In this document: one piece after another, positions 1 through 64,000 of the stretch
Numbering within the stretch: position 1 is the stretch's first letter
Layout: each line of letters begins with the position of its first letter
NCBI RefSeq assembly: GCF_029968035.1
Contig: NZ_JASCIQ010000010.1
Coordinates: 124,001-188,000 of the forward strand
Origin: Streptomyces cavernicola
GTDB lineage: Bacteria > Actinomycetota > Actinomycetes > Streptomycetales > Streptomycetaceae
Direction of reading: 5' to 3'
Length of the DNA stretch: 64,000 nucleotides
Made by a program: the position numbers and the translations under genes
The notes under the pieces: generated by a model
Told to the model about the DNA's origin: nothing
Seen by the model: the letters and a program-made list of their open reading frames with translations, nothing else
The model's database searches: none

Positions 1-1036
<1,036 letters not shown>

Positions 1037-1264
1037 CGCGGGCTCCTTCGGCGTGACGCATAAGTACGGCAACCTCGTTGTGTCGGCGCGGCGTGCAGCC
1101 GCGAGTCGGCACCGGTCTGGTGTTTCGGATATGGGGGCGGCGGCTATCAGGCGTTGAGCCTCGCGATGAAGCAGGCGTCAGCTCAGTTGCCCGCGCCCGC
1201 AGTGCCGCAGTTGGCACCGGACGATAGCAGGAGTTCTTACGGCTCTTTATCCCGGCCCTACCTG

Positions 1265-1702
1265 TCATGACGAAGACCCCGACTTGTCGTTCTTCGTGGC
1301 GTCCGAAGAGTCGGGGTCAATGTAGAAAATCTTCGCCTTGAGGTGGGCGCGGGCCTGTGCGGCAACCCATACGACAGCGGCAACGATGATCGTCGCGGCG
1401 AAAGCCTTCGGGTTGAAGAGAGTCGTGTTCTTGAAGATGGCGACGAACACGAACAGCACCAGCAACTGCGTCACATAGAGCAGCAGTCCCATGGCCTGGA
1501 ACAGGTGCGGAAAGTGCTTGGCCGTGAACTGCAGGCCGAGAATCCCGAGCCCCATGAAGAGGCACACCACCGCGGTCGCGACGACAGCACCGATCGCTCC
1601 CTCGCCACCGGCGACGATTCCACTGACGACAGCGGCGATGGCGCCGACGGCGACGGTGGGCACGACGATGGGCACGAGAGTTCGGGCGTCATTGGACTGC
1701 AT
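1265..1702 (-). CDS. atpI: ATP synthase protein I (AtpI-like membrane protein)
   Basis: Small hydrophobic protein (about 145 residues from MQSND) with four predicted membrane spans, encoded directly ahead of atpB, the standard place for AtpI. The family is thought to help assemble the c-ring or to affect Mg2+ supply. Sequence conservation is low, so the call rests on size, topology and position. The C-terminus is a charged Ser/Asp/Lys tail ending DKSGSSS. The frame stays open upstream to 1801, but the ATG at 1700-1702 fits the family length. It is probably the first gene of the atp operon. Confidence 0.85.
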   Translation of the reverse strand: MQSNDARTLVPIVVPTVAVGAIAAVVSGIVAGGEGAIGAVVATAVVCLFMGLGILGLQFTAKHFPHLFQAMGLLLYVTQLLVLFVFVAIFKNTTLFNPKAFAATIIVAAVVWVAAQARAHLKAKIFYIDPDSSDATKNDKSGSSS

Positions 1703-2041
1703 GGCGGCAGCTCCACTTACTGAAGAAGGGGACGAGTTGTCGTCATGGACGAGCGTAAGCCCGGGAACGGAGAGCTCCTGATGGCCAACCGACCGTCGCA
1801 CTACGGTCCTTCGGCCCTACCCCGGGATCTCGTGAACGGTATCACAAACTATTTGATGAGGTCTTTACCCACCTGGTGTGCCAGCCGTCACACATGAGAG
1901 GTAATCCGCGCGTCTGCGCGCGCAACGGCCCGGCTTGTCTGGTATTGGCCCGATATGAAGAGTCGTCGTTCCCGACCGCCCTCCGCCCCCGCTCTCCGGG
2001 GCGGCGGCCACAGACCCCCCGTACGCCTCCTGTGAACGCCT

Positions 2042-2081
2042 GCGGCTCCGGTCCGCCCGGTCGGGGCGGTGCCGGAGCCGC
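2042..2081 (-). terminator. GC-rich hairpin after the WecA-like gene
   Basis: GCGGCTCCGG pairs with CCGGAGCCGC, with further pairing inside (CCGCCC/GGGCGG). It begins about 50 bp beyond the stop of the gene at 2133. There is no T run, which is common for streptomycete terminators. The rest of 1703-2132 is non-coding on inspection and should carry the atp operon promoter, which I could not assign. Confidence 0.6.
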
Positions 2082-2132
2082 GCGTTCAATCAGTGAAGCC
2101 GGAAGGCGTCAGCGGGCGTTCGGGGCGCCGGT

Positions 2133-3467
2133 CTAGACGCGGGAGTGGTCCGCCGCGGAACTGTCCTCCGTGAAACGGGAGCGCCCGCCGATCGCCGTCG
2201 AGCCGCCGGCCCGCACCGCGGTCCCCGGGGCCGGCTCCGCGGCCTGAGTCACACCCTCCGCCTCGCTGTCGGCCTCTTCCGCGGGCTCCGCCGCCAGGGC
2301 CCCCCGCCGGTACCGGGGCGGTACGAAGGCCTCCATCCACCGCGGCGTACGCGGGGTGAAGCGCGGAAGCAGCAGGAGCACCAGGCCGACGAAGCTCAGC
2401 GCCACGACCACCAGGACGATCCACATCGACGCCGAGTGCACCGAGTACGCCAGGGCGCCGAAGGCGATGAGCGCGGACCAGAAGTACATGATCAGGACGG
2501 CCCGGCTGTGCGAGTGGCCGATCTCCAGGAGCCGGTGGTGCAGATGGCCCCGGTCCGCCGCGAACGGCGACTGGCCGCGCCAGGTGCGGCGCACGATCGC
2601 GAGGATCAGGTCCGCGGCGGGCACCGCGATGATCGTCAGCGGCAGCAGCAGCGGGATGTAGACCGGCACCGTCTGGTGGACGGCGGAGCGCTCGGAGCCG
2701 GCGAAGAGGTTCATCGCGTCCGGGTCGACCTGGCCCGTGATGGAGATCGCGCCCGCGGCGAGCACCAGGCCGATCAGCATCGAGCCCGAGTCGCCCATGA
2801 AGATCCGGGCGGGGTGCATGTTGTGCGGCAGGAAGCCCAGGCACATGCCCATCAGGATCGCCGCGAACAGCGTGGCCGGGGCGGCCGACTCGATGCCGTA
2901 GCTGAACCAGATGCGGTACGCGTACAGGAAGAACGCCGTGGCCGCGATGCAGACCATGCCCGCGGCGAGGCCGTCGAGGCCGTCCACGAAGTTGACGGCG
3001 TTGATGGTGATCAGGACCAGGGCGACGGTCAGGAGGGTGCCCTGCTGGTCGCTCAGGGAGACCGATCCCACACCCGGAACCGGCAGCCACAGGATCGTCA
3101 GACCCTGCATGACCATCACGCCCGCGGCGATCATCTGGCCGCCCAGCTTGATCAGGGCGTCGATCTCGAACTTGTCGTCCAGGACGCCGATCAGCCAGAT
3201 CACCGCGGCGCCGGAGAGCAGTGCTCTCGGTTCGTTGGAGTTCTCGAAGACCTCGTTGAGGTTCTCCAGGTGGTCCGCGACGAGCAGGCCCGCGCACAGG
3301 CCGAAGAACATCGCGATGCCGCCGAGCCGCGGGGTCGGTTCCCGGTGCACGTCACGCGCACGGATCTCCGGCATCGCCCCGGCGACGATGGCGAACTTCC
3401 GCACCGGCCCGGTCAGCAGATAGGTGACCGCTGCCGTGACGCAGAGCGTCAGCAGATATTCACGCAC
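2133..3467 (-). CDS. MraY/WecA/TagO-family undecaprenyl-phosphate sugar-1-phosphate transferase
   Basis: Membrane enzyme that transfers a sugar-1-phosphate (usually GlcNAc-1-P) from a UDP-sugar to undecaprenyl or decaprenyl phosphate, the first step of teichoic acid, teichulosonic acid or arabinogalactan-type polymer synthesis. All family motifs are visible: GVLDDKFEIDALIKL, NAVNFVDGLDGLAAG, FMGDSGS and the cytosolic RGHLHHRL histidine loop. About ten hydrophobic segments fill residues 1-370. The last 80 residues are a Pro/Glu/Ala-rich tail ending near KARV-like basic residues. I prefer the GTG at 3465-3467 (VREYLLTLC, GGGAAG upstream) over the earlier in-frame start at 3506. The precise substrate is not determinable here. 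Confidence 0.9.
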   Translation of the reverse strand: MREYLLTLCVTAAVTYLLTGPVRKFAIVAGAMPEIRARDVHREPTPRLGGIAMFFGLCAGLLVADHLENLNEVFENSNEPRALLSGAAVIWLIGVLDDKFEIDALIKLGGQMIAAGVMVMQGLTILWLPVPGVGSVSLSDQQGTLLTVALVLITINAVNFVDGLDGLAAGMVCIAATAFFLYAYRIWFSYGIESAAPATLFAAILMGMCLGFLPHNMHPARIFMGDSGSMLIGLVLAAGAISITGQVDPDAMNLFAGSERSAVHQTVPVYIPLLLPLTIIAVPAADLILAIVRRTWRGQSPFAADRGHLHHRLLEIGHSHSRAVLIMYFWSALIAFGALAYSVHSASMWIVLVVVALSFVGLVLLLLPRFTPRTPRWMEAFVPPRYRRGALAAEPAEEADSEAEGVTQAAEPAPGTAVRAGGSTAIGGRSRFTEDSSAADHSRV

Positions 3468-3684
3468 GGGCTTCCCCACAGGTATAGCTGGCCATCTCAG
3501 CCCCACACCCTAGCTTCGCGCGCATACGGTTGAGGACTTCCGGGTAGCGACGATGGTTGCACGGATGCCGGTCCACCCCGCTGCGCCTACCCCGGATCCG
3601 CACGGATACCGCCCAGGATGCGACGGTCCGTGACGGCGGCCGGGCCCTGACCGTGATGAACGACTCGGGATCAACGGCTCGGGA

Positions 3685-4956
<1,272 letters not shown>

Positions 4957-5050
4957 CATCGACTCCGGCGGGGAGAGGGACCTGGATCCCAATGTAGGCC
5001 GCCCGCCCGCGCCTTGCCCGGCGTACGCGTCCCGCCCTGCGGGCGGCTTG

Positions 5051-5219
5051 TTCCCCTCCCCGCCCCTTCCCGAAAGACTGCCGTCGGCGGTCGTTCGGCT
5101 GCTGCGCCGTCGTGGCTGGTCGCGCAGTTCCCCGCGCCCCTAAAACCAGCCCCTCCGGCGTTTGAGGAGCGGGGTCTGGGGCGGAGCCCCAGTTACGGGA
5201 AGGGGCGGGTACGGGGAAG
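5051..5219 (+). repeat. Modular dispersed intergenic repeat, unit 1
   Basis: Fills the gap between the phosphatase-like gene and glyA. It opens with CCCTCCCCGCCCCTTCCCG and closes with its inverted counterpart (GGGAAGGGGCGGG, 5198-5210). Between them are a reversed 'gcgcagttccccgcgcccct' box (about 5122-5142), a 'ccagcccctccggcg' box and the small hairpin GGGGCGGAGCCCC. The same boxes recur at 29.1, 35.9, 37.3-37.8, 46.9 and 49.7 kb. No coding potential. Confidence 0.8.
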
Positions 5220-5227
5220 AGAAAGGC

Positions 5228-5911
5228 CTACGCCGGCAACCCCGCCGCCGGAACCCCCGTCAAAGCGGTCACCACCGGGTCCAACGCCTGGTTGATCTCG
5301 TCGCCGATGGAGCGGAAGAACGGCAGCGGGGCGCCGTACGGGTCGTGCACCTCGTCCGCCTCCGCACTGGGCGCGAGCAGCCAACCCCGCAGCGCCGCCG
5401 CGGCCCGTACGAGAGCGCGGGCACGCTCCACGACGCCGTCGTCCAGCGGATCGGGCAGGGTCGCCGGATCTATGGCGCGGACGAGCCGCGTGAACTCCTT
5501 CAGGGTGAACGTGCGCAGGCCCGCGCTGTGCCCCATCGAGACGACCTGCGCACGGTGGTCGCGGGTCGCCGTGAGGACCAGGTCGGCGCGGATGACGTGC
5601 TCGTCGAGCAGCTCGCGCCCGATGAAGCCGGAGGAGTCCGCCCCGAAGTCGGAGAGGACCGTCGCCGCGTTGGTCTCCATGGCCGCGCCCTCGTGGCCCC
5701 AGGTGCCCGCGCTCTCCACGATCAGGCCGCGGGTGTCGAGGTCGCCGAGGCGGTGGGTCAGGGCATGACGGGTCAGCCGCTCGGTGATGGGCGAGCGGCA
5801 GACGTTGCCGGTGCTGACGTGGAGGATGCGGAAGCTGTCCGTGGGCCCGGCGAGTGCGCCGGGGAACGATTCGGGGAAGCCCGCTATGCCACGCCCCTCA
5901 GGGGCCGTCAA
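5228..5911 (-). CDS. Low-molecular-weight protein-tyrosine-phosphatase-like protein, nucleophile Cys replaced by Ser
   Basis: A 227-residue protein with the LMW-PTP fold signature: P-loop HVSTGNVCRSPITER near residues 31-45 and the later acid motif DPYG. In active enzymes the loop is V-C-x-G-N-I/V-C-R-S, with the first Cys as nucleophile; here that codon is AGC (Ser), while the second Cys, the Arg and the Asp remain. By family knowledge a Ser here abolishes or strongly reduces phosphatase activity, so this may be a phospho-residue-binding protein. That is inference. The TTG start (5909-5911) overlaps the tsaC stop as TTGA, so translation is coupled. The N-terminal 25 residues are an extension not found in typical LMW-PTPs. 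Confidence 0.85.
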   Translation of the reverse strand: MTAPEGRGIAGFPESFPGALAGPTDSFRILHVSTGNVCRSPITERLTRHALTHRLGDLDTRGLIVESAGTWGHEGAAMETNAATVLSDFGADSSGFIGRELLDEHVIRADLVLTATRDHRAQVVSMGHSAGLRTFTLKEFTRLVRAIDPATLPDPLDDGVVERARALVRAAAALRGWLLAPSAEADEVHDPYGAPLPFFRSIGDEINQALDPVVTALTGVPAAGLPA

Positions 5912-6555
5912 TTGGCCACCTCGAGGTCGGGTACCACCTTGCGGAGCTCGTCGGCGTCGAGCGCGCCCGCGCGAAGGAGTACGGGGACCTTGCCGGTGAC
6001 GTCCACGATGGAGGAGGGCACGATGCCGGGCGTCGGGCCGCCGTCCAGGTACACGGAGACGGAGTCGCCCAGCATGTCCTGCGCGGCGTCGCAGTTCTCC
6101 GGCGCCGGGTGCCCGGTGAGGTTCGCCGAGGTCACCGCCATCGGGCCGACCTCGGTGAGCAGCTCGATCGCGACGGGGTGCAGCGGCATCCGGATCGCGA
6201 CGGTGCCCCGGGTGTCGCCGAGGTCCCACTGCAGCGACGGCTGGTGCTTGGCGACCAGGGTGAGGGCGCCGGGCCAGAACGCGTCGACGAGTTCCCAGGC
6301 CATCTCGGAGAAGTCGGTGACCAGGCCGTGCAGCGTGTTCGGGGAGCCGATGAGCACGGGCGTGGGCATGTTGCGGCCCCGGCCCTTGGCGGCGAGCACA
6401 TCGGCCACGGCCTCGGACGAGAAGGCGTCGGCGCCGATCCCGTAGACCGTGTCGGTGGGCAGCACGACCAGCTCGCCGCGGCGGACGGCGGACGCGGCCT
6501 CGCGCAGACCGGTCACGCGGTCGGTCGCGTCGTTCGTGTCGTATCGCCGTGCCAT
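5908..6555 (-). CDS. tsaC: L-threonylcarbamoyladenylate synthase (YrdC/TsaC family)
   Basis: Makes threonylcarbamoyl-AMP from threonine, bicarbonate and ATP for the t6A37 modification of ANN-decoding tRNAs. 215 residues, the length of the YrdC domain without the Sua5 C-terminal domain. Diagnostic segments are LPTDTVYGIGADA near the N-terminus, the KGRGR basic loop, FWPGALTLV, VAIRMPLHP and PMAVTSANLTG. GAGGAGG lies nine bases before the ATG. It sits in the prfA-prmC-tsaC cluster, the conserved translation neighbourhood of actinobacteria. Confidence 0.95.
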   Translation of the reverse strand: MARRYDTNDATDRVTGLREAASAVRRGELVVLPTDTVYGIGADAFSSEAVADVLAAKGRGRNMPTPVLIGSPNTLHGLVTDFSEMAWELVDAFWPGALTLVAKHQPSLQWDLGDTRGTVAIRMPLHPVAIELLTEVGPMAVTSANLTGHPAPENCDAAQDMLGDSVSVYLDGGPTPGIVPSSIVDVTGKVPVLLRAGALDADELRKVVPDLEVAN

Positions 6556-6612
6556 TTAGCGAGCCTCCTCGTACGCGTACAACTTCTCGGTGATCTGCGG
6601 CAGTCGGGCCAT
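6556..6612 (-). CDS. Possible 18-residue ORF bridging prmC and tsaC
   Basis: An ATG shares one base with the prmC stop (TGATG) and opens an 18-codon frame (MARLPQITEKLYAYEEAR). Its TAA stop is immediately followed by the tsaC ATG (TAAATG). The tsaC Shine-Dalgarno GAGGAGG lies inside this frame. The geometry suggests termination-reinitiation coupling from prmC to tsaC rather than a functional peptide. Its own ribosome-binding site is weak. It could be chance. Confidence 0.3.
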   Translation of the reverse strand: MARLPQITEKLYAYEEAR

Positions 6613-7493
6613 CACGGCAGCGCCTTGCGGGCGGTCGCGAAGCGCGGCCGGTTGTTCAGGTCGGGGTGGTCGGCGGCGTCCGCCCAGCCCCGCTCCTCGG
6701 TGAAGATCCAGGGGACCTGGCCGCCCTGGGTGTCGGCGTGCTCGATGACGACGACGCCGCCGGGGCGGAGCAGCCGGTGCGCGGTGCGCTCCAGGCCGCG
6801 GATGGTGTCGAGCCCGTCCTCGCCGGAGAACAGGGCCAGCTCCGGGTCGTGGTCGCGGGCCTCCGGGGCGACGTACTCCCACTCCGTGAGCGGGATGTAC
6901 GGCGGGTTGGAGATGACCAGGTCGACCTGGCCGTCCAGGTCCGGCAGCGCGGTGAGCGCATCCCCCTGGTGCAGCTGGACCCGCGTCCCCTCGACGTTCT
7001 TACGGGTCCACCGCAGCGCGTCCTCGGACAGCTCCACGGCGTGCACCCGCGAGCGCGGCACCTCCTGGGCCATGGCGAGCGCGATGGCCCCCGAGCCCGT
7101 GCACAGGTCCACGATCAGCGGCTCGACCACGTCCATCGCGCGGACCGCGTCTATGGCCCAGCCGACCACCGACTCGGTCTCCGGGCGCGGCACGAACACC
7201 CCTGGCCCCACCTGGAGTTCGAGGTACCGGAAGAACGCCCGGCCGGTGATGTGCTGGAGCGGCTCGCGGGCCTCGCGGCGGGAGACGGCCTCCCAGTAGC
7301 GGGCGTCGAAGTCGGCGTCCTTGACGTTGTGCAGTTCGCCCCGCTTCACGCCGTGCACGAAGGCGGCGAGCTCCTCGGCGTCGAAACGCGGCGAGGGCAC
7401 GCCGGCGTCGGCGAGCCGCTGGGTGGCCTGGGCCACTTCCGCGAGCAGCACGCTGCGGGGGCTTGGGGGTCGCTCCCCAAATTGTCGCTGCAC
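6612..7493 (-). CDS. prmC: Peptide chain release factor N(5)-glutamine methyltransferase
   Basis: SAM-dependent enzyme that methylates the Gln of the GGQ motif in release factors RF1 and RF2. 293 residues, with the N-terminal helical RF-binding domain, the SAM loop DLCTGSGAIALA and the catalytic SNPPYIPLTEWE motif. It lies directly downstream of prfA, its substrate gene, 55 bp away. I chose the GTG at 7491-7493 because of a clear GGAGG six bases upstream. The first 13 residues look unconserved, and their DNA contains the string gggcttggggg, so translation could also begin at the later GTG giving VLLAEVAQ. Confidence 0.93.
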   Translation of the reverse strand: MQRQFGERPPSPRSVLLAEVAQATQRLADAGVPSPRFDAEELAAFVHGVKRGELHNVKDADFDARYWEAVSRREAREPLQHITGRAFFRYLELQVGPGVFVPRPETESVVGWAIDAVRAMDVVEPLIVDLCTGSGAIALAMAQEVPRSRVHAVELSEDALRWTRKNVEGTRVQLHQGDALTALPDLDGQVDLVISNPPYIPLTEWEYVAPEARDHDPELALFSGEDGLDTIRGLERTAHRLLRPGGVVVIEHADTQGGQVPWIFTEERGWADAADHPDLNNRPRFATARKALP

Positions 7494-7548
7494 GCTGGTC
7501 CTCCGGTGCTGCTGTACGTGCTGATAGGTCGGTCGGTGCGTACGGCGG

Positions 7549-8628
7549 TTACTGCGCGGCCGCGAGCTTCGCCGCGGAGTCCGCGTCGACGCAGGCCTGG
7601 ATGACCGCGTCCAGGTCGCCGTCGAGCACCTGGTCCAAGTTGTACGCCTTGAAGCCCACCCGGTGGTCGGAGATCCGGTTCTCCGGGAAGTTGTACGTAC
7701 GGATCTTCTCGGAGCGGTCGACCGTGCGGACCTGGCTGCGACGGGCGTCGGCGGCCTTGGACTCGGCCTCCTCCTGCGCCGCGGCGAGCAGCCTGGAGCG
7801 CAGGATACGCATCGCCTGCTCCTTGTTCTGCAGCTGGGACTTCTCGTTCTGGCAGGAGGCCACGACACCGGTCGGGATGTGCGTGATGCGTACGGCGGAG
7901 TCCGTGGTGTTGACGGACTGGCCGCCGGGCCCGGACGAGCGGTACACGTCGATCCGCAGGTCGTTGGCGTGGATCTCCACGTCGACCTCCTCGGCCTCGG
8001 GCGTGACGAGCACACCGGCGGCGGAGGTGTGGATACGGCCCTGCGACTCGGTCGACGGCACGCGCTGCACGCGGTGCACCCCGCCCTCGTACTTCATCCG
8101 CGCCCAGACGCCCTGGCCGGGCTCGGTCGCGCCGCCCCCGCCCTTGGTCTTCACGGCGACCTGGACGTCCTTGTAGCCGCCCAGCTCGGACTCGGTGGAG
8201 TCGATGATCTCGGTCTTCCAGCCGATGCGCTCCGCGTACCGCAGATACATCCGAAGGAGGTCACCGGCGAACAGCGCCGACTCGTCGCCGCCCGCGCCCG
8301 CCTTGATCTCCAGGAGGACGTCCTTGTCGTCGGACGGGTCGCGCGGCACGAGCAGCAGGCGCAGCTTCTCGGTGAGCTCCTCGCGCTGCTCCTCGAGCTC
8401 CTTGACCTCGGCGGCGAACTCCGGGTCGTCGGCGGCCAGTTCACGGGCCGTCTCGATGTCGTCCCCGGTCTGCTTCCAGGAGCGGTACGTGCCGACGATC
8501 GGGGTCAGCTCGGCGTAGCGCTTGTTGAGCTTGCGCGCGTTGGCCTGGTCCGCGTGGACCGAAGGGTCGGCGAGCTGCTTCTCGAGATCGGCGTGCTCAC
8601 CGATCAGTTCCTCGACCGCCTCGAACAT
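7549..8628 (-). CDS. prfA: Peptide chain release factor 1
   Basis: RF1 recognises UAA/UAG and triggers peptide release. 359 residues, the standard length. The GGQ loop [20 protein letters not shown] is intact, and the N-terminal coiled-coil domain is followed by domain 2 with [20 protein letters not shown]1-type identity is consistent with linkage to prmC and rpmE. Start ATG at 8626-8628. Confidence 0.96.
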
Positions 8629-8667
8629 CTCCGGGCTCCTGGGTGCGTGAAGGGAAGGGGTGCGACC

Positions 8668-8717
8668 AAAAACGCCGGTCCTGGTCGCCCCTGGGCGGGA
8701 GCGACCGAGGACCGGCG
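8668..8717 (-). terminator. Rho-independent terminator after rpmE
   Basis: On the minus strand a stem of about 16 bp (CGCCGGTCCTCGGTCGC against GCGACCAGGACCGGCG, one bulge) is followed by TTTTT (8668-8672). It begins 10 bp past the rpmE stop and separates rpmE from prfA. Confidence 0.85.
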
Positions 8718-8727
8718 CTGTGGCTCG

Positions 8728-8952
8728 CTACTTCTTGGCGGAGCCGGCGGCCTTGCCGAAGCGGGCCTCGAAGCGGGCCACGCGGCCACCGGTGTCGAGG
8801 ATCTTCTGCTTGCCCGTGTAGAACGGGTGGCACTCGGAGCAGACCTCGGCGCGGACGGTGCCGCTGGAGATCGTGCTGCGGGTGGTGAACGACGCGCCGC
8901 AGGTGCAGCTGACCTGGGTCTCGACGTACTCGGGGTGAATGTCGCGCTTCAA
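8728..8952 (-). CDS. rpmE: 50S ribosomal protein L31 (zinc-binding type)
   Basis: 74-residue large-subunit protein starting [16 protein letters not shown]. Cysteines in SCTCGASF and [13 protein letters not shown] form the zinc ribbon of the C+ L31 type, and the family end motif [11 protein letters not shown] is present. The start is a TTG at 8950-8952, preceded by AGGAGACACC. By analogy, a zinc-free paralogue under Zur control may lie elsewhere in the genome. Confidence 0.96.
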
Positions 8953-9111
8953 GGTGTCTCCTAGTTTCGGGAGGGCGCCGGGTCGCAGACGCGGGATGCG
9001 GGTGCGTGAACCGGGGCCGACGTACCAGTCTGCCAGGACTGGCCGCATCCCCCAAAACCGGGGAGGGGCGGGATCTATTCCCCCGGTCCGGACGGACGCG
9101 TTCCGCAGGGG

Positions 9112-10239
9112 TCAGCGGCTGCTGACCACGCTGCCCGCGCCGCCCTTGTCGCCCGCGGAGCCCTTGGTCACGGAGGCGGGAATCCGCTGGTCGGAGCGGA
9201 GCGCGGCCCAGAGGAGCTTGTCCTGCTTCACCAGCGGCACGACGCGGTTCGGGTCGGCCGGGTCGTACGTGACCGGCAGCGTCACCATGTTCATGTCGTT
9301 CGACTCGATGCCCTTGAGGCTGTTGGCGAAGCCGATCAGGCTCTTCGGGTCGTCGAGCTCGGAGTCGGTGGTGACGGCCTTGGTCGCGGTGTCCGCGAGG
9401 TCGTACAGCTTCTTCGGGTGGCTGAAGACGCCGACGTCCTTGATCTGGTCGAGGAGCGCCTTGATGAAGGCCTGCTGCAGCTGTATTCGGCCGAGGTCGC
9501 CGCCGTCGCCCACCGCGTGCCGGGTGCGGACCAGGCCGAGGGACTGCTCGCCGTCGAGGCGATGGGTGCCGGCGGCCAGGTTCAGGTGGCTGTTCGGGTC
9601 GGAGATGGCCTGTTCGGTGGTGACCTCCACGCCGCCGAGCTCGTCGATGAGCTTCTTGAAGCCGGTGAAGTCGACTTCCAGATAGTGGTCCATGCGGATG
9701 CCGGACATCTTCTCGACGGTCTTCACGGCACAGGCGGGGCCGCCCACCGAGTACGACTCGTTGAACATCTGGTGCGGGCCGCCGGGGTCGGTCGTCCCGG
9801 CCTCGGTCCTGCACGCGGGCCTGGTCACCAGGGTGTCGCGCGGGATGGAGACGACGCTGGCCTTCTTGTGGCCCTCGTAGACGTGCACGACCATCGCGGT
9901 GTCCGAGCGGGAGCCCTCCTGGCCCGCGCTGCCGTACTCGGCGTTGGCGCCCTCCCGGGAGTCGGAGCCGAGGACGAGGATGTCCATCGAGCCGTTGTCG
10001 ACGTCGTCGGGGCGGTCGGTGCCGAGCGCGGCGTTGATGTCGACGCCGTTGATGTTGCCGTTCAGCTTGAAGTAGACGTAGCCCAGGCCTATGCCGCCGG
10101 CGAGGACCACGGAGGCGGCCGCCCAGGCGGTGACGACCAGGGCCTTGCTGCGCGCGCGGGGCGCGCGGCGCCTGCCGCCGGGGCCCTTGCGTCGGCGCTG
10201 CAGCGGATTCGTGGCGGGATCGTCGCTCTCGTCGGCCAT
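9112..10239 (-). CDS. LytR-CpsA-Psr (LCP) family cell-wall glycopolymer ligase
   Basis: Single-pass membrane protein that attaches anionic glycopolymers from lipid carriers to peptidoglycan. Layout: an Arg/Lys-rich cytosolic N-terminus (residues 1-31), one TM helix (about 33-55), then an extracytoplasmic LCP domain with DILVLGSDSREG, GSRSDTAMVVHV, SVVSIPRDTLV and the late VRTRHAVGDGGDLGRIQLQQ, whose arginines bind the pyrophosphate. Start ATG at 10237-10239 with GAGGAG three bases upstream. Its lipid-linked substrate could come from the WecA-like pathway encoded at 2.1-3.5 kb, which is inference. Confidence 0.92.
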   Translation of the reverse strand: MADESDDPATNPLQRRRKGPGGRRRAPRARSKALVVTAWAAASVVLAGGIGLGYVYFKLNGNINGVDINAALGTDRPDDVDNGSMDILVLGSDSREGANAEYGSAGQEGSRSDTAMVVHVYEGHKKASVVSIPRDTLVTRPACRTEAGTTDPGGPHQMFNESYSVGGPACAVKTVEKMSGIRMDHYLEVDFTGFKKLIDELGGVEVTTEQAISDPNSHLNLAAGTHRLDGEQSLGLVRTRHAVGDGGDLGRIQLQQAFIKALLDQIKDVGVFSHPKKLYDLADTATKAVTTDSELDDPKSLIGFANSLKGIESNDMNMVTLPVTYDPADPNRVVPLVKQDKLLWAALRSDQRIPASVTKGSAGDKGGAGSVVSSR

Positions 10240-10573
10240 GTGCTCCTCAGTCCTCGTCGGTCGGGTACCCCCTGCTCTCAGGGTCGGACGGGCTCGACGC
10301 CACCGAACATGGCGCATTGGTGCAGCCACTTGTCAGACGCCGAATCCCGAAAAAGGGTTGCACAGTGCATTAAGCGCTCCGTAAGGCCGAAGGGCCCGAG
10401 CTGCCCGGCGACGGTCGCGTGCGGTCCTCTTCCCGCACCGCCCGGCAACCCCTCTCACCTGCACGATCGGGGTACGGACCGGACCGCGCGCGCCGCCCCC
10501 GTACGCCCCTGACCTGTGGCAAAGCTCTCGCGCGCGGCCGTCCTCGTACGAGATACGCGATACGAGATACGAG

Positions 10574-10622
10574 AAAAGCCCCGCCCCCCGCCGCGGACGA
10601 ACCGTGACGGGGGGCGGGGCCT
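10574..10622 (-). terminator. Rho-independent terminator after rho
   Basis: On the minus strand GGCCCCGCCCCCCGTC pairs with CGGGGGGCGGGGC, followed by TTTTC, starting about 17 bp past the rho stop. The remaining 10240-10573 holds the LCP gene upstream region and short direct repeats of ATACGAG. No gene is seen there. Confidence 0.85.
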
Positions 10623-10638
10623 TGAGCGCGGGACCTGA

Positions 10639-12648
10639 TCAGTCGTTGCCGTTGCCCGGGGTGGGCGTGGTCTTGGCGATCTGCATCAGGAACTCGGCGT
10701 TCGACTTCGTCTGCTTCATCTTGTCGAGAAGCAGCTCGATCGCCTGCTGCGAGTCGAGCGCGTGCAGCACCCGGCGCAGCTTCCAGACGATGCTCAACTC
10801 CTCGCTGTTCAGGAGGATTTCCTCCTTGCGGGTGGAGGAGGCGTCGACGTCGACGGCCGGGAAGATGCGCTTGTCCGAGAGCTTCCGGTCGAGCTTGAGC
10901 TCCATGTTGCCGGTGCCCTTGAACTCCTCGAAGATCACCTCGTCCATGCGCGAGCCGGTCTCGACGAGCGCGGTGGCCAGGATGGTCAGCGAGCCGCCGT
11001 CCTCGATGTTCCGCGCGGCGCCGAAGAAGCGCTTCGGCGGGTACAGCGCGGTCGAGTCGACACCACCGGACAGGATGCGCCCGGACGCCGGGGCCGCGAG
11101 GTTGTACGCACGGCCGAGGCGGGTGATCGAGTCGAGCAGGACCACGACGTCGTGACCCAGCTCGACGAGACGCTTGGCGCGCTCGATGGCCAGCTCGGCG
11201 ACGGTGGTGTGGTCCTCGGCGGGACGGTCGAAGGTCGAGGAGATGACCTCGCCCTTCACCGACCGCTGCATGTCGGTGACTTCCTCGGGCCGCTCGTCGA
11301 CGAGGACGACCATGAGGTGGCACTCGGGGCTGTTGTGCGTGATCGCGTTGGCGATGGCCTGCAGGATCATGGTCTTGCCGGTCTTCGGCGGGGCCACGAT
11401 CAGACCGCGCTGCCCCTTGCCGATCGGCGACACGAGGTCGATGATCCGGGTCGACAGGGCGCCGGGCTCGTTCTCCAGGCGCAGCCGCTCCTGCGGGTAA
11501 AGGGGCGTCAGCTTGTTGAACTCCGGGCGGCCGCGGCCGGTTTCGGGCGCCATGCCGTTGACCGAATCGAGGCGGACGAGCGCGTTGAACTTCTCGCGCC
11601 GCTCGCCGTCCTTGGGCTGACGCACCGCGCCGGTGACGTGATCGCCCTTGCGCAGACCGTTCTTGCGGACCTGGGCGAGGGAGACGTACACGTCGTTCGG
11701 GCCGGGCAGGTAGCCCGACGTACGAATGAACGCGTAGTTGTCGAGGATGTCGAGGATGCCCGCGACGGGGATCAGGACGTCGTCCTCGGACAGCTGCGGC
11801 TCGTTGACGTCGTCACGGCCGCGACGGCCGCGACGGTCGCGGTAGCGGCCGCGGCGACCGCGCCTGCCACCCTCGAACTCGTCGTCGTCCTGGCGGTCTT
11901 GACGGTCCTGACGCCCTCCGCCGCCCTGCTCCTTGCGGCCCTGGCCGCCGCCCTGACCGCCCTGCTCGTCGCCCTTGTTGCGACGGTTGCCGCGGTCGCG
12001 GCGGTTGCCGCGGTCACCGCGCTCGCCGCGGTCGCGGTCACGGCCGCGCCCCTCGGCGTTGTCCGCGGCGCCCTCGGCGCGGGAGTCCGCAGCCTCGGTC
12101 TTCGACTCGGCCTTGGCCTCGCTCTTCGACTCGGCCTGCGCGTCCGGGGCGCCGCCCTCGGAGGTGACGCGACGGCGGCCGCGGCGCTCACCGGCGGAGT
12201 CGTCGCTCGCGGGCTGGCCCGGGATGTCGATCTGCTGCTGAGCGGCCGGCTTCTCGGCGGCCTTCTCCGACTTGGCGGGCTTCTCGGCCTTCTCGGCCTT
12301 GGCGCCCTCGCTCTCGCCGGTACGCGCCTTGGAGGTGGCCCGGCGCTTGGGCTTGCTCTCGGTCTCGCCCGTCGACTTGGCGGGGGCGGAACCGCCCGCG
12401 GCCTGCGCCTCCTTGATGACGTCGATCAGCTGGCTCTTGCGCATACGCGCGGTGCCCCTGATCCCGAGGCCCGATGCGACCTGCTGAAGCTCGGCCAGCA
12501 CCATGCCCTCGAGGCCGGTACCGCGGCGCCGCCGCGTGCCGGCCGAAGCACCGGTGGCAGGCGCAGCAGAGGCGTCCGTGGCGGGCGCGCCGGCGGTGTC
12601 GACCGCACTGTCGGCAGTCACGCCCATCAGATCGGTGGTGTCGCTCAC
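10639..12648 (-). CDS. rho: Transcription termination factor Rho with large RG/D-rich insertion
   Basis: Hexameric RNA helicase that ends transcription at C-rich, unstructured sites. 669 residues versus about 420 in E. coli; the excess is an N-terminal low-complexity insertion (about 50-280). Its first part is Ala/Lys/Glu-rich and its second part has runs such as [20 protein letters not shown] and [16 protein letters not shown]. Such insertions are typical of actinobacterial Rho and affect RNA binding. The cold-shock-like RNA-binding domain ([15 protein letters not shown]), Walker A APPKTGKT and Walker [10 protein letters not shown] are intact. It is preceded by a 384-bp non-coding leader. 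Confidence 0.97.
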
Positions 12649-13032
12649 GAAGGGTCCTTCCCTGGAGCGGACGTCGGCCTGTCTGGCTCGGCGACCGGTT
12701 GTGCTGTCCGGCGGGTGCCTGTGTGGTGCGGACCTGCCGGGGCGGTGGTCCCGCCGGAAGTGGCGGAAGAATTCATTGATGACGGCGCTACCCGAATCCG
12801 TGACACCGGTCGTGCTGCGTCACTCTGTTCGGTCGCACCGGGCTCCGGAGCGTGGTCAGCGCCGCTCGATGCTTGGCAACGAGCAGTTCGGGGGCTCCCG
12901 GAAGAAGGTCTGTCCCCTGCTTACCTGACAGGGACACGAGGCACCACGCCCTACAGGCGTCTGGTGCAGACTTGAGGTTAACACTACCGGATCCAACAAA
13001 TATTCCCCCTCTCTTGCTCCGGCATTCGCATA
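12649..13032 (-). promoter_or_regulatory. Long non-coding leader/promoter region of rho
   Basis: 384 bp without a credible gene. Two hairpins sit close together about 260-320 bp before the rho start: GCACCACGCC/GGCGTCTGGTGC (12941-12967) and TGTCCC/GGGACA (about 12911-12936). Neither has a T tail in either direction. They could be the thrB transcript end or part of a structured rho leader; rho is autoregulated in several bacteria. No known riboswitch was recognised. Confidence 0.35.
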
Positions 13033-13950
13033 TCAGGGCGCGAGCGGCAGCACGCTCGCACCGCTTGCGTCGAGGGCGAGACGGTTGGCCGCCCAGCCCT
13101 CCCCCGCGAGGAGCGCGACCTTGTCGGCCGTACCGCGCTCGGCAAGGGCGAGGACCGTCGGGCCCGCGCCGGAGATGACCGCGGGGACGCCGTCCGCGCG
13201 GAGTCGCTCCACCAGGGCGGCGCTCTCCGGCATCGCGGGGGCTCGGTACTCCTGGTGCAGTCGGTCCTCGGTGGCCGCGAGCAGCAGCTCGGGGCGGCGG
13301 GTCAGCGCCTCGACGAGCAGCGCGGCCCGGCCCGCGTTGGCCGCGGCGTCCACATGCGGGACGGTGCGCGGGAGCAGTCCGCGGGCGGTCTCGGTCAGTA
13401 CCGGCTTGCCCGGTACGAAAACCACCGGAACGACGGAATCGGCGGGGTCCATCCTGATCGCGCGCGCCGATCCGCCCTCCATCCAGGAGAGCGTGAAGCC
13501 GCCGAGCAGACAGGCGGCGACATTGTCCGGGTGCCCCTCGATCTCGGTGGCGAGCTCGAGCAGCGCGGCGTCGTCGAGCTTGGCGTCACCGCCTATGGTC
13601 ACGGCCCGCGCGGCGACGATGCCGGCGCAGATGGCGGCGGACGAGGAGCCGAGGCCGCGGCCGTGCGGGATGCGGTTGGCGCAGACCACCTCGAGGCCGC
13701 GGGGCTGTCCGCCGAGCAGGTCGAAGGCGGTGCGCAGGGAGCGTACGAGCAGGTGCTTCTCGTCGCGCGGGAGGGTGTCGGAGCCCTCGCCCGCGATGTC
13801 GACGTGCAGACCGGAATCGGCCACTCTGACTACGACATCGTCGTACAGACCCAGCGACAGGCCGAGGGCGTCGAAACCCGGGCCGAGGTTGGCGCTGGTG
13901 GCGGGGACGCGCACGCGGACGGCGGCGGCTCGGAATGCGGGACCGGCCAT
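13033..13950 (-). CDS. thrB: Homoserine kinase
   Basis: GHMP-family kinase that phosphorylates homoserine to O-phosphohomoserine, the substrate of ThrC. 305 residues. The ATP-binding GHMP motif PHGRGLGSSSAAICAG lies around residues 91-106, the N-terminal VPATSANLGPGFDALG matches the family, and the C-terminal ISGAGPTVLAL motif is present. It is the last gene of the hom-thrC-thrB set, after a 280-bp gap from thrC, and may have its own promoter there. Confidence 0.95.
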   Translation of the reverse strand: MAGPAFRAAAVRVRVPATSANLGPGFDALGLSLGLYDDVVVRVADSGLHVDIAGEGSDTLPRDEKHLLVRSLRTAFDLLGGQPRGLEVVCANRIPHGRGLGSSSAAICAGIVAARAVTIGGDAKLDDAALLELATEIEGHPDNVAACLLGGFTLSWMEGGSARAIRMDPADSVVPVVFVPGKPVLTETARGLLPRTVPHVDAAANAGRAALLVEALTRRPELLLAATEDRLHQEYRAPAMPESAALVERLRADGVPAVISGAGPTVLALAERGTADKVALLAGEGWAANRLALDASGASVLPLAP

Positions 13951-14230
13951 CGCTCGATGACTCTCCTTGTTGAGCTGCGAGTTCGTGATCTCGCAAGGGG
14001 AACGACAGAGTACGGAAATACCCGAAGGCCGCTACCGGCGGCACCGCGGCATATGCGGCTTGGCGGGTTCGGTACAGCCTATCGAAGGAAGGTTCTGTGG
14101 CGACATAGGGCGCACAGGAGGCGCACGATGCGTGTCGTAAGCCCCCCGTGCACCCCCTGTCAGGGGATACGGGCCATGCCCGAGGTCATACCCCCGGGCA
14201 CGCGCCGCTCACACCGGTGGTTGCGCGTGA

Positions 14231-15307
14231 TTACGCGAGACCGAGGCGCTCGGCCGCGGTCGCGGCGTCGACCGGGACCGTGACGGGCTGCGGGGCGCCC
14301 GCGACCGCCCAGTCCGGGTCCTTGAGGCCGTTGCCGGTGACCGTGCAGACGATCCGCTGGCCCTTGTCGACCTTGCCCTCCTCGGCGGCCTTCAGGAGAC
14401 CGGCGACCGATGCGGCCGAGGCGGGCTCCACGAAGACGCCCTCGCGGGAGGCCAACAGCTTGTAGGCACGCAGGATCTGACGGTCGGTCACCTCGTCGAT
14501 GAAGCCGCCCGACTCGTCCCGCGCGGCCTCGGCGAAGGCCCAGGAGGCGGGGTTGCCGATGCGAATCGCGGTGGCGATCGTCGACGGGTCCTTGACGACC
14601 TCGCCGCGCACGATCGGCGCCGAACCGGAGGCCTGGAAGCCCCACATGCGCGGGGTGCGCTCGGAGAGGCCGTCGGCCTTGTACTCCTTGTAACCGCGCC
14701 AGTAGGCCGTGATGTTGCCCGCGTTGCCGACCGGCAGGACGTGGATGTCGGGGGCGTCGCCGAGGCGGTCCACGATCTCGAACGCGGCGGTCTTCTGGCC
14801 CTCGATGCGGACCGGGTTGACCGAATTCACCAGCGCCACCGGGTAGTTCTCGCTCAGGCCGCGGGCGAGCACCAGGCAGTCGTCGAAGTTGCCGTCGACC
14901 TGGAGGATCTTCGCGCCGTGCACGAGGGCCTGGCCGAGCTTGCCCATCGCGATCTTGCCCTGCGGGATGAGGACGGCGCTGACCATGCCGGCCTTGCCCG
15001 CGTACGCCGCGGCGGAGGCCGAGGTGTTGCCGGTGGAGGCGCAGATGACGGCCTTCGCGCCCTCCTCCTTGGCCTTGGTGATGGCCATGGTCATGCCGCG
15101 GTCCTTGAACGAACCGGTGGGGTTGGCGCCCTCGACCTTCAGGTACACCTCACAGCCGGTGAGCTCGGAGAGGACCTCTGCGCGGACGAGCGGAGTGCCG
15201 CCCTCGCCGAGCGTGACCACGGGCGTCGTCTCGGTGACGGGGAGACGGTCGCGGTACTCCTCGATGATCCCGCGCCACTGGTGGGCGCCGGCCTTGATGG
15301 CGGTCAT
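14231..15307 (-). CDS. thrC: Threonine synthase
   Basis: PLP enzyme converting O-phosphohomoserine to threonine. About 358 residues. The PLP lysine lies in [14 protein letters not shown]; the SerThr-type phosphate loop ([11 protein letters not shown]) and [15 protein letters not shown] are conserved. Start ATG at 15305-15307, seven bp after hom, so the two are co-transcribed. No T-box or attenuator was recognised ahead of the operon. Confidence 0.96.
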
Positions 15308-15314
15308 GGCTTCG

Positions 15315-16607
15315 TTACTCCCCTTCAACACGCATGATGCTGGCGACACCACGCACGGTGTCGAGCTGCCGCAGAGCGTCGACGGTGCCGGTGAGGGCGG
15401 CGTCCGCTGCACGGTGGGTGACGACGACGAGCGATGCCTCGCCGTCCTTACCCGACTGGCGCACCGTATCGATCGATACGCCGTGCTCGGCGAAGACCGT
15501 CGCCACCTGGGCGAGCACGCCCGGCTTGTCGGCCACGTCGAGGCTGATGTGGTACCGCGTCACGACCTCGCCCATCGGGCTCACCGGCAGGCGGGTGTAC
15601 GCGGATTCGCCGGGCCCGGTGGCGCCGGCGAGCTTGTTGCGGCAGACGGCCACGAGGTCGCCGAGGACCGCGGAGGCGGTGGGGGCGCCGCCCGCGCCGG
15701 GGCCGTAGAACATCAGCTGGCCGGCCGCGTCGGACTCCACGAACACCGCGTTGTACGCCTCACGGACCGAGGCCAGCGGGTGCGTCAGCGGGATCATCGC
15801 GGGGTGCACGCGCGCGGTGACGGACTCGCCGTCGGCGGCGCGCTCGCAGATGGCGAGCAGCTTGATGGTGCAGCCCATCTCCTTCGCGGATGCGAAGTCG
15901 GCGGCGGTGACCTCGGCCATGCCCTCGCGGTACACGTCGTCGAGGCGCGCCCGCGTGTGGAAGGCGATGCCGGCCAGGATCGCGGCCTTGGCGGCGGCGT
16001 CGAAGCCCTCGACGTCGGCGGTCGGGTCGGCCTCCGCGTACCCGAGCGCGGTGGCCTCGTCGAGCGCCTCCTGGTAGCCGGCGCCGGTCGTGTCCATCTT
16101 GTCGAGGATGAAGTTCGTGGTGCCGTTGACGATGCCCATGACGCGGTTGATCTTGTCGCCGGCGAGGGACTCGCGCAGCGGCCGGATCAGCGGGATGGCG
16201 CCGGCGACGGCGGCCTCGTAGTACAGATCCCGGCCGTGCTCGTCCGCCGCCTCGTGCAGGGCCGCGCCGTCCTGGGCGAGCAGCGCCTTGTTGGCCGAGA
16301 CGACGGAGGCGCCGTGCTCGAAGGCGGTGGTGATCAGCGTACGAGCGGGCTCGATGCCGCCGATCACCTCGACCACGACGTCCAGATCGCCGCGTTTGAC
16401 CAGGGCGGTGGCGTCGGTGGTGACGAGCTCCTTGTCGATGCCCTCGCGCACCCGGTCGGGGCGGCGGACGGCCACGCCCGCCAGCTCCACCGGGGCGCCG
16501 ATCCGGGCCGCCAGGTCGTCGGCGTGCGTCGTCATGATGCGCGCCACCTCGGAGCCGACAACCCCGCAGCCAAGCAGCGCGACCTTCAGCGGACGCGTAC
16601 GCATCAT
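15315..16607 (-). CDS. hom: Homoserine dehydrogenase
   Basis: NAD(P)-dependent reduction of aspartate semialdehyde to homoserine. 430 residues: an N-terminal Rossmann domain ([16 protein letters not shown]), a catalytic domain with [14 protein letters not shown], and a C-terminal ACT domain ([19 protein letters not shown]), consistent with feedback control by threonine. Two adjacent ATGs start the frame; spacing from GAGG fits the second (16604) slightly better. Confidence 0.96.
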
Positions 16608-16701
16608 CCGACCTCACTTCTCATTACATCTACGGTTGGACCAGTCTCACCCACCGGAACGGAGTTTCTACCCTCGGTCCGGATCCTGAGACGGAAATTT
16701 C

Positions 16702-16725
16702 ACGGGTCGGCCGGTGCCGACCCGT
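16702..16725 (-). terminator. Hairpin between lysA and hom
   Basis: A perfect 9-bp stem ACGGGTCGG/CCGACCCGT with a 6-base loop, located 11-34 bp beyond the lysA stop and followed on the minus strand by GAAATTT. It is likely a terminator or partial attenuator separating lysA from hom. Confidence 0.6.
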
Positions 16726-16735
16726 CGGACCTCGG

Positions 16736-18127
16736 TCATCCGACGTCCAGACGCAGGAGATCCTCCTCCGTCTCACGCCGCACGATCACTCGGGCCTCGC
16801 CGTTCTTGACGGCGACGACCGGCGGGCGCAGCGCGTGGTTGTAGTTGCTCGCCATGGAGCGGCAGTACGCGCCGGTGGCGGGCACGGCGATCAGGTCGCC
16901 GGGGGCCAGGTCGGCGGGCAGGAACGCGTCCTTCACCACGATGTCACCGCTCTCGCAGTGCTTGCCGACCACCCGCACGAGCATCGGCTCGGCGTCGGAG
17001 CGGCGCGACACGAGGGCCACGGTGTACTCGGCGTCGTAGAGCGCGGTGCGGATGTTGTCGGACATGCCGCCGTCGACGGACACGTACGTCCGCAGGCCTT
17101 CGAGGGGCTTGACGGTGCCGACGCGGTAGAGCGTGAAGGCGGTCGGGCCGACGATGGCGCGGCCCGGCTCGACGGAGATGCGCGGGGTGGCGAGCCCGGC
17201 GGACTCGCACTCGCGCGTGACGATCTCGCTGAGCGCCTTGGCGATCTCGTGCGGCTCGCGCGGGTCGTCGTCCGAGGTGTACGCGATGCCGAGGCCGCCG
17301 CCGAGGTCGATCTCGGGCAGCTCGACGCCGTGCTCGTCGCGGACCTCGGCGAGCAGCTGCACGACGCGGCGGGCGGAGACCTCGAAGCCGGCCATGTCGA
17401 AGATCTGCGAGCCGATGTGGCTGTGGATGCCGATCAGTTCGAGGCCGTCGAGGTCGAGGGCCCGGCGGACGGCCTCGGCGGCCTGGCCGCCGGCGAGCGC
17501 AATGCCGAACTTCTGGTCCTCGTGGGCGGTGGCGATGAACTCGTGGGTGTGCGCCTCGACGCCGACGGTGACGCGGATCTGCACGCGCTGGCGCTTGCCG
17601 AGCCGCTCCGCGGTGTGCGCGACCCGGGCGATCTCCTGGAAGGAGTCGAGCACGATGCGGCCGACGCCGGCCTCGACGGCCCGCTCGATCTCCTCGGCGC
17701 TCTTGTTGTTGCCGTGGTACGCGATGCGCTCGGCGGGCATGCCCGCGGCGAGGGCGGTGGTGAGCTCGCCGGCGGAGCAGACGTCGAGGTTGAGCCCTTC
17801 CTCCTGGAGCCAGCGGACGATCGCGCGGGAGAGGAAGGCCTTGCCCGCGTAGAAGACGTCGGCCTCGGTGCCGAAGGCGTCGCGCCAGGCGCGGCAGCGG
17901 GCCCGGAAGTCGTCCTCGTCGAGGAAGTACGCCGGGGTGCCGAACTCCTCGGCGAGGCGGGCGACTTCGATGCCGCCGACGCTGACGGCGCCCTCGTCGT
18001 CACGGGCGACGGTGCGGGACCAGACCTTCGGGTCGAGGGAGTTCAGGTCGGCGGGCGGCGCGGTGTAGTGACCCTCGGGCAGGACATCGGCGTGACGGGG
18101 CCCGGCGGGGTGTGCGGAACGGCTCAT
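16736..18127 (-). CDS. lysA: Diaminopimelate decarboxylase
   Basis: PLP enzyme (alanine-racemase fold) that makes L-lysine from meso-DAP, the last step of lysine synthesis. 463 residues. The PLP lysine is in DVFYAGKAFLS; the HIGSQIFD, EPGRAIVG and C-terminal PATGAYCRSMASNYN motifs are intact. Only 13 bp separate it from the upstream nrtL, so the two are probably one transcript. Confidence 0.96.
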   Translation of the reverse strand: MSRSAHPAGPRHADVLPEGHYTAPPADLNSLDPKVWSRTVARDDEGAVSVGGIEVARLAEEFGTPAYFLDEDDFRARCRAWRDAFGTEADVFYAGKAFLSRAIVRWLQEEGLNLDVCSAGELTTALAAGMPAERIAYHGNNKSAEEIERAVEAGVGRIVLDSFQEIARVAHTAERLGKRQRVQIRVTVGVEAHTHEFIATAHEDQKFGIALAGGQAAEAVRRALDLDGLELIGIHSHIGSQIFDMAGFEVSARRVVQLLAEVRDEHGVELPEIDLGGGLGIAYTSDDDPREPHEIAKALSEIVTRECESAGLATPRISVEPGRAIVGPTAFTLYRVGTVKPLEGLRTYVSVDGGMSDNIRTALYDAEYTVALVSRRSDAEPMLVRVVGKHCESGDIVVKDAFLPADLAPGDLIAVPATGAYCRSMASNYNHALRPPVVAVKNGEARVIVRRETEEDLLRLDVG

Positions 18128-18140
18128 GATGCGGTCTCTC

Positions 18141-19121
18141 TCACAGATGTTCGGGTGCGCTGATGCCGAGCAGGGTCAGGCCGCCGGCGAGCACCGTCCC
18201 GGCGGCTTCGGCGAGCGCGAGCCGGGCGCGGTGGGCGGCCGAGGGTTTCTCGTCGCCGAGCGGCAGGACGGTGTGCTGGTACGCGAGCAGGGCATCGGCC
18301 CCGCCCACCAGGTGCCGCGCGAGCCGGTCGGGGGCGCGGTGGTGGGCGGCGGCTTCGAGTACGGCGGGGTGGTCGGTGAGGAAGGCGTGGAGCGGGCCGT
18401 CGGCCTCGCCTGCGCCGGGCTCGGGGCCGAAGCCGAGGTCGGCGGCGTTGCGCAGCAGGGCGCGTACGCGGGCGTGGGCGTAGCGGACCCGGAACAGCGG
18501 GTTGTCCTCGGTCTGGGCGAGCAGCTCGTCCGGGAGGCGCGGGGTCTCCTGCGGCGGGGTGCTCAGCAGGGCCCAGCGGGCGGCGTCCGCCCCGAACCGC
18601 TCGAACACGTCGCCCGCGCTGCGCGGCAGGGGTGCGACGCGCAGCGCCTGGTCCCCCGCGGGGACGACGCCGGCGCGCGCGCCGAGGGCCCGCAGGAGCC
18701 GGACGACGGTGTCGGTGACGATTCCGGCGCGCAGCTCGTCCACGGGCGCGAAGCGGAACTCCTGCCCGGCGAGCAGGTCCCCGCGTCCGTACGCCGCGCG
18801 CTGCGCGAGCACGTCTCGTACGACAGCGCTGTGGTCGGTGGCGGCAAGGGTGAAGTTCAGGAAGCCGGGGCCGGTGATCTCCACGTCTGCGATGCCCGGT
18901 TCGCGGGCGAGTGCGGCGGTCAGGACCTCGGCGACCTCGCGGGGCGGGCGGCCGGCCGGGCCTGCGAGCTGCAGCGCGACGTTGGAGGCGAAGTCCCCGC
19001 GTCCGCCGGGCCGCGGCCGCTCGATCACGACGCGTGCCGGGACGGCCACGCTCAGCCGCTCGTCCTCGACAGCGCGGCGCACGGCGCGCAGCACGGTACG
19101 GGAGAGATCGCTGGGGGTCAC
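18141..19121 (-). CDS. nrtL: ArgS-related anticodon-binding protein lacking the aminoacylation domain
   Basis: 326 residues that resemble the two ends of arginyl-tRNA synthetase joined together. The N-terminal 110 residues match the Arg-tRNA-synthetase N-terminal domain (RPGGRGDFASNVALQLA, ITGPGFLNFTL). The C-terminal 160 residues match the DALR anticodon-binding domain (DNPLFRVRYAHARVRALLRNA, ending LLGISAPEHL). The Rossmann catalytic core is absent: no HIGH or KMSKS-type motif is present, and the middle is only about 60 residues. Length is about 55 percent of normal ArgS. It cannot charge tRNA by known chemistry. Linkage to lysA hints at a conserved but unclear role. Start is a GTG with a weak ribosome-binding site. 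Confidence 0.85.
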   Translation of the reverse strand: MTPSDLSRTVLRAVRRAVEDERLSVAVPARVVIERPRPGGRGDFASNVALQLAGPAGRPPREVAEVLTAALAREPGIADVEITGPGFLNFTLAATDHSAVVRDVLAQRAAYGRGDLLAGQEFRFAPVDELRAGIVTDTVVRLLRALGARAGVVPAGDQALRVAPLPRSAGDVFERFGADAARWALLSTPPQETPRLPDELLAQTEDNPLFRVRYAHARVRALLRNAADLGFGPEPGAGEADGPLHAFLTDHPAVLEAAAHHRAPDRLARHLVGGADALLAYQHTVLPLGDEKPSAAHRARLALAEAAGTVLAGGLTLLGISAPEHL

Positions 19122-19220
19122 GGGTCAAGCGTATGGGAGGAGGGGGGTGGGTAGGCGAACCGGTTTCTGCGTCTTCTTGCGATGTGGACGCTCGGGCCCG
19201 CGCCCGTCCGCGCCCCCGGG

Positions 19221-19655
19221 TCAGCGGCGGGTGCGCTCCGCGGGGCCTTCCGCGCGCTTCCGCTTGAGCTCGCCCTGCCGCCCCTTCTCCCTCAACTGCC
19301 GTACGACCCTGAGGAGTTCGGACGGCTCGAAGGGCTTGCTGAGGAAGGCGTCGACGCCGACGGAGAGGCCGCTCTCCACCTCGTACCGCGTACAGGCGCT
19401 GATGATCGCCACCGGCACGTTCTGCGTCGCGGGTTCGGAGCGGAGCCGCGCGGCGGTGCGCAGTCCGTCGAGGCGGGGCATCACCACGTCGAGGGTGATC
19501 ACGTCGGGGCGCACGTCCTCGACGACGTCCAGGCACTCGGCACCGTCGGCCGCGGTCACGACCTCGAAGCCCTCAAGTTCGAGATTGACCCTGATCAACT
19601 GCCGGATCACCTTGTTGTCGTCGACGACAAGGACCCGGCCGGACGCCCCTGGCAC
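19221..19655 (-). CDS. Receiver-domain-only response regulator
   Basis: A CheY-like protein of about 144 residues: VLVVDDNKVIRQ supplies the acidic pocket, TLDVVMPRLDG the phosphoacceptor Asp (about residue 51), and FLSKPFEPSELL the conserved Lys. There is no output domain; the last 30 residues are basic (KRKRAEGPAERTRR). No kinase lies next to it. The start was placed at the GTG of VPGASGRVLVVDD; an obvious Shine-Dalgarno is missing, so the mRNA may be leaderless. Confidence 0.88.
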   Translation of the reverse strand: MPGASGRVLVVDDNKVIRQLIRVNLELEGFEVVTAADGAECLDVVEDVRPDVITLDVVMPRLDGLRTAARLRSEPATQNVPVAIISACTRYEVESGLSVGVDAFLSKPFEPSELLRVVRQLREKGRQGELKRKRAEGPAERTRR

Positions 19656-19868
19656 ATATCGAGAGTAGGACCGCAAGGGGTTCCGCGTCCGGGTTTTCCC
19701 TACTTCCGCCCCGCAGGGGGTACGGCCCCGCGGGCTCGGCGCGGGGAGCCTTCACGGAGCCCCTGCGCACCCGCCCAATACCCGTTCCTGGCCACCCCCG
19801 TGGAGCTGGTAGGGTTCTACCCGTCGCCGCGCTCAGCGCCCGACAGGCCCGGTTTCAGGACCGGGCAC

Positions 19869-19940
19869 GCCCCCGTAGCTCAGGGGATAGAGCAACGGCC
19901 TCCGGAGCCGTGTGCGCAGGTTCGAATCCTGCCGGGGGCA
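19869..19940 (+). tRNA. tRNA-Arg (anticodon CCG)
   Basis: Full cloverleaf: acceptor GCCCCCG/CGGGGGC, D arm GCTC...GAGC, anticodon stem ACGGC/GCCGT with loop CTCCGGA (anticodon CCG), and TTCGAAT T-loop with CAGG/CCTG stem. The discriminator is A; CCA is not encoded. It reads CGG codons, common in this GC-rich genome. Confidence 0.95.
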
Positions 19941-19951
19941 CTCCGGAAATC

Positions 19952-19989
19952 AAGCCCTGATTTGCAGAAATGCAAATCAGGGCTTTTTT
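19952..19989 (+). terminator. Strong Rho-independent terminator of tRNA-Arg
   Basis: A perfect 14-bp stem AAGCCCTGATTTGC/GCAAATCAGGGCTT with loop AGAAAT runs into a T6 run. It begins 12 bp after the tRNA. Its AT content is unusual for this region. The 222 bp from here to the YceI gene hold no gene I can support. Confidence 0.95.
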
Positions 19990-20211
19990 GCGCGCCCATG
20001 CCCGCGCCGCCGCTCCGCCGGCAACTACTAAGCGTGACCAGCCCGCGCCCCAACGTGCCCGCAGGTTTTGCTGATCTTGTGCTTCTTTCCAGGTGAGGCC
20101 ATGGAAGACGGACGTCGTCGCCCATCTTGATCCGTCTTGAGCCGCAGGGTCTCCGTAGGGTCTACGCGGGGCGTGTAACAGTGAGTAACTAGACCCGAAG
20201 GAGACGGCCTC

Positions 20212-20871
20212 ATGGGCATCTTCAGCCGTCGTCAGAGCGCCACCGCCGAGCGGTCCCGGACCGGTGGCTCCCGTACGACTGCTCCGCAGGCTGCCGCCGG
20301 CGGTGTCGCACTCGATCCCGCTCTTCGCGCGCTGACCGGACAGTGGACGATCGACCGGCCGCACAGCCGCATCGGGTTCTCCGTGCGGCACGCGATGGTC
20401 ACGACCGTCCGGGGCGCGTTCGGCGAGTACGACAGCGCCCTGTACTTCGACGGGGACGAGCCCTCCGAGTCCCGGGCCGAGATCGTCATCCAGGTCGGGA
20501 GCGTCGACACCGGGGTCGAGCAGCGGGACGCGCATCTCGTCGGCGCGGACTTCTTCGACGCGAACCGCTTCCCGGAGATGTCGTTCCGCTCCACGTCCGC
20601 CGTCCACGAGGGCGGGGAGACCTTCCGTATGACGGGGGATCTCACCATCCGCGACGTGACCCGGCCGGTCGACCTGCAGCTCGACTACCTCGGGTCGGTC
20701 CTGGACCCCTTCGGGTACGAGCGCGCGGGCTTCGACGGGACCACCACCATCGACCGCACCGACTGGGGCCTCGTCTACAACCAGCGGCTCCAGGCGGGCG
20801 GCACGATGGTGAGCGAGAAGGTCCGCCTCCAGTTCGACATCTCGGCGGTCCGCACCTCGGCCGCCGCGTAG
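20212..20871 (+). CDS. YceI family protein
   Basis: 219 residues; the YceI lipocalin-like barrel starts at GQWTIDRPHSRIGFSVRHAM (about residue 43), with the family motifs SVDTGVEQRDAHLVGADFFD and MTGDLTIRDVTRPV. YceI proteins bind polyisoprenoid-type lipids. There is no signal peptide; the first 40 residues are a Ser/Arg/Ala-rich extension, so it appears cytosolic, as is common in streptomycetes. ATG with GAAGGAG upstream. Function unproven. Confidence 0.93.
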   Translation: MGIFSRRQSATAERSRTGGSRTTAPQAAAGGVALDPALRALTGQWTIDRPHSRIGFSVRHAMVTTVRGAFGEYDSALYFDGDEPSESRAEIVIQVGSVDTGVEQRDAHLVGADFFDANRFPEMSFRSTSAVHEGGETFRMTGDLTIRDVTRPVDLQLDYLGSVLDPFGYERAGFDGTTTIDRTDWGLVYNQRLQAGGTMVSEKVRLQFDISAVRTSAAA

Positions 20872-20923
20872 GCCTGTCGGGCAGGAGCTCGGCGGGAGGG
20901 CGGCGGTCTGCGACGCTTGGCGC

Positions 20924-21301
20924 ATGCTGCTGCCGCCCTCGCGCGAGAAGACCGAGCTCCTGGAGGTCGTCCGCATCAGTGATCCGGCGGGGGCTCTGGG
21001 CTCGGAGCGGCTCGTCGGCGACGACGTCGCGATCTGGGACGGCGAGGACGCCCGCCGGGCGATGGACCTGGTGGACGCCCTGCCGGACGGCGTCAAGCAC
21101 CGTTGTTTCACGCCGGGTTGGGGCCTTCGGGCCCACAGTCGCACCGAGCTGCTCTTCGAGGTCGCCTTCTGCTTCCGCTGCCACGGCGCCCGCATCTGGG
21201 CGGACGGCCTTCCCGTGGAGCGGCAGTTCCAGGACTTCGACGCCGAGAGCGGGGTCGCGCTTGAGCTCGTGCGGCTGTTTCGCGGCTGCGGTTCTTCCTG
21301 A
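20924..21301 (+). CDS. Conserved hypothetical protein, 125 aa
   Basis: Not recognised. A soluble protein with three cysteines in the central and C-terminal part (KHRCFTPGW, CFRCHGARIW) and one near the end. The CxxC in FCFRCHG could bind metal. It follows the YceI gene by 52 bp on the same strand. Codon bias is normal for the region, so it is probably real. Confidence 0.65.
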   Translation: MLLPPSREKTELLEVVRISDPAGALGSERLVGDDVAIWDGEDARRAMDLVDALPDGVKHRCFTPGWGLRAHSRTELLFEVAFCFRCHGARIWADGLPVERQFQDFDAESGVALELVRLFRGCGSS

Positions 21302-21468
21302 CCGCCAACTCCCGGTAGGGTTGCGGCTCCACGCAGTGCGTACGTACGAGGAGGTGAGAACCATCAACGCTGCAGCAGGTTGGGTGCTCTCGCCTCGTGA
21401 TGGTGTGGTTGCCGGACGGCGGTGACCTGGGAGTGCCCTTTCCCTTCGCGTAAAGGTGCTTGTCTCTC

Positions 21469-22299
21469 ATGTCTCTCACGGGTTCTGTCCCCCACTCCCC
21501 CTCCTCTCTTTCTTTTGACGGTGCTCTTCTCGACTCCGTCGTCGTTCGGCTGCGGCGGGCCGGTTGTGTGTTCGCCGAGGACGAGGCCGCGCTGGTCTTC
21601 TCCGTCGCGCGGGACGAGCGCGAGGTCGGCGTCATGGTCGAACAGCGCGTGCGCGGGCTGCCGTTGGAGCAGGTCGTCGGGTTCGCCGAGTTCTGCGGGC
21701 TGCGGGTCGGCGTCGAGGCCGGGGTGTTCGTGCCCCGGCGGCGTACCGAGTTCGTCGTGCGGCAGGCGCTCGCCGTGCTGCCCGAGCAGGGCGTCGTGCT
21801 CGACCTGTGCTGCGGCAGCGGGGCGCTCGGGCTCGCCGTCGCACACGGCGGGCCGGTCGGCGAGCTGCACGCCGCCGACGTCGACCCCGCCGCCGTCGCG
21901 TGCGCGCGCCGCAACCTCGCCGAGGCCGGCGGGCAGGTGTACGTCAGCGATCTGTACGCGGGGCTGCCCGCGCGGCTGAAGGGCCGGGTGGACGTGCTCG
22001 TCGTGAACGCCCCGTACGTACCGAGTGCGGAGATCGGGCTGCTGCCGGCCGAGGCGCGGGAGTACGAGCCGCTCGTCGCGCTCGACGGCGGGGGCGACGG
22101 CGTCGAGGTGCAGCGGCGGGTCGCCGCGACGGCCGGTGCGTGGCTCGCGCCCGGCGGCCGGCTGCTCATCGAGACCAGCGAGCGGCAGGCCGAGCGGACC
22201 GTGCGGGCCATGGCGGACGGCGGGCTCGGCACGCGGGTCGAGGAGTGCGAGGAGCTCGGGGCGACCGTCGTGATCGGGACCGCGCCCCCTGCCCGCTGA
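21469..22299 (+). CDS. Putative protein N(5)-glutamine methyltransferase (PrmC/HemK paralogue)
   Basis: About 276 residues with the PrmC layout: a helical N-terminal part, GVFVPRRRTEFVVRQAL (compare PRPETE in PrmC), the SAM loop VLDLCCGSGALGLAVA, and the catalytic motif as VVNAPYVPSAEI. The usual NPPY is NAPY here. True prmC lies at 6.6-7.5 kb, so this is a second paralogue with a probably different protein substrate. Start ATG at 21469 is favoured over the TTG at 21460, because AAAGGTG is then ten bases upstream. Confidence 0.85.
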   Translation: MSLTGSVPHSPSSLSFDGALLDSVVVRLRRAGCVFAEDEAALVFSVARDEREVGVMVEQRVRGLPLEQVVGFAEFCGLRVGVEAGVFVPRRRTEFVVRQALAVLPEQGVVLDLCCGSGALGLAVAHGGPVGELHAADVDPAAVACARRNLAEAGGQVYVSDLYAGLPARLKGRVDVLVVNAPYVPSAEIGLLPAEAREYEPLVALDGGGDGVEVQRRVAATAGAWLAPGGRLLIETSERQAERTVRAMADGGLGTRVEECEELGATVVIGTAPPAR

Positions 22300-22311
22300 A
22301 CCTCAACCGCC

Positions 22312-23346
22312 TTACGCCGACGTCCTCTTGCGCGGCGTCGAGGTCGACTTCTTCGCCGCCGTCTTCTTCGTCCCCGCCTTCTTCGCGGTACTGGAGGAGG
22401 ACGAGGACTTCTTGGCCGCCGTGGAGGTCGACTTCTTCGTCGAGGACGACGTCGTCTTCTTCGCGCCCGAGGCCGTGGACTTCTTGCCGCCCACCGCCTT
22501 CGGCGTGGGCTGTGCCTTCTTGCGTGTACGGCTGATCGAGGTGACCTTCGCCGGTTCCTCGTCCTCGCCGCGGGCCTCCTGGGCCGCCTTGACCGAGCTC
22601 TCCAGGGCGGCCATCAGGTCGATCACCTTGCCGCCACCGGGGGCCCCTTCGGGGGCCTTCACCGGTTCCGTGCCCTCGACCTTCGCGGAGATCAGCTCCT
22701 CGACGGCCTCGCGGTAGTCGTCGTGCAGGGTCTCCAGGTCGACCTCGCCGAGGGTCTCCATCAGGGCGTCGGCGAGGTCCAACTCCGCGTCGCGGACGGT
22801 CACATGGGTGTCGGGGGCGACGTCCTCGGGGGCGCGGATCTCGTCCGGCCAGAGCAGTCCGTGCATGGCGATCACCTCGCCGACGACGCGCAGCATGCCG
22901 AGGCGCTCGCGACCGCGGAGGGCGAACTTCGCGACGGCCACCTTGTTGCTGCGCTTGAGCGCCTCGCGAAGCAGCGTGTACGGCTTGGCGGCCGGGACGC
23001 CGTTCGCGGCCAGGTAGTAGGCGGCATCCATCTGGAGCGGGTCGATCCGTTCCTGCGGGACGAAGGCGACGATCTCGATGGTCTTGGCCGTGGGGATCGG
23101 CAGCGCCGCCAGGTCCTCCTCCGTGATGGGGATGATCGAGCCGTCGGCGTCCTCGTACCCCTTGCCGATCTCGGCGGACGAGACCTCCTTCTCCTCCAGT
23201 TCGCAGACCTTGCGGTAGCGGATCCGGCCGCCGTCGGTGGTGTGGATCTGGCGGAAGGAGACGTTGTGGTTCTCGGTGGCGTTCACCAGCTTGATCGGGA
23301 TGCTGACGAGGCCGAAGGAGATGGCGCCGTTCCATATGGATCGCAC
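22312..23346 (-). CDS. ku: Ku homodimer protein of bacterial NHEJ
   Basis: Binds DNA double-strand ends and recruits LigD. 344 residues: a Ku core (MRSIWNGAISFGLVSIPIKL to about residue 255) and a long Lys/Ser/Thr/Ala tail from about 265 (repeats such as AKKSTSTAAKKSSSSSS) ending TPRKRTSA. Lys-rich tails in bacterial Ku help DNA binding. It is divergent from the two LigD genes, whose start is 72 bp away, so a shared regulatory region controls the cassette. Its 3' end faces the PrmC-like gene, 12 bp apart. Confidence 0.97.
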   Translation of the reverse strand: MRSIWNGAISFGLVSIPIKLVNATENHNVSFRQIHTTDGGRIRYRKVCELEEKEVSSAEIGKGYEDADGSIIPITEEDLAALPIPTAKTIEIVAFVPQERIDPLQMDAAYYLAANGVPAAKPYTLLREALKRSNKVAVAKFALRGRERLGMLRVVGEVIAMHGLLWPDEIRAPEDVAPDTHVTVRDAELDLADALMETLGEVDLETLHDDYREAVEELISAKVEGTEPVKAPEGAPGGGKVIDLMAALESSVKAAQEARGEDEEPAKVTSISRTRKKAQPTPKAVGGKKSTASGAKKTTSSSTKKSTSTAAKKSSSSSSTAKKAGTKKTAAKKSTSTPRKRTSA

Positions 23347-23417
23347 AGTGAGAACCCCTTACCTGCTCCGCAATGTCAGCATTCGCCCGCTATGTCCGTA
23401 CGGGCCATCCTCATCGT

Positions 23418-24317
23418 ATGACGCCGATCACAGAGGTGGAGGGGCGGCGGCTCGCGCTCACCAACCTCGACAAGGTGCTGTATCCGTCCGTCGGATTCAC
23501 CAAGGGCGAGGCGCTGCACTACTACGCGACCTGCGCCGGAGCCCTGCTCGCGCACCTCTACAACCGCCCCGTCTCGTTCCTCCGCTTCCCCGACGGGCCG
23601 GACGGCCAGCGCTTCTTCACGAAGAACGTCCCGCCCGGCACGCCCAGCTGGGTCCGCACCGCCGAAGTGCCCCGGCGCAGCGAGGAGGGCACCGCGACCT
23701 ACGTCCTCGTCCAGGACATGTCGTCCCTGATCTGGGCGGCCAATCTGGTGACGGAGTTCCACACCCCGCAGTGGCAGGCCGACTCCCCCGGGACGGCCGA
23801 CCGGATGGTGTTCGACCTGGACCCCGGCGCGCCCGCGACGGTCGTGGAGTGCTGCACGGTGGCGCTCTGGCTGCGCGAGCGCCTGGCGGCGGACGGGCTG
23901 CACGTCTACGCGAAGACCTCCGGCTCGAAGGGCCTGCACGTGCTCGTGCCGATCGAGCCGACGCCGTCCGAGAAGGTCACCGCGTACGCGAAGGAGCTGG
24001 CCATGGAGGCCGAGCGGGAGCTGCCGGGGCTCGCGCTGCACCGGATGACGCGGAGTCTGAGGCCCGGCAAGGTCTTCGTCGACTTCAGCCAGAACGCGGC
24101 CGCGAAGACCACCGCCACCCCGTACACCCTGCGCGCCCGCGCCGAGCCGACCGTGTCCGCGCCCGTGACCTGGGAGGAGATCGAGGGCTGCGCGGAGCCG
24201 GGCGAGCTGTCGTTCCTCGCCACGGACATCGCGCCCCGGCTCGACGCGTACGGGGATCTGCTCGGGCCGCTGATCAACCTCAACCGGGCGCGGAAGCTGC
24301 CGCGGGGCTTCCGGTGA
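23418..24317 (+). CDS. ligD: LigD-type polymerase/primase (POL) protein
   Basis: About 299 residues forming a stand-alone LigD polymerase domain (archaeo-eukaryotic primase fold), which fills gaps with (ribo)nucleotides during end joining. Motifs: LTNLDKVLYP near the start, the metal-binding FDLDP, the SGSKGLHV loop and RKVFVDFSQN-like segment VFVDFSQNAAAKT. Start is the ATG at 23418. Its stop overlaps the GTG of the ligase gene (GTGA), so the two are coupled; ku is divergent. Confidence 0.93.
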   Translation: MTPITEVEGRRLALTNLDKVLYPSVGFTKGEALHYYATCAGALLAHLYNRPVSFLRFPDGPDGQRFFTKNVPPGTPSWVRTAEVPRRSEEGTATYVLVQDMSSLIWAANLVTEFHTPQWQADSPGTADRMVFDLDPGAPATVVECCTVALWLRERLAADGLHVYAKTSGSKGLHVLVPIEPTPSEKVTAYAKELAMEAERELPGLALHRMTRSLRPGKVFVDFSQNAAAKTTATPYTLRARAEPTVSAPVTWEEIEGCAEPGELSFLATDIAPRLDAYGDLLGPLINLNRARKLPRGFR

Positions 24318-25225
24318 CGGCGGCTCCCGTGCGGCCGCCGGTCCGAGTCGCGCTCGCCGAGTCCGTGGCGGAACTGCCGACCGAAGGGCCGTGGGCGTAC
24401 GAGCCGAAGTTCGACGGGCACCGGCTCGTGCTGTTCCGGGGCGCGGACGCGGGCCCGCGCGGGGTGCTGCTTCAGGCGCGGTCCGGGCGGACGGTGACCG
24501 GGGCGTTCCCCGACCTGGTCGAGGCGGCGCGGGCGCTGCCGGAGGGGACGGTGGTCGACGGCGAGGTGGTGGTGTGGACGGAGGGGCGGATCGACTTCGC
24601 GGCGGTGCAGCGGCGGGCGGCGGCCACGCCGGGCCGCGTGCCCGAGCTTGCCCGCACGCTTCCCGCTTCGTACGCGGCGTTCGACCTGCTCGCCGACGCG
24701 GGCACGGACCTGCGCGCGCGGGCGTACCGGGAGCGGCGCGAGCGGCTCGTCGCGCTGCTCGCGCCGCTCGGGCCGCCGCTGCAGCCGGTGCCGATGACGA
24801 CGGATCCGGAGCTCGCCGGGGTCTGGTACGAGTCGCTGCGCGCGACCGGCGTCGAGGGACTGGTCATCAAGCGGCTCGACCAGGCGTACCCGAGCGGCCG
24901 GCGGGCCTGGCTGAAGCTGCGGCACAGCGACACCCGGGACGCGGTCGTGGTCGGCTTCACCGGCGGCCGGGCGCGGCCGCAGGCGCTTGTCCTGGTGCTG
25001 CCGGGGGACGACGACCCGCTGCTCTCAAGCCCGCTGGCCCCTGCGGTGCGGGCGCGGGCCGCCGAGCTGCTGCCCGCGCCGGACGGGGAGGCCGGGATGA
25101 ACGCGATCGGCTTCGGCGACATCACGTACCGGACCGTTCCGCCGGAGCTCACGGTCGAGGTGCGGCAACAGGCGACGCGACACCGGACGGCGGCGGTGGT
25201 GCGGTTCAGGGGCGGGGCGGAGTGA
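24314..25225 (+). CDS. LigD-type ATP-dependent DNA ligase
   Basis: About 303 residues. The adenylated lysine is in YEPKFDGHRLVL (KxDGxR, residues about 32-37). The nucleotidyltransferase domain continues with DGEVVVW, FDLL, GVEGLVIKR and WLKLR (motif V), then an OB-fold. In mycobacteria the POL, phosphoesterase and ligase activities are fused; here polymerase and ligase are separate overlapping genes and no phosphoesterase domain is visible. The stop lies 21 bp before the octamer repeat. Confidence 0.94.
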   Translation: MTAAPVRPPVRVALAESVAELPTEGPWAYEPKFDGHRLVLFRGADAGPRGVLLQARSGRTVTGAFPDLVEAARALPEGTVVDGEVVVWTEGRIDFAAVQRRAAATPGRVPELARTLPASYAAFDLLADAGTDLRARAYRERRERLVALLAPLGPPLQPVPMTTDPELAGVWYESLRATGVEGLVIKRLDQAYPSGRRAWLKLRHSDTRDAVVVGFTGGRARPQALVLVLPGDDDPLLSSPLAPAVRARAAELLPAPDGEAGMNAIGFGDITYRTVPPELTVEVRQQATRHRTAAVVRFRGGAE

Positions 25226-25246
25226 GGTTTCCGAGGCCAGTGAGGG

Positions 25247-25350
25247 CTTGGGGGCTTGGGGGCTTGGGGGCTTGGGGGCTTGGGGGCTTGGGGGCTTGGG
25301 GGCTTGGGGGCTTGGGGGCTTGGGGGCTTGGGGGCTTGGGGGCTTGGGGG
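25247..25350 (+). repeat. Octamer tandem array CTTGGGGG x13
   Basis: Thirteen perfect head-to-tail copies of CTTGGGGG (104 bp) between the ligase stop and the putative operator of the next gene. Thirteen runs of five G on the plus strand separated by CTT could form stacked G-quadruplexes in single-stranded DNA or in ligase-gene mRNA. The array is a slippage-prone microsatellite. Confidence 0.97.
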
Positions 25351-25357
25351 TCATTAA

Positions 25358-25421
25358 TCAAGTTTGACCAATGCCCGCGTGCGGCATACGTTCTCCGTAC
25401 GAGTAGTCAAGCTTGACCAAT
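25358..25421. promoter_or_regulatory. Paired TCAAGYTTGACCAAT operator-like elements
   Basis: Two nearly identical 15-mers, TCAAGTTTGACCAAT (25358-25372) and TCAAGCTTGACCAAT (25407-25421), 49 bp apart. The second contains the perfect palindrome TCAAGCTTGA. They lie 40-103 bp before the NTF2-like gene. MarR/PadR-type repressors use operators of this form, but no such regulator is adjacent, so the cognate protein is unknown. Confidence 0.55.
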
Positions 25422-25460
25422 CTGTCCGCCGAGCCGTGACCCGCCCACCGGAGGAGCCGC

Positions 25461-25889
25461 ATGACCGTACTGCCCGACACCGGATACACCCCCACCGCCG
25501 AGGACCGGGCGAGCCTGGACGCCTGGTTCGCCGAGTACGACGCCGCGAGCGCGCGGCGGGACGTGGAGCGCATGGCCGACCTGGCCGCCTTCCCGCTCAA
25601 CCTGGTCAGCGACGACTCCGCGGGCGACGGCCGGTCGGCGCAGTGGGACCGCGAGCAGTTCGTGGCGACCATGACCCACGTCATGGGCGACGGGAGCGAG
25701 GACATCGCTTTCGAGTCCGTACGCACGCCGGTCTTCCTCTCCCCCGCCATGGCCGTGGTCTTCACGGACTCGACGATGACGACGGAGGGGCGGAGCACGC
25801 AGCTCAGGTACGCGGACGTCCTGATCAGGCGCGGTGGGACGTGGGCGTTCCAGACGATGCTGCAGGGCGGCTGGGGCGACAGCCTCTAG
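25461..25889 (+). CDS. NTF2-like (SnoaL-type fold) protein
   Basis: 142 residues resembling small NTF2/SnoaL-like proteins: an N-terminal helix pair (LDAWFAEYDAASARRDVERMADLAAFPLNLVSD) followed by strands ending RGGTWAFQTML. No catalytic residues can be assigned. GGAGG precedes the ATG. Likely controlled through the paired operator-like elements upstream. Function unknown. Confidence 0.75.
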   Translation: MTVLPDTGYTPTAEDRASLDAWFAEYDAASARRDVERMADLAAFPLNLVSDDSAGDGRSAQWDREQFVATMTHVMGDGSEDIAFESVRTPVFLSPAMAVVFTDSTMTTEGRSTQLRYADVLIRRGGTWAFQTMLQGGWGDSL

Positions 25890-25920
25890 GCCCGCCCCCT
25901 GTGCGCGATCAGGCCCGTGA

Positions 25921-26724
25921 TCAGGCCCGTGACCAGGTGTGCCGGTCGCGGGCCTGAGCGTAGAGGGCGTCGACGTCGGCGGGCTTCAGGAGTCCGCCGC
26001 CCGCGGCGAGGGCCGCGAGCTCTACCGCCGGTACGACGCGGACCTCGCGCGAGGCCCTCGCCAGGTCGATCCGCGCGGCCTCGAACACCGCCAGGACCGG
26101 GCGCACTTCGACGGTGAGGGCGAGGGACGCCCGCTCCGCGTCGTGCGCGAGGCCGCGGAGCAGCGGCTGCGGCTCGGCCCGGCCGACGGCGACGTACGGC
26201 GCCTCGACCCGCACCCGGCGCTTGCGCGCGTACAGGCTGCGCAGGCAGTAGAGGCCTCCGGGGCCGATCAGCAGGTGATGCAGCCGGGCGCCGCCGGGGA
26301 GCGGTACGGAGTGCAGGGTGCGCCAGCCCGCGCCGTCGAGCCGGTCCAGGGCCTCGCCCACGGCCTGCTCGGCGGCGAGGCCCTGGCGGCGCGGGTCGGC
26401 GCGGAGCCGGTGGGGCGCGGCCGGGTCGCGGTCGAGGTCGACGAGGAGGGCCTCGCCGGGGCGGTTCGGGGCGAGGTCGTCGTCCGGGTGCAGGGCGAGT
26501 CCGGCCAGCTCGGCGGCGGTGGGCAGGGGCGGCGGGCCGACGGTGACGGGGCCGGTGAGGTACGGCGCGAGGGCGTCGAGGACGCTCTGCCTGCGGTCCT
26601 CGCTCAGCAGATGGACGCGGCCGGTCGCGCGCTCGTACCAGGCGACGTTCCTGCCGTCCGGCAACAGCACGTGGTAGAGCTCCCTGCCGTGCCGTCGGGT
26701 CGGTACGACGCGCAGTGCGGCCAT
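25921..26724 (-). CDS. NERD-like domain protein with degenerate nuclease motif
   Basis: 267 residues. The central part (about 118-180) follows the NERD domain pattern: GLAAEQAVGEALDRL, GWRTLHSVPLPG, then LHHLLIGPGGLYCLRS. In canonical NERD proteins the last segment reads xxDHvvvGPgGvfviDTK, carrying the acidic and Lys residues of the restriction-endonuclease-like active site. Here the Asp is His and the D/E-x-K is lost, so it is probably inactive as a nuclease. The first 90 residues are an extra domain of unknown role. The 3' end has a 12-bp direct repeat (GATCAGGCCCGT). It is divergent from the lipoprotein-kinase pair. Confidence 0.6.
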   Translation of the reverse strand: MAALRVVPTRRHGRELYHVLLPDGRNVAWYERATGRVHLLSEDRRQSVLDALAPYLTGPVTVGPPPLPTAAELAGLALHPDDDLAPNRPGEALLVDLDRDPAAPHRLRADPRRQGLAAEQAVGEALDRLDGAGWRTLHSVPLPGGARLHHLLIGPGGLYCLRSLYARKRRVRVEAPYVAVGRAEPQPLLRGLAHDAERASLALTVEVRPVLAVFEAARIDLARASREVRVVPAVELAALAAGGGLLKPADVDALYAQARDRHTWSRA

Positions 26725-26870
26725 GGTCCACTCACCCCCACGACCATGGGAACAGCTGCGGGGCGCTCGGGCAACAAAGGGCCGGGCAACAACGGGTCGG
26801 CGGTGAGGGTCAGTTGGCGGGGCCGGTACGCCCGGCTCGGCCGCTCTCCGAGCCGCCCGCGGCGCGGCGG

Positions 26871-26940
26871 CGCAGGTTCGGCGGCGCAGGTTCGGCGGCG
26901 CAGGTTCGGCGGCGCAGGTTCGGCGGCGCAGGTTCGGCGG
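26871..26940 (+). repeat. 14-bp tandem repeat CGCAGGTTCGGCGG x5
   Basis: Five perfect copies (70 bp) in the 300-bp gap between the divergent NERD-like and lipoprotein genes, 85 bp upstream of the lipoprotein GTG. The rest of 26725-27024 has no gene. It may lie in or next to both promoters, so copy number could change expression. Not coding as far as I can tell. Confidence 0.95.
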
Positions 26941-27024
26941 CCGTGCACGAAAGCGACAAGTCGACCCGGCTTCGTATTCTGGCCAGTGGCGGTCGGGCCA
27001 GGGCCGCCTTCGTACGGAGGTGCC

Positions 27025-27819
27025 GTGTTCCGAAGCCGTCGAGAACGTCGTCGCCCAGGGCTCGCGGGCCGCGCGCGGGTCGTGCTGCTGCCCGTGCTCG
27101 GCCTGCTCGCGGGGTGCTCCGACGCGGGCGGCCTCGAGAGCGCGGGCCCCACGGAGCGCGCGGTCGGCCCGGCCCGGCTCTGGCCCCAACTGCCGCCCGC
27201 GCAGGCCGAGTCCCCGGACGCGGGCGAGGCGACCGTCGAGGTGGTCGAAGGCGTCGCCGTGCCCGACCGCGATCTGCACAAGGTCGACCCGCTCGCCGTC
27301 GTCAAGGCCGAGCTGGCCGCGCAGCCGCGCACCGACACCGGGTCCGAGGCCATCCCCGCCGACACCGCGGCCGCCGTCGAGCGCTGCCCCGCGAGCAAGA
27401 AACCCGACCAGGCGGTGCCCGGCTGCCCGGTCCTGCAGGCGTACTACCGGGACCTGACCGGCAGCGGGAAGGACGAGCTGATCGTCGGCATCCGGTACTC
27501 CCAGGGGGCCCTCGGCATCCGCGTCTACAGCCTCGACGCGGGCCGGCTCATCCGGATCATGTCGACCGCCGAGGAGGTCACCCGCGTCGAGCTGGCCGGG
27601 CGCGACGTGATCGTGCACGAGCCCGCGCAGAGCCCCGACTACGAGTTCCGCTACGCCTGGTCCTGGGACGCACGGCAGCACGCGATGCTGCCCGCCCGGA
27701 TCGAGATCGTCCGCACCGACCGTCACGGCAGCCCCGAGCCCGAGCAGTCCGGCTCCCCCTCCCCCTCCGCCTCTCTCTCGCCCTCCCCCTCCGCCTCTCC
27801 CTCCGCGGGGCGGTCGTGA
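27025..27819 (+). CDS. Secreted lipoprotein encoded with a histidine kinase
   Basis: 264 residues from the GTG at 27025 (GGAGG four bases upstream). An Arg-rich n-region (FRSRRERRRPGLAGRAR), hydrophobic core and lipobox LLAG-C near residue 31 mark a lipoprotein. The globular part has four cysteines including AVERCPASKK and VPGCPVL. The tail is a Ser/Pro run (SPSPSASLSPSPSASPS). The stop overlaps the kinase start by four bases (GTGA). By analogy with CseA-CseC in S. coelicolor it may modulate the kinase outside the membrane, which is inference. Confidence 0.82.
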   Translation: MFRSRRERRRPGLAGRARVVLLPVLGLLAGCSDAGGLESAGPTERAVGPARLWPQLPPAQAESPDAGEATVEVVEGVAVPDRDLHKVDPLAVVKAELAAQPRTDTGSEAIPADTAAAVERCPASKKPDQAVPGCPVLQAYYRDLTGSGKDELIVGIRYSQGALGIRVYSLDAGRLIRIMSTAEEVTRVELAGRDVIVHEPAQSPDYEFRYAWSWDARQHAMLPARIEIVRTDRHGSPEPEQSGSPSPSASLSPSPSASPSAGRS

Positions 27820-29084
27820 GGCTCCGGCTGCCCGCCTGGACGGCGACGCTCACCTCGAAGGCCGCGCTGTTCATCACCGTCATGTGCTGCGCGCTCGCCA
27901 CACTGCTCGGTGCGCTGGTGCACGTCGCGGTCGCCCGCCAGACGGTCGGGAACGCCCGCGACAAGGCGCTCACCAAACTCGACGACGTCACCCGCCTGTA
28001 CGAAGCCGGGGACCGGCTTCCGCCGGGCGCGGGCGTCGACCCGGCGGGCCTGCCGGAACCGCTGCGCGCGCTCGCCGCCGTGGGCCGGCGCGGCACGCTC
28101 GTCGCCGACCACGACGGCCGGCCGACGATGTGGGCGGCGGGTCCCGCCGACGGCGGCCGGACCATCGCCGCCGAGGTCGACTACACCCAGGGCGCCCGCA
28201 CCATCGACGGCCTGGACCGCGCCATCGCCGGCTCCGCCGTGCTCGCCATCGGCGCGACGCTGCTCGTCGGCGCGTTCGCGGTGACCCGGGTGACACGGCG
28301 ACTGCACCAGACGGCGACCGTCGCCCGCCGGATCGGCGCCGGCGACCTGGCCGCCCGCGTCGACGACCCCCGTACGAAGGATCCCTCGCGGGCGCAGGAC
28401 GAGGTGGCGACCGTCGCCGGGGCCCTCGACACCATGGCCGCCAAGCTGCAGGCCAAGCTGGAGAGCGAGCAGCGATTCACGGCCGACGTCGCGCACGAGC
28501 TGCGCACGCCGCTGACCGGGCTGCACGCCGCCGCGGAGCTGCTGCCGCCGGGGCGGCCCGCGGAGCTGGTGCGGGAGCGGGTGCAGACGATGCGGGTGCT
28601 CACCGAGGACCTCCTGGAGATCTCCCGGCTCGACGCCCGGCGCGAGCAGGTCGACCTCGACTGCCATCCGCTCGGCCCGCTCGCCGAACGCGCGGTGCGG
28701 GCCACGGGGACCGACACCGAGGTGCGGGTGGTGCGGGACGTGAGCGTGGAGACCGACCGGCGGCGCCTTGAGCGGGTGCTCGGCAATCTCGTCGCCAACG
28801 CCCACAAGCACGGTCGTACGCCGGTGGTGCTCACCGTCGACGGGCCGGTCCTCTCGGTGCGCGACCACGGCGACGGGTTCCCCGCGTATCTCGTGGAGCA
28901 CGGGCCGCAGCGGTTCCGTACGGAGGGTGGGGCGCGGGGGCACGGGCTCGGGTTGACGATCGCCGTCGGGCAGGCGGGGGTGCTGGGGGCGGGGATCGCC
29001 TTCGCGAATGCGGAGGGTGGGGGTGCGGTGGCCACGGTCACGTTGCCGACGTCGCCTTGCGGGGAGGGCGGGGGCGCGGGCTAG
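27816..29084 (+). CDS. Membrane sensor histidine kinase, no adjacent response regulator
   Basis: 422 residues. TM1 (about 15-38) and TM2 (about 132-155) flank a short extracytoplasmic domain of about 95 residues. HAMP follows (TRRLHQTATVARRIGAGDLAARV). H-box FTADVAHELRTPLTGL with the phospho-His is followed by a catalytic domain with N-box NLVANAHKHG, G1 VRDHGDGF and G2 GGARGHGLGLT. All core motifs are intact, so it should be active. Neighbours are the lipoprotein upstream and a SEDS gene downstream. No response regulator is within about 8 kb on either side. Confidence 0.93.
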   Translation: MRLRLPAWTATLTSKAALFITVMCCALATLLGALVHVAVARQTVGNARDKALTKLDDVTRLYEAGDRLPPGAGVDPAGLPEPLRALAAVGRRGTLVADHDGRPTMWAAGPADGGRTIAAEVDYTQGARTIDGLDRAIAGSAVLAIGATLLVGAFAVTRVTRRLHQTATVARRIGAGDLAARVDDPRTKDPSRAQDEVATVAGALDTMAAKLQAKLESEQRFTADVAHELRTPLTGLHAAAELLPPGRPAELVRERVQTMRVLTEDLLEISRLDARREQVDLDCHPLGPLAERAVRATGTDTEVRVVRDVSVETDRRRLERVLGNLVANAHKHGRTPVVLTVDGPVLSVRDHGDGFPAYLVEHGPQRFRTEGGARGHGLGLTIAVGQAGVLGAGIAFANAEGGGAVATVTLPTSPCGEGGGAG

Positions 29085-29088
29085 CGAT

Positions 29089-29185
29089 CTTTTCCCCACC
29101 CCGCCCCTTCCCGAAAGTCCTGCGGACAGCTCCGGGGGCCAGCCCCCGGACCCCCGCTCCTCAATCGCCGGAGGGGCTGAGTTTT
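29089..29185 (+). repeat. Modular dispersed intergenic repeat, unit 2
   Basis: Begins 5 bp after the kinase stop: TTTTCCCCACCCCGCCCCTT, then the hairpin TCCGGGGG-CCAG-CCCCCGGA (29131-29150), then the box CGCTCCTCAATCGCCGGAGG and GGGCTGAGTTTT. It lacks the 'ggggcgcggggaactgcgcg' box. It probably ends the kinase transcript. Confidence 0.8.
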
Positions 29186-29203
29186 CTTGCTACGTTGCCC
29201 GGT

Positions 29204-30583
29204 ATGACCGGAAGAGCCGTTGATGTGACAGACAGGGTGGAAAAGTCCACCTCGGTGGTTCCGGTCGTCCACCCGCGTCGCGGCACCGAGCTCGCCCTGC
29301 TCGTCCTCGCGGTCGGCCTGTGCGTGCTCGGCTATCTGAACGTCGGCCTGGCCCGGTACGGGGCCGTGCCCGGCAACGTCACCGACTACGCGTGCGGGCT
29401 CGGGGCGCTCGCCCTGCTCGCCCATGTGGCGGTGCGGGTGCGCGCCCCGTACGCCGATCCGCTGCTGCTTCCGATCGCCGTGCTGCTCAACGGACTCGGC
29501 CTGGTCCTCATCTACCGGCTCGACCAGGAGACCCCGGACGACCCGGCCGCACTGGCCCAACTCACCTGGTCCACGGCCGGGGTCGCGCTGTTCATCGTGG
29601 TCGTCGTGGTACTGCGGGACCATCGGACGCTGCAGCGGTACGCGTATCTGTTCGTCGCCGCCGCGCTCGCGCTGCTCGTCTCGCCGGTGTTCTTCCCGGC
29701 CGTGAACGGGGCGCGGATCTGGGTGCGGATCGCCGGATTCTCGCTGCAGCCCGCCGAGTTCGCGAAGATCCTGCTCGCCGTGTTCTTCGCCGCGTACCTG
29801 GCCGCCAACCGCACGGCGCTCGCGTACGCGGGACGGCGGGTGTGGAAGATGCAGTTCCCCACCGGGCGGGTGCTCGGGCCGATCGTCGCGATCTGGCTGA
29901 TCAGTGTGGGGGTGTTGATCCTCGAGCGGGATCTGGGGACCTCGTTGCTGTTCTTCGGGCTCTTCGTGGTGCTGCTCTACGTGGCGACCGGGCGGACCGG
30001 GTGGATCGCGGTCGGGCTGCTGCTCGCCTGCTTCGGGGCGTTCGCCGTCGGCTCGCTCGAACCCCATGTGCACAGCCGCGTCCAGGACTGGCTGCACCCC
30101 TTCGCCAGCATCGACGCGGGCCGCGGGCCGACCCAACTCGCCCAGTCCCTCTTCGCGTTCGCGGCCGGCGGGCTGCTCGGCACCGGGCTCGGCCAGGGCC
30201 ACTCCTCGCTGATCGGCTTCGCCGTGAAGTCCGACTTCATCCTGGCCACGGCCGGCGAGGAGCTGGGCCTGACCGGACTCTGCGCGATCTTCCTGCTTTA
30301 CGCGGTGCTCATCGCCCGGGGCTGCAAGGCGGGGCTCGCCCTGCGGGACCCGTTCGGGCGGCTGCTCGCGATCGGGCTCGCGTCGATCCTGGCCCTGCAG
30401 GTCTTCGTGATCGCGGGCGGCGTCACCGGGCTCATCCCGCTCACCGGCATGGCGATGCCGTTCCTCGCGCAGGGCGGCTCGTCCGTCGTCACCAACTGGA
30501 TCATCGTCGCGCTGCTCGTCCGGGTCAGCTCCGTGGCCCGCGCGCAGCCCGACGCGTACGAGCAACTGCCCGAAGAGGACTGA
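29204..30583 (+). CDS. SEDS family (FtsW/RodA/SpoVE) peptidoglycan glycosyltransferase
   Basis: 459 residues with 10-12 TM segments. The signature region NGARIWVRIAGFSLQPAEFAKILLAVF and the C-terminal LTGMAMPFLAQGGSSVVTNW match SEDS polymerases that extend glycan from lipid II. The catalytic-type acidic loop (LILERDLGTSLLFFG) is present. It is followed after 3 bp by a class B PBP, the usual SEDS-PBP pairing. This pair is separate from the division (dcw) and elongation (mre) loci, so it may serve a sporulation- or stress-specific role. Confidence 0.95.
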   Translation: MTGRAVDVTDRVEKSTSVVPVVHPRRGTELALLVLAVGLCVLGYLNVGLARYGAVPGNVTDYACGLGALALLAHVAVRVRAPYADPLLLPIAVLLNGLGLVLIYRLDQETPDDPAALAQLTWSTAGVALFIVVVVVLRDHRTLQRYAYLFVAAALALLVSPVFFPAVNGARIWVRIAGFSLQPAEFAKILLAVFFAAYLAANRTALAYAGRRVWKMQFPTGRVLGPIVAIWLISVGVLILERDLGTSLLFFGLFVVLLYVATGRTGWIAVGLLLACFGAFAVGSLEPHVHSRVQDWLHPFASIDAGRGPTQLAQSLFAFAAGGLLGTGLGQGHSSLIGFAVKSDFILATAGEELGLTGLCAIFLLYAVLIARGCKAGLALRDPFGRLLAIGLASILALQVFVIAGGVTGLIPLTGMAMPFLAQGGSSVVTNWIIVALLVRVSSVARAQPDAYEQLPEED

Positions 30584-30586
30584 GGC

Positions 30587-32044
30587 TTGACCCGCCACAT
30601 CCGCCGCGCCGCTGCGTTCTGCCTGCTCCTGATGCTCGCCCTGGCCCTGAACGCCACCCGCATCCAGGTCTTCCAGAACGACACCTACGACGACAACCCG
30701 GCCAACCGCCGCCAGACCATCGCCCGCTACGCCCAGGAGCGCGGCGACATCTATGTGGACGGCCGGCCCATCACCGGCTCCGTCGACACCGGCGAGCAGC
30801 TGCGCTACGAACGGACGTACAAGAACGGCCCGTTGTACGCACCCGTCACCGGCTACGCCTCGCAGACGTACGGCTCGACCCTCCTGGAGGGCGCGGCCGA
30901 CCCGCTGCTCTCCGGCACCGACCCGCAGCTCGCGCCGTTCCCGCTGGTGGACGGCGTGGCGCGGGTGCGGCGGCCGGGCGGGGCGGTGCACACCACGATC
31001 GCGCCGTCCGTGCAGCAGGCCGCGTACACCGCGCTCGGCGACAAGCAGGGCGCGGTGGCGGCGCTCGACCCGACGACCGGGCGGATCCTCGCCCTGGTCT
31101 CCACCCCGTCGTACGACCCCGGGCTGCTCTCCGGGAACGGGACGTCGGAGGCGCAGCACTGGACCACCCTGAACAACGCGGCGAGCAAGCCGATGCTCAA
31201 CCGGGCCATCGGGCAGACCTACCCGCCCGGTTCGGCGTTCAAGGTGGTGACCGCGGCGGCCGCCCTGGACGCCGGGGTCGTCACGGACCTGGACGCCAAG
31301 ACCCGCTCCCCTGCCCCGTTCACGCTGCCCGGCACCTCGACGAAGCTCACCAACGAGGTCGAGGGCTGCAAGAACGCCTCCCTCCGCTATGCCTTCGAGT
31401 GGTCCTGCAACACGGTCTTCGCCAACCTGGGCGCGCGGGTGGGCCTGGAAGGCCTGGTCGGGACGGCCGAGCGGTTCGGCTTCAACGACTCGGACCTTCG
31501 CATCCCGTCGCGGGTCGCGAAGAGCAACCTGGACCGGGAGATGGACCCGGCGAGCGTCGCGCTGTCCGCGATCGGGCAGTACGACACGACGGCGACGCCG
31601 CTGCAGATGGCGATGGTCGCCGCGGCCGTGGCCAACAACGGGGACCTCAAGTCGCCCCACCTGGTGGACCGGACGACCGACGCCTCCGGCCGTACCGTCT
31701 CCACCACCCACCCGAGTTCGCTGCGCCAGACGTTCAACCCGGGCACGGCCTCGCTGCTCCGGGAGCTGATGGTGGGCGTGGTCGAGGACGGCACCGGGTC
31801 CAACGCGGCGATCCGGGGCGCGGTCGTCGGCGGCAAGACGGGCACCGCTCAGCACGGCATCGGCAATGTGGGCCTGCCGTACGCCTGGTTCATCTCCTGG
31901 GCGCAGGCCGAGGGCGATCCGCAGCCCGGGGTGGCGGTCGCGGTGGTCGTGGAGGACGCGGCGGCCGACCGGGAGGACATCAGCGGCGGCGGCAGCGCGG
32001 CGCCGATCGCGCGGGCCGTGATGCGGGCGGCGCTCGCGTTGTGA
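30587..32044 (+). CDS. Class B penicillin-binding protein (transpeptidase) paired with SEDS
   Basis: 485 residues, N-terminal signal anchor (about 5-22), then a dimerisation region and transpeptidase domain. Active-site motifs are intact: SxxK as PGSAFKVV (about residue 216), SxN as WSCNTVF (about 272) and KTG as GGKTGTAQ (about 416). The protein is shorter than FtsI and PBP2. Start is a TTG three bases after the SEDS stop. It crosslinks glycan made by its SEDS partner at the outer membrane face; a target of beta-lactams. Confidence 0.95.
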   Translation: MTRHIRRAAAFCLLLMLALALNATRIQVFQNDTYDDNPANRRQTIARYAQERGDIYVDGRPITGSVDTGEQLRYERTYKNGPLYAPVTGYASQTYGSTLLEGAADPLLSGTDPQLAPFPLVDGVARVRRPGGAVHTTIAPSVQQAAYTALGDKQGAVAALDPTTGRILALVSTPSYDPGLLSGNGTSEAQHWTTLNNAASKPMLNRAIGQTYPPGSAFKVVTAAAALDAGVVTDLDAKTRSPAPFTLPGTSTKLTNEVEGCKNASLRYAFEWSCNTVFANLGARVGLEGLVGTAERFGFNDSDLRIPSRVAKSNLDREMDPASVALSAIGQYDTTATPLQMAMVAAAVANNGDLKSPHLVDRTTDASGRTVSTTHPSSLRQTFNPGTASLLRELMVGVVEDGTGSNAAIRGAVVGGKTGTAQHGIGNVGLPYAWFISWAQAEGDPQPGVAVAVVVEDAAADREDISGGGSAAPIARAVMRAALAL

Positions 32045-32087
32045 GACGGCCCTGTGCGCGTCCCGCCGGGCTGCCTAGGGTGCGCCC

Positions 32088-32582
32088 ATGGTCAAGGACT
32101 CAGCTGCGTACGAACTCGCCCAGGTCAACATCGCCCGCCTCAAGTTCCCTTTGGACTCACCGGAGTTGAAGGACTTCGTCGACGCGCTCGACCCGGTGAA
32201 CGCGGTCGCGGACGCGGCGGACGGGTTCGTGTGGCGGCTGCAGAGCGAGTCGGGCAACGCGACGGACGTGCCGGTACTCGGGGACTCCTGGCTGATCGTC
32301 AACATGTCGGTGTGGCGGGACACGAATGCGCTCACGGCCTTCATGTACCAGGGGCAGCACCGGGAGCTGCTCTCCCGGCGCTTCGAGTGGTTCGAGCGGG
32401 TCGCCGAGGCGATGACGACGCTGTGGTGGGTGCCTGCGGGCCACCGCCCGACGGTCGCGGAGGCGGAGGAACGCCTCCTCCACCTCCGCGCGAACGGCGC
32501 GACGCCGTACGCGTTCACTCTGCGGACGTCGTTCCCGCCGGGCCCGGCCACGGCCGAGGCCGTTTCCGAACAGGTCAGTTGA
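32088..32582 (+). CDS. DUF3291 domain protein
   Basis: 164 residues. The family pattern is clear: YELAQVNIARLKFPLDSPEL at the start, DGFVWRLQ, NMSVWRDTNALTAFMY, and WWVPAGHRPTVAEAEERL. DUF3291 proteins have a ferredoxin-like alpha/beta-barrel fold related to monooxygenase-type (ABM) proteins; the activity is unknown. Its 3' end overlaps that of the convergent gene by 8 bp. Confidence 0.88.
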   Translation: MVKDSAAYELAQVNIARLKFPLDSPELKDFVDALDPVNAVADAADGFVWRLQSESGNATDVPVLGDSWLIVNMSVWRDTNALTAFMYQGQHRELLSRRFEWFERVAEAMTTLWWVPAGHRPTVAEAEERLLHLRANGATPYAFTLRTSFPPGPATAEAVSEQVS

Positions 32583-33423
32583 GCGGTTCGCGCATCTCCT
32601 CGCGGACCTTCAGGGTGGTCGCGGCCGCCTTCTTCAGGTCGATCGACTCGGGGTCCTGGGTCGCGCTCGACTGGTCGACGAGGCCGACGGTGGCGGACGT
32701 GTTGTCGTCCGCCCAGGCGCACATGGGCACGGCCGCCGTGGTTCCGGCCTCCTCCATGGTGAGCACCTGACAGCGCACGATCTCGCCGTCGGTGACGATG
32801 TCCTCCGGGGGTACGGCGACCTTGGCGCCCTCGCTCTCGGCGGCGCCGTCGGACATGCTCCTACGGGTGTCGTCGTGGTCCTTGATGAGCCCGTACGCCC
32901 CGGAGACCACGAGGACCTTGCCGGAGGCGGGGTCCGCGCCGGTGTACTGGGCAGCCACCGGCGTGAAGTCCTTCATCCCCGACTCGTCCCAAGTCCCGTC
33001 GTCCTGCGGGCCCTTGCTCGACATGTCGGCGGCCAGCTTGTACTCGCCGGCGACGAGGGTCTTGGGCAGGGCGAGCTTGTACTCGGCGGCGGGGAAGGAG
33101 TCGGCGGAGCTGTCCGGGTCGCCCCCCGAGGTCCGCTCGTCCTTCAGCATGACGAACACCCCGAACAGGATGACCGCGAGCGCCAGCCCGAGGCCGCCCC
33201 AGAGCCCCATCGGCTTCTTCCGCGGCGGAGGCGGCGGCCCACCCCAACCACCGGGCCCCGGCGGCGGGTAGGGCCCCTGGCCGTACGGGCCGGGCGGGGG
33301 CTGCTGGGCGTAGGGACCGGGTTGCGGCTGCTGGGCGTAGGGACCGGGTTGCGCGTACGGACCCTGCTGCTGGGGTCCCGACTGGCCGTATCCCCCGGCC
33401 TGTGGTGGCTGCGGCGTAGACAT
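32575..33423 (-). CDS. Membrane protein with Pro/Gly/Gln/Tyr-rich cytosolic N-terminus
   Basis: 282 residues. Residues 1-68 are low complexity with repeats of GPYAQ and PGPYAQQP, typical of streptomycete membrane proteins. One TM helix (about 73-93, GLWGGLGLALAVILFGVFVML) precedes an extracytoplasmic domain with SFPAAEYKLALPKTL and two cysteines (RCQVL, PMCAW) that may form a disulfide. Not recognised beyond this. Convergent with the DUF3291 gene. Confidence 0.75.
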   Translation of the reverse strand: MSTPQPPQAGGYGQSGPQQQGPYAQPGPYAQQPQPGPYAQQPPPGPYGQGPYPPPGPGGWGGPPPPPRKKPMGLWGGLGLALAVILFGVFVMLKDERTSGGDPDSSADSFPAAEYKLALPKTLVAGEYKLAADMSSKGPQDDGTWDESGMKDFTPVAAQYTGADPASGKVLVVSGAYGLIKDHDDTRRSMSDGAAESEGAKVAVPPEDIVTDGEIVRCQVLTMEEAGTTAAVPMCAWADDNTSATVGLVDQSSATQDPESIDLKKAAATTLKVREEMREPLN

Positions 33424-33482
33424 GCCGGAACATTATGTGACGTCCCCGTCACCCCCGGCGTCGGGCCCCTTGCGGCAGCCGG

Positions 33483-34586
33483 TCAGGCGCCGCCCGCCTC
33501 GATGGTCTCCTCGACCTCCGCGACGCGTTCCGCCTCCTCCGCCGCGAAGCGTTCCGCGTCCAGTTTCTCGGCGATCTCCTCGTCCTGGGCCATCAGCTGG
33601 TCGAGGTTGGAGTTCCCCATCTCGAAGACGCCCATGTCGACGTACGCCTCCTGCAGCCGTTTGCCCCACAGGCCGATGTCGCGGACGCACGGCACGATGC
33701 GGGAGAAGAGCAACTGGCGGAAGAGCGCGAGGTATTCGGAGTTCTCGCTGTACTCGTCGGCCTCCTGCCGGGAGATGCCCAGGTTCTCCAGGACCTCCAC
33801 GCCGCGCAGCCGGTCGCGCATCAGGTAGCAGCCCTCGATGACGAACTCCTCGCGCTCGCGCAGTTCGGCCTCGGTGAGCTGCTTGTAGTAGTCGCGCAGC
33901 GCCATCCGCCCGAAGGCCACATGCCGGGCCTCGTCCTGCATCACGTACGCGAGGATCTGCTTCGGCAGCGGCTTGTCCGTGGTGTCGCGGATCATGCCGA
34001 AGGCGGCGAGCGCGAGGCCCTCGATGAGGACCTGCATGCCGAGGTACGGCATGTCCCAGCGGGAGTCGCGCAGGGTGTCGCCGAGCAGCGACTGCAGGTT
34101 GTCGTTGATCGGGTACAGCATCCCGACCTTGTCGTGCAGGAACCGGCCGAAGATCTCCGCGTGCCGGGCCTCGTCCATGGTCTGCGTCGCCGAGTAGAAC
34201 TTGGCGTCCAGGTCCGGCACCGACTCGACGATGCGGGCCGCGCACACCATCGCGCCCTGCTCGCCGTGCAGGAACTGGCTGAACTGCCAGGCCGCGTAGT
34301 GCTGCCGCAGCTCACCCTTGTCCTTGTCGGTCATCTTCGACCAGTGCCGGGTGTCGTAGAGCGTGAGCGCCTCGTCGGGGGTGCCGAGTGCGTTGTGCGG
34401 GTCGACCTCCAGGTCCCAGTCGATCCGCTTGGCGCCGTCCCACTGCTTGTCCTTGCCCTTCTGGTAGAGGGCGAGGAGACGATCTCGACCTTCGTCGTAC
34501 TCCCAACTGAAGCGGGCCGAACCGCTCGCCGGGACCTGCCAGATCGGCTCGCCCGGGTCCATGCTGTAGAGCTCCTGCGTCGACAC
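33483..34586 (-). CDS. Ferritin-like diiron-carboxylate protein
   Basis: 367 residues with the four-helix diiron signature: helix E in HGEQGAMVC, first ExxH as TMDEARHAEIF, third-helix E in LIEGLALAAFG, second ExxH as MQDEARHVAFG. This pattern occurs in R2-like oxidases, fatty-acid desaturases and N-oxygenases; which substrate is used is unknown. The C-terminus is an Ala/Glu-rich helix. Start GTG at 34584-34586 with GGAGG seven bases before it. It is divergent from a TetR regulator 206 bp away, the likely repressor. Confidence 0.85.
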   Translation of the reverse strand: MSTQELYSMDPGEPIWQVPASGSARFSWEYDEGRDRLLALYQKGKDKQWDGAKRIDWDLEVDPHNALGTPDEALTLYDTRHWSKMTDKDKGELRQHYAAWQFSQFLHGEQGAMVCAARIVESVPDLDAKFYSATQTMDEARHAEIFGRFLHDKVGMLYPINDNLQSLLGDTLRDSRWDMPYLGMQVLIEGLALAAFGMIRDTTDKPLPKQILAYVMQDEARHVAFGRMALRDYYKQLTEAELREREEFVIEGCYLMRDRLRGVEVLENLGISRQEADEYSENSEYLALFRQLLFSRIVPCVRDIGLWGKRLQEAYVDMGVFEMGNSNLDQLMAQDEEIAEKLDAERFAAEEAERVAEVEETIEAGGA

Positions 34587-34640
34587 CGCCACGCCTCCAT
34601 CGCCTCGCGAACTGCCGTACGGGAAAGGCTCGTTGGCAGG

Positions 34641-34654
34641 CTCACACGTATGAG
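34641..34654. promoter_or_regulatory. Candidate TetR operator palindrome
   Basis: CTCACACGTATGAG is a 14-bp palindrome with one mismatched pair, 55 bp before the ferritin-like GTG and in the region shared with the divergent TetR gene. A looser inverted pair CGGGTC/GACCCG lies about 5 bp further on. Assignment to this regulator is inference. Confidence 0.4.
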
Positions 34655-34792
34655 ACACCGGGTCAACAAGTAGTGCGGACCCGGCAGGACGGCCGAATCC
34701 CGGTACCGCGCGCGTCCGAATGTGGACGTTCTGCGAAGCCCGCGCGCACAACCCGTGGGCCGGGCGCGGCGAGGTGCGGATACGCTGCGGGC

Positions 34793-35530
34793 ATGTCCCC
34801 GGCAGCAACCTCGCGCGCAACGCCCCCCGCCTACCGCCGGCTCAGCGTGGAGGAGCGGCGCAGCCAGCTCCTCGAAGCCGCGCTGTCCCTCTTCGCGCAC
34901 CGCGCGCCGGAGGAGGTCTCCCTGGACGACGTCGCCGAGGCGGCGGGCGTCTCCAGGCCGCTGGTCTACCGCTACTTCCCGGGCGGCAAACAGCAGTTGT
35001 ACGAGGCCGCGCTGCGCACCGCGGCCGACGCCTTGGAACAGTGCTTCGACGAGCCGCCGCACGGCCCGCTCACCGCGCGCCTCGCCCGCGCCCTGACCCG
35101 GTACCTCGCCTTCGTCGACGAGCACGACACCGGGTTCAGCGCGCTGTTGCAGGGCGGCAGCGTCGTCTCCACCTCGCGCACCAGCGCCATCGTGGACGAG
35201 GTGCGGGCCGTCGCCGCCGCGAGCATCCTGGACCACCTGCCCGTGTCGGACCCCGGTCCGCGGCTGCACATGATGGTGCGTACGTGGATCTCCGCCGTCG
35301 AGGCCGCGTCCCTGATCTGGCTGGACGAGGGCAAGCAACCGCCCCTCGACGAGCTGCGGGACTGGCTGCTCGACCACTTCCTCGCCGTGACCACCGCCAC
35401 CGCCGCCTCCGACCCGCAGACCGCCGAGGTGCTGCGGGCGGCGCTCGAACTGGAGGAGGCGGACGGCTTCGCCGCGTCGCTTGCCGGGCGGGTGCTGCCC
35501 GTGGTGAGCGACGCCGCGCACCTGCTGTGA
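34793..35530 (+). CDS. TetR family transcriptional regulator
   Basis: 245 residues. The N-terminal HTH is clear: [53 protein letters not shown] (residues about 21-73; quoted here only as landmarks LLEAALSLF and [11 protein letters not shown]). The ligand-binding domain is Ala/Leu-rich. Divergent orientation suggests control of the ferritin-like gene and of itself. Ligand unknown. Confidence 0.93.
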
Positions 35531-35540
35531 GACTGGTCGC

Positions 35541-35822
35541 GTGAGAAGCGAGGACATCCCCTTCGAGGGCGGCCCCCTGGACGGCCGGACCCTGCCGGTC
35601 CTGCTCGGCGCGACCGGGCAGCCGCCGAAGGTGTACGAGGTTCCGGTGCCGGATGCGGAAGGTGGCCCGCCGACGGTGCTCGTCTATCGGCGCGAGGCCG
35701 CGGGGTTCAGCCGACGCCTCGGGGTACCTCGGGGGTGGAAGTATGTGTTCGACCCGGAGGGGCGGGGGGTTGGGCGGATCAAGTGGCCTTGGTCCAGGCC
35801 GAGTTCGCCGCCGGCGTCTTGA
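35541..35822 (+). CDS. Small conserved hypothetical protein, 93 aa
   Basis: Starts with a GTG 10 bp after the TetR gene on the same strand. The sequence ([20 protein letters not shown] ... TVLVYRREA) looks like short streptomycete proteins of unknown function. No TM or signal. The last 20 residues run toward the downstream repeat and are low complexity. Confidence 0.6.
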
Positions 35823-35823
35823 T

Positions 35824-35955
35824 TTTCCCCTCCCCACCCCGCCCCTTCCCGAAATCCTGCGGAGCTTCGGGGGCTCCGCCCCCGGACCCCCGCTCCTCAA
35901 TCGCCGGAGAGGCTCATTTTTGAGCCTCTCCGGAAGGGGCGGGGAGGGGAAAAAC
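35824..35955 (+). repeat. Modular dispersed repeat, unit 3, with perfect terminator hairpin
   Basis: Bounded by TTCCCCTCCCCACCCCGCCC and the inverted GGAAGGGGCGGGGAGGGGAA, which could pair as a long outer stem. Inside are a GGGGGCTCCGCCCCC hairpin and a perfect 13-bp stem CCGGAGAGGCTCA-TTTT-TGAGCCTCTCCGG (35904-35933). It ends the TetR-hypothetical transcript and precedes the NlpC/P60 gene. Confidence 0.85.
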
Positions 35956-36046
35956 CCCCGGGAGGGGTGACCTGATACCTCCACCGGGGTGCACTCGACC
36001 AGCGCCGCCGGGGCCACCACCGCATGCTCGCCGCGGAGGTGATGGT

Positions 36047-37246
36047 GTGTCAGCCAAGAGCAGGAGCATCGGCCGGGCCGTCTGCGCCGCGGCGGTGGTG
36101 GCGGGACTGGTGACCGGGCCGCAGGCCGCGGCCGCCCCCAGGCCCGCCCCCGGGCCCGCCGCCGGCCCCGAGGAGGGTTCCGTGGCGGGGCTTCTCACGG
36201 ATCTCCAGGAGCTGTACCGCAAGACCGAGCAGGCCACCGAGACGTACAACGCCACCGCGGAGAAGCTGAAGAAGCAGCGCTCCGAGACGAAGAAGCTGGG
36301 CGCCGAACTGGCGAAGGCCCGTACCGCCCTGCACGACAGCCGCGCGGCCGCCGGACGCCTCGCCCGCCAGCAGTACCAGAGCGACAGCGAGCTCTCCCCG
36401 TATCTGAAGCTGCTCCTCGCCCGCGATCCGCGGCGCGCGCTCGACCAGGGGCACGTCGTGCGACGCATGGCGGCCCAGCGGGTCGGGACGGTCGGGCGGC
36501 TCGTCGACCGGGAGAAGAAGGCCGACGGCCTGGCGCGGCGCTCCCGCAAGGCTCTGGCCGCCCAAGTCGCCCTGGCGGCACGGCAGAAGGAGCAGCGGGA
36601 CGAGGTGACCGAGCGCCTCAAGGACGTCGAGGAGATGCTCTCCGACCTCAGCCCGGACGAGTTGGCCGCGCTGCGGCGGCTTGAGGAGAAGGGCACGGCG
36701 GACGCCCAGCGGGACCTTCTGGGCTCCGGTGCGCTCGGCGGGGCGGCCGGTTCGCCGGGGGCGTCCGCGCAGACCCGCGCGCCCTCGAAGGCGGGGGACG
36801 CGGCGCTTCGGTACGCGGTGAAGCAGATCGGCAAGCCGTATGTGTGGGGTGCGGAGGGGCCGGGGTCCTTCGACTGCTCGGGGCTCACGTCGCGGGCCTG
36901 GCAGCGGGCGGGGGTGGAGATTCCGCGGACCTCGCAGGAGCAGTGGGCTCGCCTTGAGCGGGTTCCGTTGCACCGGCTGCGGCCCGGGGACCTGGTTGTG
37001 TACTTCCCCGAGGCCACGCATGTCGCCCTCTATCTGGGGGACGGGAAGGTGGTGCAGGCGCCGCGGCCCGGGTCGCGGGTCAAGGTCTCGCCGATCGCGG
37101 CGAATCCGCTGCTGGGGGCGGTGCGGCCGGATCCGGAAGGGCGCGCCCTGTCCGACCCCGACTACCGGCCGCCGGAGTTGCCTCCGGGCGCGATGTCGGG
37201 GTCCGACCTGGGGTACGGGGCGGGGGTGGCGCCGGAGGAGGGGTGA
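36047..37246 (+). CDS. Secreted NlpC/P60 peptidoglycan endopeptidase with coiled coil
   Basis: 399 residues. Signal peptide about 1-29 (AVVAGLVTGPQAAAA). A long coiled coil (about 45-215, KKQRSETKKLGAELAKARTAL) resembles RipA-type regulators. The C-terminal NlpC/P60 domain (about 250-350) has catalytic Cys in GSFDCSGLTSRAW and His in EATHVALYLGDG; the third polar position is Gln in VVQAPRPG. It cuts D-Glu-diamino acid bonds in stem peptides. GTG start with GGAGG just upstream. The C-terminal 45 residues are a Pro/Gly-rich tail. Confidence 0.93.
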   Translation: MSAKSRSIGRAVCAAAVVAGLVTGPQAAAAPRPAPGPAAGPEEGSVAGLLTDLQELYRKTEQATETYNATAEKLKKQRSETKKLGAELAKARTALHDSRAAAGRLARQQYQSDSELSPYLKLLLARDPRRALDQGHVVRRMAAQRVGTVGRLVDREKKADGLARRSRKALAAQVALAARQKEQRDEVTERLKDVEEMLSDLSPDELAALRRLEEKGTADAQRDLLGSGALGGAAGSPGASAQTRAPSKAGDAALRYAVKQIGKPYVWGAEGPGSFDCSGLTSRAWQRAGVEIPRTSQEQWARLERVPLHRLRPGDLVVYFPEATHVALYLGDGKVVQAPRPGSRVKVSPIAANPLLGAVRPDPEGRALSDPDYRPPELPPGAMSGSDLGYGAGVAPEEG

Positions 37247-37263
37247 GGCTGGGGCCTTCTTCT

Positions 37264-37842
37264 TTTCCTTTCCCCACCCCGCCCCTTCCCGAAAGACTGC
37301 CGTCGGCCCCTGGGGGCCAGCCCCCAGACCCCCGCTCCCCGGGGCCCCGGACCCCGCTCCTCAATCGCCGGAGGGGCTGAATTTGGGGAGTGCGGGGTGG
37401 GGGCTGAATCTCGCGGACTGGCGCTGCGACAAGTGCCCCACCAGGGGCGCGGGGAACTGCGCTGGCGACCACGACGCCGCGGCAGCCGAAAAACAACCGG
37501 GCGGGGCGGGGGGGCAAAGCCCCGAACCAGGGGCGCGGGGAACTGCGCGACCAACCACCACGACGCAGCAGCCGAAAAACAACCGGGCGGGGCGGGGGGG
37601 GGCAAAGCCCCGAACCAGGGGCGCGGGGAACTGCGCGACCAGCCACGACGGCGCGGCAGCCGAAAACAGCCGGGATCCGGGGCGCAGCCCCGAAAGCGGG
37701 GTCCTGGGGCGGCAGCCCCGGGAATGGAGTCCAGGGGCAGCAGCCCCGGGAGTGGAGTCCAGGGGTGGTGTCCCCGGGAGTTGGCCCGGGGGACGCTGGT
37801 GGCCGGCCGTCAGGACTTGAGGGAAGGGGCGGGGAGGGGGGG
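37264..37842 (+). repeat. Large composite of dispersed repeat modules, unit 4
   Basis: Fills nearly all of the 602-bp gap between the NlpC/P60 gene and the flavoprotein. It starts with the C-rich box, then TGGGGGCCAGCCCCCA hairpin, then the 'gccggaggggctga' box, three tandem copies of the long 'ggggcgcggggaactgcgcg' module, then three copies of a 'tggagtccagggg' motif with GGCAGCCCC-type hairpins (37701-37775), and closes with GGGAAGGGGCGGGGAGGGG 7 bp from the flavoprotein stop. No gene. Confidence 0.85.
37441..37690 (+). repeat. 86-88-bp tandem repeat x3
   Basis: Copies begin CCAGGGGCGCGGGGAACTGC at 37441, 37527 and 37615. Each continues with a 'cgaccagccacgacg' segment, 'cagccgaaaa' and a GGGGC...GCCCC hairpin. 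They differ by a few substitutions and one or two G insertions, so they are diverged duplications of one dispersed module. Confidence 0.9.
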
Positions 37843-37848
37843 AAGACC

Positions 37849-39099
37849 TCAGCGGAGGGACGACAAGTAGCGTTCCGTGTGGGCCGGTTCGTAGAAGTAG
37901 TCCTCGAAATCCGACGGGTCGTCGAAGCCGTTGGCGAAACGGTGCGCGATCTCGGGCTGCTCCGCGGCAGCGGTGATCAGCGCGAGGACATGCGCAGGCG
38001 GCGGCGCGAGCATCGCATTGGTCCAGCGCGTCGTGGGCCGCCCCACCGACTCCCAGAACCGGTCGAACGCCGACCGCATCCACTCCGCGTCGAACGGCTT
38101 GTCCCCGTGCTCCAGGATCGACCCGAGGTACGAAGCCGCGCACTTGGCGGCCGAGTTGGCGCCCTGCCCGGTGACGGGGTCGTTGGCGACGAGCGTGTCG
38201 CCCACGCCCAGAACGAGCCCGCCGGACGGCAGCGTCGCGACGGGATGGCGCACGGTCGGCGTGTAGCGCCCCGCCAACGTGCCGCCCGCGTCGGTGAGTT
38301 CGACGGCACGGGCCCGCCCGTACTCCCAGGGCGTGTAGCGCTCCATCAGGGAGAGGGTGAGGGCGAGGTGTTCGGCGGGGTCGGCGATGCCGCGGAACGC
38401 GTCGACGGGGCCGCCCGGCACGCCCTCCCAGAACAGGATGTCGGCGCGGCCCGAGGTCGTCAGGGCCGGCATGACGACCAACTCGCCCACGCCGGGCACC
38501 AGGTTGAGCCGGACCTGCCCGGTGTCGGGCCCGTCGGGGCGCGGCCCGAGCCCGTGTACGTAGGAGACGGCGAGGGAGCGCTGCGGCCGGTTGTAGGGGG
38601 AGCGGGCCGGGTCCCGGTCGAAGAGGTGGACGAGCTCGCCCTTGCCGGCGGCGACCAGGACCAGGTCGTACAGACGTGAGAAGTAGTCGAGGTCGGAGAC
38701 GGCCGCGCTGTGGATCACCAGCTGGCCGCCGCGCTGCGCGAACGTGTCGAGCCAGCCGGCCGTCTTGACGCGCTGGTCGACGGACTGGGCGATGCCGTCG
38801 AGGGGGCCGAGCCAGTCCACGGCGCGGTGCGCGGGGCCCGGGTCGTGGCTGCCGGGGGCGGCGACGGTGACGCCGAGCCCCTCGATGTCGGGGGCCTGGG
38901 ACTCCCAGAAGTTCAGCTTGAGGTCCCGCTCGTGCTGCAGCGCGGTGTGGAAGAGGACCTGCGTGGACATGACCCGGCCGGCCCGGATCTCGTCGGCGGT
39001 GCGCTGCGACATGAGGGTGACCTCGTACCCCTGCGCCTGGAGTCCCAGGGCGAGTTGGAGACCGGACTGGCCGGCTCCGGCGATGAGTATCTTCCGCAT
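37849..39099 (-). CDS. Styrene/indole monooxygenase-like FAD protein at the end of a conservon
   Basis: 416 residues, StyA/IndA-type flavin monooxygenase. N-terminal FAD dinucleotide motif ILIAGAGQSGLQLALGL, mid-protein YDLVLVAAGKGEL and late GVGDTLVANDPVTGQGAN match the family. Such enzymes need an external flavin reductase, which is not in this window. It lies 27 bp after cvnD on the same strand. Conservons often end with an oxidase (P450 or this type), so its activity may be linked to Cvn signalling. Substrate unknown. Confidence 0.9.
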   Translation of the reverse strand: MRKILIAGAGQSGLQLALGLQAQGYEVTLMSQRTADEIRAGRVMSTQVLFHTALQHERDLKLNFWESQAPDIEGLGVTVAAPGSHDPGPAHRAVDWLGPLDGIAQSVDQRVKTAGWLDTFAQRGGQLVIHSAAVSDLDYFSRLYDLVLVAAGKGELVHLFDRDPARSPYNRPQRSLAVSYVHGLGPRPDGPDTGQVRLNLVPGVGELVVMPALTTSGRADILFWEGVPGGPVDAFRGIADPAEHLALTLSLMERYTPWEYGRARAVELTDAGGTLAGRYTPTVRHPVATLPSGGLVLGVGDTLVANDPVTGQGANSAAKCAASYLGSILEHGDKPFDAEWMRSAFDRFWESVGRPTTRWTNAMLAPPPAHVLALITAAAEQPEIAHRFANGFDDPSDFEDYFYEPAHTERYLSSLR

Positions 39100-39126
39100 G
39101 CGGTGGTCTCGCTCCTACTCCTACGG

Positions 39127-39876
39127 TTACTGCGGTACGGACTGCTCCGGCGCGGTCTCGCAGGCGTGCCCCACGAGGGCGAGGAGGGTCTCCACGACGC
39201 TGATCCGGCGGCGTGCGTCCATGACGAGGACCGGCACGTGGGCGGGCACGTCGAGCGCCTCGCGCACCTCGTCGGCCGCGTACAGGTCGGAGCCGTCGAA
39301 ATGGTTGACGGCCACCACGTACGGCAGTCCGCTGCCCTCCACGTAGTCCAGGGCCGGGAAGCAGTCGTCGAGGCGGCGGGTGTCGGCGAGCACGACGACG
39401 CCGACCGCGCCACGCATCAGGTCGTCCCACATGAACCAGAACCGGGCCTGGCCCGGCGTGCCGAACAGGTAGAGGACGAGGTCGTCGTCGAGCGTGATCC
39501 GGCCGAAGTCCATGGCGACCGTGGTCGTGGCCTTGTGCGGGACCGGGGCCAGGTCGTCCTCCCCGGAGGCGGCACCGGCCTCGGTCATCAGGGTCTCGGT
39601 GCGCAGCGGAGTGATCTCGGAGACGGCTCCGACGAGGGTCGTCTTGCCCGCGCCGAAGCCGCCCGCGACCACGATCTTGGTGGCGATGGGGGCCCGGCTG
39701 AGGTCGGACTGCCAGGGCTGCGCGCCCTCCTCGTCCAGGAGCGGGTCGGTCCGCCCTTCGGCGGTGGCCGTCGTGAGCGTGCCCGTCGTGAGCGTGCCCG
39801 TCGTGTGCGCGCCCGTCGTGTGCGCGCCCGTCGTCGGCGTGTTCGTCGTGAGCGTGTCAGAGGCGGCGGAGTCCAC
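39127..39876 (-). CDS. cvnD: Conservon GTPase CvnD
   Basis: 249 residues. Walker A VAGGFGAGKTTLVGAV, switch-type YLFGTPGQARFWFMW and the base-recognition NHFDGSD mark the small Ras/MglA-like GTPase of conservons. The N-terminus (residues 7-40) is unusual: a run of TTxxx pentapeptides (TTNTP, TTGAH twice, TTGTL twice, TTATA) encoded by a 15-bp tandem repeat (about 39771-39850). The GTG start lies within cvnC, a 20-bp overlap. Expected partner: the CvnB-CvnC-CvnA membrane complex. Confidence 0.94.
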   Translation of the reverse strand: MDSAASDTLTTNTPTTGAHTTGAHTTGTLTTGTLTTATAEGRTDPLLDEEGAQPWQSDLSRAPIATKIVVAGGFGAGKTTLVGAVSEITPLRTETLMTEAGAASGEDDLAPVPHKATTTVAMDFGRITLDDDLVLYLFGTPGQARFWFMWDDLMRGAVGVVVLADTRRLDDCFPALDYVEGSGLPYVVAVNHFDGSDLYAADEVREALDVPAHVPVLVMDARRRISVVETLLALVGHACETAPEQSVPQ

Positions 39877-40264
39877 CCAGCACCCTTTCCAGCAGCGCGC
39901 GGTCGGGCTGTCCGGGGCCGTGCCCGGTGCCGTACACCCGGATGCGTCCTTGGTCGGCGAGGTCGCTCAGCAGGACGCGGACCACGCCGAGCGGCATCTT
40001 CAGGAGCGCGGCGATCTCGGCGACGGTGCGCATCCTGCGGCACACCTCGACGATCGCCCGCATCTCCGGCACGCCCCGGCCGCGTGGCGCGAGGGCCCGC
40101 CGCTCCTCCGCCCCCGGCGCCTGGATCGCGGCGACGAAGGTCTCGACGAGCAGCACGTGCGCGAAGCGCGTACGGCCGCCGGTGAGCGAGTACGGGCGGA
40201 CCCGCGCGGGCCTGCGTCCCCGGCCGCGCACCGGCAGTTGCGCGGCGGCGCCCGGGGCGGTCAC
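39857..40264 (-). CDS. cvnC: Conservon DUF742 protein CvnC
   Basis: 135 residues. DUF742 pattern RVRPYSLTGGRTRF, then a winged-helix-like stretch MRTVAEIAALLKMPLGVVRVLLSDLADQGRIRV. It overlaps cvnB by four bases and cvnD by 20. A member of the CvnA-D signalling complex; its role may be linking the roadblock protein to the GTPase, which is inference from the family. Confidence 0.93.
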   Translation of the reverse strand: MTAPGAAAQLPVRGRGRRPARVRPYSLTGGRTRFAHVLLVETFVAAIQAPGAEERRALAPRGRGVPEMRAIVEVCRRMRTVAEIAALLKMPLGVVRVLLSDLADQGRIRVYGTGHGPGQPDRALLERVLGGLRRL

Positions 40265-40752
40265 CGTCCGCTCTCCATCGACTGCCGCAGCTCGCTGCGG
40301 AGTTCGGGGGTGAGGACGTGTCCGGCGCGGCCCACGAAGAGCGCCATGTGGTACGCGACCACGCTGACGTCGCAGTCAGGTGCGGCGTGCACGCCGAGCA
40401 GCGAGCCGTCGCTGATCGCCATCACGAAGAGGCTGCCCTCGTCCATGGCGATCACGGTCTGCTTAATGCCGCCGCCGTCCATCAGCTTGGCCGCCCCGAT
40501 GGTGAGGCTGCCGATGCCGGAGACGATCGTGGCGAGGTCGGCGCTCGACCCCTTCGGCCCGGCGGCGGTGCGCGGCTGCTGCGCCGCGCCGTTCACCGCC
40601 GGGTCGGAGGAGAGCAGCAGCAGTCCGTCGGAGGAGACCACGGCCACCGAGAGCAGCCCTGGCACCTCCCGGACCAGGTTGTCGAGCAGCCAGTGCAGGT
40701 TCTGGGCTTCGCTGCTGAGACGGTACGCACGGGACGTACTGGGTGCGGTCAA
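40261..40752 (-). CDS. cvnB: Conservon roadblock/LC7 protein CvnB
   Basis: 163 residues with the roadblock/LC7 fold: LHWLLDNLVREVPGLLSVAVVSSDGLLLLSSD, quoted by its halves VPGLLSVAVVSSDGLLLL and LVREVPG, then GIKQTVIAMDEGSLFVM. This fold acts as a GTPase regulator (MglB-like). The start is a TTG overlapping the cvnA stop as TTGA, with GAGGAGG upstream, so translation is coupled. Confidence 0.94.
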   Translation of the reverse strand: MTAPSTSRAYRLSSEAQNLHWLLDNLVREVPGLLSVAVVSSDGLLLLSSDPAVNGAAQQPRTAAGPKGSSADLATIVSGIGSLTIGAAKLMDGGGIKQTVIAMDEGSLFVMAISDGSLLGVHAAPDCDVSVVAYHMALFVGRAGHVLTPELRSELRQSMESGR

Positions 40753-43700
40753 CTGCGGGCCTCCTCGGCTGGGTCCCCCTGGTCGGTCCGGGTCGCCCGG
40801 TCGGGCACCTCCCCGGTGGCCATGTCGTCGCCGGCGGCGAACTCGCCGGTCCGCTCGGCGAGTTCGGCCTGTACGTCACGGCGGCCGGAGTTGGCTCCCC
40901 GGTGGAAGTTGCCGAGCCTGCGGCGCAGCTCCTCCGGGTCGACGGAGCTTCGGCGGGCCACGGGCTCGGGGGCGGGCCCGGTGGCCTTCGGGGTGCGCTT
41001 GGGCAGTCCCGTCTCGGTGGTGCGCTCCCGCTGCGGCAGGGCCTCGGGCATCTCGCGCCTGGCCTGCTGCGGGACGGTCTCTTCGGCCTGGGCTCCGGGT
41101 CCGGGCGCGGCTGCGACTTCGGCTTCGGGTGCGGCTTCGGCTTCGGCTTCGGGGCGGGGTGCGGCTTCGGCGGCTCCGACCTCGGCCGTGTCGGCGGCGC
41201 GCTCGTGGCGCTCGTCCGCCTCGGGCGCGAGCACGGACTCGCTCGCGGGGGCGGGCAGCGGCTCCAGGTCCGCCGCGCCCTCGACGGCAGCAGCGAGCGC
41301 CGCCGACTCGGGCTCCTCGCCCAGGAGTTCACGGTCGGCCTCGGCCTCCGGGGAGAGGAGGTCGTCGAGAGTGCGCAGGCTCTCCAGGGCCTGGGCCTTC
41401 GCCTCGCCCTGACCCTCGTCCTGACCTTCGTCCTGACCCTCGTCCTGACCTTCGTCCTCGCCCTCGGCGGTGGGCCTGGAGTGCTCGGGGGCGGGCTCGT
41501 CGTCGGGCTCGGTGTCCGCACCCGCACCCGTGTCCGCGTCCGCGTCCGCGGCCTGGGCCTCCTCGAAGGCGCGCTCGGCAGCGCGGATGAAGGGGTCCTC
41601 GACCGGGGCGGCTACGTCGGCCGCCTCTGCTACCGCGTCCGTCTCATCCGCCTCGTCCGTCGCATGGAGCTCATCCGCCTCATCCGGCTCATCGGGCGAA
41701 CGCCGGTCCAGGGCATTGGAGTTGGCCTCGGCCTCCGCGCCCGGCAGGCGCACCTGCGGCGCCTCGGCCATCGCGACGGAGTGCTGCGGGGTCGCCTCCG
41801 CCGGGGCGGCGGCGAGGATCGTCGTGGGCAGGACGACGAGCGCCGCGAGGCCGCCGTGCTTCTGCTCCCGCAGCTCGACCCGCAGTCCGTGCCGGGCGGC
41901 GAGCCGGGCCACGACGTACAGGCCGAGCCCTAGCCCCTCGGAGCCCGCGCCCTCGGCCTCCGCAGCCGTCGGCTCGTACGGCTGCTTCGGGTCGAAGTCC
42001 GTGAGGCGGGCGTTGAGTTCGCGCAGCCGCTCCTCGGGCAGGCCGATGCCCTCGTCGCGGACGGAGAGCATCACGTCGCCGCTCTCCAGGAGCCAGCCGG
42101 AGGTCTCGACGGCGGAGTCCGGCGGCGAGAACGTCGTGGCGTTCTCCAGGAGTTCGGCGACCAGGTGGCTGATGTCGTCCGCGGTGGAGCCGGCGAGGTG
42201 GGCGTGCGGCGGCAGCGATGCGATGCGGACCCGGTCGTACGCGTCGATCTCGCTGACGGCGGCGCGCACCACGTCGACAAGGGGGACCGGGCCCGGGTGG
42301 CTGTCGCGGTGCTCGGCGCCCGCGAGGACCAGGAGGTTCTCGCTGTGCCGGCGCATGACCGTGGCGAAGTGGTCGAGCTTGAAGAGGGTGCCGAGGCGGT
42401 CGGGGTCCTGTTCCCGCTCCTCCAGGTTCTCGATGACGCCCAGCTGGCGCTCGACGAGCGCGAGGTTGCGCAGGGCGAGCTGGACGACGGTGCCGCCGCC
42501 GTTCCGGCCGGAGCGCTCCGCCTCGGCGAGTGCCTCGTCGAGCTGTTCGCGCAGCTCCTCGCGCTCGTCGGCGAGCTTCTCGCGCTGGCCGACGAGGTGC
42601 TTGCGGTCGCCCTCGAGGAAGGTGAGGCGCTCCTGCAGGCGCTGGGTGTGCGCGTGCAGGGTGTTGACCGAGCGGACCACGGCGGCGAACTCGTCGTTGC
42701 GGCCGGTGAAGCGGATCGGCTCGTCCGTGGCCGGGGTCTCCGCGAGCCGGGCGGAGCCGAGGCGGAGGACGGCGAGCGGGCGGGTGAGGGTGCGGGCGAT
42801 CGCGGTGGCGATGCCGATGGCGAGGAGGAGCAGTACGCCGACGAGGGCGATGCGCACTTCGAGGGCGGTGACGTCGTCGTCGCGGAGCTTCGACAGGCTC
42901 TCGACGCGGTCGGCGCTCAGGGTGTTCTCGACGCTGCGCAGCTGCTCGACGCGGGCGGAGAGCGCGGCCGCCACCCGCTTCTGGTCGTAGCGGAGTTCGG
43001 CGGCGGAGAGCGTGGGCTGGTCGGTGAGCCGGGCCAGGTAGCGGTCGGCGGTGGCGACCTCGGGCCCGGTGACCGTGGAGCCGAGCTTGGCCAGGTCGGT
43101 GTCCGGGGCGGACCGCTCGAAGTCGGCGAGCGCCGCCAGTTCGCTGACCCGGGCCTGCTGGGCGGCGGCCGCGAGGGCGTTGCGGTTGCGGGAGTTGGCG
43201 CTGGCGCCGGCCTGCGGGCGGCCGGTGGCCGGGTCGACTCCGCCGGCCGCGTCGCGGGGCGTGGCGAGGGCGGCGAGCAGCAGGCCTCGGGTGGCGCCGG
43301 CCTGCTGGACGGCGCGGTCGAGCTCGGCGAGCGCGCGGGCGCCGGAGCCGGCGCGCGGCGGCATTTTCTCGGCCAGGTGCTCGACGAGGGCGTGGAGTTC
43401 GCCGATCGCCTTGTTGTACTCGTCGTGGACCGCGTGCGCTTCGAGGGCGGTGCCCTTGCCGTCGGCGGCGGCGCGGCGGACCTGTTCGAGGTCGTCGAGG
43501 TCGTGGCGGAGCCCGGCCGGGGCCTCGGCGCGCACTTCGTTGATGCGGCGGTCGACGCTGCCGCGGCTCTCGGCGAGCGCCGCGGCCGAAGCGCCCGCGG
43601 GGCGGCCCGCGGCGATCTCCGCGGTGACCTCGTCGCGTTCGTCGGCGAGGGCGTGCGCCAGGGTGACCGCACTCTTGGTGAGTTCGGCGAGCGTGACGAG

Positions 43701-43994
43701 TTCCTGGGACTCGGCGAGCTGCGCGGAGGACTCGGTGATGCCGGGGGCGCCCGCGCCCGCGACGGTGGCGGCGACCACGGCGACGGCCGCGACCAGGCGG
43801 TTGCGCACCCGCTTGCGGCGGCCCGCGGGGGCGGTGTCGGGCGCCGGCCGTTCCGTGGCGGTGCCCTGCCCCGTGGCGGCGGGCTCAGGAGTGTCGGCGC
43901 GCCCCTCGGAGGTCGCGCCCTCGGCGTCCACGGGCCGCTCCGCGGCCTTGTCGCCCTTGCCCCGAGGCCGCTTCATCTGCACCGGTGCTCGCAT
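40749..43994 (-). CDS. cvnA: Conservon sensor histidine-kinase-like protein CvnA
   Basis: 1081 residues, long for the family. N-terminal basic region, TM1 (about 67-88), an extracytoplasmic NIT (nitrate/nitrite-type sensing) domain to about 385, TM2 (LVGVLLLLAIGIATAIA), HAMP, coiled coil, then a HATPase domain with LLENATTFSPPDSAV, VRDEGIGLPEE and EGLGLGLYVVARL. The dimerisation region carries a His in VMRRHSENLL. From about 735 on the protein is acidic low complexity, with EGQD repeats (a 12-bp DNA repeat at 41405-41458), ending in a short conserved-looking basic segment. First gene of cvnABCD. Confidence 0.94.
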   Translation of the reverse strand: MRAPVQMKRPRGKGDKAAERPVDAEGATSEGRADTPEPAATGQGTATERPAPDTAPAGRRKRVRNRLVAAVAVVAATVAGAGAPGITESSAQLAESQELVTLAELTKSAVTLAHALADERDEVTAEIAAGRPAGASAAALAESRGSVDRRINEVRAEAPAGLRHDLDDLEQVRRAAADGKGTALEAHAVHDEYNKAIGELHALVEHLAEKMPPRAGSGARALAELDRAVQQAGATRGLLLAALATPRDAAGGVDPATGRPQAGASANSRNRNALAAAAQQARVSELAALADFERSAPDTDLAKLGSTVTGPEVATADRYLARLTDQPTLSAAELRYDQKRVAAALSARVEQLRSVENTLSADRVESLSKLRDDDVTALEVRIALVGVLLLLAIGIATAIARTLTRPLAVLRLGSARLAETPATDEPIRFTGRNDEFAAVVRSVNTLHAHTQRLQERLTFLEGDRKHLVGQREKLADEREELREQLDEALAEAERSGRNGGGTVVQLALRNLALVERQLGVIENLEEREQDPDRLGTLFKLDHFATVMRRHSENLLVLAGAEHRDSHPGPVPLVDVVRAAVSEIDAYDRVRIASLPPHAHLAGSTADDISHLVAELLENATTFSPPDSAVETSGWLLESGDVMLSVRDEGIGLPEERLRELNARLTDFDPKQPYEPTAAEAEGAGSEGLGLGLYVVARLAARHGLRVELREQKHGGLAALVVLPTTILAAAPAEATPQHSVAMAEAPQVRLPGAEAEANSNALDRRSPDEPDEADELHATDEADETDAVAEAADVAAPVEDPFIRAAERAFEEAQAADADADTGAGADTEPDDEPAPEHSRPTAEGEDEGQDEGQDEGQDEGQGEAKAQALESLRTLDDLLSPEAEADRELLGEEPESAALAAAVEGAADLEPLPAPASESVLAPEADERHERAADTAEVGAAEAAPRPEAEAEAAPEAEVAAAPGPGAQAEETVPQQARREMPEALPQRERTTETGLPKRTPKATGPAPEPVARRSSVDPEELRRRLGNFHRGANSGRRDVQAELAERTGEFAAGDDMATGEVPDRATRTDQGDPAEEARS

Positions 43995-44332
43995 TCTTGA
44001 AGTTCTCGTTCCTCACCGGGAGCGCAGGTGACGACGAGTCAACACCAGGCCCCTCTGGTACGGCTCATGACCATTCCAGTGCGGTTGAGCAGTGGTCGCC
44101 CATCCTCCGCCGGGCCACCCGAAGGAGTGAACATCGACGGGAGTGCCCCGGCAAGTTCCTCGGGCACACGCATCTACCGCACGCGGAGCGCCGGTTGGAC
44201 GGGCCGGGCCCGCTTTGGCAAGATGCCCCGCCGCTCGCACGCCGGAGGCTATCAATCCGTCGGAAACCCGGCTTCCGGGCGGCCGGAGCGGCCCAAGTCC
44301 CGGCTCGTGAAGCTCTCGTGCAGACTGGCTGA
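43995..44332. other. Intergenic region between cvnA and the PP2C-like gene
   Basis: 338 bp between divergent genes. It should hold both promoters. Short ORFs here lack ribosome-binding sites and normal codon bias. I see no clear operator, repeat or RNA. Confidence 0.4.
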
Positions 44333-45178
44333 ATGCGCATCGAACTGGCCACGGAGCCCGGCGACCCGGGGCGCCCCAACGAGGACTACGCATCGGTCGC
44401 GCTCCCCGCCTCCGGCAAGGGCGGAACGCTGGTGCTGCTCGACGGGGTCACGCCGCCGGCCGGCGACTGCGGCTGTCTGCATTCCGTCCCCTGGTTCACG
44501 GCCCGGCTCGGCGGCGCGCTAGGCGAACTGTCCGGTTCGCGGCGAGATTTGGGCTTGCGTGAAGTCCTGGCCGCCGCCATCGCGCGTACCGCCGACGCCC
44601 ACGGTCAAACCTGTGACCTTTCTCACCCTCGTACGCCACAGGCGACCGTGGTCCTCGTGCGGTGGGACGAGGAGAAGGTCGAGCATCTGGTGCTCTCGGA
44701 CTCGGCGCTGCTCGTGGAGGAGGCCGACGGCGCGGTGCGCCCGGTCCTCGACGAGCGCCTCGGTGCGCTCCCGCCGCACATCGACCGGCTGCGCGCGGCG
44801 GTGCGCGCCCTGCCGGAGGGCTCGCCCGAACGGGCCGCGGCAGCACGGGAGTACGTCACCGGGGTGGAGGCCCTGCGCAATACGGAGGGCGGCTTCTTCA
44901 CGGCGGCGGCCGACCCGGACGTGGCGCGGCGCGCGGTGTGCGGGACGCGGCCGCGCGCCGAGGTGCGCAGCCTGGCGGCGCTGACGGACGGGGCGACGCG
45001 CTGGGTGGAGAAGTTCGGCGCGGGCTCCTGGGCGGAGTGCCTGGCGCTGCTGCGCAAGGCGGGCCCGCAGGAGCTGATCGACCGGGTCCGGGCGCTGGAA
45101 AACGCCGACCCGGCGGGGCGGTCGGCCCCGCGCGGCAAGGTGCACGACGACGCGGCCGTGGTCTTCGTGGAGCCGTAG
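44333..45178 (+). CDS. PP2C-like protein phosphatase domain protein
   Basis: 281 residues in the PPM/PP2C pattern: RPNEDYASVAL (motif with Asn-Glu-Asp), TLVLLDGVTPP (Asp-Gly), VLVRWDEEKVEHLVLSDSALLV, SLAALTDGATRW, and the final KVHDDAAVVFV with metal-binding Asp. Several acidic positions persist, so activity is plausible, but the DGxG motif is DGVT. It probably acts on Ser/Thr-phosphoproteins. Divergent from the conservon. Confidence 0.75.
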   Translation: MRIELATEPGDPGRPNEDYASVALPASGKGGTLVLLDGVTPPAGDCGCLHSVPWFTARLGGALGELSGSRRDLGLREVLAAAIARTADAHGQTCDLSHPRTPQATVVLVRWDEEKVEHLVLSDSALLVEEADGAVRPVLDERLGALPPHIDRLRAAVRALPEGSPERAAAAREYVTGVEALRNTEGGFFTAAADPDVARRAVCGTRPRAEVRSLAALTDGATRWVEKFGAGSWAECLALLRKAGPQELIDRVRALENADPAGRSAPRGKVHDDAAVVFVEP

Positions 45179-45238
45179 CCGTACGACTGCGGGCGGCTCG
45201 GCTCTGCGTGGAGCTGCAGCCGAACGGCCGCGGGCGGC

Positions 45239-45733
45239 TCAGCCTTCCTGGCTGTCGTTCAACTGGCCGAGGAGGCGGGCCAGTTCGGCGACCTCGTGGC
45301 GGTCCCAGCCGGCCAGGCGCTGGACGTACTTGGCGCGGCGCGCGTCCCGGACCGTGCGGAAGCGGGCGCGGCCCTCGTCGGTGAGGCGCATCAGGGAGGC
45401 CCGTCCGTCGACCGGGTCGGGGTCGCGGGCGACGAGCCCCAGCTCCTCCAGGGCCCGCAGCTGACGGCTCATCGTCGCCTTGCCCACGCCGATGTACGCG
45501 GCGAGTTCGGTGGCGCGCTGCGGCCCGCCCTCCTCCAGGCGGACGAGCAGTCCGTACGCGGCGGGCTCCAGGTCGGGGTGGACGGCGCGGGCCATCTCTC
45601 CGGACGAGGCGCGAGCGCGGCGCAGAAAGACGGTCAACTCGCGTTCCAGGGCGAGGAATTCGTGGTCCACACCGCTCTCGGGGCGCGGCTCGCCTCCGCT
45701 CGCCCCACCGCTCTCGTGCACGTCAGAACCCAT
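45239..45733 (-). CDS. MarR family transcriptional regulator
   Basis: 164 residues. The winged HTH is typical: RATELAAYIGVGKATMSRQL (recognition helix), EELGLVARDPDPVDGRASLMRLT wing (key residues D-x-R-D-G-R-A). ATG at 45731-45733. Convergent with the PP2C-like gene and divergent from the lysozyme gene 215 bp away. Target unknown; the lysozyme promoter is a candidate. Confidence 0.9.
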   Translation of the reverse strand: MGSDVHESGGASGGEPRPESGVDHEFLALERELTVFLRRARASSGEMARAVHPDLEPAAYGLLVRLEEGGPQRATELAAYIGVGKATMSRQLRALEELGLVARDPDPVDGRASLMRLTDEGRARFRTVRDARRAKYVQRLAGWDRHEVAELARLLGQLNDSQEG

Positions 45734-45930
45734 GAATCGCTTTCCCGTTCCTGAAAGTTTCCGCCCGCGGCGGCCGATCGCCGCAGCTCGGCCAGTATTC
45801 CGCAGGAGTAGACCTTCGGCAGCCTTCAGCCACTCTTCCCTCGCGGGGTCTACGTGCGTAGCGTCCTGGGTAAGTGCCCTATGACATGCACACGTTCGGT
45901 TCGTTCCAGGTCCCCCCACCGCACTTCTGA

Positions 45931-45944
45931 CGCCTCCGGAGGCG
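45931..45944. promoter_or_regulatory. Palindrome containing the lysozyme ribosome-binding site
   Basis: CGCCTCCGGAGGCG is a perfect 14-bp palindrome. Its GGAGG is the Shine-Dalgarno, six bases before the ATG at 45949. Folding into a hairpin would hide the site, or the palindrome may bind a protein. Confidence 0.5.
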
Positions 45945-45948
45945 CTTC

Positions 45949-46812
45949 ATGCCCGTGCACAGACCCGGATCCCCCACCAGACCGCACCGTTCCACCGGAT
46001 CGCACGGCTCGCGCAGGCCCGCGGTCGCGGTGGTCCTCACCGTCCTGTCGCTCCTCCTCGCCTTCCCCGGCGCCGCGCAGGCGGCCGAGGACGTGCCGCC
46101 GCGGGGCAGCGCCCACATGGGCATGGGCGTCGTCGAGCACGACGGCGAGGGCCCGATGCCGCCCGACTCGCCGAGCGCCGCCGCCGTCCAGACGGAGGGC
46201 GTGGACGTCTCCAGCCACCAGGGCAACGTCAACTGGGCGTCGCTCTGGAGCAGCGGCGTCAAGTGGGCCTACGTCAAGGCGACCGAGGGCACGTACTACA
46301 AGAACACGTACTTCACGCAGCAGTACAACGGCTCGTACAACGTCGGCATGATCCGGGGCTCGTACCACTTCGCCACTCCGGACACGTCGAGCGGCGCCGC
46401 GCAGGCGGACTACTTCGTCAACAACGGCGGCGGCTGGTCCAAGGACGGCAAGACGCTGCCGGGCGCGCTCGACATCGAGTGGAACCCGTACGGGAACCAG
46501 TGCTTCGGCAAGTCCCAGGCAGGGATGGTCAGCTGGATCTGGGACTTCGTGAACCGGTACAAGTACCGCACGGGGCGCTATCCGGTGATCTACACGGCGA
46601 CCAGCTGGTGGAAGACGTGCACCGGCAACTACAGCGGTTTCGCGACGAACCATCCGCTGTGGGTCGCGCGCTACAACACGACGCCGGGTGAACTCCCGGC
46701 CGGCTGGAGCTTCTACACGATGTGGCAGTACACGTCCTCCGGCCCGATCGTCGGCGACCACAACAAGTTCAACGGGGCTTACGACCGGCTGCAGGCCTTG
46801 GCCAACGGGTAG
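45949..46812 (+). CDS. Secreted GH25 lysozyme (muramidase)
   Basis: 287 residues. Signal peptide about 1-45 (AVVLTVLSLLLAFPGAAQAA). The GH25 domain (from about 84) begins GVDVSSHQGNVNW with the first catalytic-site Asp, followed by WAYVKATEGTYYKN and GALDIEWNPYG with the Asp-x-Glu pair, and ends TMWQYTSSG. Cleaves MurNAc-GlcNAc bonds in peptidoglycan. Cys in NQCFGKS and KTCTGNYS may pair. Confidence 0.96.
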   Translation: MPVHRPGSPTRPHRSTGSHGSRRPAVAVVLTVLSLLLAFPGAAQAAEDVPPRGSAHMGMGVVEHDGEGPMPPDSPSAAAVQTEGVDVSSHQGNVNWASLWSSGVKWAYVKATEGTYYKNTYFTQQYNGSYNVGMIRGSYHFATPDTSSGAAQADYFVNNGGGWSKDGKTLPGALDIEWNPYGNQCFGKSQAGMVSWIWDFVNRYKYRTGRYPVIYTATSWWKTCTGNYSGFATNHPLWVARYNTTPGELPAGWSFYTMWQYTSSGPIVGDHNKFNGAYDRLQALANG

Positions 46813-46837
46813 CGGTCGGCCTGCGGGCCGCGGGCTT

Positions 46838-47010
46838 CTCCCCTCCCCGCCCCTTCCCGAAACTGGGGCTCCGCCCCAGACCCCGCTCCTCAAACGCCGG
46901 AGGGGCTGGATTTAGCCCCGATAGGGGCGCGGGGAACTGCGCGACCAGCCACGACGGCGCAGCAGTCGAACGTCACCGCCGGAGGCTTTCGGGAAGGGGC
47001 GGGGCGGGGA
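46838..47010 (+). repeat. Modular dispersed intergenic repeat, unit 5
   Basis: Lies between the convergent lysozyme and lon genes. It has CCCTCCCCGCCCCTTCCCG, hairpin GGGGCTCCGCCCC, the 'acgccggaggggctgga' box, the module GGGGCGCGGGGAACTGCGCG at about 46924, and the closing GGGAAGGGGCGGGGCGGGG. The order matches unit 1 in reverse, with the ends inverted. Confidence 0.85.
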
Positions 47011-47013
47011 CCG

Positions 47014-47062
47014 AAAAAGGGCTTCGCCCCCGGCACCGAGAAACCGGGGCCGGGGGCGAAGC
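47014..47062 (-). terminator. Rho-independent terminator of lon
   Basis: On the minus strand a perfect 13-bp stem GCTTCGCCCCCGG/CCGGGGGCGAAGC (inner bases also pair) is followed by a T5 run at 47014-47018. It starts 6 bp past the lon stop. Confidence 0.92.
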
Positions 47063-47067
47063 ACCCG

Positions 47068-49485
47068 TTACGCCGCGACCGGGACCTCGACCTGGACCTC
47101 CGCCGGGGCGAGGGCCAGTTCCAGGACCTGGCGGACGTCCGTCACCGGGTGGACCTCCAGCTTGTCGAGAACCTCCGCCGGGACGTCGTCCAGATCCGCC
47201 TCGTTCCGCTTGGGGATGATCACCGTGCTGATCCCCGCCCGATGCGCGGCGAGCAGCTTCTGCTTCACACCGCCGATCGGCAGCACCCGCCCCGTCAGCG
47301 ACACCTCACCGGTCATCGCCACATCCGTACGGACCAACCGCCCGGAGAGCAGCGACGCGAGCGCCGTCGTCATCGTGATGCCCGCGCTCGGCCCGTCCTT
47401 CGGGACCGCGCCCGCCGGGAAGTGGATGTGCGCGCCGCGGTCCTTCAAGTCGCCCACGGGAAGCTCCAGTTCGGCCCCGTGCGAGCGCAGGAAGGAGAGC
47501 GCGATCTGCGCGGACTCCTTCATCACGTCGCCGAGCTGACCGGTCAGGGTGAGCCCCGCCGCGCCCGTCTCCGGGTCGGCGAGGGACGCCTCCACGTACA
47601 GGACGTCGCCGCCCGCCCCCGTGACCGCGAGGCCGGTGGCCACGCCGGGCACGGACGTGCGCCGCTCGGCCGGGTCCTGGGCGGACTCGGGCACGTGGTG
47701 CGGACGCCCGATCAGGCCGCGCAGATCCCCTTCGGTGACCGTGAACGGCAGCTCCCGCTCGCCGAGTTCGCTCTGCGCCGCGACCTTGCGGAGCAGTCGC
47801 GCCACCGACCGCTCCAGGTTTCGCACGCCGGCCTCGCGGGTGTACTCACCCGCCAGCTTGCGCAGCGCACCCTCGTCCAGGGCCACCTCGCCCGGCTCCA
47901 GGCCGGCCCGCTCCAGCTGGCGCGGGAGCAGGTGGTCACGGGCGATGACGACCTTCTCGTCCTCGGTGTACCCGTCGAGCCGGACCAGCTCCATCCGGTC
48001 GAGCAGCGCCTCCGGGATGGCCTCCAGGACGTTGGCCGTGGCCAGGAAGACGACGTCGCTCAGGTCGAGTTCGACCTCCAGGTAGTGGTCGCGGAACGTG
48101 TGGTTCTGTGCCGGGTCGAGGACTTCGAGCAGGGCCGCGGCCGGGTCGCCGCGGAAGTCGGAGCCGACCTTGTCGATCTCGTCGAGCAGCACGACCGGGT
48201 TCATGGACCCGGCCTCCTTGACCGCCCGTACGATCCGGCCCGGCAGGGCTCCCACGTACGTACGCCGATGGCCGCGGATCTCCGCCTCGTCGCGGACGCC
48301 GCCGAGGGCGACGCGGACGAACTTGCGGCCCATGGCGTGCGCCACGGACTCGCCGAGGCTGGTCTTGCCGACGCCGGGCGGGCCGACGAGCGCGAGCACG
48401 GCGCCGCCGCGCCGCCCGCCGACGACCCCGAGACCGCGGTCCGCGCGCCGCTTGCGCACGGCCAGGTACTCGGTGATCCGCTCCTTCACGTCCTCCAGAC
48501 CCGCGTGCTCGGCGTCGAGCACGTCCTTGGCGCCCTGGATGTCGTACTGGTCCTCGGTCCGCTCGTTCCACGGCAGTTCGAGGACCGTGTCCAGCCAGGT
48601 GCGGATCCAGGAGCCCTCCGGGGACTGCTCGCTGGACCGCTCCAGCTTGTCGACCTCCTTGAGCGCGGCCTCGCGGACGTGCTCGGGCAGGTCGGCGGCC
48701 TCGACACGGGCCCGGTAGTCGTCGGACTCCTCGCCCTCCGACTCCCCGTTGAGCTCGCGCAACTCCTTGCGTACGGCTTCGAGCTGGCGGCGGAGCAGGA
48801 ACTCGCGCTGCTGCTTGTCGACGCCCTCCTGGACGTCCTTCGCGATGGACTCGGCCACGTCCTGCTCGGCGAGGTGGTCGCTGAGCAGTTTCGCGGCGAG
48901 CTTGAGGCGCTCGACCGGGTCGGCCGTCTCCAGGAGCTGGACCTTCTGATCGGTGGTCAGGAACGGCGAGTACCCGGAGTTGTCGGCGAGCGCGGAGATC
49001 TCCCCACTGTCTGCGAGCTGCTGCACCCGGTCCACGACCTGCCAGGCCCCGCGCTTCTTCAGCCAGCTGGTGGCGAGCGCCTTGTACTCCTTGGCCAGCT
49101 CGGTGACGGCGCCGGGCAGCGGGTCGGGCACGGTCTCGTCGACCTCGATGCCCTCCACCCACAGGGCGGCGCCGGGGCCGGTCGTGCCCGCGCCGATCTG
49201 CACCCGCCTGCGGCCCTTGATCAGGGCGCCGGGGTCGCCGTCCGCGAGACGGCCCACCTGCTCGACCGTGCCGAGGACGCCGGTCGCCGCGTACGTGCCG
49301 TCGATGCGCGGCACGAGCAGGACGCGTGGCTTCCCCGTCAGCCCGCGGGCGGCGGCCTGCGCGGCCTCCACCGCGGCTCGTACGTCGGGATCGTTGAGGT
49401 CCAGGGGCACCACCATGCCGGGCAGCACGACCTCGTCGTCGAGCGGAAGGACGGGCAGGGTGAGCGTTGTGGACGTCGATGCCAT
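47068..49485 (-). CDS. lon: ATP-dependent Lon protease
   Basis: About 805 residues. N-terminal LON substrate domain (LPVLPLDDEVVLPGMVVPL), AAA+ domain with Walker A GPPGVGKTSLG and Walker B PVVLLDEIDKVG, and the C-terminal Ser-Lys peptidase with GPSAGITMTTAL (catalytic Ser) and GGVKQKLLAAHRAG (catalytic Lys). Start ATG at 49483-49485 with AGGGGAG upstream. A HAIR-type inverted repeat lies 23 bp upstream, so heat-shock control by HspR is expected. Confidence 0.97.
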   Translation of the reverse strand: MASTSTTLTLPVLPLDDEVVLPGMVVPLDLNDPDVRAAVEAAQAAARGLTGKPRVLLVPRIDGTYAATGVLGTVEQVGRLADGDPGALIKGRRRVQIGAGTTGPGAALWVEGIEVDETVPDPLPGAVTELAKEYKALATSWLKKRGAWQVVDRVQQLADSGEISALADNSGYSPFLTTDQKVQLLETADPVERLKLAAKLLSDHLAEQDVAESIAKDVQEGVDKQQREFLLRRQLEAVRKELRELNGESEGEESDDYRARVEAADLPEHVREAALKEVDKLERSSEQSPEGSWIRTWLDTVLELPWNERTEDQYDIQGAKDVLDAEHAGLEDVKERITEYLAVRKRRADRGLGVVGGRRGGAVLALVGPPGVGKTSLGESVAHAMGRKFVRVALGGVRDEAEIRGHRRTYVGALPGRIVRAVKEAGSMNPVVLLDEIDKVGSDFRGDPAAALLEVLDPAQNHTFRDHYLEVELDLSDVVFLATANVLEAIPEALLDRMELVRLDGYTEDEKVVIARDHLLPRQLERAGLEPGEVALDEGALRKLAGEYTREAGVRNLERSVARLLRKVAAQSELGERELPFTVTEGDLRGLIGRPHHVPESAQDPAERRTSVPGVATGLAVTGAGGDVLYVEASLADPETGAAGLTLTGQLGDVMKESAQIALSFLRSHGAELELPVGDLKDRGAHIHFPAGAVPKDGPSAGITMTTALASLLSGRLVRTDVAMTGEVSLTGRVLPIGGVKQKLLAAHRAGISTVIIPKRNEADLDDVPAEVLDKLEVHPVTDVRQVLELALAPAEVQVEVPVAA

Positions 49486-49507
49486 GATCTCCCCTTCGGC
49501 AGTCAAG

Positions 49508-49526
49508 TTGAGCTATGCACGCTCAA
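49508..49526. promoter_or_regulatory. HAIR (HspR) operator of lon
   Basis: TTGAGC-N7-GCTCAA is a perfect inverted repeat with 7-bp spacing, matching the core of the HAIR consensus CTTGAGT-N7-ACTCAAG. lon is an established HspR-regulon member in Streptomyces. The site is 23 bp before the start codon, where a bound repressor would cover the promoter. Confidence 0.85.
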
Positions 49527-49611
49527 TGCTTGTGAGCCCCCGAATGTTCCCCACCCTCTGTTCGCCCAGAGCGATCACTCCCCCACCCCACCCCCAGAGG
49601 CTCCGCCCTTG

Positions 49612-49935
49612 ATCCCCTCCCCGCCCCTTCCCGAAAGACTGCCGTCGGCTCCTGGGGGCCAGCCCCCAGACCCCCTCCCCCAAGCTCTCGGCTGCGCTCG
49701 AGCAGGGGGGACCCCCATCTCAAACGCCGGAGGGGCTGGATTAAGCCCCGATAGGGGCTTTTCAGGGGCGCGGGGAACTGCGCGACCAGCCACAGCGGCG
49801 CCGCAGCCAAAGAACAGCCGGGGCGGGGGCGCAGCCCCAGGGGGCCGGGCCCCGAAAGGGGCGCGGGGAACTGCGCGAGCAACCGCAGCGGCGCGGCAGG
49901 CGAAGGACCGCCGGGGTCCGGGGCGAAGCACCGGA
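49612..49935 (+). repeat. Modular dispersed intergenic repeat, unit 6
   Basis: Non-coding stretch upstream of the methyltransferase. Order: CCCCTCCCCGCCCCTTCCCG, TGGGGGCCAGCCCCCA hairpin, a CTCCCCCAAGCTCTCGGCTG...GAGCAGGGGG element, the 'acgccggaggggctgga' box, then two diverged copies of the GGGGCGCGGGGAACTGCGCG module (about 49765 and 49859). The other bases of 49486-50053 hold the lon promoter and the short upstream region of the methyltransferase. Confidence 0.85.
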
Positions 49936-50053
49936 GGCGGGCACACGACAGCGCGGCAGGCGAAGGGCGGCCAAGGCCCGGGATGTCCGCAGGACGTCGG
50001 GGGAAGCGCAGGCACCCACGACAGCCCCCACCCCCCTTCGGCATGATGCGCCC

Positions 50054-50836
50054 ATGGACCGACTCCGACAGAAGCTCAGCACGATCGCGCACGGCGACCA
50101 CCACATCGCCGCCCCGCTGCACGAATCGACGGTGCGGCACCTCCTCGACCTCGCCCTCCCGCACGGCGACGAGCGCGTCCTCGACCTCGGCTGCGGCGAG
50201 GGCGCCTGGCTGCTGCGGGCCGCCGCCGAGCGCCCCGGCGTACGGGCCGACGGCGTCGACGTCAGCGATTCCGCACTCGCCCTGGGGCGCGAGCGGATCG
50301 CCGCGGCCGGGCTCGCCGACCGGGTGGCGCTGCACGAGGAGGACGCCGCTTCGTACAGCGCCCCGCACCAGTACGACGTGGTCCTCTGCGTCGGCGCCAC
50401 GCACGCCTTCGGCGGGCTGCTGCCCACCCTGGAGGCGGCCCGCAAGCACCTCGCGCCCGGCGGCACCCTGATCGTCGGCGACGGGTTCTGGGAGCAGGCG
50501 CCCGGCCCCGAGACCCTCCAAGTCGGTTTCCGCGAGGACGAGTTCATGTCCCTGCCGAACACCGTCGACCAGGTCCTGCTCGACCAGTGGATCCCCGTGC
50601 ACGGGCACATCAGCTCGCTCGCCGAGTGGGACGAGTACGAGTGGGCTTGGACCGGCACCCTGTCCCGCTGGGCCCTCGACAACGCCGCCGACCCGGACAG
50701 CGCGGAGGCCCTGCGCACCGCGGCCCAGCACCGCGAGGAGTGGCTGCGCGGCTACCGCGGCACCCTCGGCTTCCTCACGATGCTGCTGCGCCAGCAGGCC
50801 CGCTCGGAACCCCAGCACACCCTGTTCCGGCACTGA
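50054..50836 (+). CDS. Class I SAM-dependent methyltransferase
   Basis: 260 residues with motif I VLDLGCGEGAWLLRAA (about 43-58), motif II ADGVDVSDSALALG, DVVLCVGATHAFGG and APGGTLIVGDGFWEQ. The fold is complete. The acceptor is unknown; the general shape is like small-molecule methyltransferases. It stands alone between the lon promoter and the spermidine-synthase-like gene. Confidence 0.85.
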   Translation: MDRLRQKLSTIAHGDHHIAAPLHESTVRHLLDLALPHGDERVLDLGCGEGAWLLRAAAERPGVRADGVDVSDSALALGRERIAAAGLADRVALHEEDAASYSAPHQYDVVLCVGATHAFGGLLPTLEAARKHLAPGGTLIVGDGFWEQAPGPETLQVGFREDEFMSLPNTVDQVLLDQWIPVHGHISSLAEWDEYEWAWTGTLSRWALDNAADPDSAEALRTAAQHREEWLRGYRGTLGFLTMLLRQQARSEPQHTLFRH

Positions 50837-51031
50837 CCCGATCGCACCGAACTGCCTTGCGTCGTAGGCCTGTTGGACCCCCGGCCCGGACACCCCGGGT
50901 CGGGGCGGCGGCGTCCGTGGGGCAAACTCGGGGGCCTCCACAAACAGAAGCAAGCAGCAGGACAACGGCAGAGGCCGGCGGCCCGCCTCGTACGGCAGCG
51001 GCCGCCCCCGCCCGAACCGCAGGATGGACCC

Positions 51032-51718
51032 ATGCACGACCCGTACGACACCGAGCAGCCCGTCACCCTCGACCGCCGCACAGGACCGCACGGCGAGGTG
51101 GTCCTGCGCAGGCACGGCGACCTGCTGCAGATCATCGCCAACGGCACGTTCCTGATGGACACTTCGGACGGCCGCTCCGAGCGCCTGCTCGTGGACGCGG
51201 CCCGCGACGCCCTGGACGACCGGCCCGAACCGAGCGTCCTGATCGGCGGCCTCGGCGTCGGCTTCTCCCTCGCGCACGCCGCCGCCGACCCGCGCTGGGG
51301 CCGCATCACCGTCGTCGAGCGCGAGGCGGCGATCGTCGACTGGCACCGCACCGGCCCCCTCGCCCCGTACACCGCCGAGGCGTTCGCCGACCCGCGCACC
51401 CGGATCGTCGAGGCGGACCTCGTCGCCCACCTCCACGACCGCGAGGCGCCCGCGTACGACGCGCTCTGCCTCGACATCGACAACGGCCCCGACTGGACCG
51501 TCACCGCGGACAATGGCAGCCTCTACTCCCCCGCCGGACTCGCCGCCTGCGCGGGCCGGTTGCACCCCGGCGGCGTCCTCGCCGTCTGGTCCGCCCAGCC
51601 TTCACCCGATTTCGAGAAGGCTCTGCGTAATGCCGGTTTCGGGGCGGTACGTACGGAAGAGGTAGCCGTTGCCCGGGGCGTTCCGGACGTGGTCCATCTC
51701 GGCATCAGGGCTGCGTAG
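51032..51718 (+). CDS. Spermidine-synthase-fold protein
   Basis: 228 residues of the polyamine aminopropyltransferase-like fold: SVLIGGLGVGFSLAHAA corresponds to the nucleotide loop, RITVVEREAAIVDWHR to the acidic motif, then YDALCLDIDNGPDW and LHPGGVLAVWSAQ. The N-terminal domain of true spermidine synthases is absent and the usual gatekeeping D-x-x-D pattern is incomplete, so real polyamine synthesis is doubtful. ATG at 51032. Confidence 0.78.
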   Translation: MHDPYDTEQPVTLDRRTGPHGEVVLRRHGDLLQIIANGTFLMDTSDGRSERLLVDAARDALDDRPEPSVLIGGLGVGFSLAHAAADPRWGRITVVEREAAIVDWHRTGPLAPYTAEAFADPRTRIVEADLVAHLHDREAPAYDALCLDIDNGPDWTVTADNGSLYSPAGLAACAGRLHPGGVLAVWSAQPSPDFEKALRNAGFGAVRTEEVAVARGVPDVVHLGIRAA

Positions 51719-51818
51719 CCGAGCCGCCGTAACTCCCCGTACGCTCTGACCGACACACGCGGGATCTTTACTGCAGATCCACCGAAGGCATTCAAGGCGC
51801 ATTTTCAGGGGCGGGGCC

Positions 51819-52556
51819 ATGGAGCAGACACACACCTCCCACAACGGCACGGCGCCCACGCCGGGTGCCCAGCGCCGGGTCCTCGTCATCGAGGACGATC
51901 CGACCATCGTCGACGCCATCGCCGCCCGGCTGCGCGCGGAGGGCTTCCTCGTGCAGACCGCGGCCGACGGCCCGTCCGCCGTGGACACCGCCGAGGCCTG
52001 GCAGCCCGACCTGCTGATCCTCGACATCATGCTGCCCGGCTTCGACGGCCTCGAGGTCTGCCGCCGGGTTCAGGCGCAGCGCCCGGTGCCGGTGCTGATG
52101 CTCACGGCTCGTGACGACGAGACGGACATGCTCGTCGGCCTCGGCGTCGGCGCCGACGACTACATGACGAAGCCGTTCTCCATGCGGGAGCTGGCGGCCC
52201 GGGTGCACGTGCTGCTGCGCCGGGTCGAGCGGGCCGCGCTCGCCGCCGCGACGCCGCGCAGCGGCATACTGCGACTCGGCGAGCTGGAGATCGACCACGC
52301 GCAGCGCCGCGTGCGGGTGCGCTCCGAGGACGTGCACCTCACCCCCACCGAGTTCGACCTGCTCGTCTGCCTGGCGAACACCCCGCGCGCGGTGCTCTCC
52401 CGCGAGCAGCTCCTCGCCGAGGTCTGGGACTGGGCGGACGCCTCCGGCACCCGCACCGTCGACAGCCACATCAAGGCGCTGCGCCGGAAGATCGGCGCGG
52501 AGCGCATCCGTACGGTGCACGGGGTGGGGTACGCCCTGGAGACCCCCACGCCGTGA
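51819..52556 (+). CDS. OmpR/PhoB family response regulator
   Basis: 245 residues. Receiver (about 18-130): VLVIEDDPTIVDAIAARL, phosphoacceptor in LLILDIMLPGFDGLEV, KPFSMREL Lys. C-terminal winged helix: VHLTPTEFDLLVCLANTP, TVDSHIKALRRKI, TVHGVGYALE. The kinase gene follows 10 bp downstream. The signal is unknown. Confidence 0.95.
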   Translation: MEQTHTSHNGTAPTPGAQRRVLVIEDDPTIVDAIAARLRAEGFLVQTAADGPSAVDTAEAWQPDLLILDIMLPGFDGLEVCRRVQAQRPVPVLMLTARDDETDMLVGLGVGADDYMTKPFSMRELAARVHVLLRRVERAALAAATPRSGILRLGELEIDHAQRRVRVRSEDVHLTPTEFDLLVCLANTPRAVLSREQLLAEVWDWADASGTRTVDSHIKALRRKIGAERIRTVHGVGYALETPTP

Positions 52557-52566
52557 GGGGACAGGC

Positions 52567-53847
52567 ATGAGCGGCGGGCTCCGCAGCCGGGCTGCCGGCA
52601 CCTCCGAAGCGCAGCACGCCTCCGATCCACAGCAGGGCACGGCACGGCCGGGAGTGCTCGCGCGCCTGCGGCCGGCCGAGCGCGGCAGGGAACTCCTCGC
52701 GGCGCTGCGGCCGAAGCGGCTGCTCACCGCGTTCCGGCAGCCGAAGGCGCTCTTCGTGGGGCTGCTGCGGCCGCCGACCGCGCTGCACGACCTGCGGCCG
52801 TTCTCGATCAAGACGAAGCTCGGCACGCTCGTGGTCGTCTCGGTCTTCATCACCACCGGCCTGCTGATGATCGCCGTGCGGACCGAGACCGAGCTGCGCT
52901 TCATCACGGTCTTCTCGGTCATCGCCACGCTCCTGATCACCCAGTTCGTGGCGCACTCCCTGACCGCCCCGCTCGACGAGATGAACACCGTGGCCCGGTC
53001 CATCTCGCACGGCGACTACACCCGCCGGGTCCGCGGCGCCGGCCGCCGCGACGAGCTGGGCGACCTGGCCGGCACGATCAACCGCATGGCCGACGACCTG
53101 GAGGCCCAGGACCAGCACCGCAAGGAGCTGGTGGCGAACGTCTCGCACGAGCTGCGCACCCCGATCGCGGCCCTGCGCGCGGTCCTGGAGAACGTCGTCG
53201 ACGGCGTCTCCGAGGCCGACCCGGAGACCATGCGCACCGCCCTGAAGCAGACCGAGCGCCTCGGCCGCCTGGTGGAGACGCTGCTCGACCTGTCCCGCCT
53301 GGACAACGGCGTGGTCCCGCTGCGCGCCCGCCGCTTCGAGGTCTGGCCGTACCTCTCGGGTGTCCTGAAGGAGGCCCAGCTGTCCGGCGCGGCCAGCGTG
53401 CAGCGCCAGGGCATGCCGTCCGGCTCCGGCCGGCACACGCGTACGGACGTCCATCTGCACCTCGACGTCTCGCCGCCGGAGCTGACCGCGCACGCCGACG
53501 CGGAGCGCCTGCACCAGGTCGTGGCGAACCTCATCGACAACGCCGTGAAGCACTCCCCGCCGCACGGCCGGGTCACGGTGCGGGCCCGGCGCGGGCCGGC
53601 GCCCGAGTCGCTCGACCTGGAAGTGCTCGACGAGGGCCCCGGCATCCCCGAGTCCGAGTGGCACCGCGTCTTCGAGCGGTTCAACCGCGGCACCGCGGCC
53701 GGCAAGCACGGCGGGGACAACGACGGCGGCACCGGCCTCGGCCTCGCCATCGCCCGCTGGGCGGTCGACCTGCACGGCGGGCGGATCGGCGTGGCCGAAT
53801 CCACCCGCGGCTGCCGGATCCAGGTCACCCTTCCGGGAATTCCCTGA
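52567..53847 (+). CDS. Membrane sensor histidine kinase, partner of the OmpR-type regulator
   Basis: 426 residues. An unusual basic cytosolic N-terminus (about 75 residues) precedes two close TM segments (about 88-110 and 115-135) with almost no extracellular loop, so it may sense intramembrane or cytosolic cues. HAMP (SLTAPLDEMNTVARSISHGDY), H-box LVANVSHELRTPIAAL, N-box NLIDNAVKHSPP, G1 DEGPGIPESE and G2 GGTGLGLAIARW are intact. Confidence 0.94.
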   Translation: MSGGLRSRAAGTSEAQHASDPQQGTARPGVLARLRPAERGRELLAALRPKRLLTAFRQPKALFVGLLRPPTALHDLRPFSIKTKLGTLVVVSVFITTGLLMIAVRTETELRFITVFSVIATLLITQFVAHSLTAPLDEMNTVARSISHGDYTRRVRGAGRRDELGDLAGTINRMADDLEAQDQHRKELVANVSHELRTPIAALRAVLENVVDGVSEADPETMRTALKQTERLGRLVETLLDLSRLDNGVVPLRARRFEVWPYLSGVLKEAQLSGAASVQRQGMPSGSGRHTRTDVHLHLDVSPPELTAHADAERLHQVVANLIDNAVKHSPPHGRVTVRARRGPAPESLDLEVLDEGPGIPESEWHRVFERFNRGTAAGKHGGDNDGGTGLGLAIARWAVDLHGGRIGVAESTRGCRIQVTLPGIP

Positions 53848-53960
53848 CATCTCGCGTTGACGTAGGGTTCGAAACGGACGCACCGGTTCTTCGAATCTTC
53901 GGCTCGCCGCGAACATCTCCGCGACGAGTTCACGAGGAAGGACGCGTTCCGAGGCAAGGG

Positions 53961-53982
53961 TGCGGCCCGCAGCAGGGCCGCA
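53961..53982 (+). terminator. Hairpin between the kinase gene and kgd
   Basis: Perfect 8-bp stem TGCGGCCC/GGGCCGCA with a 6-base loop, 114 bp after the kinase stop, without a T run. The remaining part of 53848-54171 carries no gene and should contain the kgd promoter. Confidence 0.5.
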
Positions 53983-54171
53983 GCCGCGGACGCGCGTGCC
54001 CTGCCGCAGCGGAACCTCGCTTGTTTCCCGCCATTTCCAGCCCCGAAACACGCGATCCAATGTGACTTACGCGACCAAAGTCCCGCCCGGTCTGCACCTC
54101 TCGGCCACGGAGGCGTAGCCTTTATTCCCGCTGTCCATCACCTTGTGAAGCGGAAGAGGGCGGTTACCGCC

Positions 54172-57100
54172 GTGTCGCCACAGTCCCCCAGTAACTCGAG
54201 CACCACGACCGACCAAGAGGGGCAGGGCAAGAACCCTGCCGCTGCTTTCGGTCCCAACGAGTGGCTCGTCGACGAGATCTACCAGCAGTACCTCCAGGAC
54301 CCGAACTCGGTTGACCGAGCCTGGTGGGACTTCTTCGCCGACTACAAGCCGGGGGGCGCCACCGCCGCTCCGGCCCAGCCGACGCAGGCTCCCGCCACCG
54401 GTACCGCAGCCGCGGGGGCTGCGGTGACTCCCACCAAGCCGAGCGCTCCCGCAGGCGTTTCGACGCAGACCCCGGCCCCCGCGAAGCCCGCGGCGGACGC
54501 CCCGGTCAAGCCGGCCCCCGCAGCGCCCGCCCCGGTGAAGCCCGCGGCCCCGGCCGCGCCCGCCGCCGCGAAGCCCGCTGCCGCGCCGAAGAAGGCCGAG
54601 CCGGCCGCCGAGGCCCCCGCGGGCCCCGAGCTGGTCACGCTGCGCGGCCCCGCCGCCGCCGTCGCGAAGAACATGAACGCCTCCATCGAGGTCCCCACGG
54701 CCACGTCCGTGCGCGCGGTCCCGGTGAAGCTGCTCTTCGACAACCGCATCGTCATCAACAACCACCTGAAGCGCGCCCGGGGCGGGAAGATCTCCTTCAC
54801 CCACCTCATCGGGTACGCGATGGTGCAGGCCATCAAGGCCATGCCGTCGATGAACCACTCCTTCGCGGAGAAGGACGGCAAGCCCACCCTGGTCAAGCCG
54901 GAGCACATCAACTTCGGCCTCGCCATCGACCTGGTCAAGCCCAACGGCGACCGCCAGCTCGTGGTCGCGGGCATCAAGAAGGCCGAGACCCTGAACTTCT
55001 TCGAGTTCTGGCAGGCCTACGAGGACATCGTCCGGCGCGCCCGCAACGGCAAGCTCGGCATGGACGACTTCACCGGTGTCACGGTCTCGCTGACCAACCC
55101 CGGCGGCCTCGGCACCGTCCACTCCGTGCCGCGCCTGATGCCCGGCCAGTCGGTCATCATGGGCGTCGGCTCCATGGACTACCCGGCGGAGTTCCAGGGC
55201 ACCTCCCAGGACACCCTGAACAAGCTCGGCATCTCGAAGGTCATGACGCTCACGTCGACCTACGACCACCGGGTCATCCAGGGCGCCGCCTCCGGCGAGT
55301 TCCTGCGCATCGTGGCCAACTTCCTCCTCGGCGAGGAGGGTTTCTACGACGACATCTTCAAGTCGCTGCGCATCCCCTACGAGCCGGTCCGCTGGCTCAA
55401 GGACATCGACGCGTCGCACGACGACGACGTCACGAAGGCCGCCCGCGTCTTCGAGCTGATCCACTCCTACCGGGTCCGCGGCCACGTCATGGCCGACACC
55501 GACCCGCTGGAGTACCGCCAGCGCAAGCACCCTGACCTGGACATCACCGAGCACGGCCTCACCCTGTGGGACCTGGAGCGGGAGTTCGCGGTCGGCGGGT
55601 TCGCCGGTCAGTCGATGATGAAGCTCCGCGACATCCTCGGCGTGCTGCGTGAGTCGTACTGCCGCACCACCGGCGTCGAGTTCATGCACATCCAGGACCC
55701 GAAGCAGCGCAAGTGGCTGCAGGACCGCATCGAGCGACCGCGCAACAAGCCGGAGCGCGAGGAGCAGCTGCGCATCCTGCGCCGGCTGAACGCCGCCGAG
55801 GCCTTCGAGACGTTCCTGCAGACCAAGTACGTCGGCCAGAAGCGGTTCTCCCTGGAGGGCGGCGAGTCCGTCATCCCGCTGCTCGACGCGGTCATCGACT
55901 CGGCCGCCGAGTCGCGCCTGGACGAGGTCGTCATCGGCATGGCCCACCGCGGCCGCCTGAACGTCCTCGCCAACATCGTCGGCAAGTCGTACGCGCAGAT
56001 CTTCCGCGAGTTCGAGGGCAACCTCGACCCGAAGTCGATGCACGGCTCCGGCGACGTGAAGTACCACCTGGGCGCCGAGGGCACCTTCACCGGTCTCGAC
56101 GGCGAGCAGATCAAGGTCTCGCTCGCCGCGAACCCCTCCCACCTGGAGGCGGTCGACCCGGTCCTGGAGGGCATCGCCCGCGCCAAGCAGGACATCATCA
56201 ACAAGGGCGGCACGGACTTCACGGTCCTGCCGGTGGCGATCCACGGCGACGCGGCCTTCGCGGGCCAGGGCGTCGTGGCCGAGACCCTGAACATGTCGCA
56301 GCTGCGCGGCTACCGCACCGGCGGCACCGTGCACGTCGTCATCAACAACCAGGTCGGCTTCACGGCGGCGCCCGAGTCCTCGCGCTCCTCCATGTACTCG
56401 ACCGACGTGGCGCGGATGATCGAGGCCCCGATCTTCCACGTCAACGGCGACGACCCCGAGGCCGTCGTCCGCGTCGCGCGCCTTGCCTTCGAGTTCCGGC
56501 AGGCGTTCAACAAGGACGTGGTCATCGACCTCATCTGCTACCGCCGCCGCGGGCACAACGAGTCGGACAACCCGGCGTTCACGCAGCCGCTGATGTACGA
56601 CCTGATCGACAAGAAGCGCTCGGTGCGCAAGCTCTACACCGAGTCCCTCATCGGTCGCGGCGACATCACCCTCGAAGAGGCCGAGCAGGCGCTGCAGGAC
56701 TACCAGGGCCAGCTGGAGAAGGTCTTCACCGAGGTCCGCGAGGCCACCCAGCAGTCCGCTCCGGGCGAAGTCCCGGGCGCCGAGGCCGAGTTCCCGGTCG
56801 CGGTCAAGACGGCCGTCTCGCAGGAGGTCGTCAAGCGGATCGCCGAGTCCCAGGTCAACATCCCCGACCGCGTCACCGTGCACCCGCGGCTGCTGCCGCA
56901 GCTGCAGCGCCGCGCGTCCATGGTCGAGGACGACACCATCGACTGGGGCATGGGCGAGACCCTGGCCATCGGTTCGCTGCTCCTGGAAGGCACCCCGGTC
57001 CGCCTCGCGGGCCAGGACTCCCGCCGCGGCACCTTCGGCCAGCGCCACGCGGTCCTCATCGACCGCGAGACCGGCGACGACTTCACGCCGCTCCTGTACC

Positions 57101-57987
57101 TCTCCGAGGACCAGGCCCGGTACAACGTCTACGACTCGCTGCTCTCCGAGTACGCGGCGATGGGCTTCGAGTACGGCTACTCGCTGGCCCGTCCCGAGGC
57201 GCTCGTGATGTGGGAGGCGCAGTTCGGTGACTTCGTCAACGGCGCGCAGACCGTCGTCGACGAGTTCATCACCTCCGCCGAGCAGAAGTGGGGCCAGCAC
57301 TCCGGCGTCACCCTGCTCCTGCCGCACGGCTACGAGGGCCAGGGCCCGGACCACTCGTCCGCACGCCCGGAGCGGTTCCTGCAGCTGTGCGCGCAGAACA
57401 ACATGACGGTCGCCATGCCGACGCTGCCGTCGAACTACTTCCACCTCCTGCGGTGGCAGGTGCACAACCCGCACCACAAGCCGCTGATCGTCTTCACCCC
57501 GAAGTCGATGCTGCGCCTGAAGGCCGCGGCCTCGAAGGCGGAGGAGTTCACGACGGGCGGCTTCCGCCCCGTCATCGGCGACGAGTCGGTCGACCCGGCC
57601 GCGGTCCGCAAGGTCGTCTTCTGCGCTGGCAAGGTCTACTACGACCTGGAGGCCGAGCGGCAGAAGCGCGGCGCCACGGACACGGCGATCATCCGCATCG
57701 AGCGTCTGTACCCGCTGCCGGGTGCGGAGCTCCAGGAGGAGATCGCCAAGTTCCCGAACGCCGAGAAGTACCTGTGGGCCCAGGAGGAGCCGGCGAACCA
57801 GGGTGCCTGGCCGTTCATCGCGCTCAACCTGATCGACCACCTGGACCTGGCCGTCGGCGCCGACGTCCCGCACGGTGAGCGCCTGCGCCGCATCTCGCGG
57901 CCGCACGGCTCGTCCCCGGCGGTCGGCTCGGCCAAGCGCCACCAGGCCGAGCAGGAGGCGCTCGTCGCGGAGGTCTTCGACGCGTGA
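54172..57987 (+). CDS. kgd: Multifunctional 2-oxoglutarate decarboxylase/dehydrogenase (Kgd)
   Basis: About 1271 residues, the actinobacterial SucA/Kgd that fuses an E2-type succinyltransferase domain to a thiamine-dependent E1. N-terminal segment [20 protein letters not shown], a Pro/Ala-rich linker (about 65-155), the acyltransferase active site [10 protein letters not shown] (about 363), then E1 with [16 protein letters not shown] (thiamine diphosphate, about 690) and [15 protein letters not shown]. It feeds the TCA cycle with DlaT and Lpd, and FHA proteins of the GarA type inhibit it. Start placed at GTG 54172 ([10 protein letters not shown]) over the upstream GTG 54145. Confidence 0.96.
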
Positions 57988-58025
57988 CGCCGCACTGAGC
58001 GGTAGGCAGTGAGCAGTACGTGAGT

Positions 58026-58057
58026 CGGGCCGCACCCCTTGCCGGGGGTGCGGCCCG
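58026..58057. terminator. Bidirectional terminator between kgd and the TPR gene
   Basis: A perfect 13-bp stem CGGGCCGCACCCC/GGGGTGCGGCCCG with loop TTGCCG lies between two convergent genes, 38 bp after kgd and 43 bp before the end of the minus-strand gene. Two direct copies of CCGCGAGGTGTCGCG follow. Confidence 0.85.
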
Positions 58058-58100
58058 ATCGCGTTGCCGCGAGGTGTCGCGATGGCCGCGAGGTGTCGCG

Positions 58101-61070
58101 TCAGATGGTCTGCGGCTCGAAGTCCCAGTACGGGCGGCGGCCTTCGAACATGTAGCGCACCTGCCGGTGCTTGTCGTAGAGGTTCTCCTCCAGGACGGTG
58201 AGCGCCTCCCGGTGCACCTGCTCGGCCTCCTCGGCGGCGCCGCTCGCGCGCAGGTCCTGGGCCAGGCCCGCCGCCAGGTTCAGGGACAGCACATGCCGCT
58301 CGCCGATCTCGGCGCGGGCCCGGTCGAGGGCGTCCCGGCCGAGCTCGACCGCGCCGGGCAGGTCGCCGGTGGCCGCCCGCGCGGAGGCGCCGTTCATCGC
58401 GCAGCCGATGGACCAGACATGCCGTCGGCCGAGGGCCCGCTCCATCCGTTGCCGGGCCTCCTCGGCGCGCGGCCGGGCCCCGTCGTGGTCGCCCTGGCAG
58501 CGCTGGATCAGCGCGCAGTTGTCCAACAGGCCCGCCGTGTACGGGTGGTGCTCGCCGAGCAGCAGCCGGTACCGGCCGAGGGTGCTCTCGGCCAGCTCCC
58601 GGGCCTCGTCGAGGTCGCCGTTGTCCCGCAGCAGCATCGCGTAGTCCGAGCTGACCATCAGCGTCTCGGGGTGGCTGGGTCCGCGGCGGCGGGAGAAGCG
58701 GTCGAGGACCGAGCGCATCATCACCCGGGCGAAGCCGATGTCGCCCTCGCGGCGCCGGCACAGGGCCAGGTTGTGCTGCGAGAGCAGGCTCTGGCTGTGG
58801 TTCTTGTCGAGGACCTGGGAGTGCAGGTTGCTGTTCTGCTCCTGGATGGCGAGGGCTTCCTCGTACCGCCCGAGGAGGCGGAGCATCCAGGCCGTGTGCA
58901 GGCCGGCGTGGAGGGTGGACTGGCTTCTGCCGCCGAGGAGTTCGATGCTGGACTTCAGGACGCCGCGGTGCAGTTCGTACGACTCCTGGTAGCGGCCGGT
59001 CAGGCCGAGGGCGATGGCCAGGTTGCCGCGCGTGGCCAGGGTGCGCGGCACGCCCTCGTCACCGAGGGCCTCGGCGGACTGGGCGGCCGCCTCGGCGAGG
59101 AGGGTGCGCGCCTCCTCGTAGAGGCCGAGGGCCATCAGGGTGCCCGCGAGGCCGTTCTTGGCGCGCACCACCTGGATCGGCCCCTGCTCGGGGCTTGCGG
59201 TCACGGCTGCCAGGACCTTGCGGCCGAGGCGCTCCGCCGCCGCGTAGTTCCCCAACCGGCGTTCCATGACCATGAGTTGGTGGGTCGCGACGAGCACCTG
59301 CGGGTCGGTGGGGCCGGACTGCGGCGTCCAGGCGTCCACGGTGGCGCGGCCGAGCCGGACGCCCTCCTTGTACTCGCCGCGGACGCGCAGGTATTCGATG
59401 CAGTTGAGGACGAGGGTGCGGACGTCGGGTGAGGCGGAGGCGAGGGCGCCGGCCTCCTCCAGGTGCGGGATCAGCTCCGCGTACCGCGCCCAGTTGCCGG
59501 CCTGGCCGGGCTCGCGCGGGTCGGCCGAGACCAGCACCTGGCAGGCGATGCCGGAGGCCTCCGTCTGCTGCTGCTCGGTGAGTTGGACGCGTACGAAGCG
59601 GTGGAAGAGGCGGTGCATCTGCAGCGCGGAGACGATCTGGGTGTCCAGGTAGGGGCCCTTGTCGTACTCCAGGCGCATCGAGGTGGCCTCGGAGAGTCTG
59701 CGCAGGGTGCCGTTCCAGCTGCTCGGCTCGGCGACGAGCGCCGCCAGGTGGTCCGGCAGGTCGGCCGCACGCGCGGTGCGCAGCAGGCGCACGGGCACGG
59801 CGTCCGGGGAGAAGAACACCAGGAGGCAGAGGAGTTCGTACGCGTGCGGGTGCTTGTCGCGCAGGGTGTTGAGGGTGATGCTCCAGGCCATCTGGAACGT
59901 ACGGTCGTCGCCGTCCGTCGCCACCTGGGCGGCGTGCGGGTCGCCCTCGCGGATCTCGCGTACGTATTCGTCGACGTCGGCGGTGGAGTTGGTGTCCAGC
60001 CAGGCCGCGGTCTGGGCGAGGAGCAGGGGCATGTCCTCGACGGCGTCGGCGAGTTCGGCCGCGGCGTCCTTCCGGAGCCGCTTGGTCCGCAGGCAGGCGA
60101 AGGCCACCGACTCGTCCCGCTCGAAGGGCGGCAGCTCCACGAGTTCCGCGCCGGCCCCGCCCCAGGTCGTGCTGGTCGTGGTGATCAGGAGATGCCCCGG
60201 GCCGTCGGGCAGCACCGCGGCGAGCTCCTCGGGGTCCTCGGCCCCGTCGAGCACGATCAGCCAGCCGCGCCGCTCCGCCAGCTCCCGCTTGACCGCTTCG
60301 ATCCGGCCGCGCAGCACGTCCCCGGTGTCCACGAGCAGGTCGAGCCGGTCGGCGAGCTCGGCGAAGCCCTCGCGGGCGGTGGCGCGTTTGGTCGCCCTGA
60401 CCCACCACACGGTGTCGTACTCGGCGGCGTGCCGGTGCACGAACTCGATGGCAGTGGCGGTCTTGCCGACTCCGTGGACGCCGTGCAGCGCGACCCGCGC
60501 GCCCTCGCCGCCCTCGGTGAACTTGCCGTGCAGCTCGGCGAGTGCCTGCTCGCGGCCGGTGAAGCGGGCGTTGCGGCGGGGCGTGTTCCTGGCCCTCCAG
60601 GTGGTGTCGGGGAAGCGGCCGCGGGCGAGGTCGACGGGCCGGCCCGACTCCGGGGCGAGGCCGAGGGCGTCGAGCAGCCGGGCCTCGGCGGCCTCGGGCG
60701 CGAGGCCGCGCAGCTCGATGACCGGCCCGAGCTCGGCGAGGCCTTCGGGCACCGGCGACGCGGTCACGGTGACCATGACGAGGCGCTCGCGGACGTCCGG
60801 CGCGAGCTCGCGCACGAGGTCGACCCACACGTCGGGCCGCCGGTGGTCCACCCGCAGGAACCAGTCGTCGAGGACGAGGACGATCGGGCCGGGCACGGTC
60901 GTGATCCGGTCGAGGTCCTCGGCGTCCGGGCGCCGGCGCAGCGGGTCCCAGAGCACCGAGCTGGTCTCGGCGCCCGACCTGGCAAGCCGCTCGCTCATCC
61001 AGGCGGCCCAGTGGGCGGACTGGCCCGCGTGGACGAGGGCGAGGTGCTGGGGCGGGGTGGGAGCGGTCAT
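58101..61070 (-). CDS. TIR-like/NB-ARC/TPR protein of an Fxs-type RiPP system
   Basis: 989 residues. Residues 1-135 look like the TIR-like domain of FxsC/FxsT proteins (LALVHAGQSAHWAAWMSERL; VLWDP). An NB-ARC-type NTPase follows: RFTGREQALAEL, Walker A HGVHGVGKTATAIEF (about 196-210), Walker B WLIVLDGAED (about 270-279), then a winged helix. From about 560 to 970 is a TPR array with repeats such as RTLATRGNLAIALGLTGRY. It matches the 'FxSxx-COOH system TPR protein' family in layout. It is the last gene of the operon, 41 bp after the radical SAM gene. Role in RiPP action or regulation unknown; inference only. Confidence 0.85.
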   Translation of the reverse strand: MTAPTPPQHLALVHAGQSAHWAAWMSERLARSGAETSSVLWDPLRRRPDAEDLDRITTVPGPIVLVLDDWFLRVDHRRPDVWVDLVRELAPDVRERLVMVTVTASPVPEGLAELGPVIELRGLAPEAAEARLLDALGLAPESGRPVDLARGRFPDTTWRARNTPRRNARFTGREQALAELHGKFTEGGEGARVALHGVHGVGKTATAIEFVHRHAAEYDTVWWVRATKRATAREGFAELADRLDLLVDTGDVLRGRIEAVKRELAERRGWLIVLDGAEDPEELAAVLPDGPGHLLITTTSTTWGGAGAELVELPPFERDESVAFACLRTKRLRKDAAAELADAVEDMPLLLAQTAAWLDTNSTADVDEYVREIREGDPHAAQVATDGDDRTFQMAWSITLNTLRDKHPHAYELLCLLVFFSPDAVPVRLLRTARAADLPDHLAALVAEPSSWNGTLRRLSEATSMRLEYDKGPYLDTQIVSALQMHRLFHRFVRVQLTEQQQTEASGIACQVLVSADPREPGQAGNWARYAELIPHLEEAGALASASPDVRTLVLNCIEYLRVRGEYKEGVRLGRATVDAWTPQSGPTDPQVLVATHQLMVMERRLGNYAAAERLGRKVLAAVTASPEQGPIQVVRAKNGLAGTLMALGLYEEARTLLAEAAAQSAEALGDEGVPRTLATRGNLAIALGLTGRYQESYELHRGVLKSSIELLGGRSQSTLHAGLHTAWMLRLLGRYEEALAIQEQNSNLHSQVLDKNHSQSLLSQHNLALCRRREGDIGFARVMMRSVLDRFSRRRGPSHPETLMVSSDYAMLLRDNGDLDEARELAESTLGRYRLLLGEHHPYTAGLLDNCALIQRCQGDHDGARPRAEEARQRMERALGRRHVWSIGCAMNGASARAATGDLPGAVELGRDALDRARAEIGERHVLSLNLAAGLAQDLRASGAAEEAEQVHREALTVLEENLYDKHRQVRYMFEGRRPYWDFEPQTI

Positions 61071-61111
61071 TCGGGAGGGCCTCCTCCTCCGTGTCTCTTC
61101 GGGAGGTTACG

Positions 61112-62452
61112 TCACTCTTCGTCAACTACCGGTAAACGTACGTCAGTTAGGGCGCCTTGCGCCGAGTGGACGCCGGGCGGGCCGGACGGGCCGTCGCGGG
61201 TACGGCTGCGGGTGCGCCTTTCCAGTTCGCCGGCGAGGCGGTCGGCGAGGTGGCGGATGAGGCGTTCCAGGTCGGCGCAGTACACGCTGGGGTGCCGGAA
61301 GCCGCCGGTGCGGGCGGAGTAGCGGTGGGCGTAGTTGCCGCCACCGCAGACCCGCACGACCGGGCAGGCCAGGCACTCCTCGGCGAGCGCGCGCAGCCCC
61401 TGCCTGCGGGCGGCGATCCCGGGGTGGCGCAGGGCCTCGTCGAAGGAGTTGCGGAACACGTCGAGGCCGGTGGCGGGCGCCCCGTCGTAGGCGGACTTGA
61501 GCGCGTCGACCTGTTCGACGGCGCCGTCCGTGTCGACCACGACCACGGCGAGCGGGGAGGTCCCGACGGCCTCGGTGGCGCTCTCCGCGCCGAGCAGCAG
61601 CGCCAGGATCTCGCTGAACAGCCGAAGCCGCGGCCGGCCCGGCTCCCGGTCGGCCCACCACTGCTCGAACGCGCCGATCAGCCAGTCCGCGTACGGGGTG
61701 GGGCTCGGCCGGTGCCGACCGGGGGCCGCTGCGGCCCAGTGGGCGTGCGGGAGCAGGAAGTCGAGCGCGGGCGGGCCGAGCCGGCGCAGCGAGCGGTACA
61801 CCTCGCGCGGGTCGGTGACCGGGTCGATGGTGCTGAGCAGGCCCGCGTACGTCTCGGGTCGTGCCGCGAGGAGTCCGGCGGCGCGCCGGACGGCCGGCCA
61901 GGACGGGCGGCCCGCGTGGTCGACCCTGCGGGCGTTCAGGTCCGCGGAGCCTCCGTCGAGGCTGAGGCCGACGCGGATCCCGGCGGCGGCGAACCGGTCG
62001 AGGACCGCCGGGGTGAGCAGGGTGCCGTTGGTCTGCACGGTGACGTCGACCCGCGCGCCCGGCGCCGCCTCCCGTACGGCGGCACGGACCCTATCGGCGT
62101 ACGCGACGAGGAACCCGGGGCCGGCGAGCAGCGGTTCGCCTCCGTGCAGGTCCAGCCGGATGCGGCCGATGCGGTGCGCGGCGGTGTGCTCGGCGATGCG
62201 GTACGCGACCTGGCGGACGGTGGCCTCGGGAATACGATGCGGGCGCTCACGCCAACTGCCGTCGGGGCCGGTGTAGATGTAGCAGTAGGTGCAGGCGAGG
62301 TTGCAGCGGCTGTGCACTTTGAGGACGAACTGACGGAAGCCGGTGGGTGTTTGGGGCTCTTGTTCGTGCTTGTGCTCGTGCTCGTGCGCTTCGGGTCGGC
62401 CCGGCTGAGGCCTGCTGCGCGGCTCGCCCCTGGGACTGTCGGGCCTGCTCAC
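61112..62452 (-). CDS. FxsB-type radical SAM/SPASM peptide maturase
   Basis: 446 residues. The radical SAM cluster motif is CNLACTYCY (Cys 50, 54, 57). The auxiliary-cluster region reads ECLACPVVRVCGGGNYAHRY then SVYC (Cys 360, 363, 369, 392), the hallmark of the FxsB family that forms three-residue cyclophanes on RiPP precursors. A His/Glu-rich stretch (HEHEHKHEQE, about 22-32) precedes the core. No metallohydrolase or hydroxylase extension is fused; the C-terminal 54 residues are basic then disordered. GTG start overlaps the small gene stop (GTGA). I am sure of the superfamily; the exact subfamily is inference. Confidence 0.93.
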   Translation of the reverse strand: MSRPDSPRGEPRSRPQPGRPEAHEHEHKHEQEPQTPTGFRQFVLKVHSRCNLACTYCYIYTGPDGSWRERPHRIPEATVRQVAYRIAEHTAAHRIGRIRLDLHGGEPLLAGPGFLVAYADRVRAAVREAAPGARVDVTVQTNGTLLTPAVLDRFAAAGIRVGLSLDGGSADLNARRVDHAGRPSWPAVRRAAGLLAARPETYAGLLSTIDPVTDPREVYRSLRRLGPPALDFLLPHAHWAAAAPGRHRPSPTPYADWLIGAFEQWWADREPGRPRLRLFSEILALLLGAESATEAVGTSPLAVVVVDTDGAVEQVDALKSAYDGAPATGLDVFRNSFDEALRHPGIAARRQGLRALAEECLACPVVRVCGGGNYAHRYSARTGGFRHPSVYCADLERLIRHLADRLAGELERRTRSRTRDGPSGPPGVHSAQGALTDVRLPVVDEE

Positions 62453-62625
62453 TTGGGGTCCGCCGCATCCGAGTAGTACGCGAGCCCGGCCTCACCGGAG
62501 GCCTCCCGCTCCCCGATCTCGACCAGGACGGCGGCGAGGACCGGGTGGCGGACCGAGCCGGGGGCGGGGCGCGGGAAGACGGGCAGGGGTATGTCCGCGG
62601 AGTCCCCCTGAGCGGGAGTGTTCAT
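62449..62625 (-). CDS. 58-residue candidate RiPP precursor
   Basis: Starts with ATG at 62623-62625 overlapping the upstream TPR gene stop (ATGA), and stops in GTGA overlap with the radical SAM gene. The leader-like part contains IPLPVFPRPAPGSVRHPVLAAVL (landmarks IPLPVFPRPAPG and HPVLAAVLVEIGERE) and an amphipathic stretch; the tail is GEAGLAYYSDAADPK. Classical FxsA peptides end FxSxx; here Y-Y-S-D sits eight residues before the end. Tyr49/50 or Tyr-Ser-Asp are the likely crosslink sites, by analogy with aromatic-x-x cyclophane motifs. No other short gene fits between the two neighbours. Confidence 0.75.
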   Translation of the reverse strand: MNTPAQGDSADIPLPVFPRPAPGSVRHPVLAAVLVEIGEREASGEAGLAYYSDAADPK

Positions 62626-64000
62626 GGGCGGGAGTCCGGAGGACGGGAGTCCGGGGGGCGGAAATCCGGGGGGCGGGAGCCCGGGGGTGCGGGGGTCTGC
62701 TGGTCGGCGCCTGCCGGGTGGGGCGGCTGCTGGTCCGCGTCCGCCGGGCGGGCGGCCTGCTCGTCCGCTTCTGCCGGGCGGGCGGCCTGCTCGTCCGCGT
62801 CAGCCGGGCGAGGCGTCTGGCGCTCCGGCTCCGCCGAGCGGGACGCCTGGGCCACCTCGTCCGCGTCCGCCGGGCGAGAGCCCTGCCGCTCCGCCTCGGC
62901 CGTCTGGTCCGCGGCGGTCTGGTCCGGGGCCGTCTGGTCCGCCGCCGTGATCAGGGTGCGCAGCTCGTGCTCGACGCGGGCGTGCAGGCGGGACCGTTCG
63001 CCGGAGTCCGCGTCGTCCGCCGTGGTGCCCGCGCCGGCATCGAGAGCCGTCAACTTGCGGTGGGCGCGCTCCAGTTCGTTCACGGCCGCGGCTCGGCCCG
63101 CCGTGGCCATGAGCTGGCCGGAGCGCTCGATCCGCGCCTCCACGGCCAGCGTCGCGAAGCCCAGCTGCTCGGCCTCCTCCACGCAGCGGCGGTAGTGGTC
63201 GGCGGCCGTCACGCGGTAGCGGTGGGCTCCCGTGCGGCGGGCGAGCGCGTCGGCGACGCGGCCTCGGTGCAGCGCGGCGTACGCGACGATCTCGTCGTCC
63301 CCCTCTCGCATGGCCACGCCGAGGGCCCAGTCCGCTTCATGCAGGTCCGAGAGGGCCTCGCCGTGGCGGTACCGGGAGATCAGGGACACGGCGAAGAGCA
63401 GGTGCCGGCGGGGCGCTTCGGGGTCGCTGGCGGCGGTGAGATCGAGGGCGGCCCGGAACGCGCGGACACAGCGGTCCAGTTGTCCGGGAGACTCGTTTTC
63501 CTCGTCTTCCTCGTTTTCCTCGGCTTCGCGGTGGCCCACGACGCCGTACCGCCCGGGAGGGACTCCGTCGGCGTCCAGCAGGAGCTGGCCGAGCAGTGTG
63601 TGCAGCCCGGCGTCCTCAGGGACCAGCTCCAGGGCTCTGTCCAGGTCGGCGACGGCCTGGGCGAGGCTGTCCTGCGGGCCGAGCAGGTGGCCGTAGCGCC
63701 AGAGGTGGAACGCCCGGTTCGCCAGGGCCGTGCTCAGTTGCCGGGGGTCCACTGAGGTCTCGATCGCCTGGTCGAGCGCCGCGAGGCCGGCGATCAGCGG
63801 GTCGAGCAACGATTCCGCCGGGTCGACGGTGAGCTCGTGCGCCTCGGCCAAGTCCAGCCAGCGCACGGCCAGTTCACCGGCCTCGATGTTCGCACCCAGC
63901 AAGCCCGACGTGCCCGACGCACCCGACGCACCCGCCCGCGGAGCCAGCACGCGCTCCAGGTCCACGACCGCACGCCCCGCCAGCTCCCGCTGCTGCCGCG
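62622..64000 (-). CDS. TPR-like protein heading the RiPP operon (5' end beyond window)
   Basis: At least 459 residues; the frame is open to the right edge (RQQRELAGRAVVDLERVL at the edge), so the true start is outside. The N-terminal two thirds is helical with TPR-like units (LDRALELVPEDAGLHTLLGQLLLDA; landmarks ALANRAFHLWRYGHLL, AAYAALHRGRVADALARRTG-like). An acidic patch EENEEDEENE lies mid-protein. The C-terminal 110 residues are disordered, with six decapeptide repeats of the RPADADEQAA type and ending RPPDSRPPDSRP. The stop overlaps the precursor start (ATGA), so the genes are coupled. Function unknown. Confidence 0.7.
   Translation of the reverse strand, partial: RQQRELAGRAVVDLERVLAPRAGASGASGTSGLLGANIEAGELAVRWLDLAEAHELTVDPAESLLDPLIAGLAALDQAIETSVDPRQLSTALANRAFHLWRYGHLLGPQDSLAQAVADLDRALELVPEDAGLHTLLGQLLLDADGVPPGRYGVVGHREAEENEEDEENESPGQLDRCVRAFRAALDLTAASDPEAPRRHLLFAVSLISRYRHGEALSDLHEADWALGVAMREGDDEIVAYAALHRGRVADALARRTGAHRYRVTAADHYRRCVEEAEQLGFATLAVEARIERSGQLMATAGRAAAVNELERAHRKLTALDAGAGTTADDADSGERSRLHARVEHELRTLITAADQTAPDQTAADQTAEAERQGSRPADADEVAQASRSAEPERQTPRPADADEQAARPAEADEQAARPADADQQPPHPAGADQQTPAPPGSRPPDFRPPDSRPPDSRP

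Follow-up and report, generated by a model that had tools for sequence, protein, structure and literature searches.

A putative radical-SAM-only version of a peptide-coupled VMAP-ternary system beside sucA in Streptomyces cavernicola

The window, the whole stretch of 64,000 nucleotides of Streptomyces cavernicola DNA that was analysed, ends in four tightly linked minus-strand genes that face a plus-strand flank. The features of this region are:

54145..57987, plus strand: ORF that we take by homology to be sucA (2-oxoglutarate dehydrogenase E1), the convergent flank of the cassette site and a flank in relatives
58101..61070, minus strand: FxsT, a TIR-like/NB-ARC/TPR protein of 989 aa (NF040586, 723.4 bits, cut-off 300)
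60651..61070, minus strand: TIR-like N-terminal domain of FxsT, residues ~1-140 (AlphaFold2 model from 40 sequences)
61080..61090, minus strand: Shine-Dalgarno-like GGAGGAGGAGG ahead of FxsT (from the sequence)
61112..62452, minus strand: FxsB-family radical SAM/SPASM maturase, 446 aa, GTG start, without an HExxH domain (TIGR04269, 422.1 bits, cut-off 370)
62449..62625, minus strand: precursor peptide, 58 aa, tail AYYSDAADPK (NF041709, 29.4 bits, below the cut-off of 55)
62467..62475, minus strand: predicted three-residue cyclophane Tyr51-Ser52-Asp53 (from the tail alignment and the YxdB chemistry cited in the accessible text of PMC11002830)
62622..64000, minus strand: C-terminal TPR and low-complexity part of a vWA protein that runs past the window edge (1296 aa as a whole; L009 frame 6623-11251)

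The first-pass annotation had described four linked genes on this strand, and the sequence confirms its junctions: the vWA and peptide genes overlap in ATGA (62622-62625), the peptide and enzyme genes overlap in GTGA (62449-62452), and 41 bp then lead to FxsT. Its description of the operon as translationally coupled holds for a part. FxsT has its own GGAGGAGGAGG, and no Shine-Dalgarno site is evident by eye at either overlapping start, so that the appearance of coupling is confined to the first two junctions. The peptide stop and the enzyme start can overlap as NTGA in the window and in 22 of its 44 relatives with an aromatic-x-Asp tail, as against none of the 33 relatives with an FxSxx tail.

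The frame upstream of the peptide (62622-63998, minus strand, by ORF analysis) is open at the window edge, and the source assembly (100 contigs, 8.35 Mb) was used to read the gene content beyond it. What had been taken for a TPR-like protein proved to be the window-cut C-terminus of a 1296-aa vWA protein that has a SAV_2336-type vWA region (NF041121, 422.6 bits, cut-off 200) and the MIDAS motif DVSTS at 188, and that is a subunit of an already described ternary system. Nor does the operon start with an unusual TPR gene, as MoxR, trypsin-VMAP and Trypco1 lie further upstream, giving the order Trypco1, trypsin-VMAP, MoxR, vWA-TPR, precursor, FxsB, FxsT. The core scores are 109.2 bits for PF20028 (VMAP-C), 45.1 bits for Trypsin_2 and 58.1 bits for Trypco1, while the AAA protein is of the MoxR type. 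Of the two motifs that Kaur et al. (2020) list for its clade, WxhapG is fitted by WLIFRG, and PsWRxa by PHWRRF except for a His at the “small” position. Gene order and domain scores together give the VMAP, MoxR, vWA arrangement of a VMAP-ternary system. Judged by these sequence features, the window cassette is a VMAP-ternary conflict system plus a peptide module, of a kind described in 2020 (accessible text of PMC7159879). Among relatives with at least 9.5 kb upstream, Trypco1, VMAP, MoxR and vWA stand in this order in 33 of 40 aromatic-x-Asp loci and 24 of 27 FxSxx loci.

The maturase passes the curated FxsB cut-off (TIGR04269) and contains both CNLACTYCY and ECLACPVVRVCGGG, in agreement with its original assignment to the FxsB family. 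At E 0.001 the same model also matches 11 of 14 control genomes, none above the cut-off, and only matches above the cut-off were therefore counted. YhhB identity was rejected, the score of 326 bits on NF041707 falling short of the curated cut-off of 445. All 45 aromatic-x-Asp rows (window included) and all 33 FxSxx rows keep Cys50/54/57 (CX3CX2C) and the SPASM cysteines Cys360/363/369/392 unchanged. PADLOC returned only weak viperin matches for this protein. The closest solved structure is the cyclophane synthase ChlB (PDB 9gm3, 9gmc), with E 1.1e-78 to 9gm3 over residues 41-411, and by homology to YxdB and ChlB the maturase is predicted to join residues into a three-residue cyclophane. ChlBH carries a fused hydroxylase whose targets are Asp and His (accessible text of PMC12636437), whereas the window enzyme has no such domain. 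Its N-terminal HEHEHKHE fits the bare HExxH pattern but was rejected, as the HExxH model TIGR04267 has no match anywhere in the window genome; with this stretch set aside, neither the window nor L009 contains an HExxH motif.

The precursor carries Y51-S52-D53 near its C-terminus, and its gene overlaps that of the enzyme. Residues 24-55 align with positions 16-47 of the profile NF041709 (“YxD-tail cyclophane-containing RiPP peptide”; E 6e-7), and since the 29.4 bits miss the cut-off of 55, the peptide is YxD-like and not a member of the NF041709 class. Membership of the FxSxx type was also rejected: TIGR04268 (FxSxx-COOH) has no match to the precursor at E up to 1, and the C-terminus is AADPK, not F-x-S-x-x, which bears out the earlier remark that the standard FxSxx-COOH tail is missing. 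The suggestion drawn from it, that the peptide is an undescribed subtype, does not stand, as a model for YxD-tail RiPPs exists and a review cites formation of a C3(Tyr)-Cbeta(Asp) bond by YxdB (accessible text of PMC11002830). By analogy, Tyr51-Asp53 is the predicted ring.

The first-pass annotation had staked its reading on the small ORF being kept next to the maturase in relatives, and a precursor frame adjoins the enzyme in 77 of 78 of them, none being found at locus L087. Over the last 46 codons, dN is 0.10 and dS 0.47 and 0.44 between the window and its two nearest relatives, while those two compared with each other give dN 0.10 and dS 0.21. The position beside the enzyme and dN below dS together mark the ORF as more than chance, and its presence in 77 of 78 relatives ruled out a spurious ORF. 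The idea that the VMAP protease cuts off the leader at an Arg preceding the core was considered and rejected. Arg is frequent there, but no Asp is seen by eye six residues ahead of the active Ser, and trypsin-like specificity is thus unsupported.

FxsT, which passes the curated cut-off of NF040586, has an NB-ARC domain at residues 174-299 plus TPR repeats. The AlphaFold2 model of its N-terminal 175 residues (40 sequences; pLDDT 76, pTM 0.73) is closest to TIR domains (best Z 10.6), with receivers nearly equal at 10.1-10.2. In the TIR NADase motif, the catalytic Glu lies four residues after a conserved Trp. At the corresponding position, all 40 FxsT sequences have L, V or F and none has Glu, so that the TIR-like domain is likelier to be a scaffold than an NADase, as far as its sequence tells. 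The PADLOC scan covered the four window proteins, and among these FxsT, the peptide and the vWA protein's TPR part are without a model.

The 78 relatives, 77 from Streptomyces and one from Actinacidiphila, come from the best 80 of 160 matches in a genome contig search ranked by similarity to the window enzyme. Tails were classed by regular expressions written after the tails had been viewed, and the 77 relatives with a precursor (L087 being excluded from type counts) divide into 44 aromatic-x-Asp and 33 FxSxx loci, an uneven representation, as the sampling favours window-like enzymes. The 44 aromatic-x-Asp pairs are Y..D in 35, F..D in five, H..D in three and F..N in one, and three loci (L035, L037 and L084) have two cores per precursor. 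FxsT is present in 43 of the 44 aromatic-x-Asp and 31 of the 33 FxSxx loci. Scanned over the whole locus, the HExxH motif occurs in none of the 44 aromatic-x-Asp loci versus 31 of the 33 FxSxx loci, and the two exceptions (L079 and L082) are contig ends. It is also absent from all 20 further loci found with the YxD model (L120-L139), which come partly from the same genomes as the 78 relatives, for example L124 and L015. These counts show tail type to sort with the predicted modifying enzymes, as read from the presence or absence of HExxH.

A census of 121 evenly drawn Streptomyces genomes found FxsB above cut-off in 77 and sucA in 120. An opposite-strand FxsB lies within 25 kb at 39 of the 120 sucA sites; 42 have flanks less than 7 kb apart (most 0.4-3 kb) without FxsB, 28 have flanks 7-35 kb apart without FxsB, and 11 were left unclassified. 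At 12 of the 39 FxsB sites, a YxD-model match beside the enzyme spans the tail, while at 26 the match ends before or short of it. These 26 were read as FxSxx-like, and HExxH was present in all four of them that were scanned (L174, L175, L178 and L179). The remaining site, G081, was placed in neither tail class. All 28 long FxsB-less sites were inspected, and 15 contain Trypco1, VMAP, MoxR, vWA, FxsT and a frame with the HExxH motif. Two of these HExxH proteins scored 142 and 150 bits on TIGR04267 (cut-off 40). On FxSxx-COOH (cut-off 28), the small ORFs that precede them reached 15.7 and 27.0 bits. At three sites (L144, L165 and L166) the vWA protein contains or adjoins an NB-ARC-like stretch, in L165 as a single frame; L155 is aromatic-x-Asp-like, its assembly being interrupted by a gap at the enzyme, L163 contains the core alone, three sites (L141, L152 and L160) have an HExxH frame without VMAP parts, and five (L154, L156, L157, L164 and L167) have no cassette parts. 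The sucA site can also be occupied by an HExxH-only or a fused version, and in some genomes it is short or empty.

Among relatives' loci longer than 18 kb, the cassette has both its flanks, sucA and a DUF4097 gene, in 24 of 31 aromatic-x-Asp and 16 of 24 FxSxx loci. A further gene, orf265, was considered as a cassette part, but it is also present at the short sites L169, L170, L172 and L173 and was thus counted as flank. The tail types need one change on each of six cassette-gene trees, namely rSAM (79 rows), MoxR (65), FxsT (76), vWA (68), VMAP (58) and Trypco1 (57); the type-splitting branch of the rSAM tree has a support of 94 and is not starred, and the FxsT, vWA, VMAP and Trypco1 trees were built with FastTree, with long-branch warnings. 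The sucA tree (55 rows) has six type changes, 5 of them forced by starred branches, and a single clade of aromatic-x-Asp rows is rejected for sucA by an AU test (p 2.4e-6). The tree of the DUF4097 flank (48 rows) has five type changes, 2 of them forced. The trees show, for the sequences compared, that the six tested cassette genes are inherited as one block while types change at a fixed chromosomal site. One change on the cassette trees versus six on sucA points to exchange of the cassette as a block at one site, and the cassette seems to move as one block into this fixed site.

In an account without exchange between lineages, which we consider unlikely, an ancestor would have held both versions, with differential loss thereafter, or sucA recombination would mislead the trees. 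Tandem FxsB genes do exist (L130, L132 and L136), though away from the sucA site in those genomes, and the DUF4097 tree forces few of its changes; against this, sucA rejects the single clade, and none of the sucA-adjacent sites inspected has both versions. As regards the trees themselves, sucA may partly travel or recombine with the cassette, and differential loss is possible. Typing versions by sucA distance was dropped as unsafe, G036 being an exception.

In their accessible text, Kaur et al. (2020; PMC7159879) describe VMAP-ternary conflict systems with an FxSxx-type peptide module and a separate TIR-AP-ATPase-TPR gene, and propose that the vWA protein binds a peptide in a complex remodelled by MoxR, that sensing falls to the third component, and that the peptide, once processed, acts as a toxin or signal. 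The window has in common with these systems Trypco1, trypsin-VMAP, MoxR, vWA-TPR, a small precursor, a radical SAM/SPASM enzyme and the separate TIR-AP-ATPase-TPR gene. It differs in its aromatic-x-Asp tail, which is outside their four named classes, and in having no zincin/HExxH gene, so that what Kaur et al. regarded as the core step of the module is missing from the window version. They also suggest that peptide-module components are transferred laterally and exclude one another; none of the terms “same locus”, “genomic location” and “allel” appears in their accessible main text.

The YxD-tail triceptides (NF041709/YxdB; Sugiyama et al., 2022, as cited in the accessible text of PMC11002830, from whose description YxdB is known here) resemble the window in their Y-x-D tail and adjoining FxsB-family enzyme, but the window peptide has a longer AADPK end and a score under the NF041709 cut-off. 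The FxSxx-COOH triceptides (TIGR04268, FxsB plus HExxH) share with it a related leader, the enzyme family, the chromosomal site and an adjoining FxsT, but they have another tail and the HExxH motif, and they lie on the opposite side of the single branch in the six cassette-gene trees. The parts and general layout are thus already in print, while the HExxH-less aromatic-x-Asp version, the way in which the types sort, the block exchange and the alternative contents at the sucA site were not found in the open-licence literature. No open-licence paper was found that joins FxsB with cyclophane and radical SAM, and FxSxx was not found in the accessible part of PMC8195603.

Our best reading, to which we give a probability of about 0.62, is that the cassette is a radical-SAM-only version of a peptide-coupled VMAP-ternary conflict system, in which an intracellular, modified peptide is a putative signal for FxsT; the chemistry is assigned by homology and the function by context. 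The leader of the precursor, with its PLPxF and HPVL motifs, would be bound by FxsB, which would join Tyr51 to Asp53 into a three-residue cyclophane, as YxdB and ChlB suggest, with no hydroxylase step afterwards, unlike the FxSxx version. The modified tail would remain intracellular and serve as a ligand by which the complex is held or triggered, with FxsT, via its TPRs, favoured as its reader. On the model of Kaur et al. (2020; accessible text of PMC7159879), VMAP may sense the invader, and ATP-driven remodelling by MoxR and vWA would free FxsT, which would then oligomerise and bring the cell to a halt. Tail type, predicted modifying enzymes, FxsT and core genes sort together, as would suit a resident signal that is read by its cognate partners. 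The initial preference for signalling or defence over a simple antibiotic agrees with the published prediction for such systems (accessible text of PMC7159879).

That the peptide is a triceptide antibiotic or toxin for export and competition, with the ternary genes as its regulation or self-protection, appears improbable. Ring-forming SPASM enzymes elsewhere do make exported antibiotics, darobactin and dynobactin (accessible text of PMC11002830), and a peptide toxin is allowed by Kaur et al. (accessible text of PMC7159879), but cassette genes account for all frames from Trypco1 to FxsT, with no transporter among them, and the near-constant presence of FxsT in aromatic-x-Asp loci counts against export. 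A somewhat better, although still small, chance goes to a regulatory or developmental signalling cassette with no part in conflict with invaders. Fixed flanks at a chromosomal site favour it, as does the fact that FxsT, the peptide and the TPR part have no defence model in PADLOC; against it stand the type changes on the sucA tree and the many species in which the cassette is missing or replaced, as in the 42 of 120 census genomes with closely spaced flanks and no FxsB.

The proposed chemistry has an alternative of its own, in which the enzyme forms another bond, between other residues or on no residues of the window peptide at all. The sub-cut-off NF041709 score leaves room for it, as does the variable aromatic residue (Y in 35, F in six, H in three of 44), but 43 of the 44 have Asp at position i+2, the other having Asn, and the precursor overlaps the enzyme gene, which makes a different bond a poor prospect.

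For a cross-linked peptide family known chiefly for its chemistry, the radical-SAM-only conflict system would supply a link to a predicted bacterial immune machine. That related species differ in the version found at one site, or lack any there, amounts to a natural experiment, which makes the role of the triceptide directly testable. A bolder and rather doubtful extension makes the Streptomyces site a multi-version immune-type locus, whose versions would differ in peptide chemistry (a radical cyclophane or a hydroxylation by itself, both together, or neither), each with a co-inherited STAND reader, the modification serving as an identity code in defence or strain recognition; invaders or rivals would then select for version switching. 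As for the spread of the YxD class itself, NF041709 exceeds its cut-off in 15 of 392 Streptomyces genomes and 7 of 150 genomes of the host's family, and in 13 of 15 inspected genomes with such a match (L120-L134), Trypco1, VMAP, MoxR and vWA lie in the same stretch.

A version of the cassette that holds an HExxH frame and FxsT, the TIR-like/NB-ARC/TPR protein, with no radical SAM enzyme, lies at the same sucA site in relatives L140 (8185-9864) and L161 (8408-10039) and at 13 further loci from among L142-L162. In L140 and L161, the two loci examined for this, small ORFs bear a weak likeness to the FxSxx leader that stays below the cut-off.

In L043, L048, L050 and L054, FxsT sits upstream, not downstream, of the precursor and enzyme genes. 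In another arrangement (L044, L056, L135, L136 and L137), a distant MoxR-like match of 30-35% identity comes after the enzyme genes, as does FxsT, several kb downstream. Away from the sucA site, L130, L132 and L136 carry a tandem pair of FxsB-family genes with FxsT in between. Genomes G079 and G108 have five FxsB-family matches each, where the window genome has a single one that passes the cut-off.

The precursors of L035, L037 and L084 each contain two predicted cores, AYFSDAP and AYFAD[AT]P, and therefore two rings may be formed on them. Streptomyces monomycini (L064) has a second, isolated FxsB with an AFYDDAPPE precursor, and no other cassette parts were found around it within the 21 kb stretch.

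Two further features belong to the cassette and its site:

Window 62622-62990, minus strand: low-complexity Asp/Glu/Ala/Pro stretch, the C-terminus of the vWA protein
L009 (locus of the window genome) 15008-15805: conserved 265-aa protein

The former ends in repeated PPDSRP. The latter, which had zero matches in Pfam or NCBIfam, remains at the site in L169, L170, L172 and L173, where the cassette is missing.
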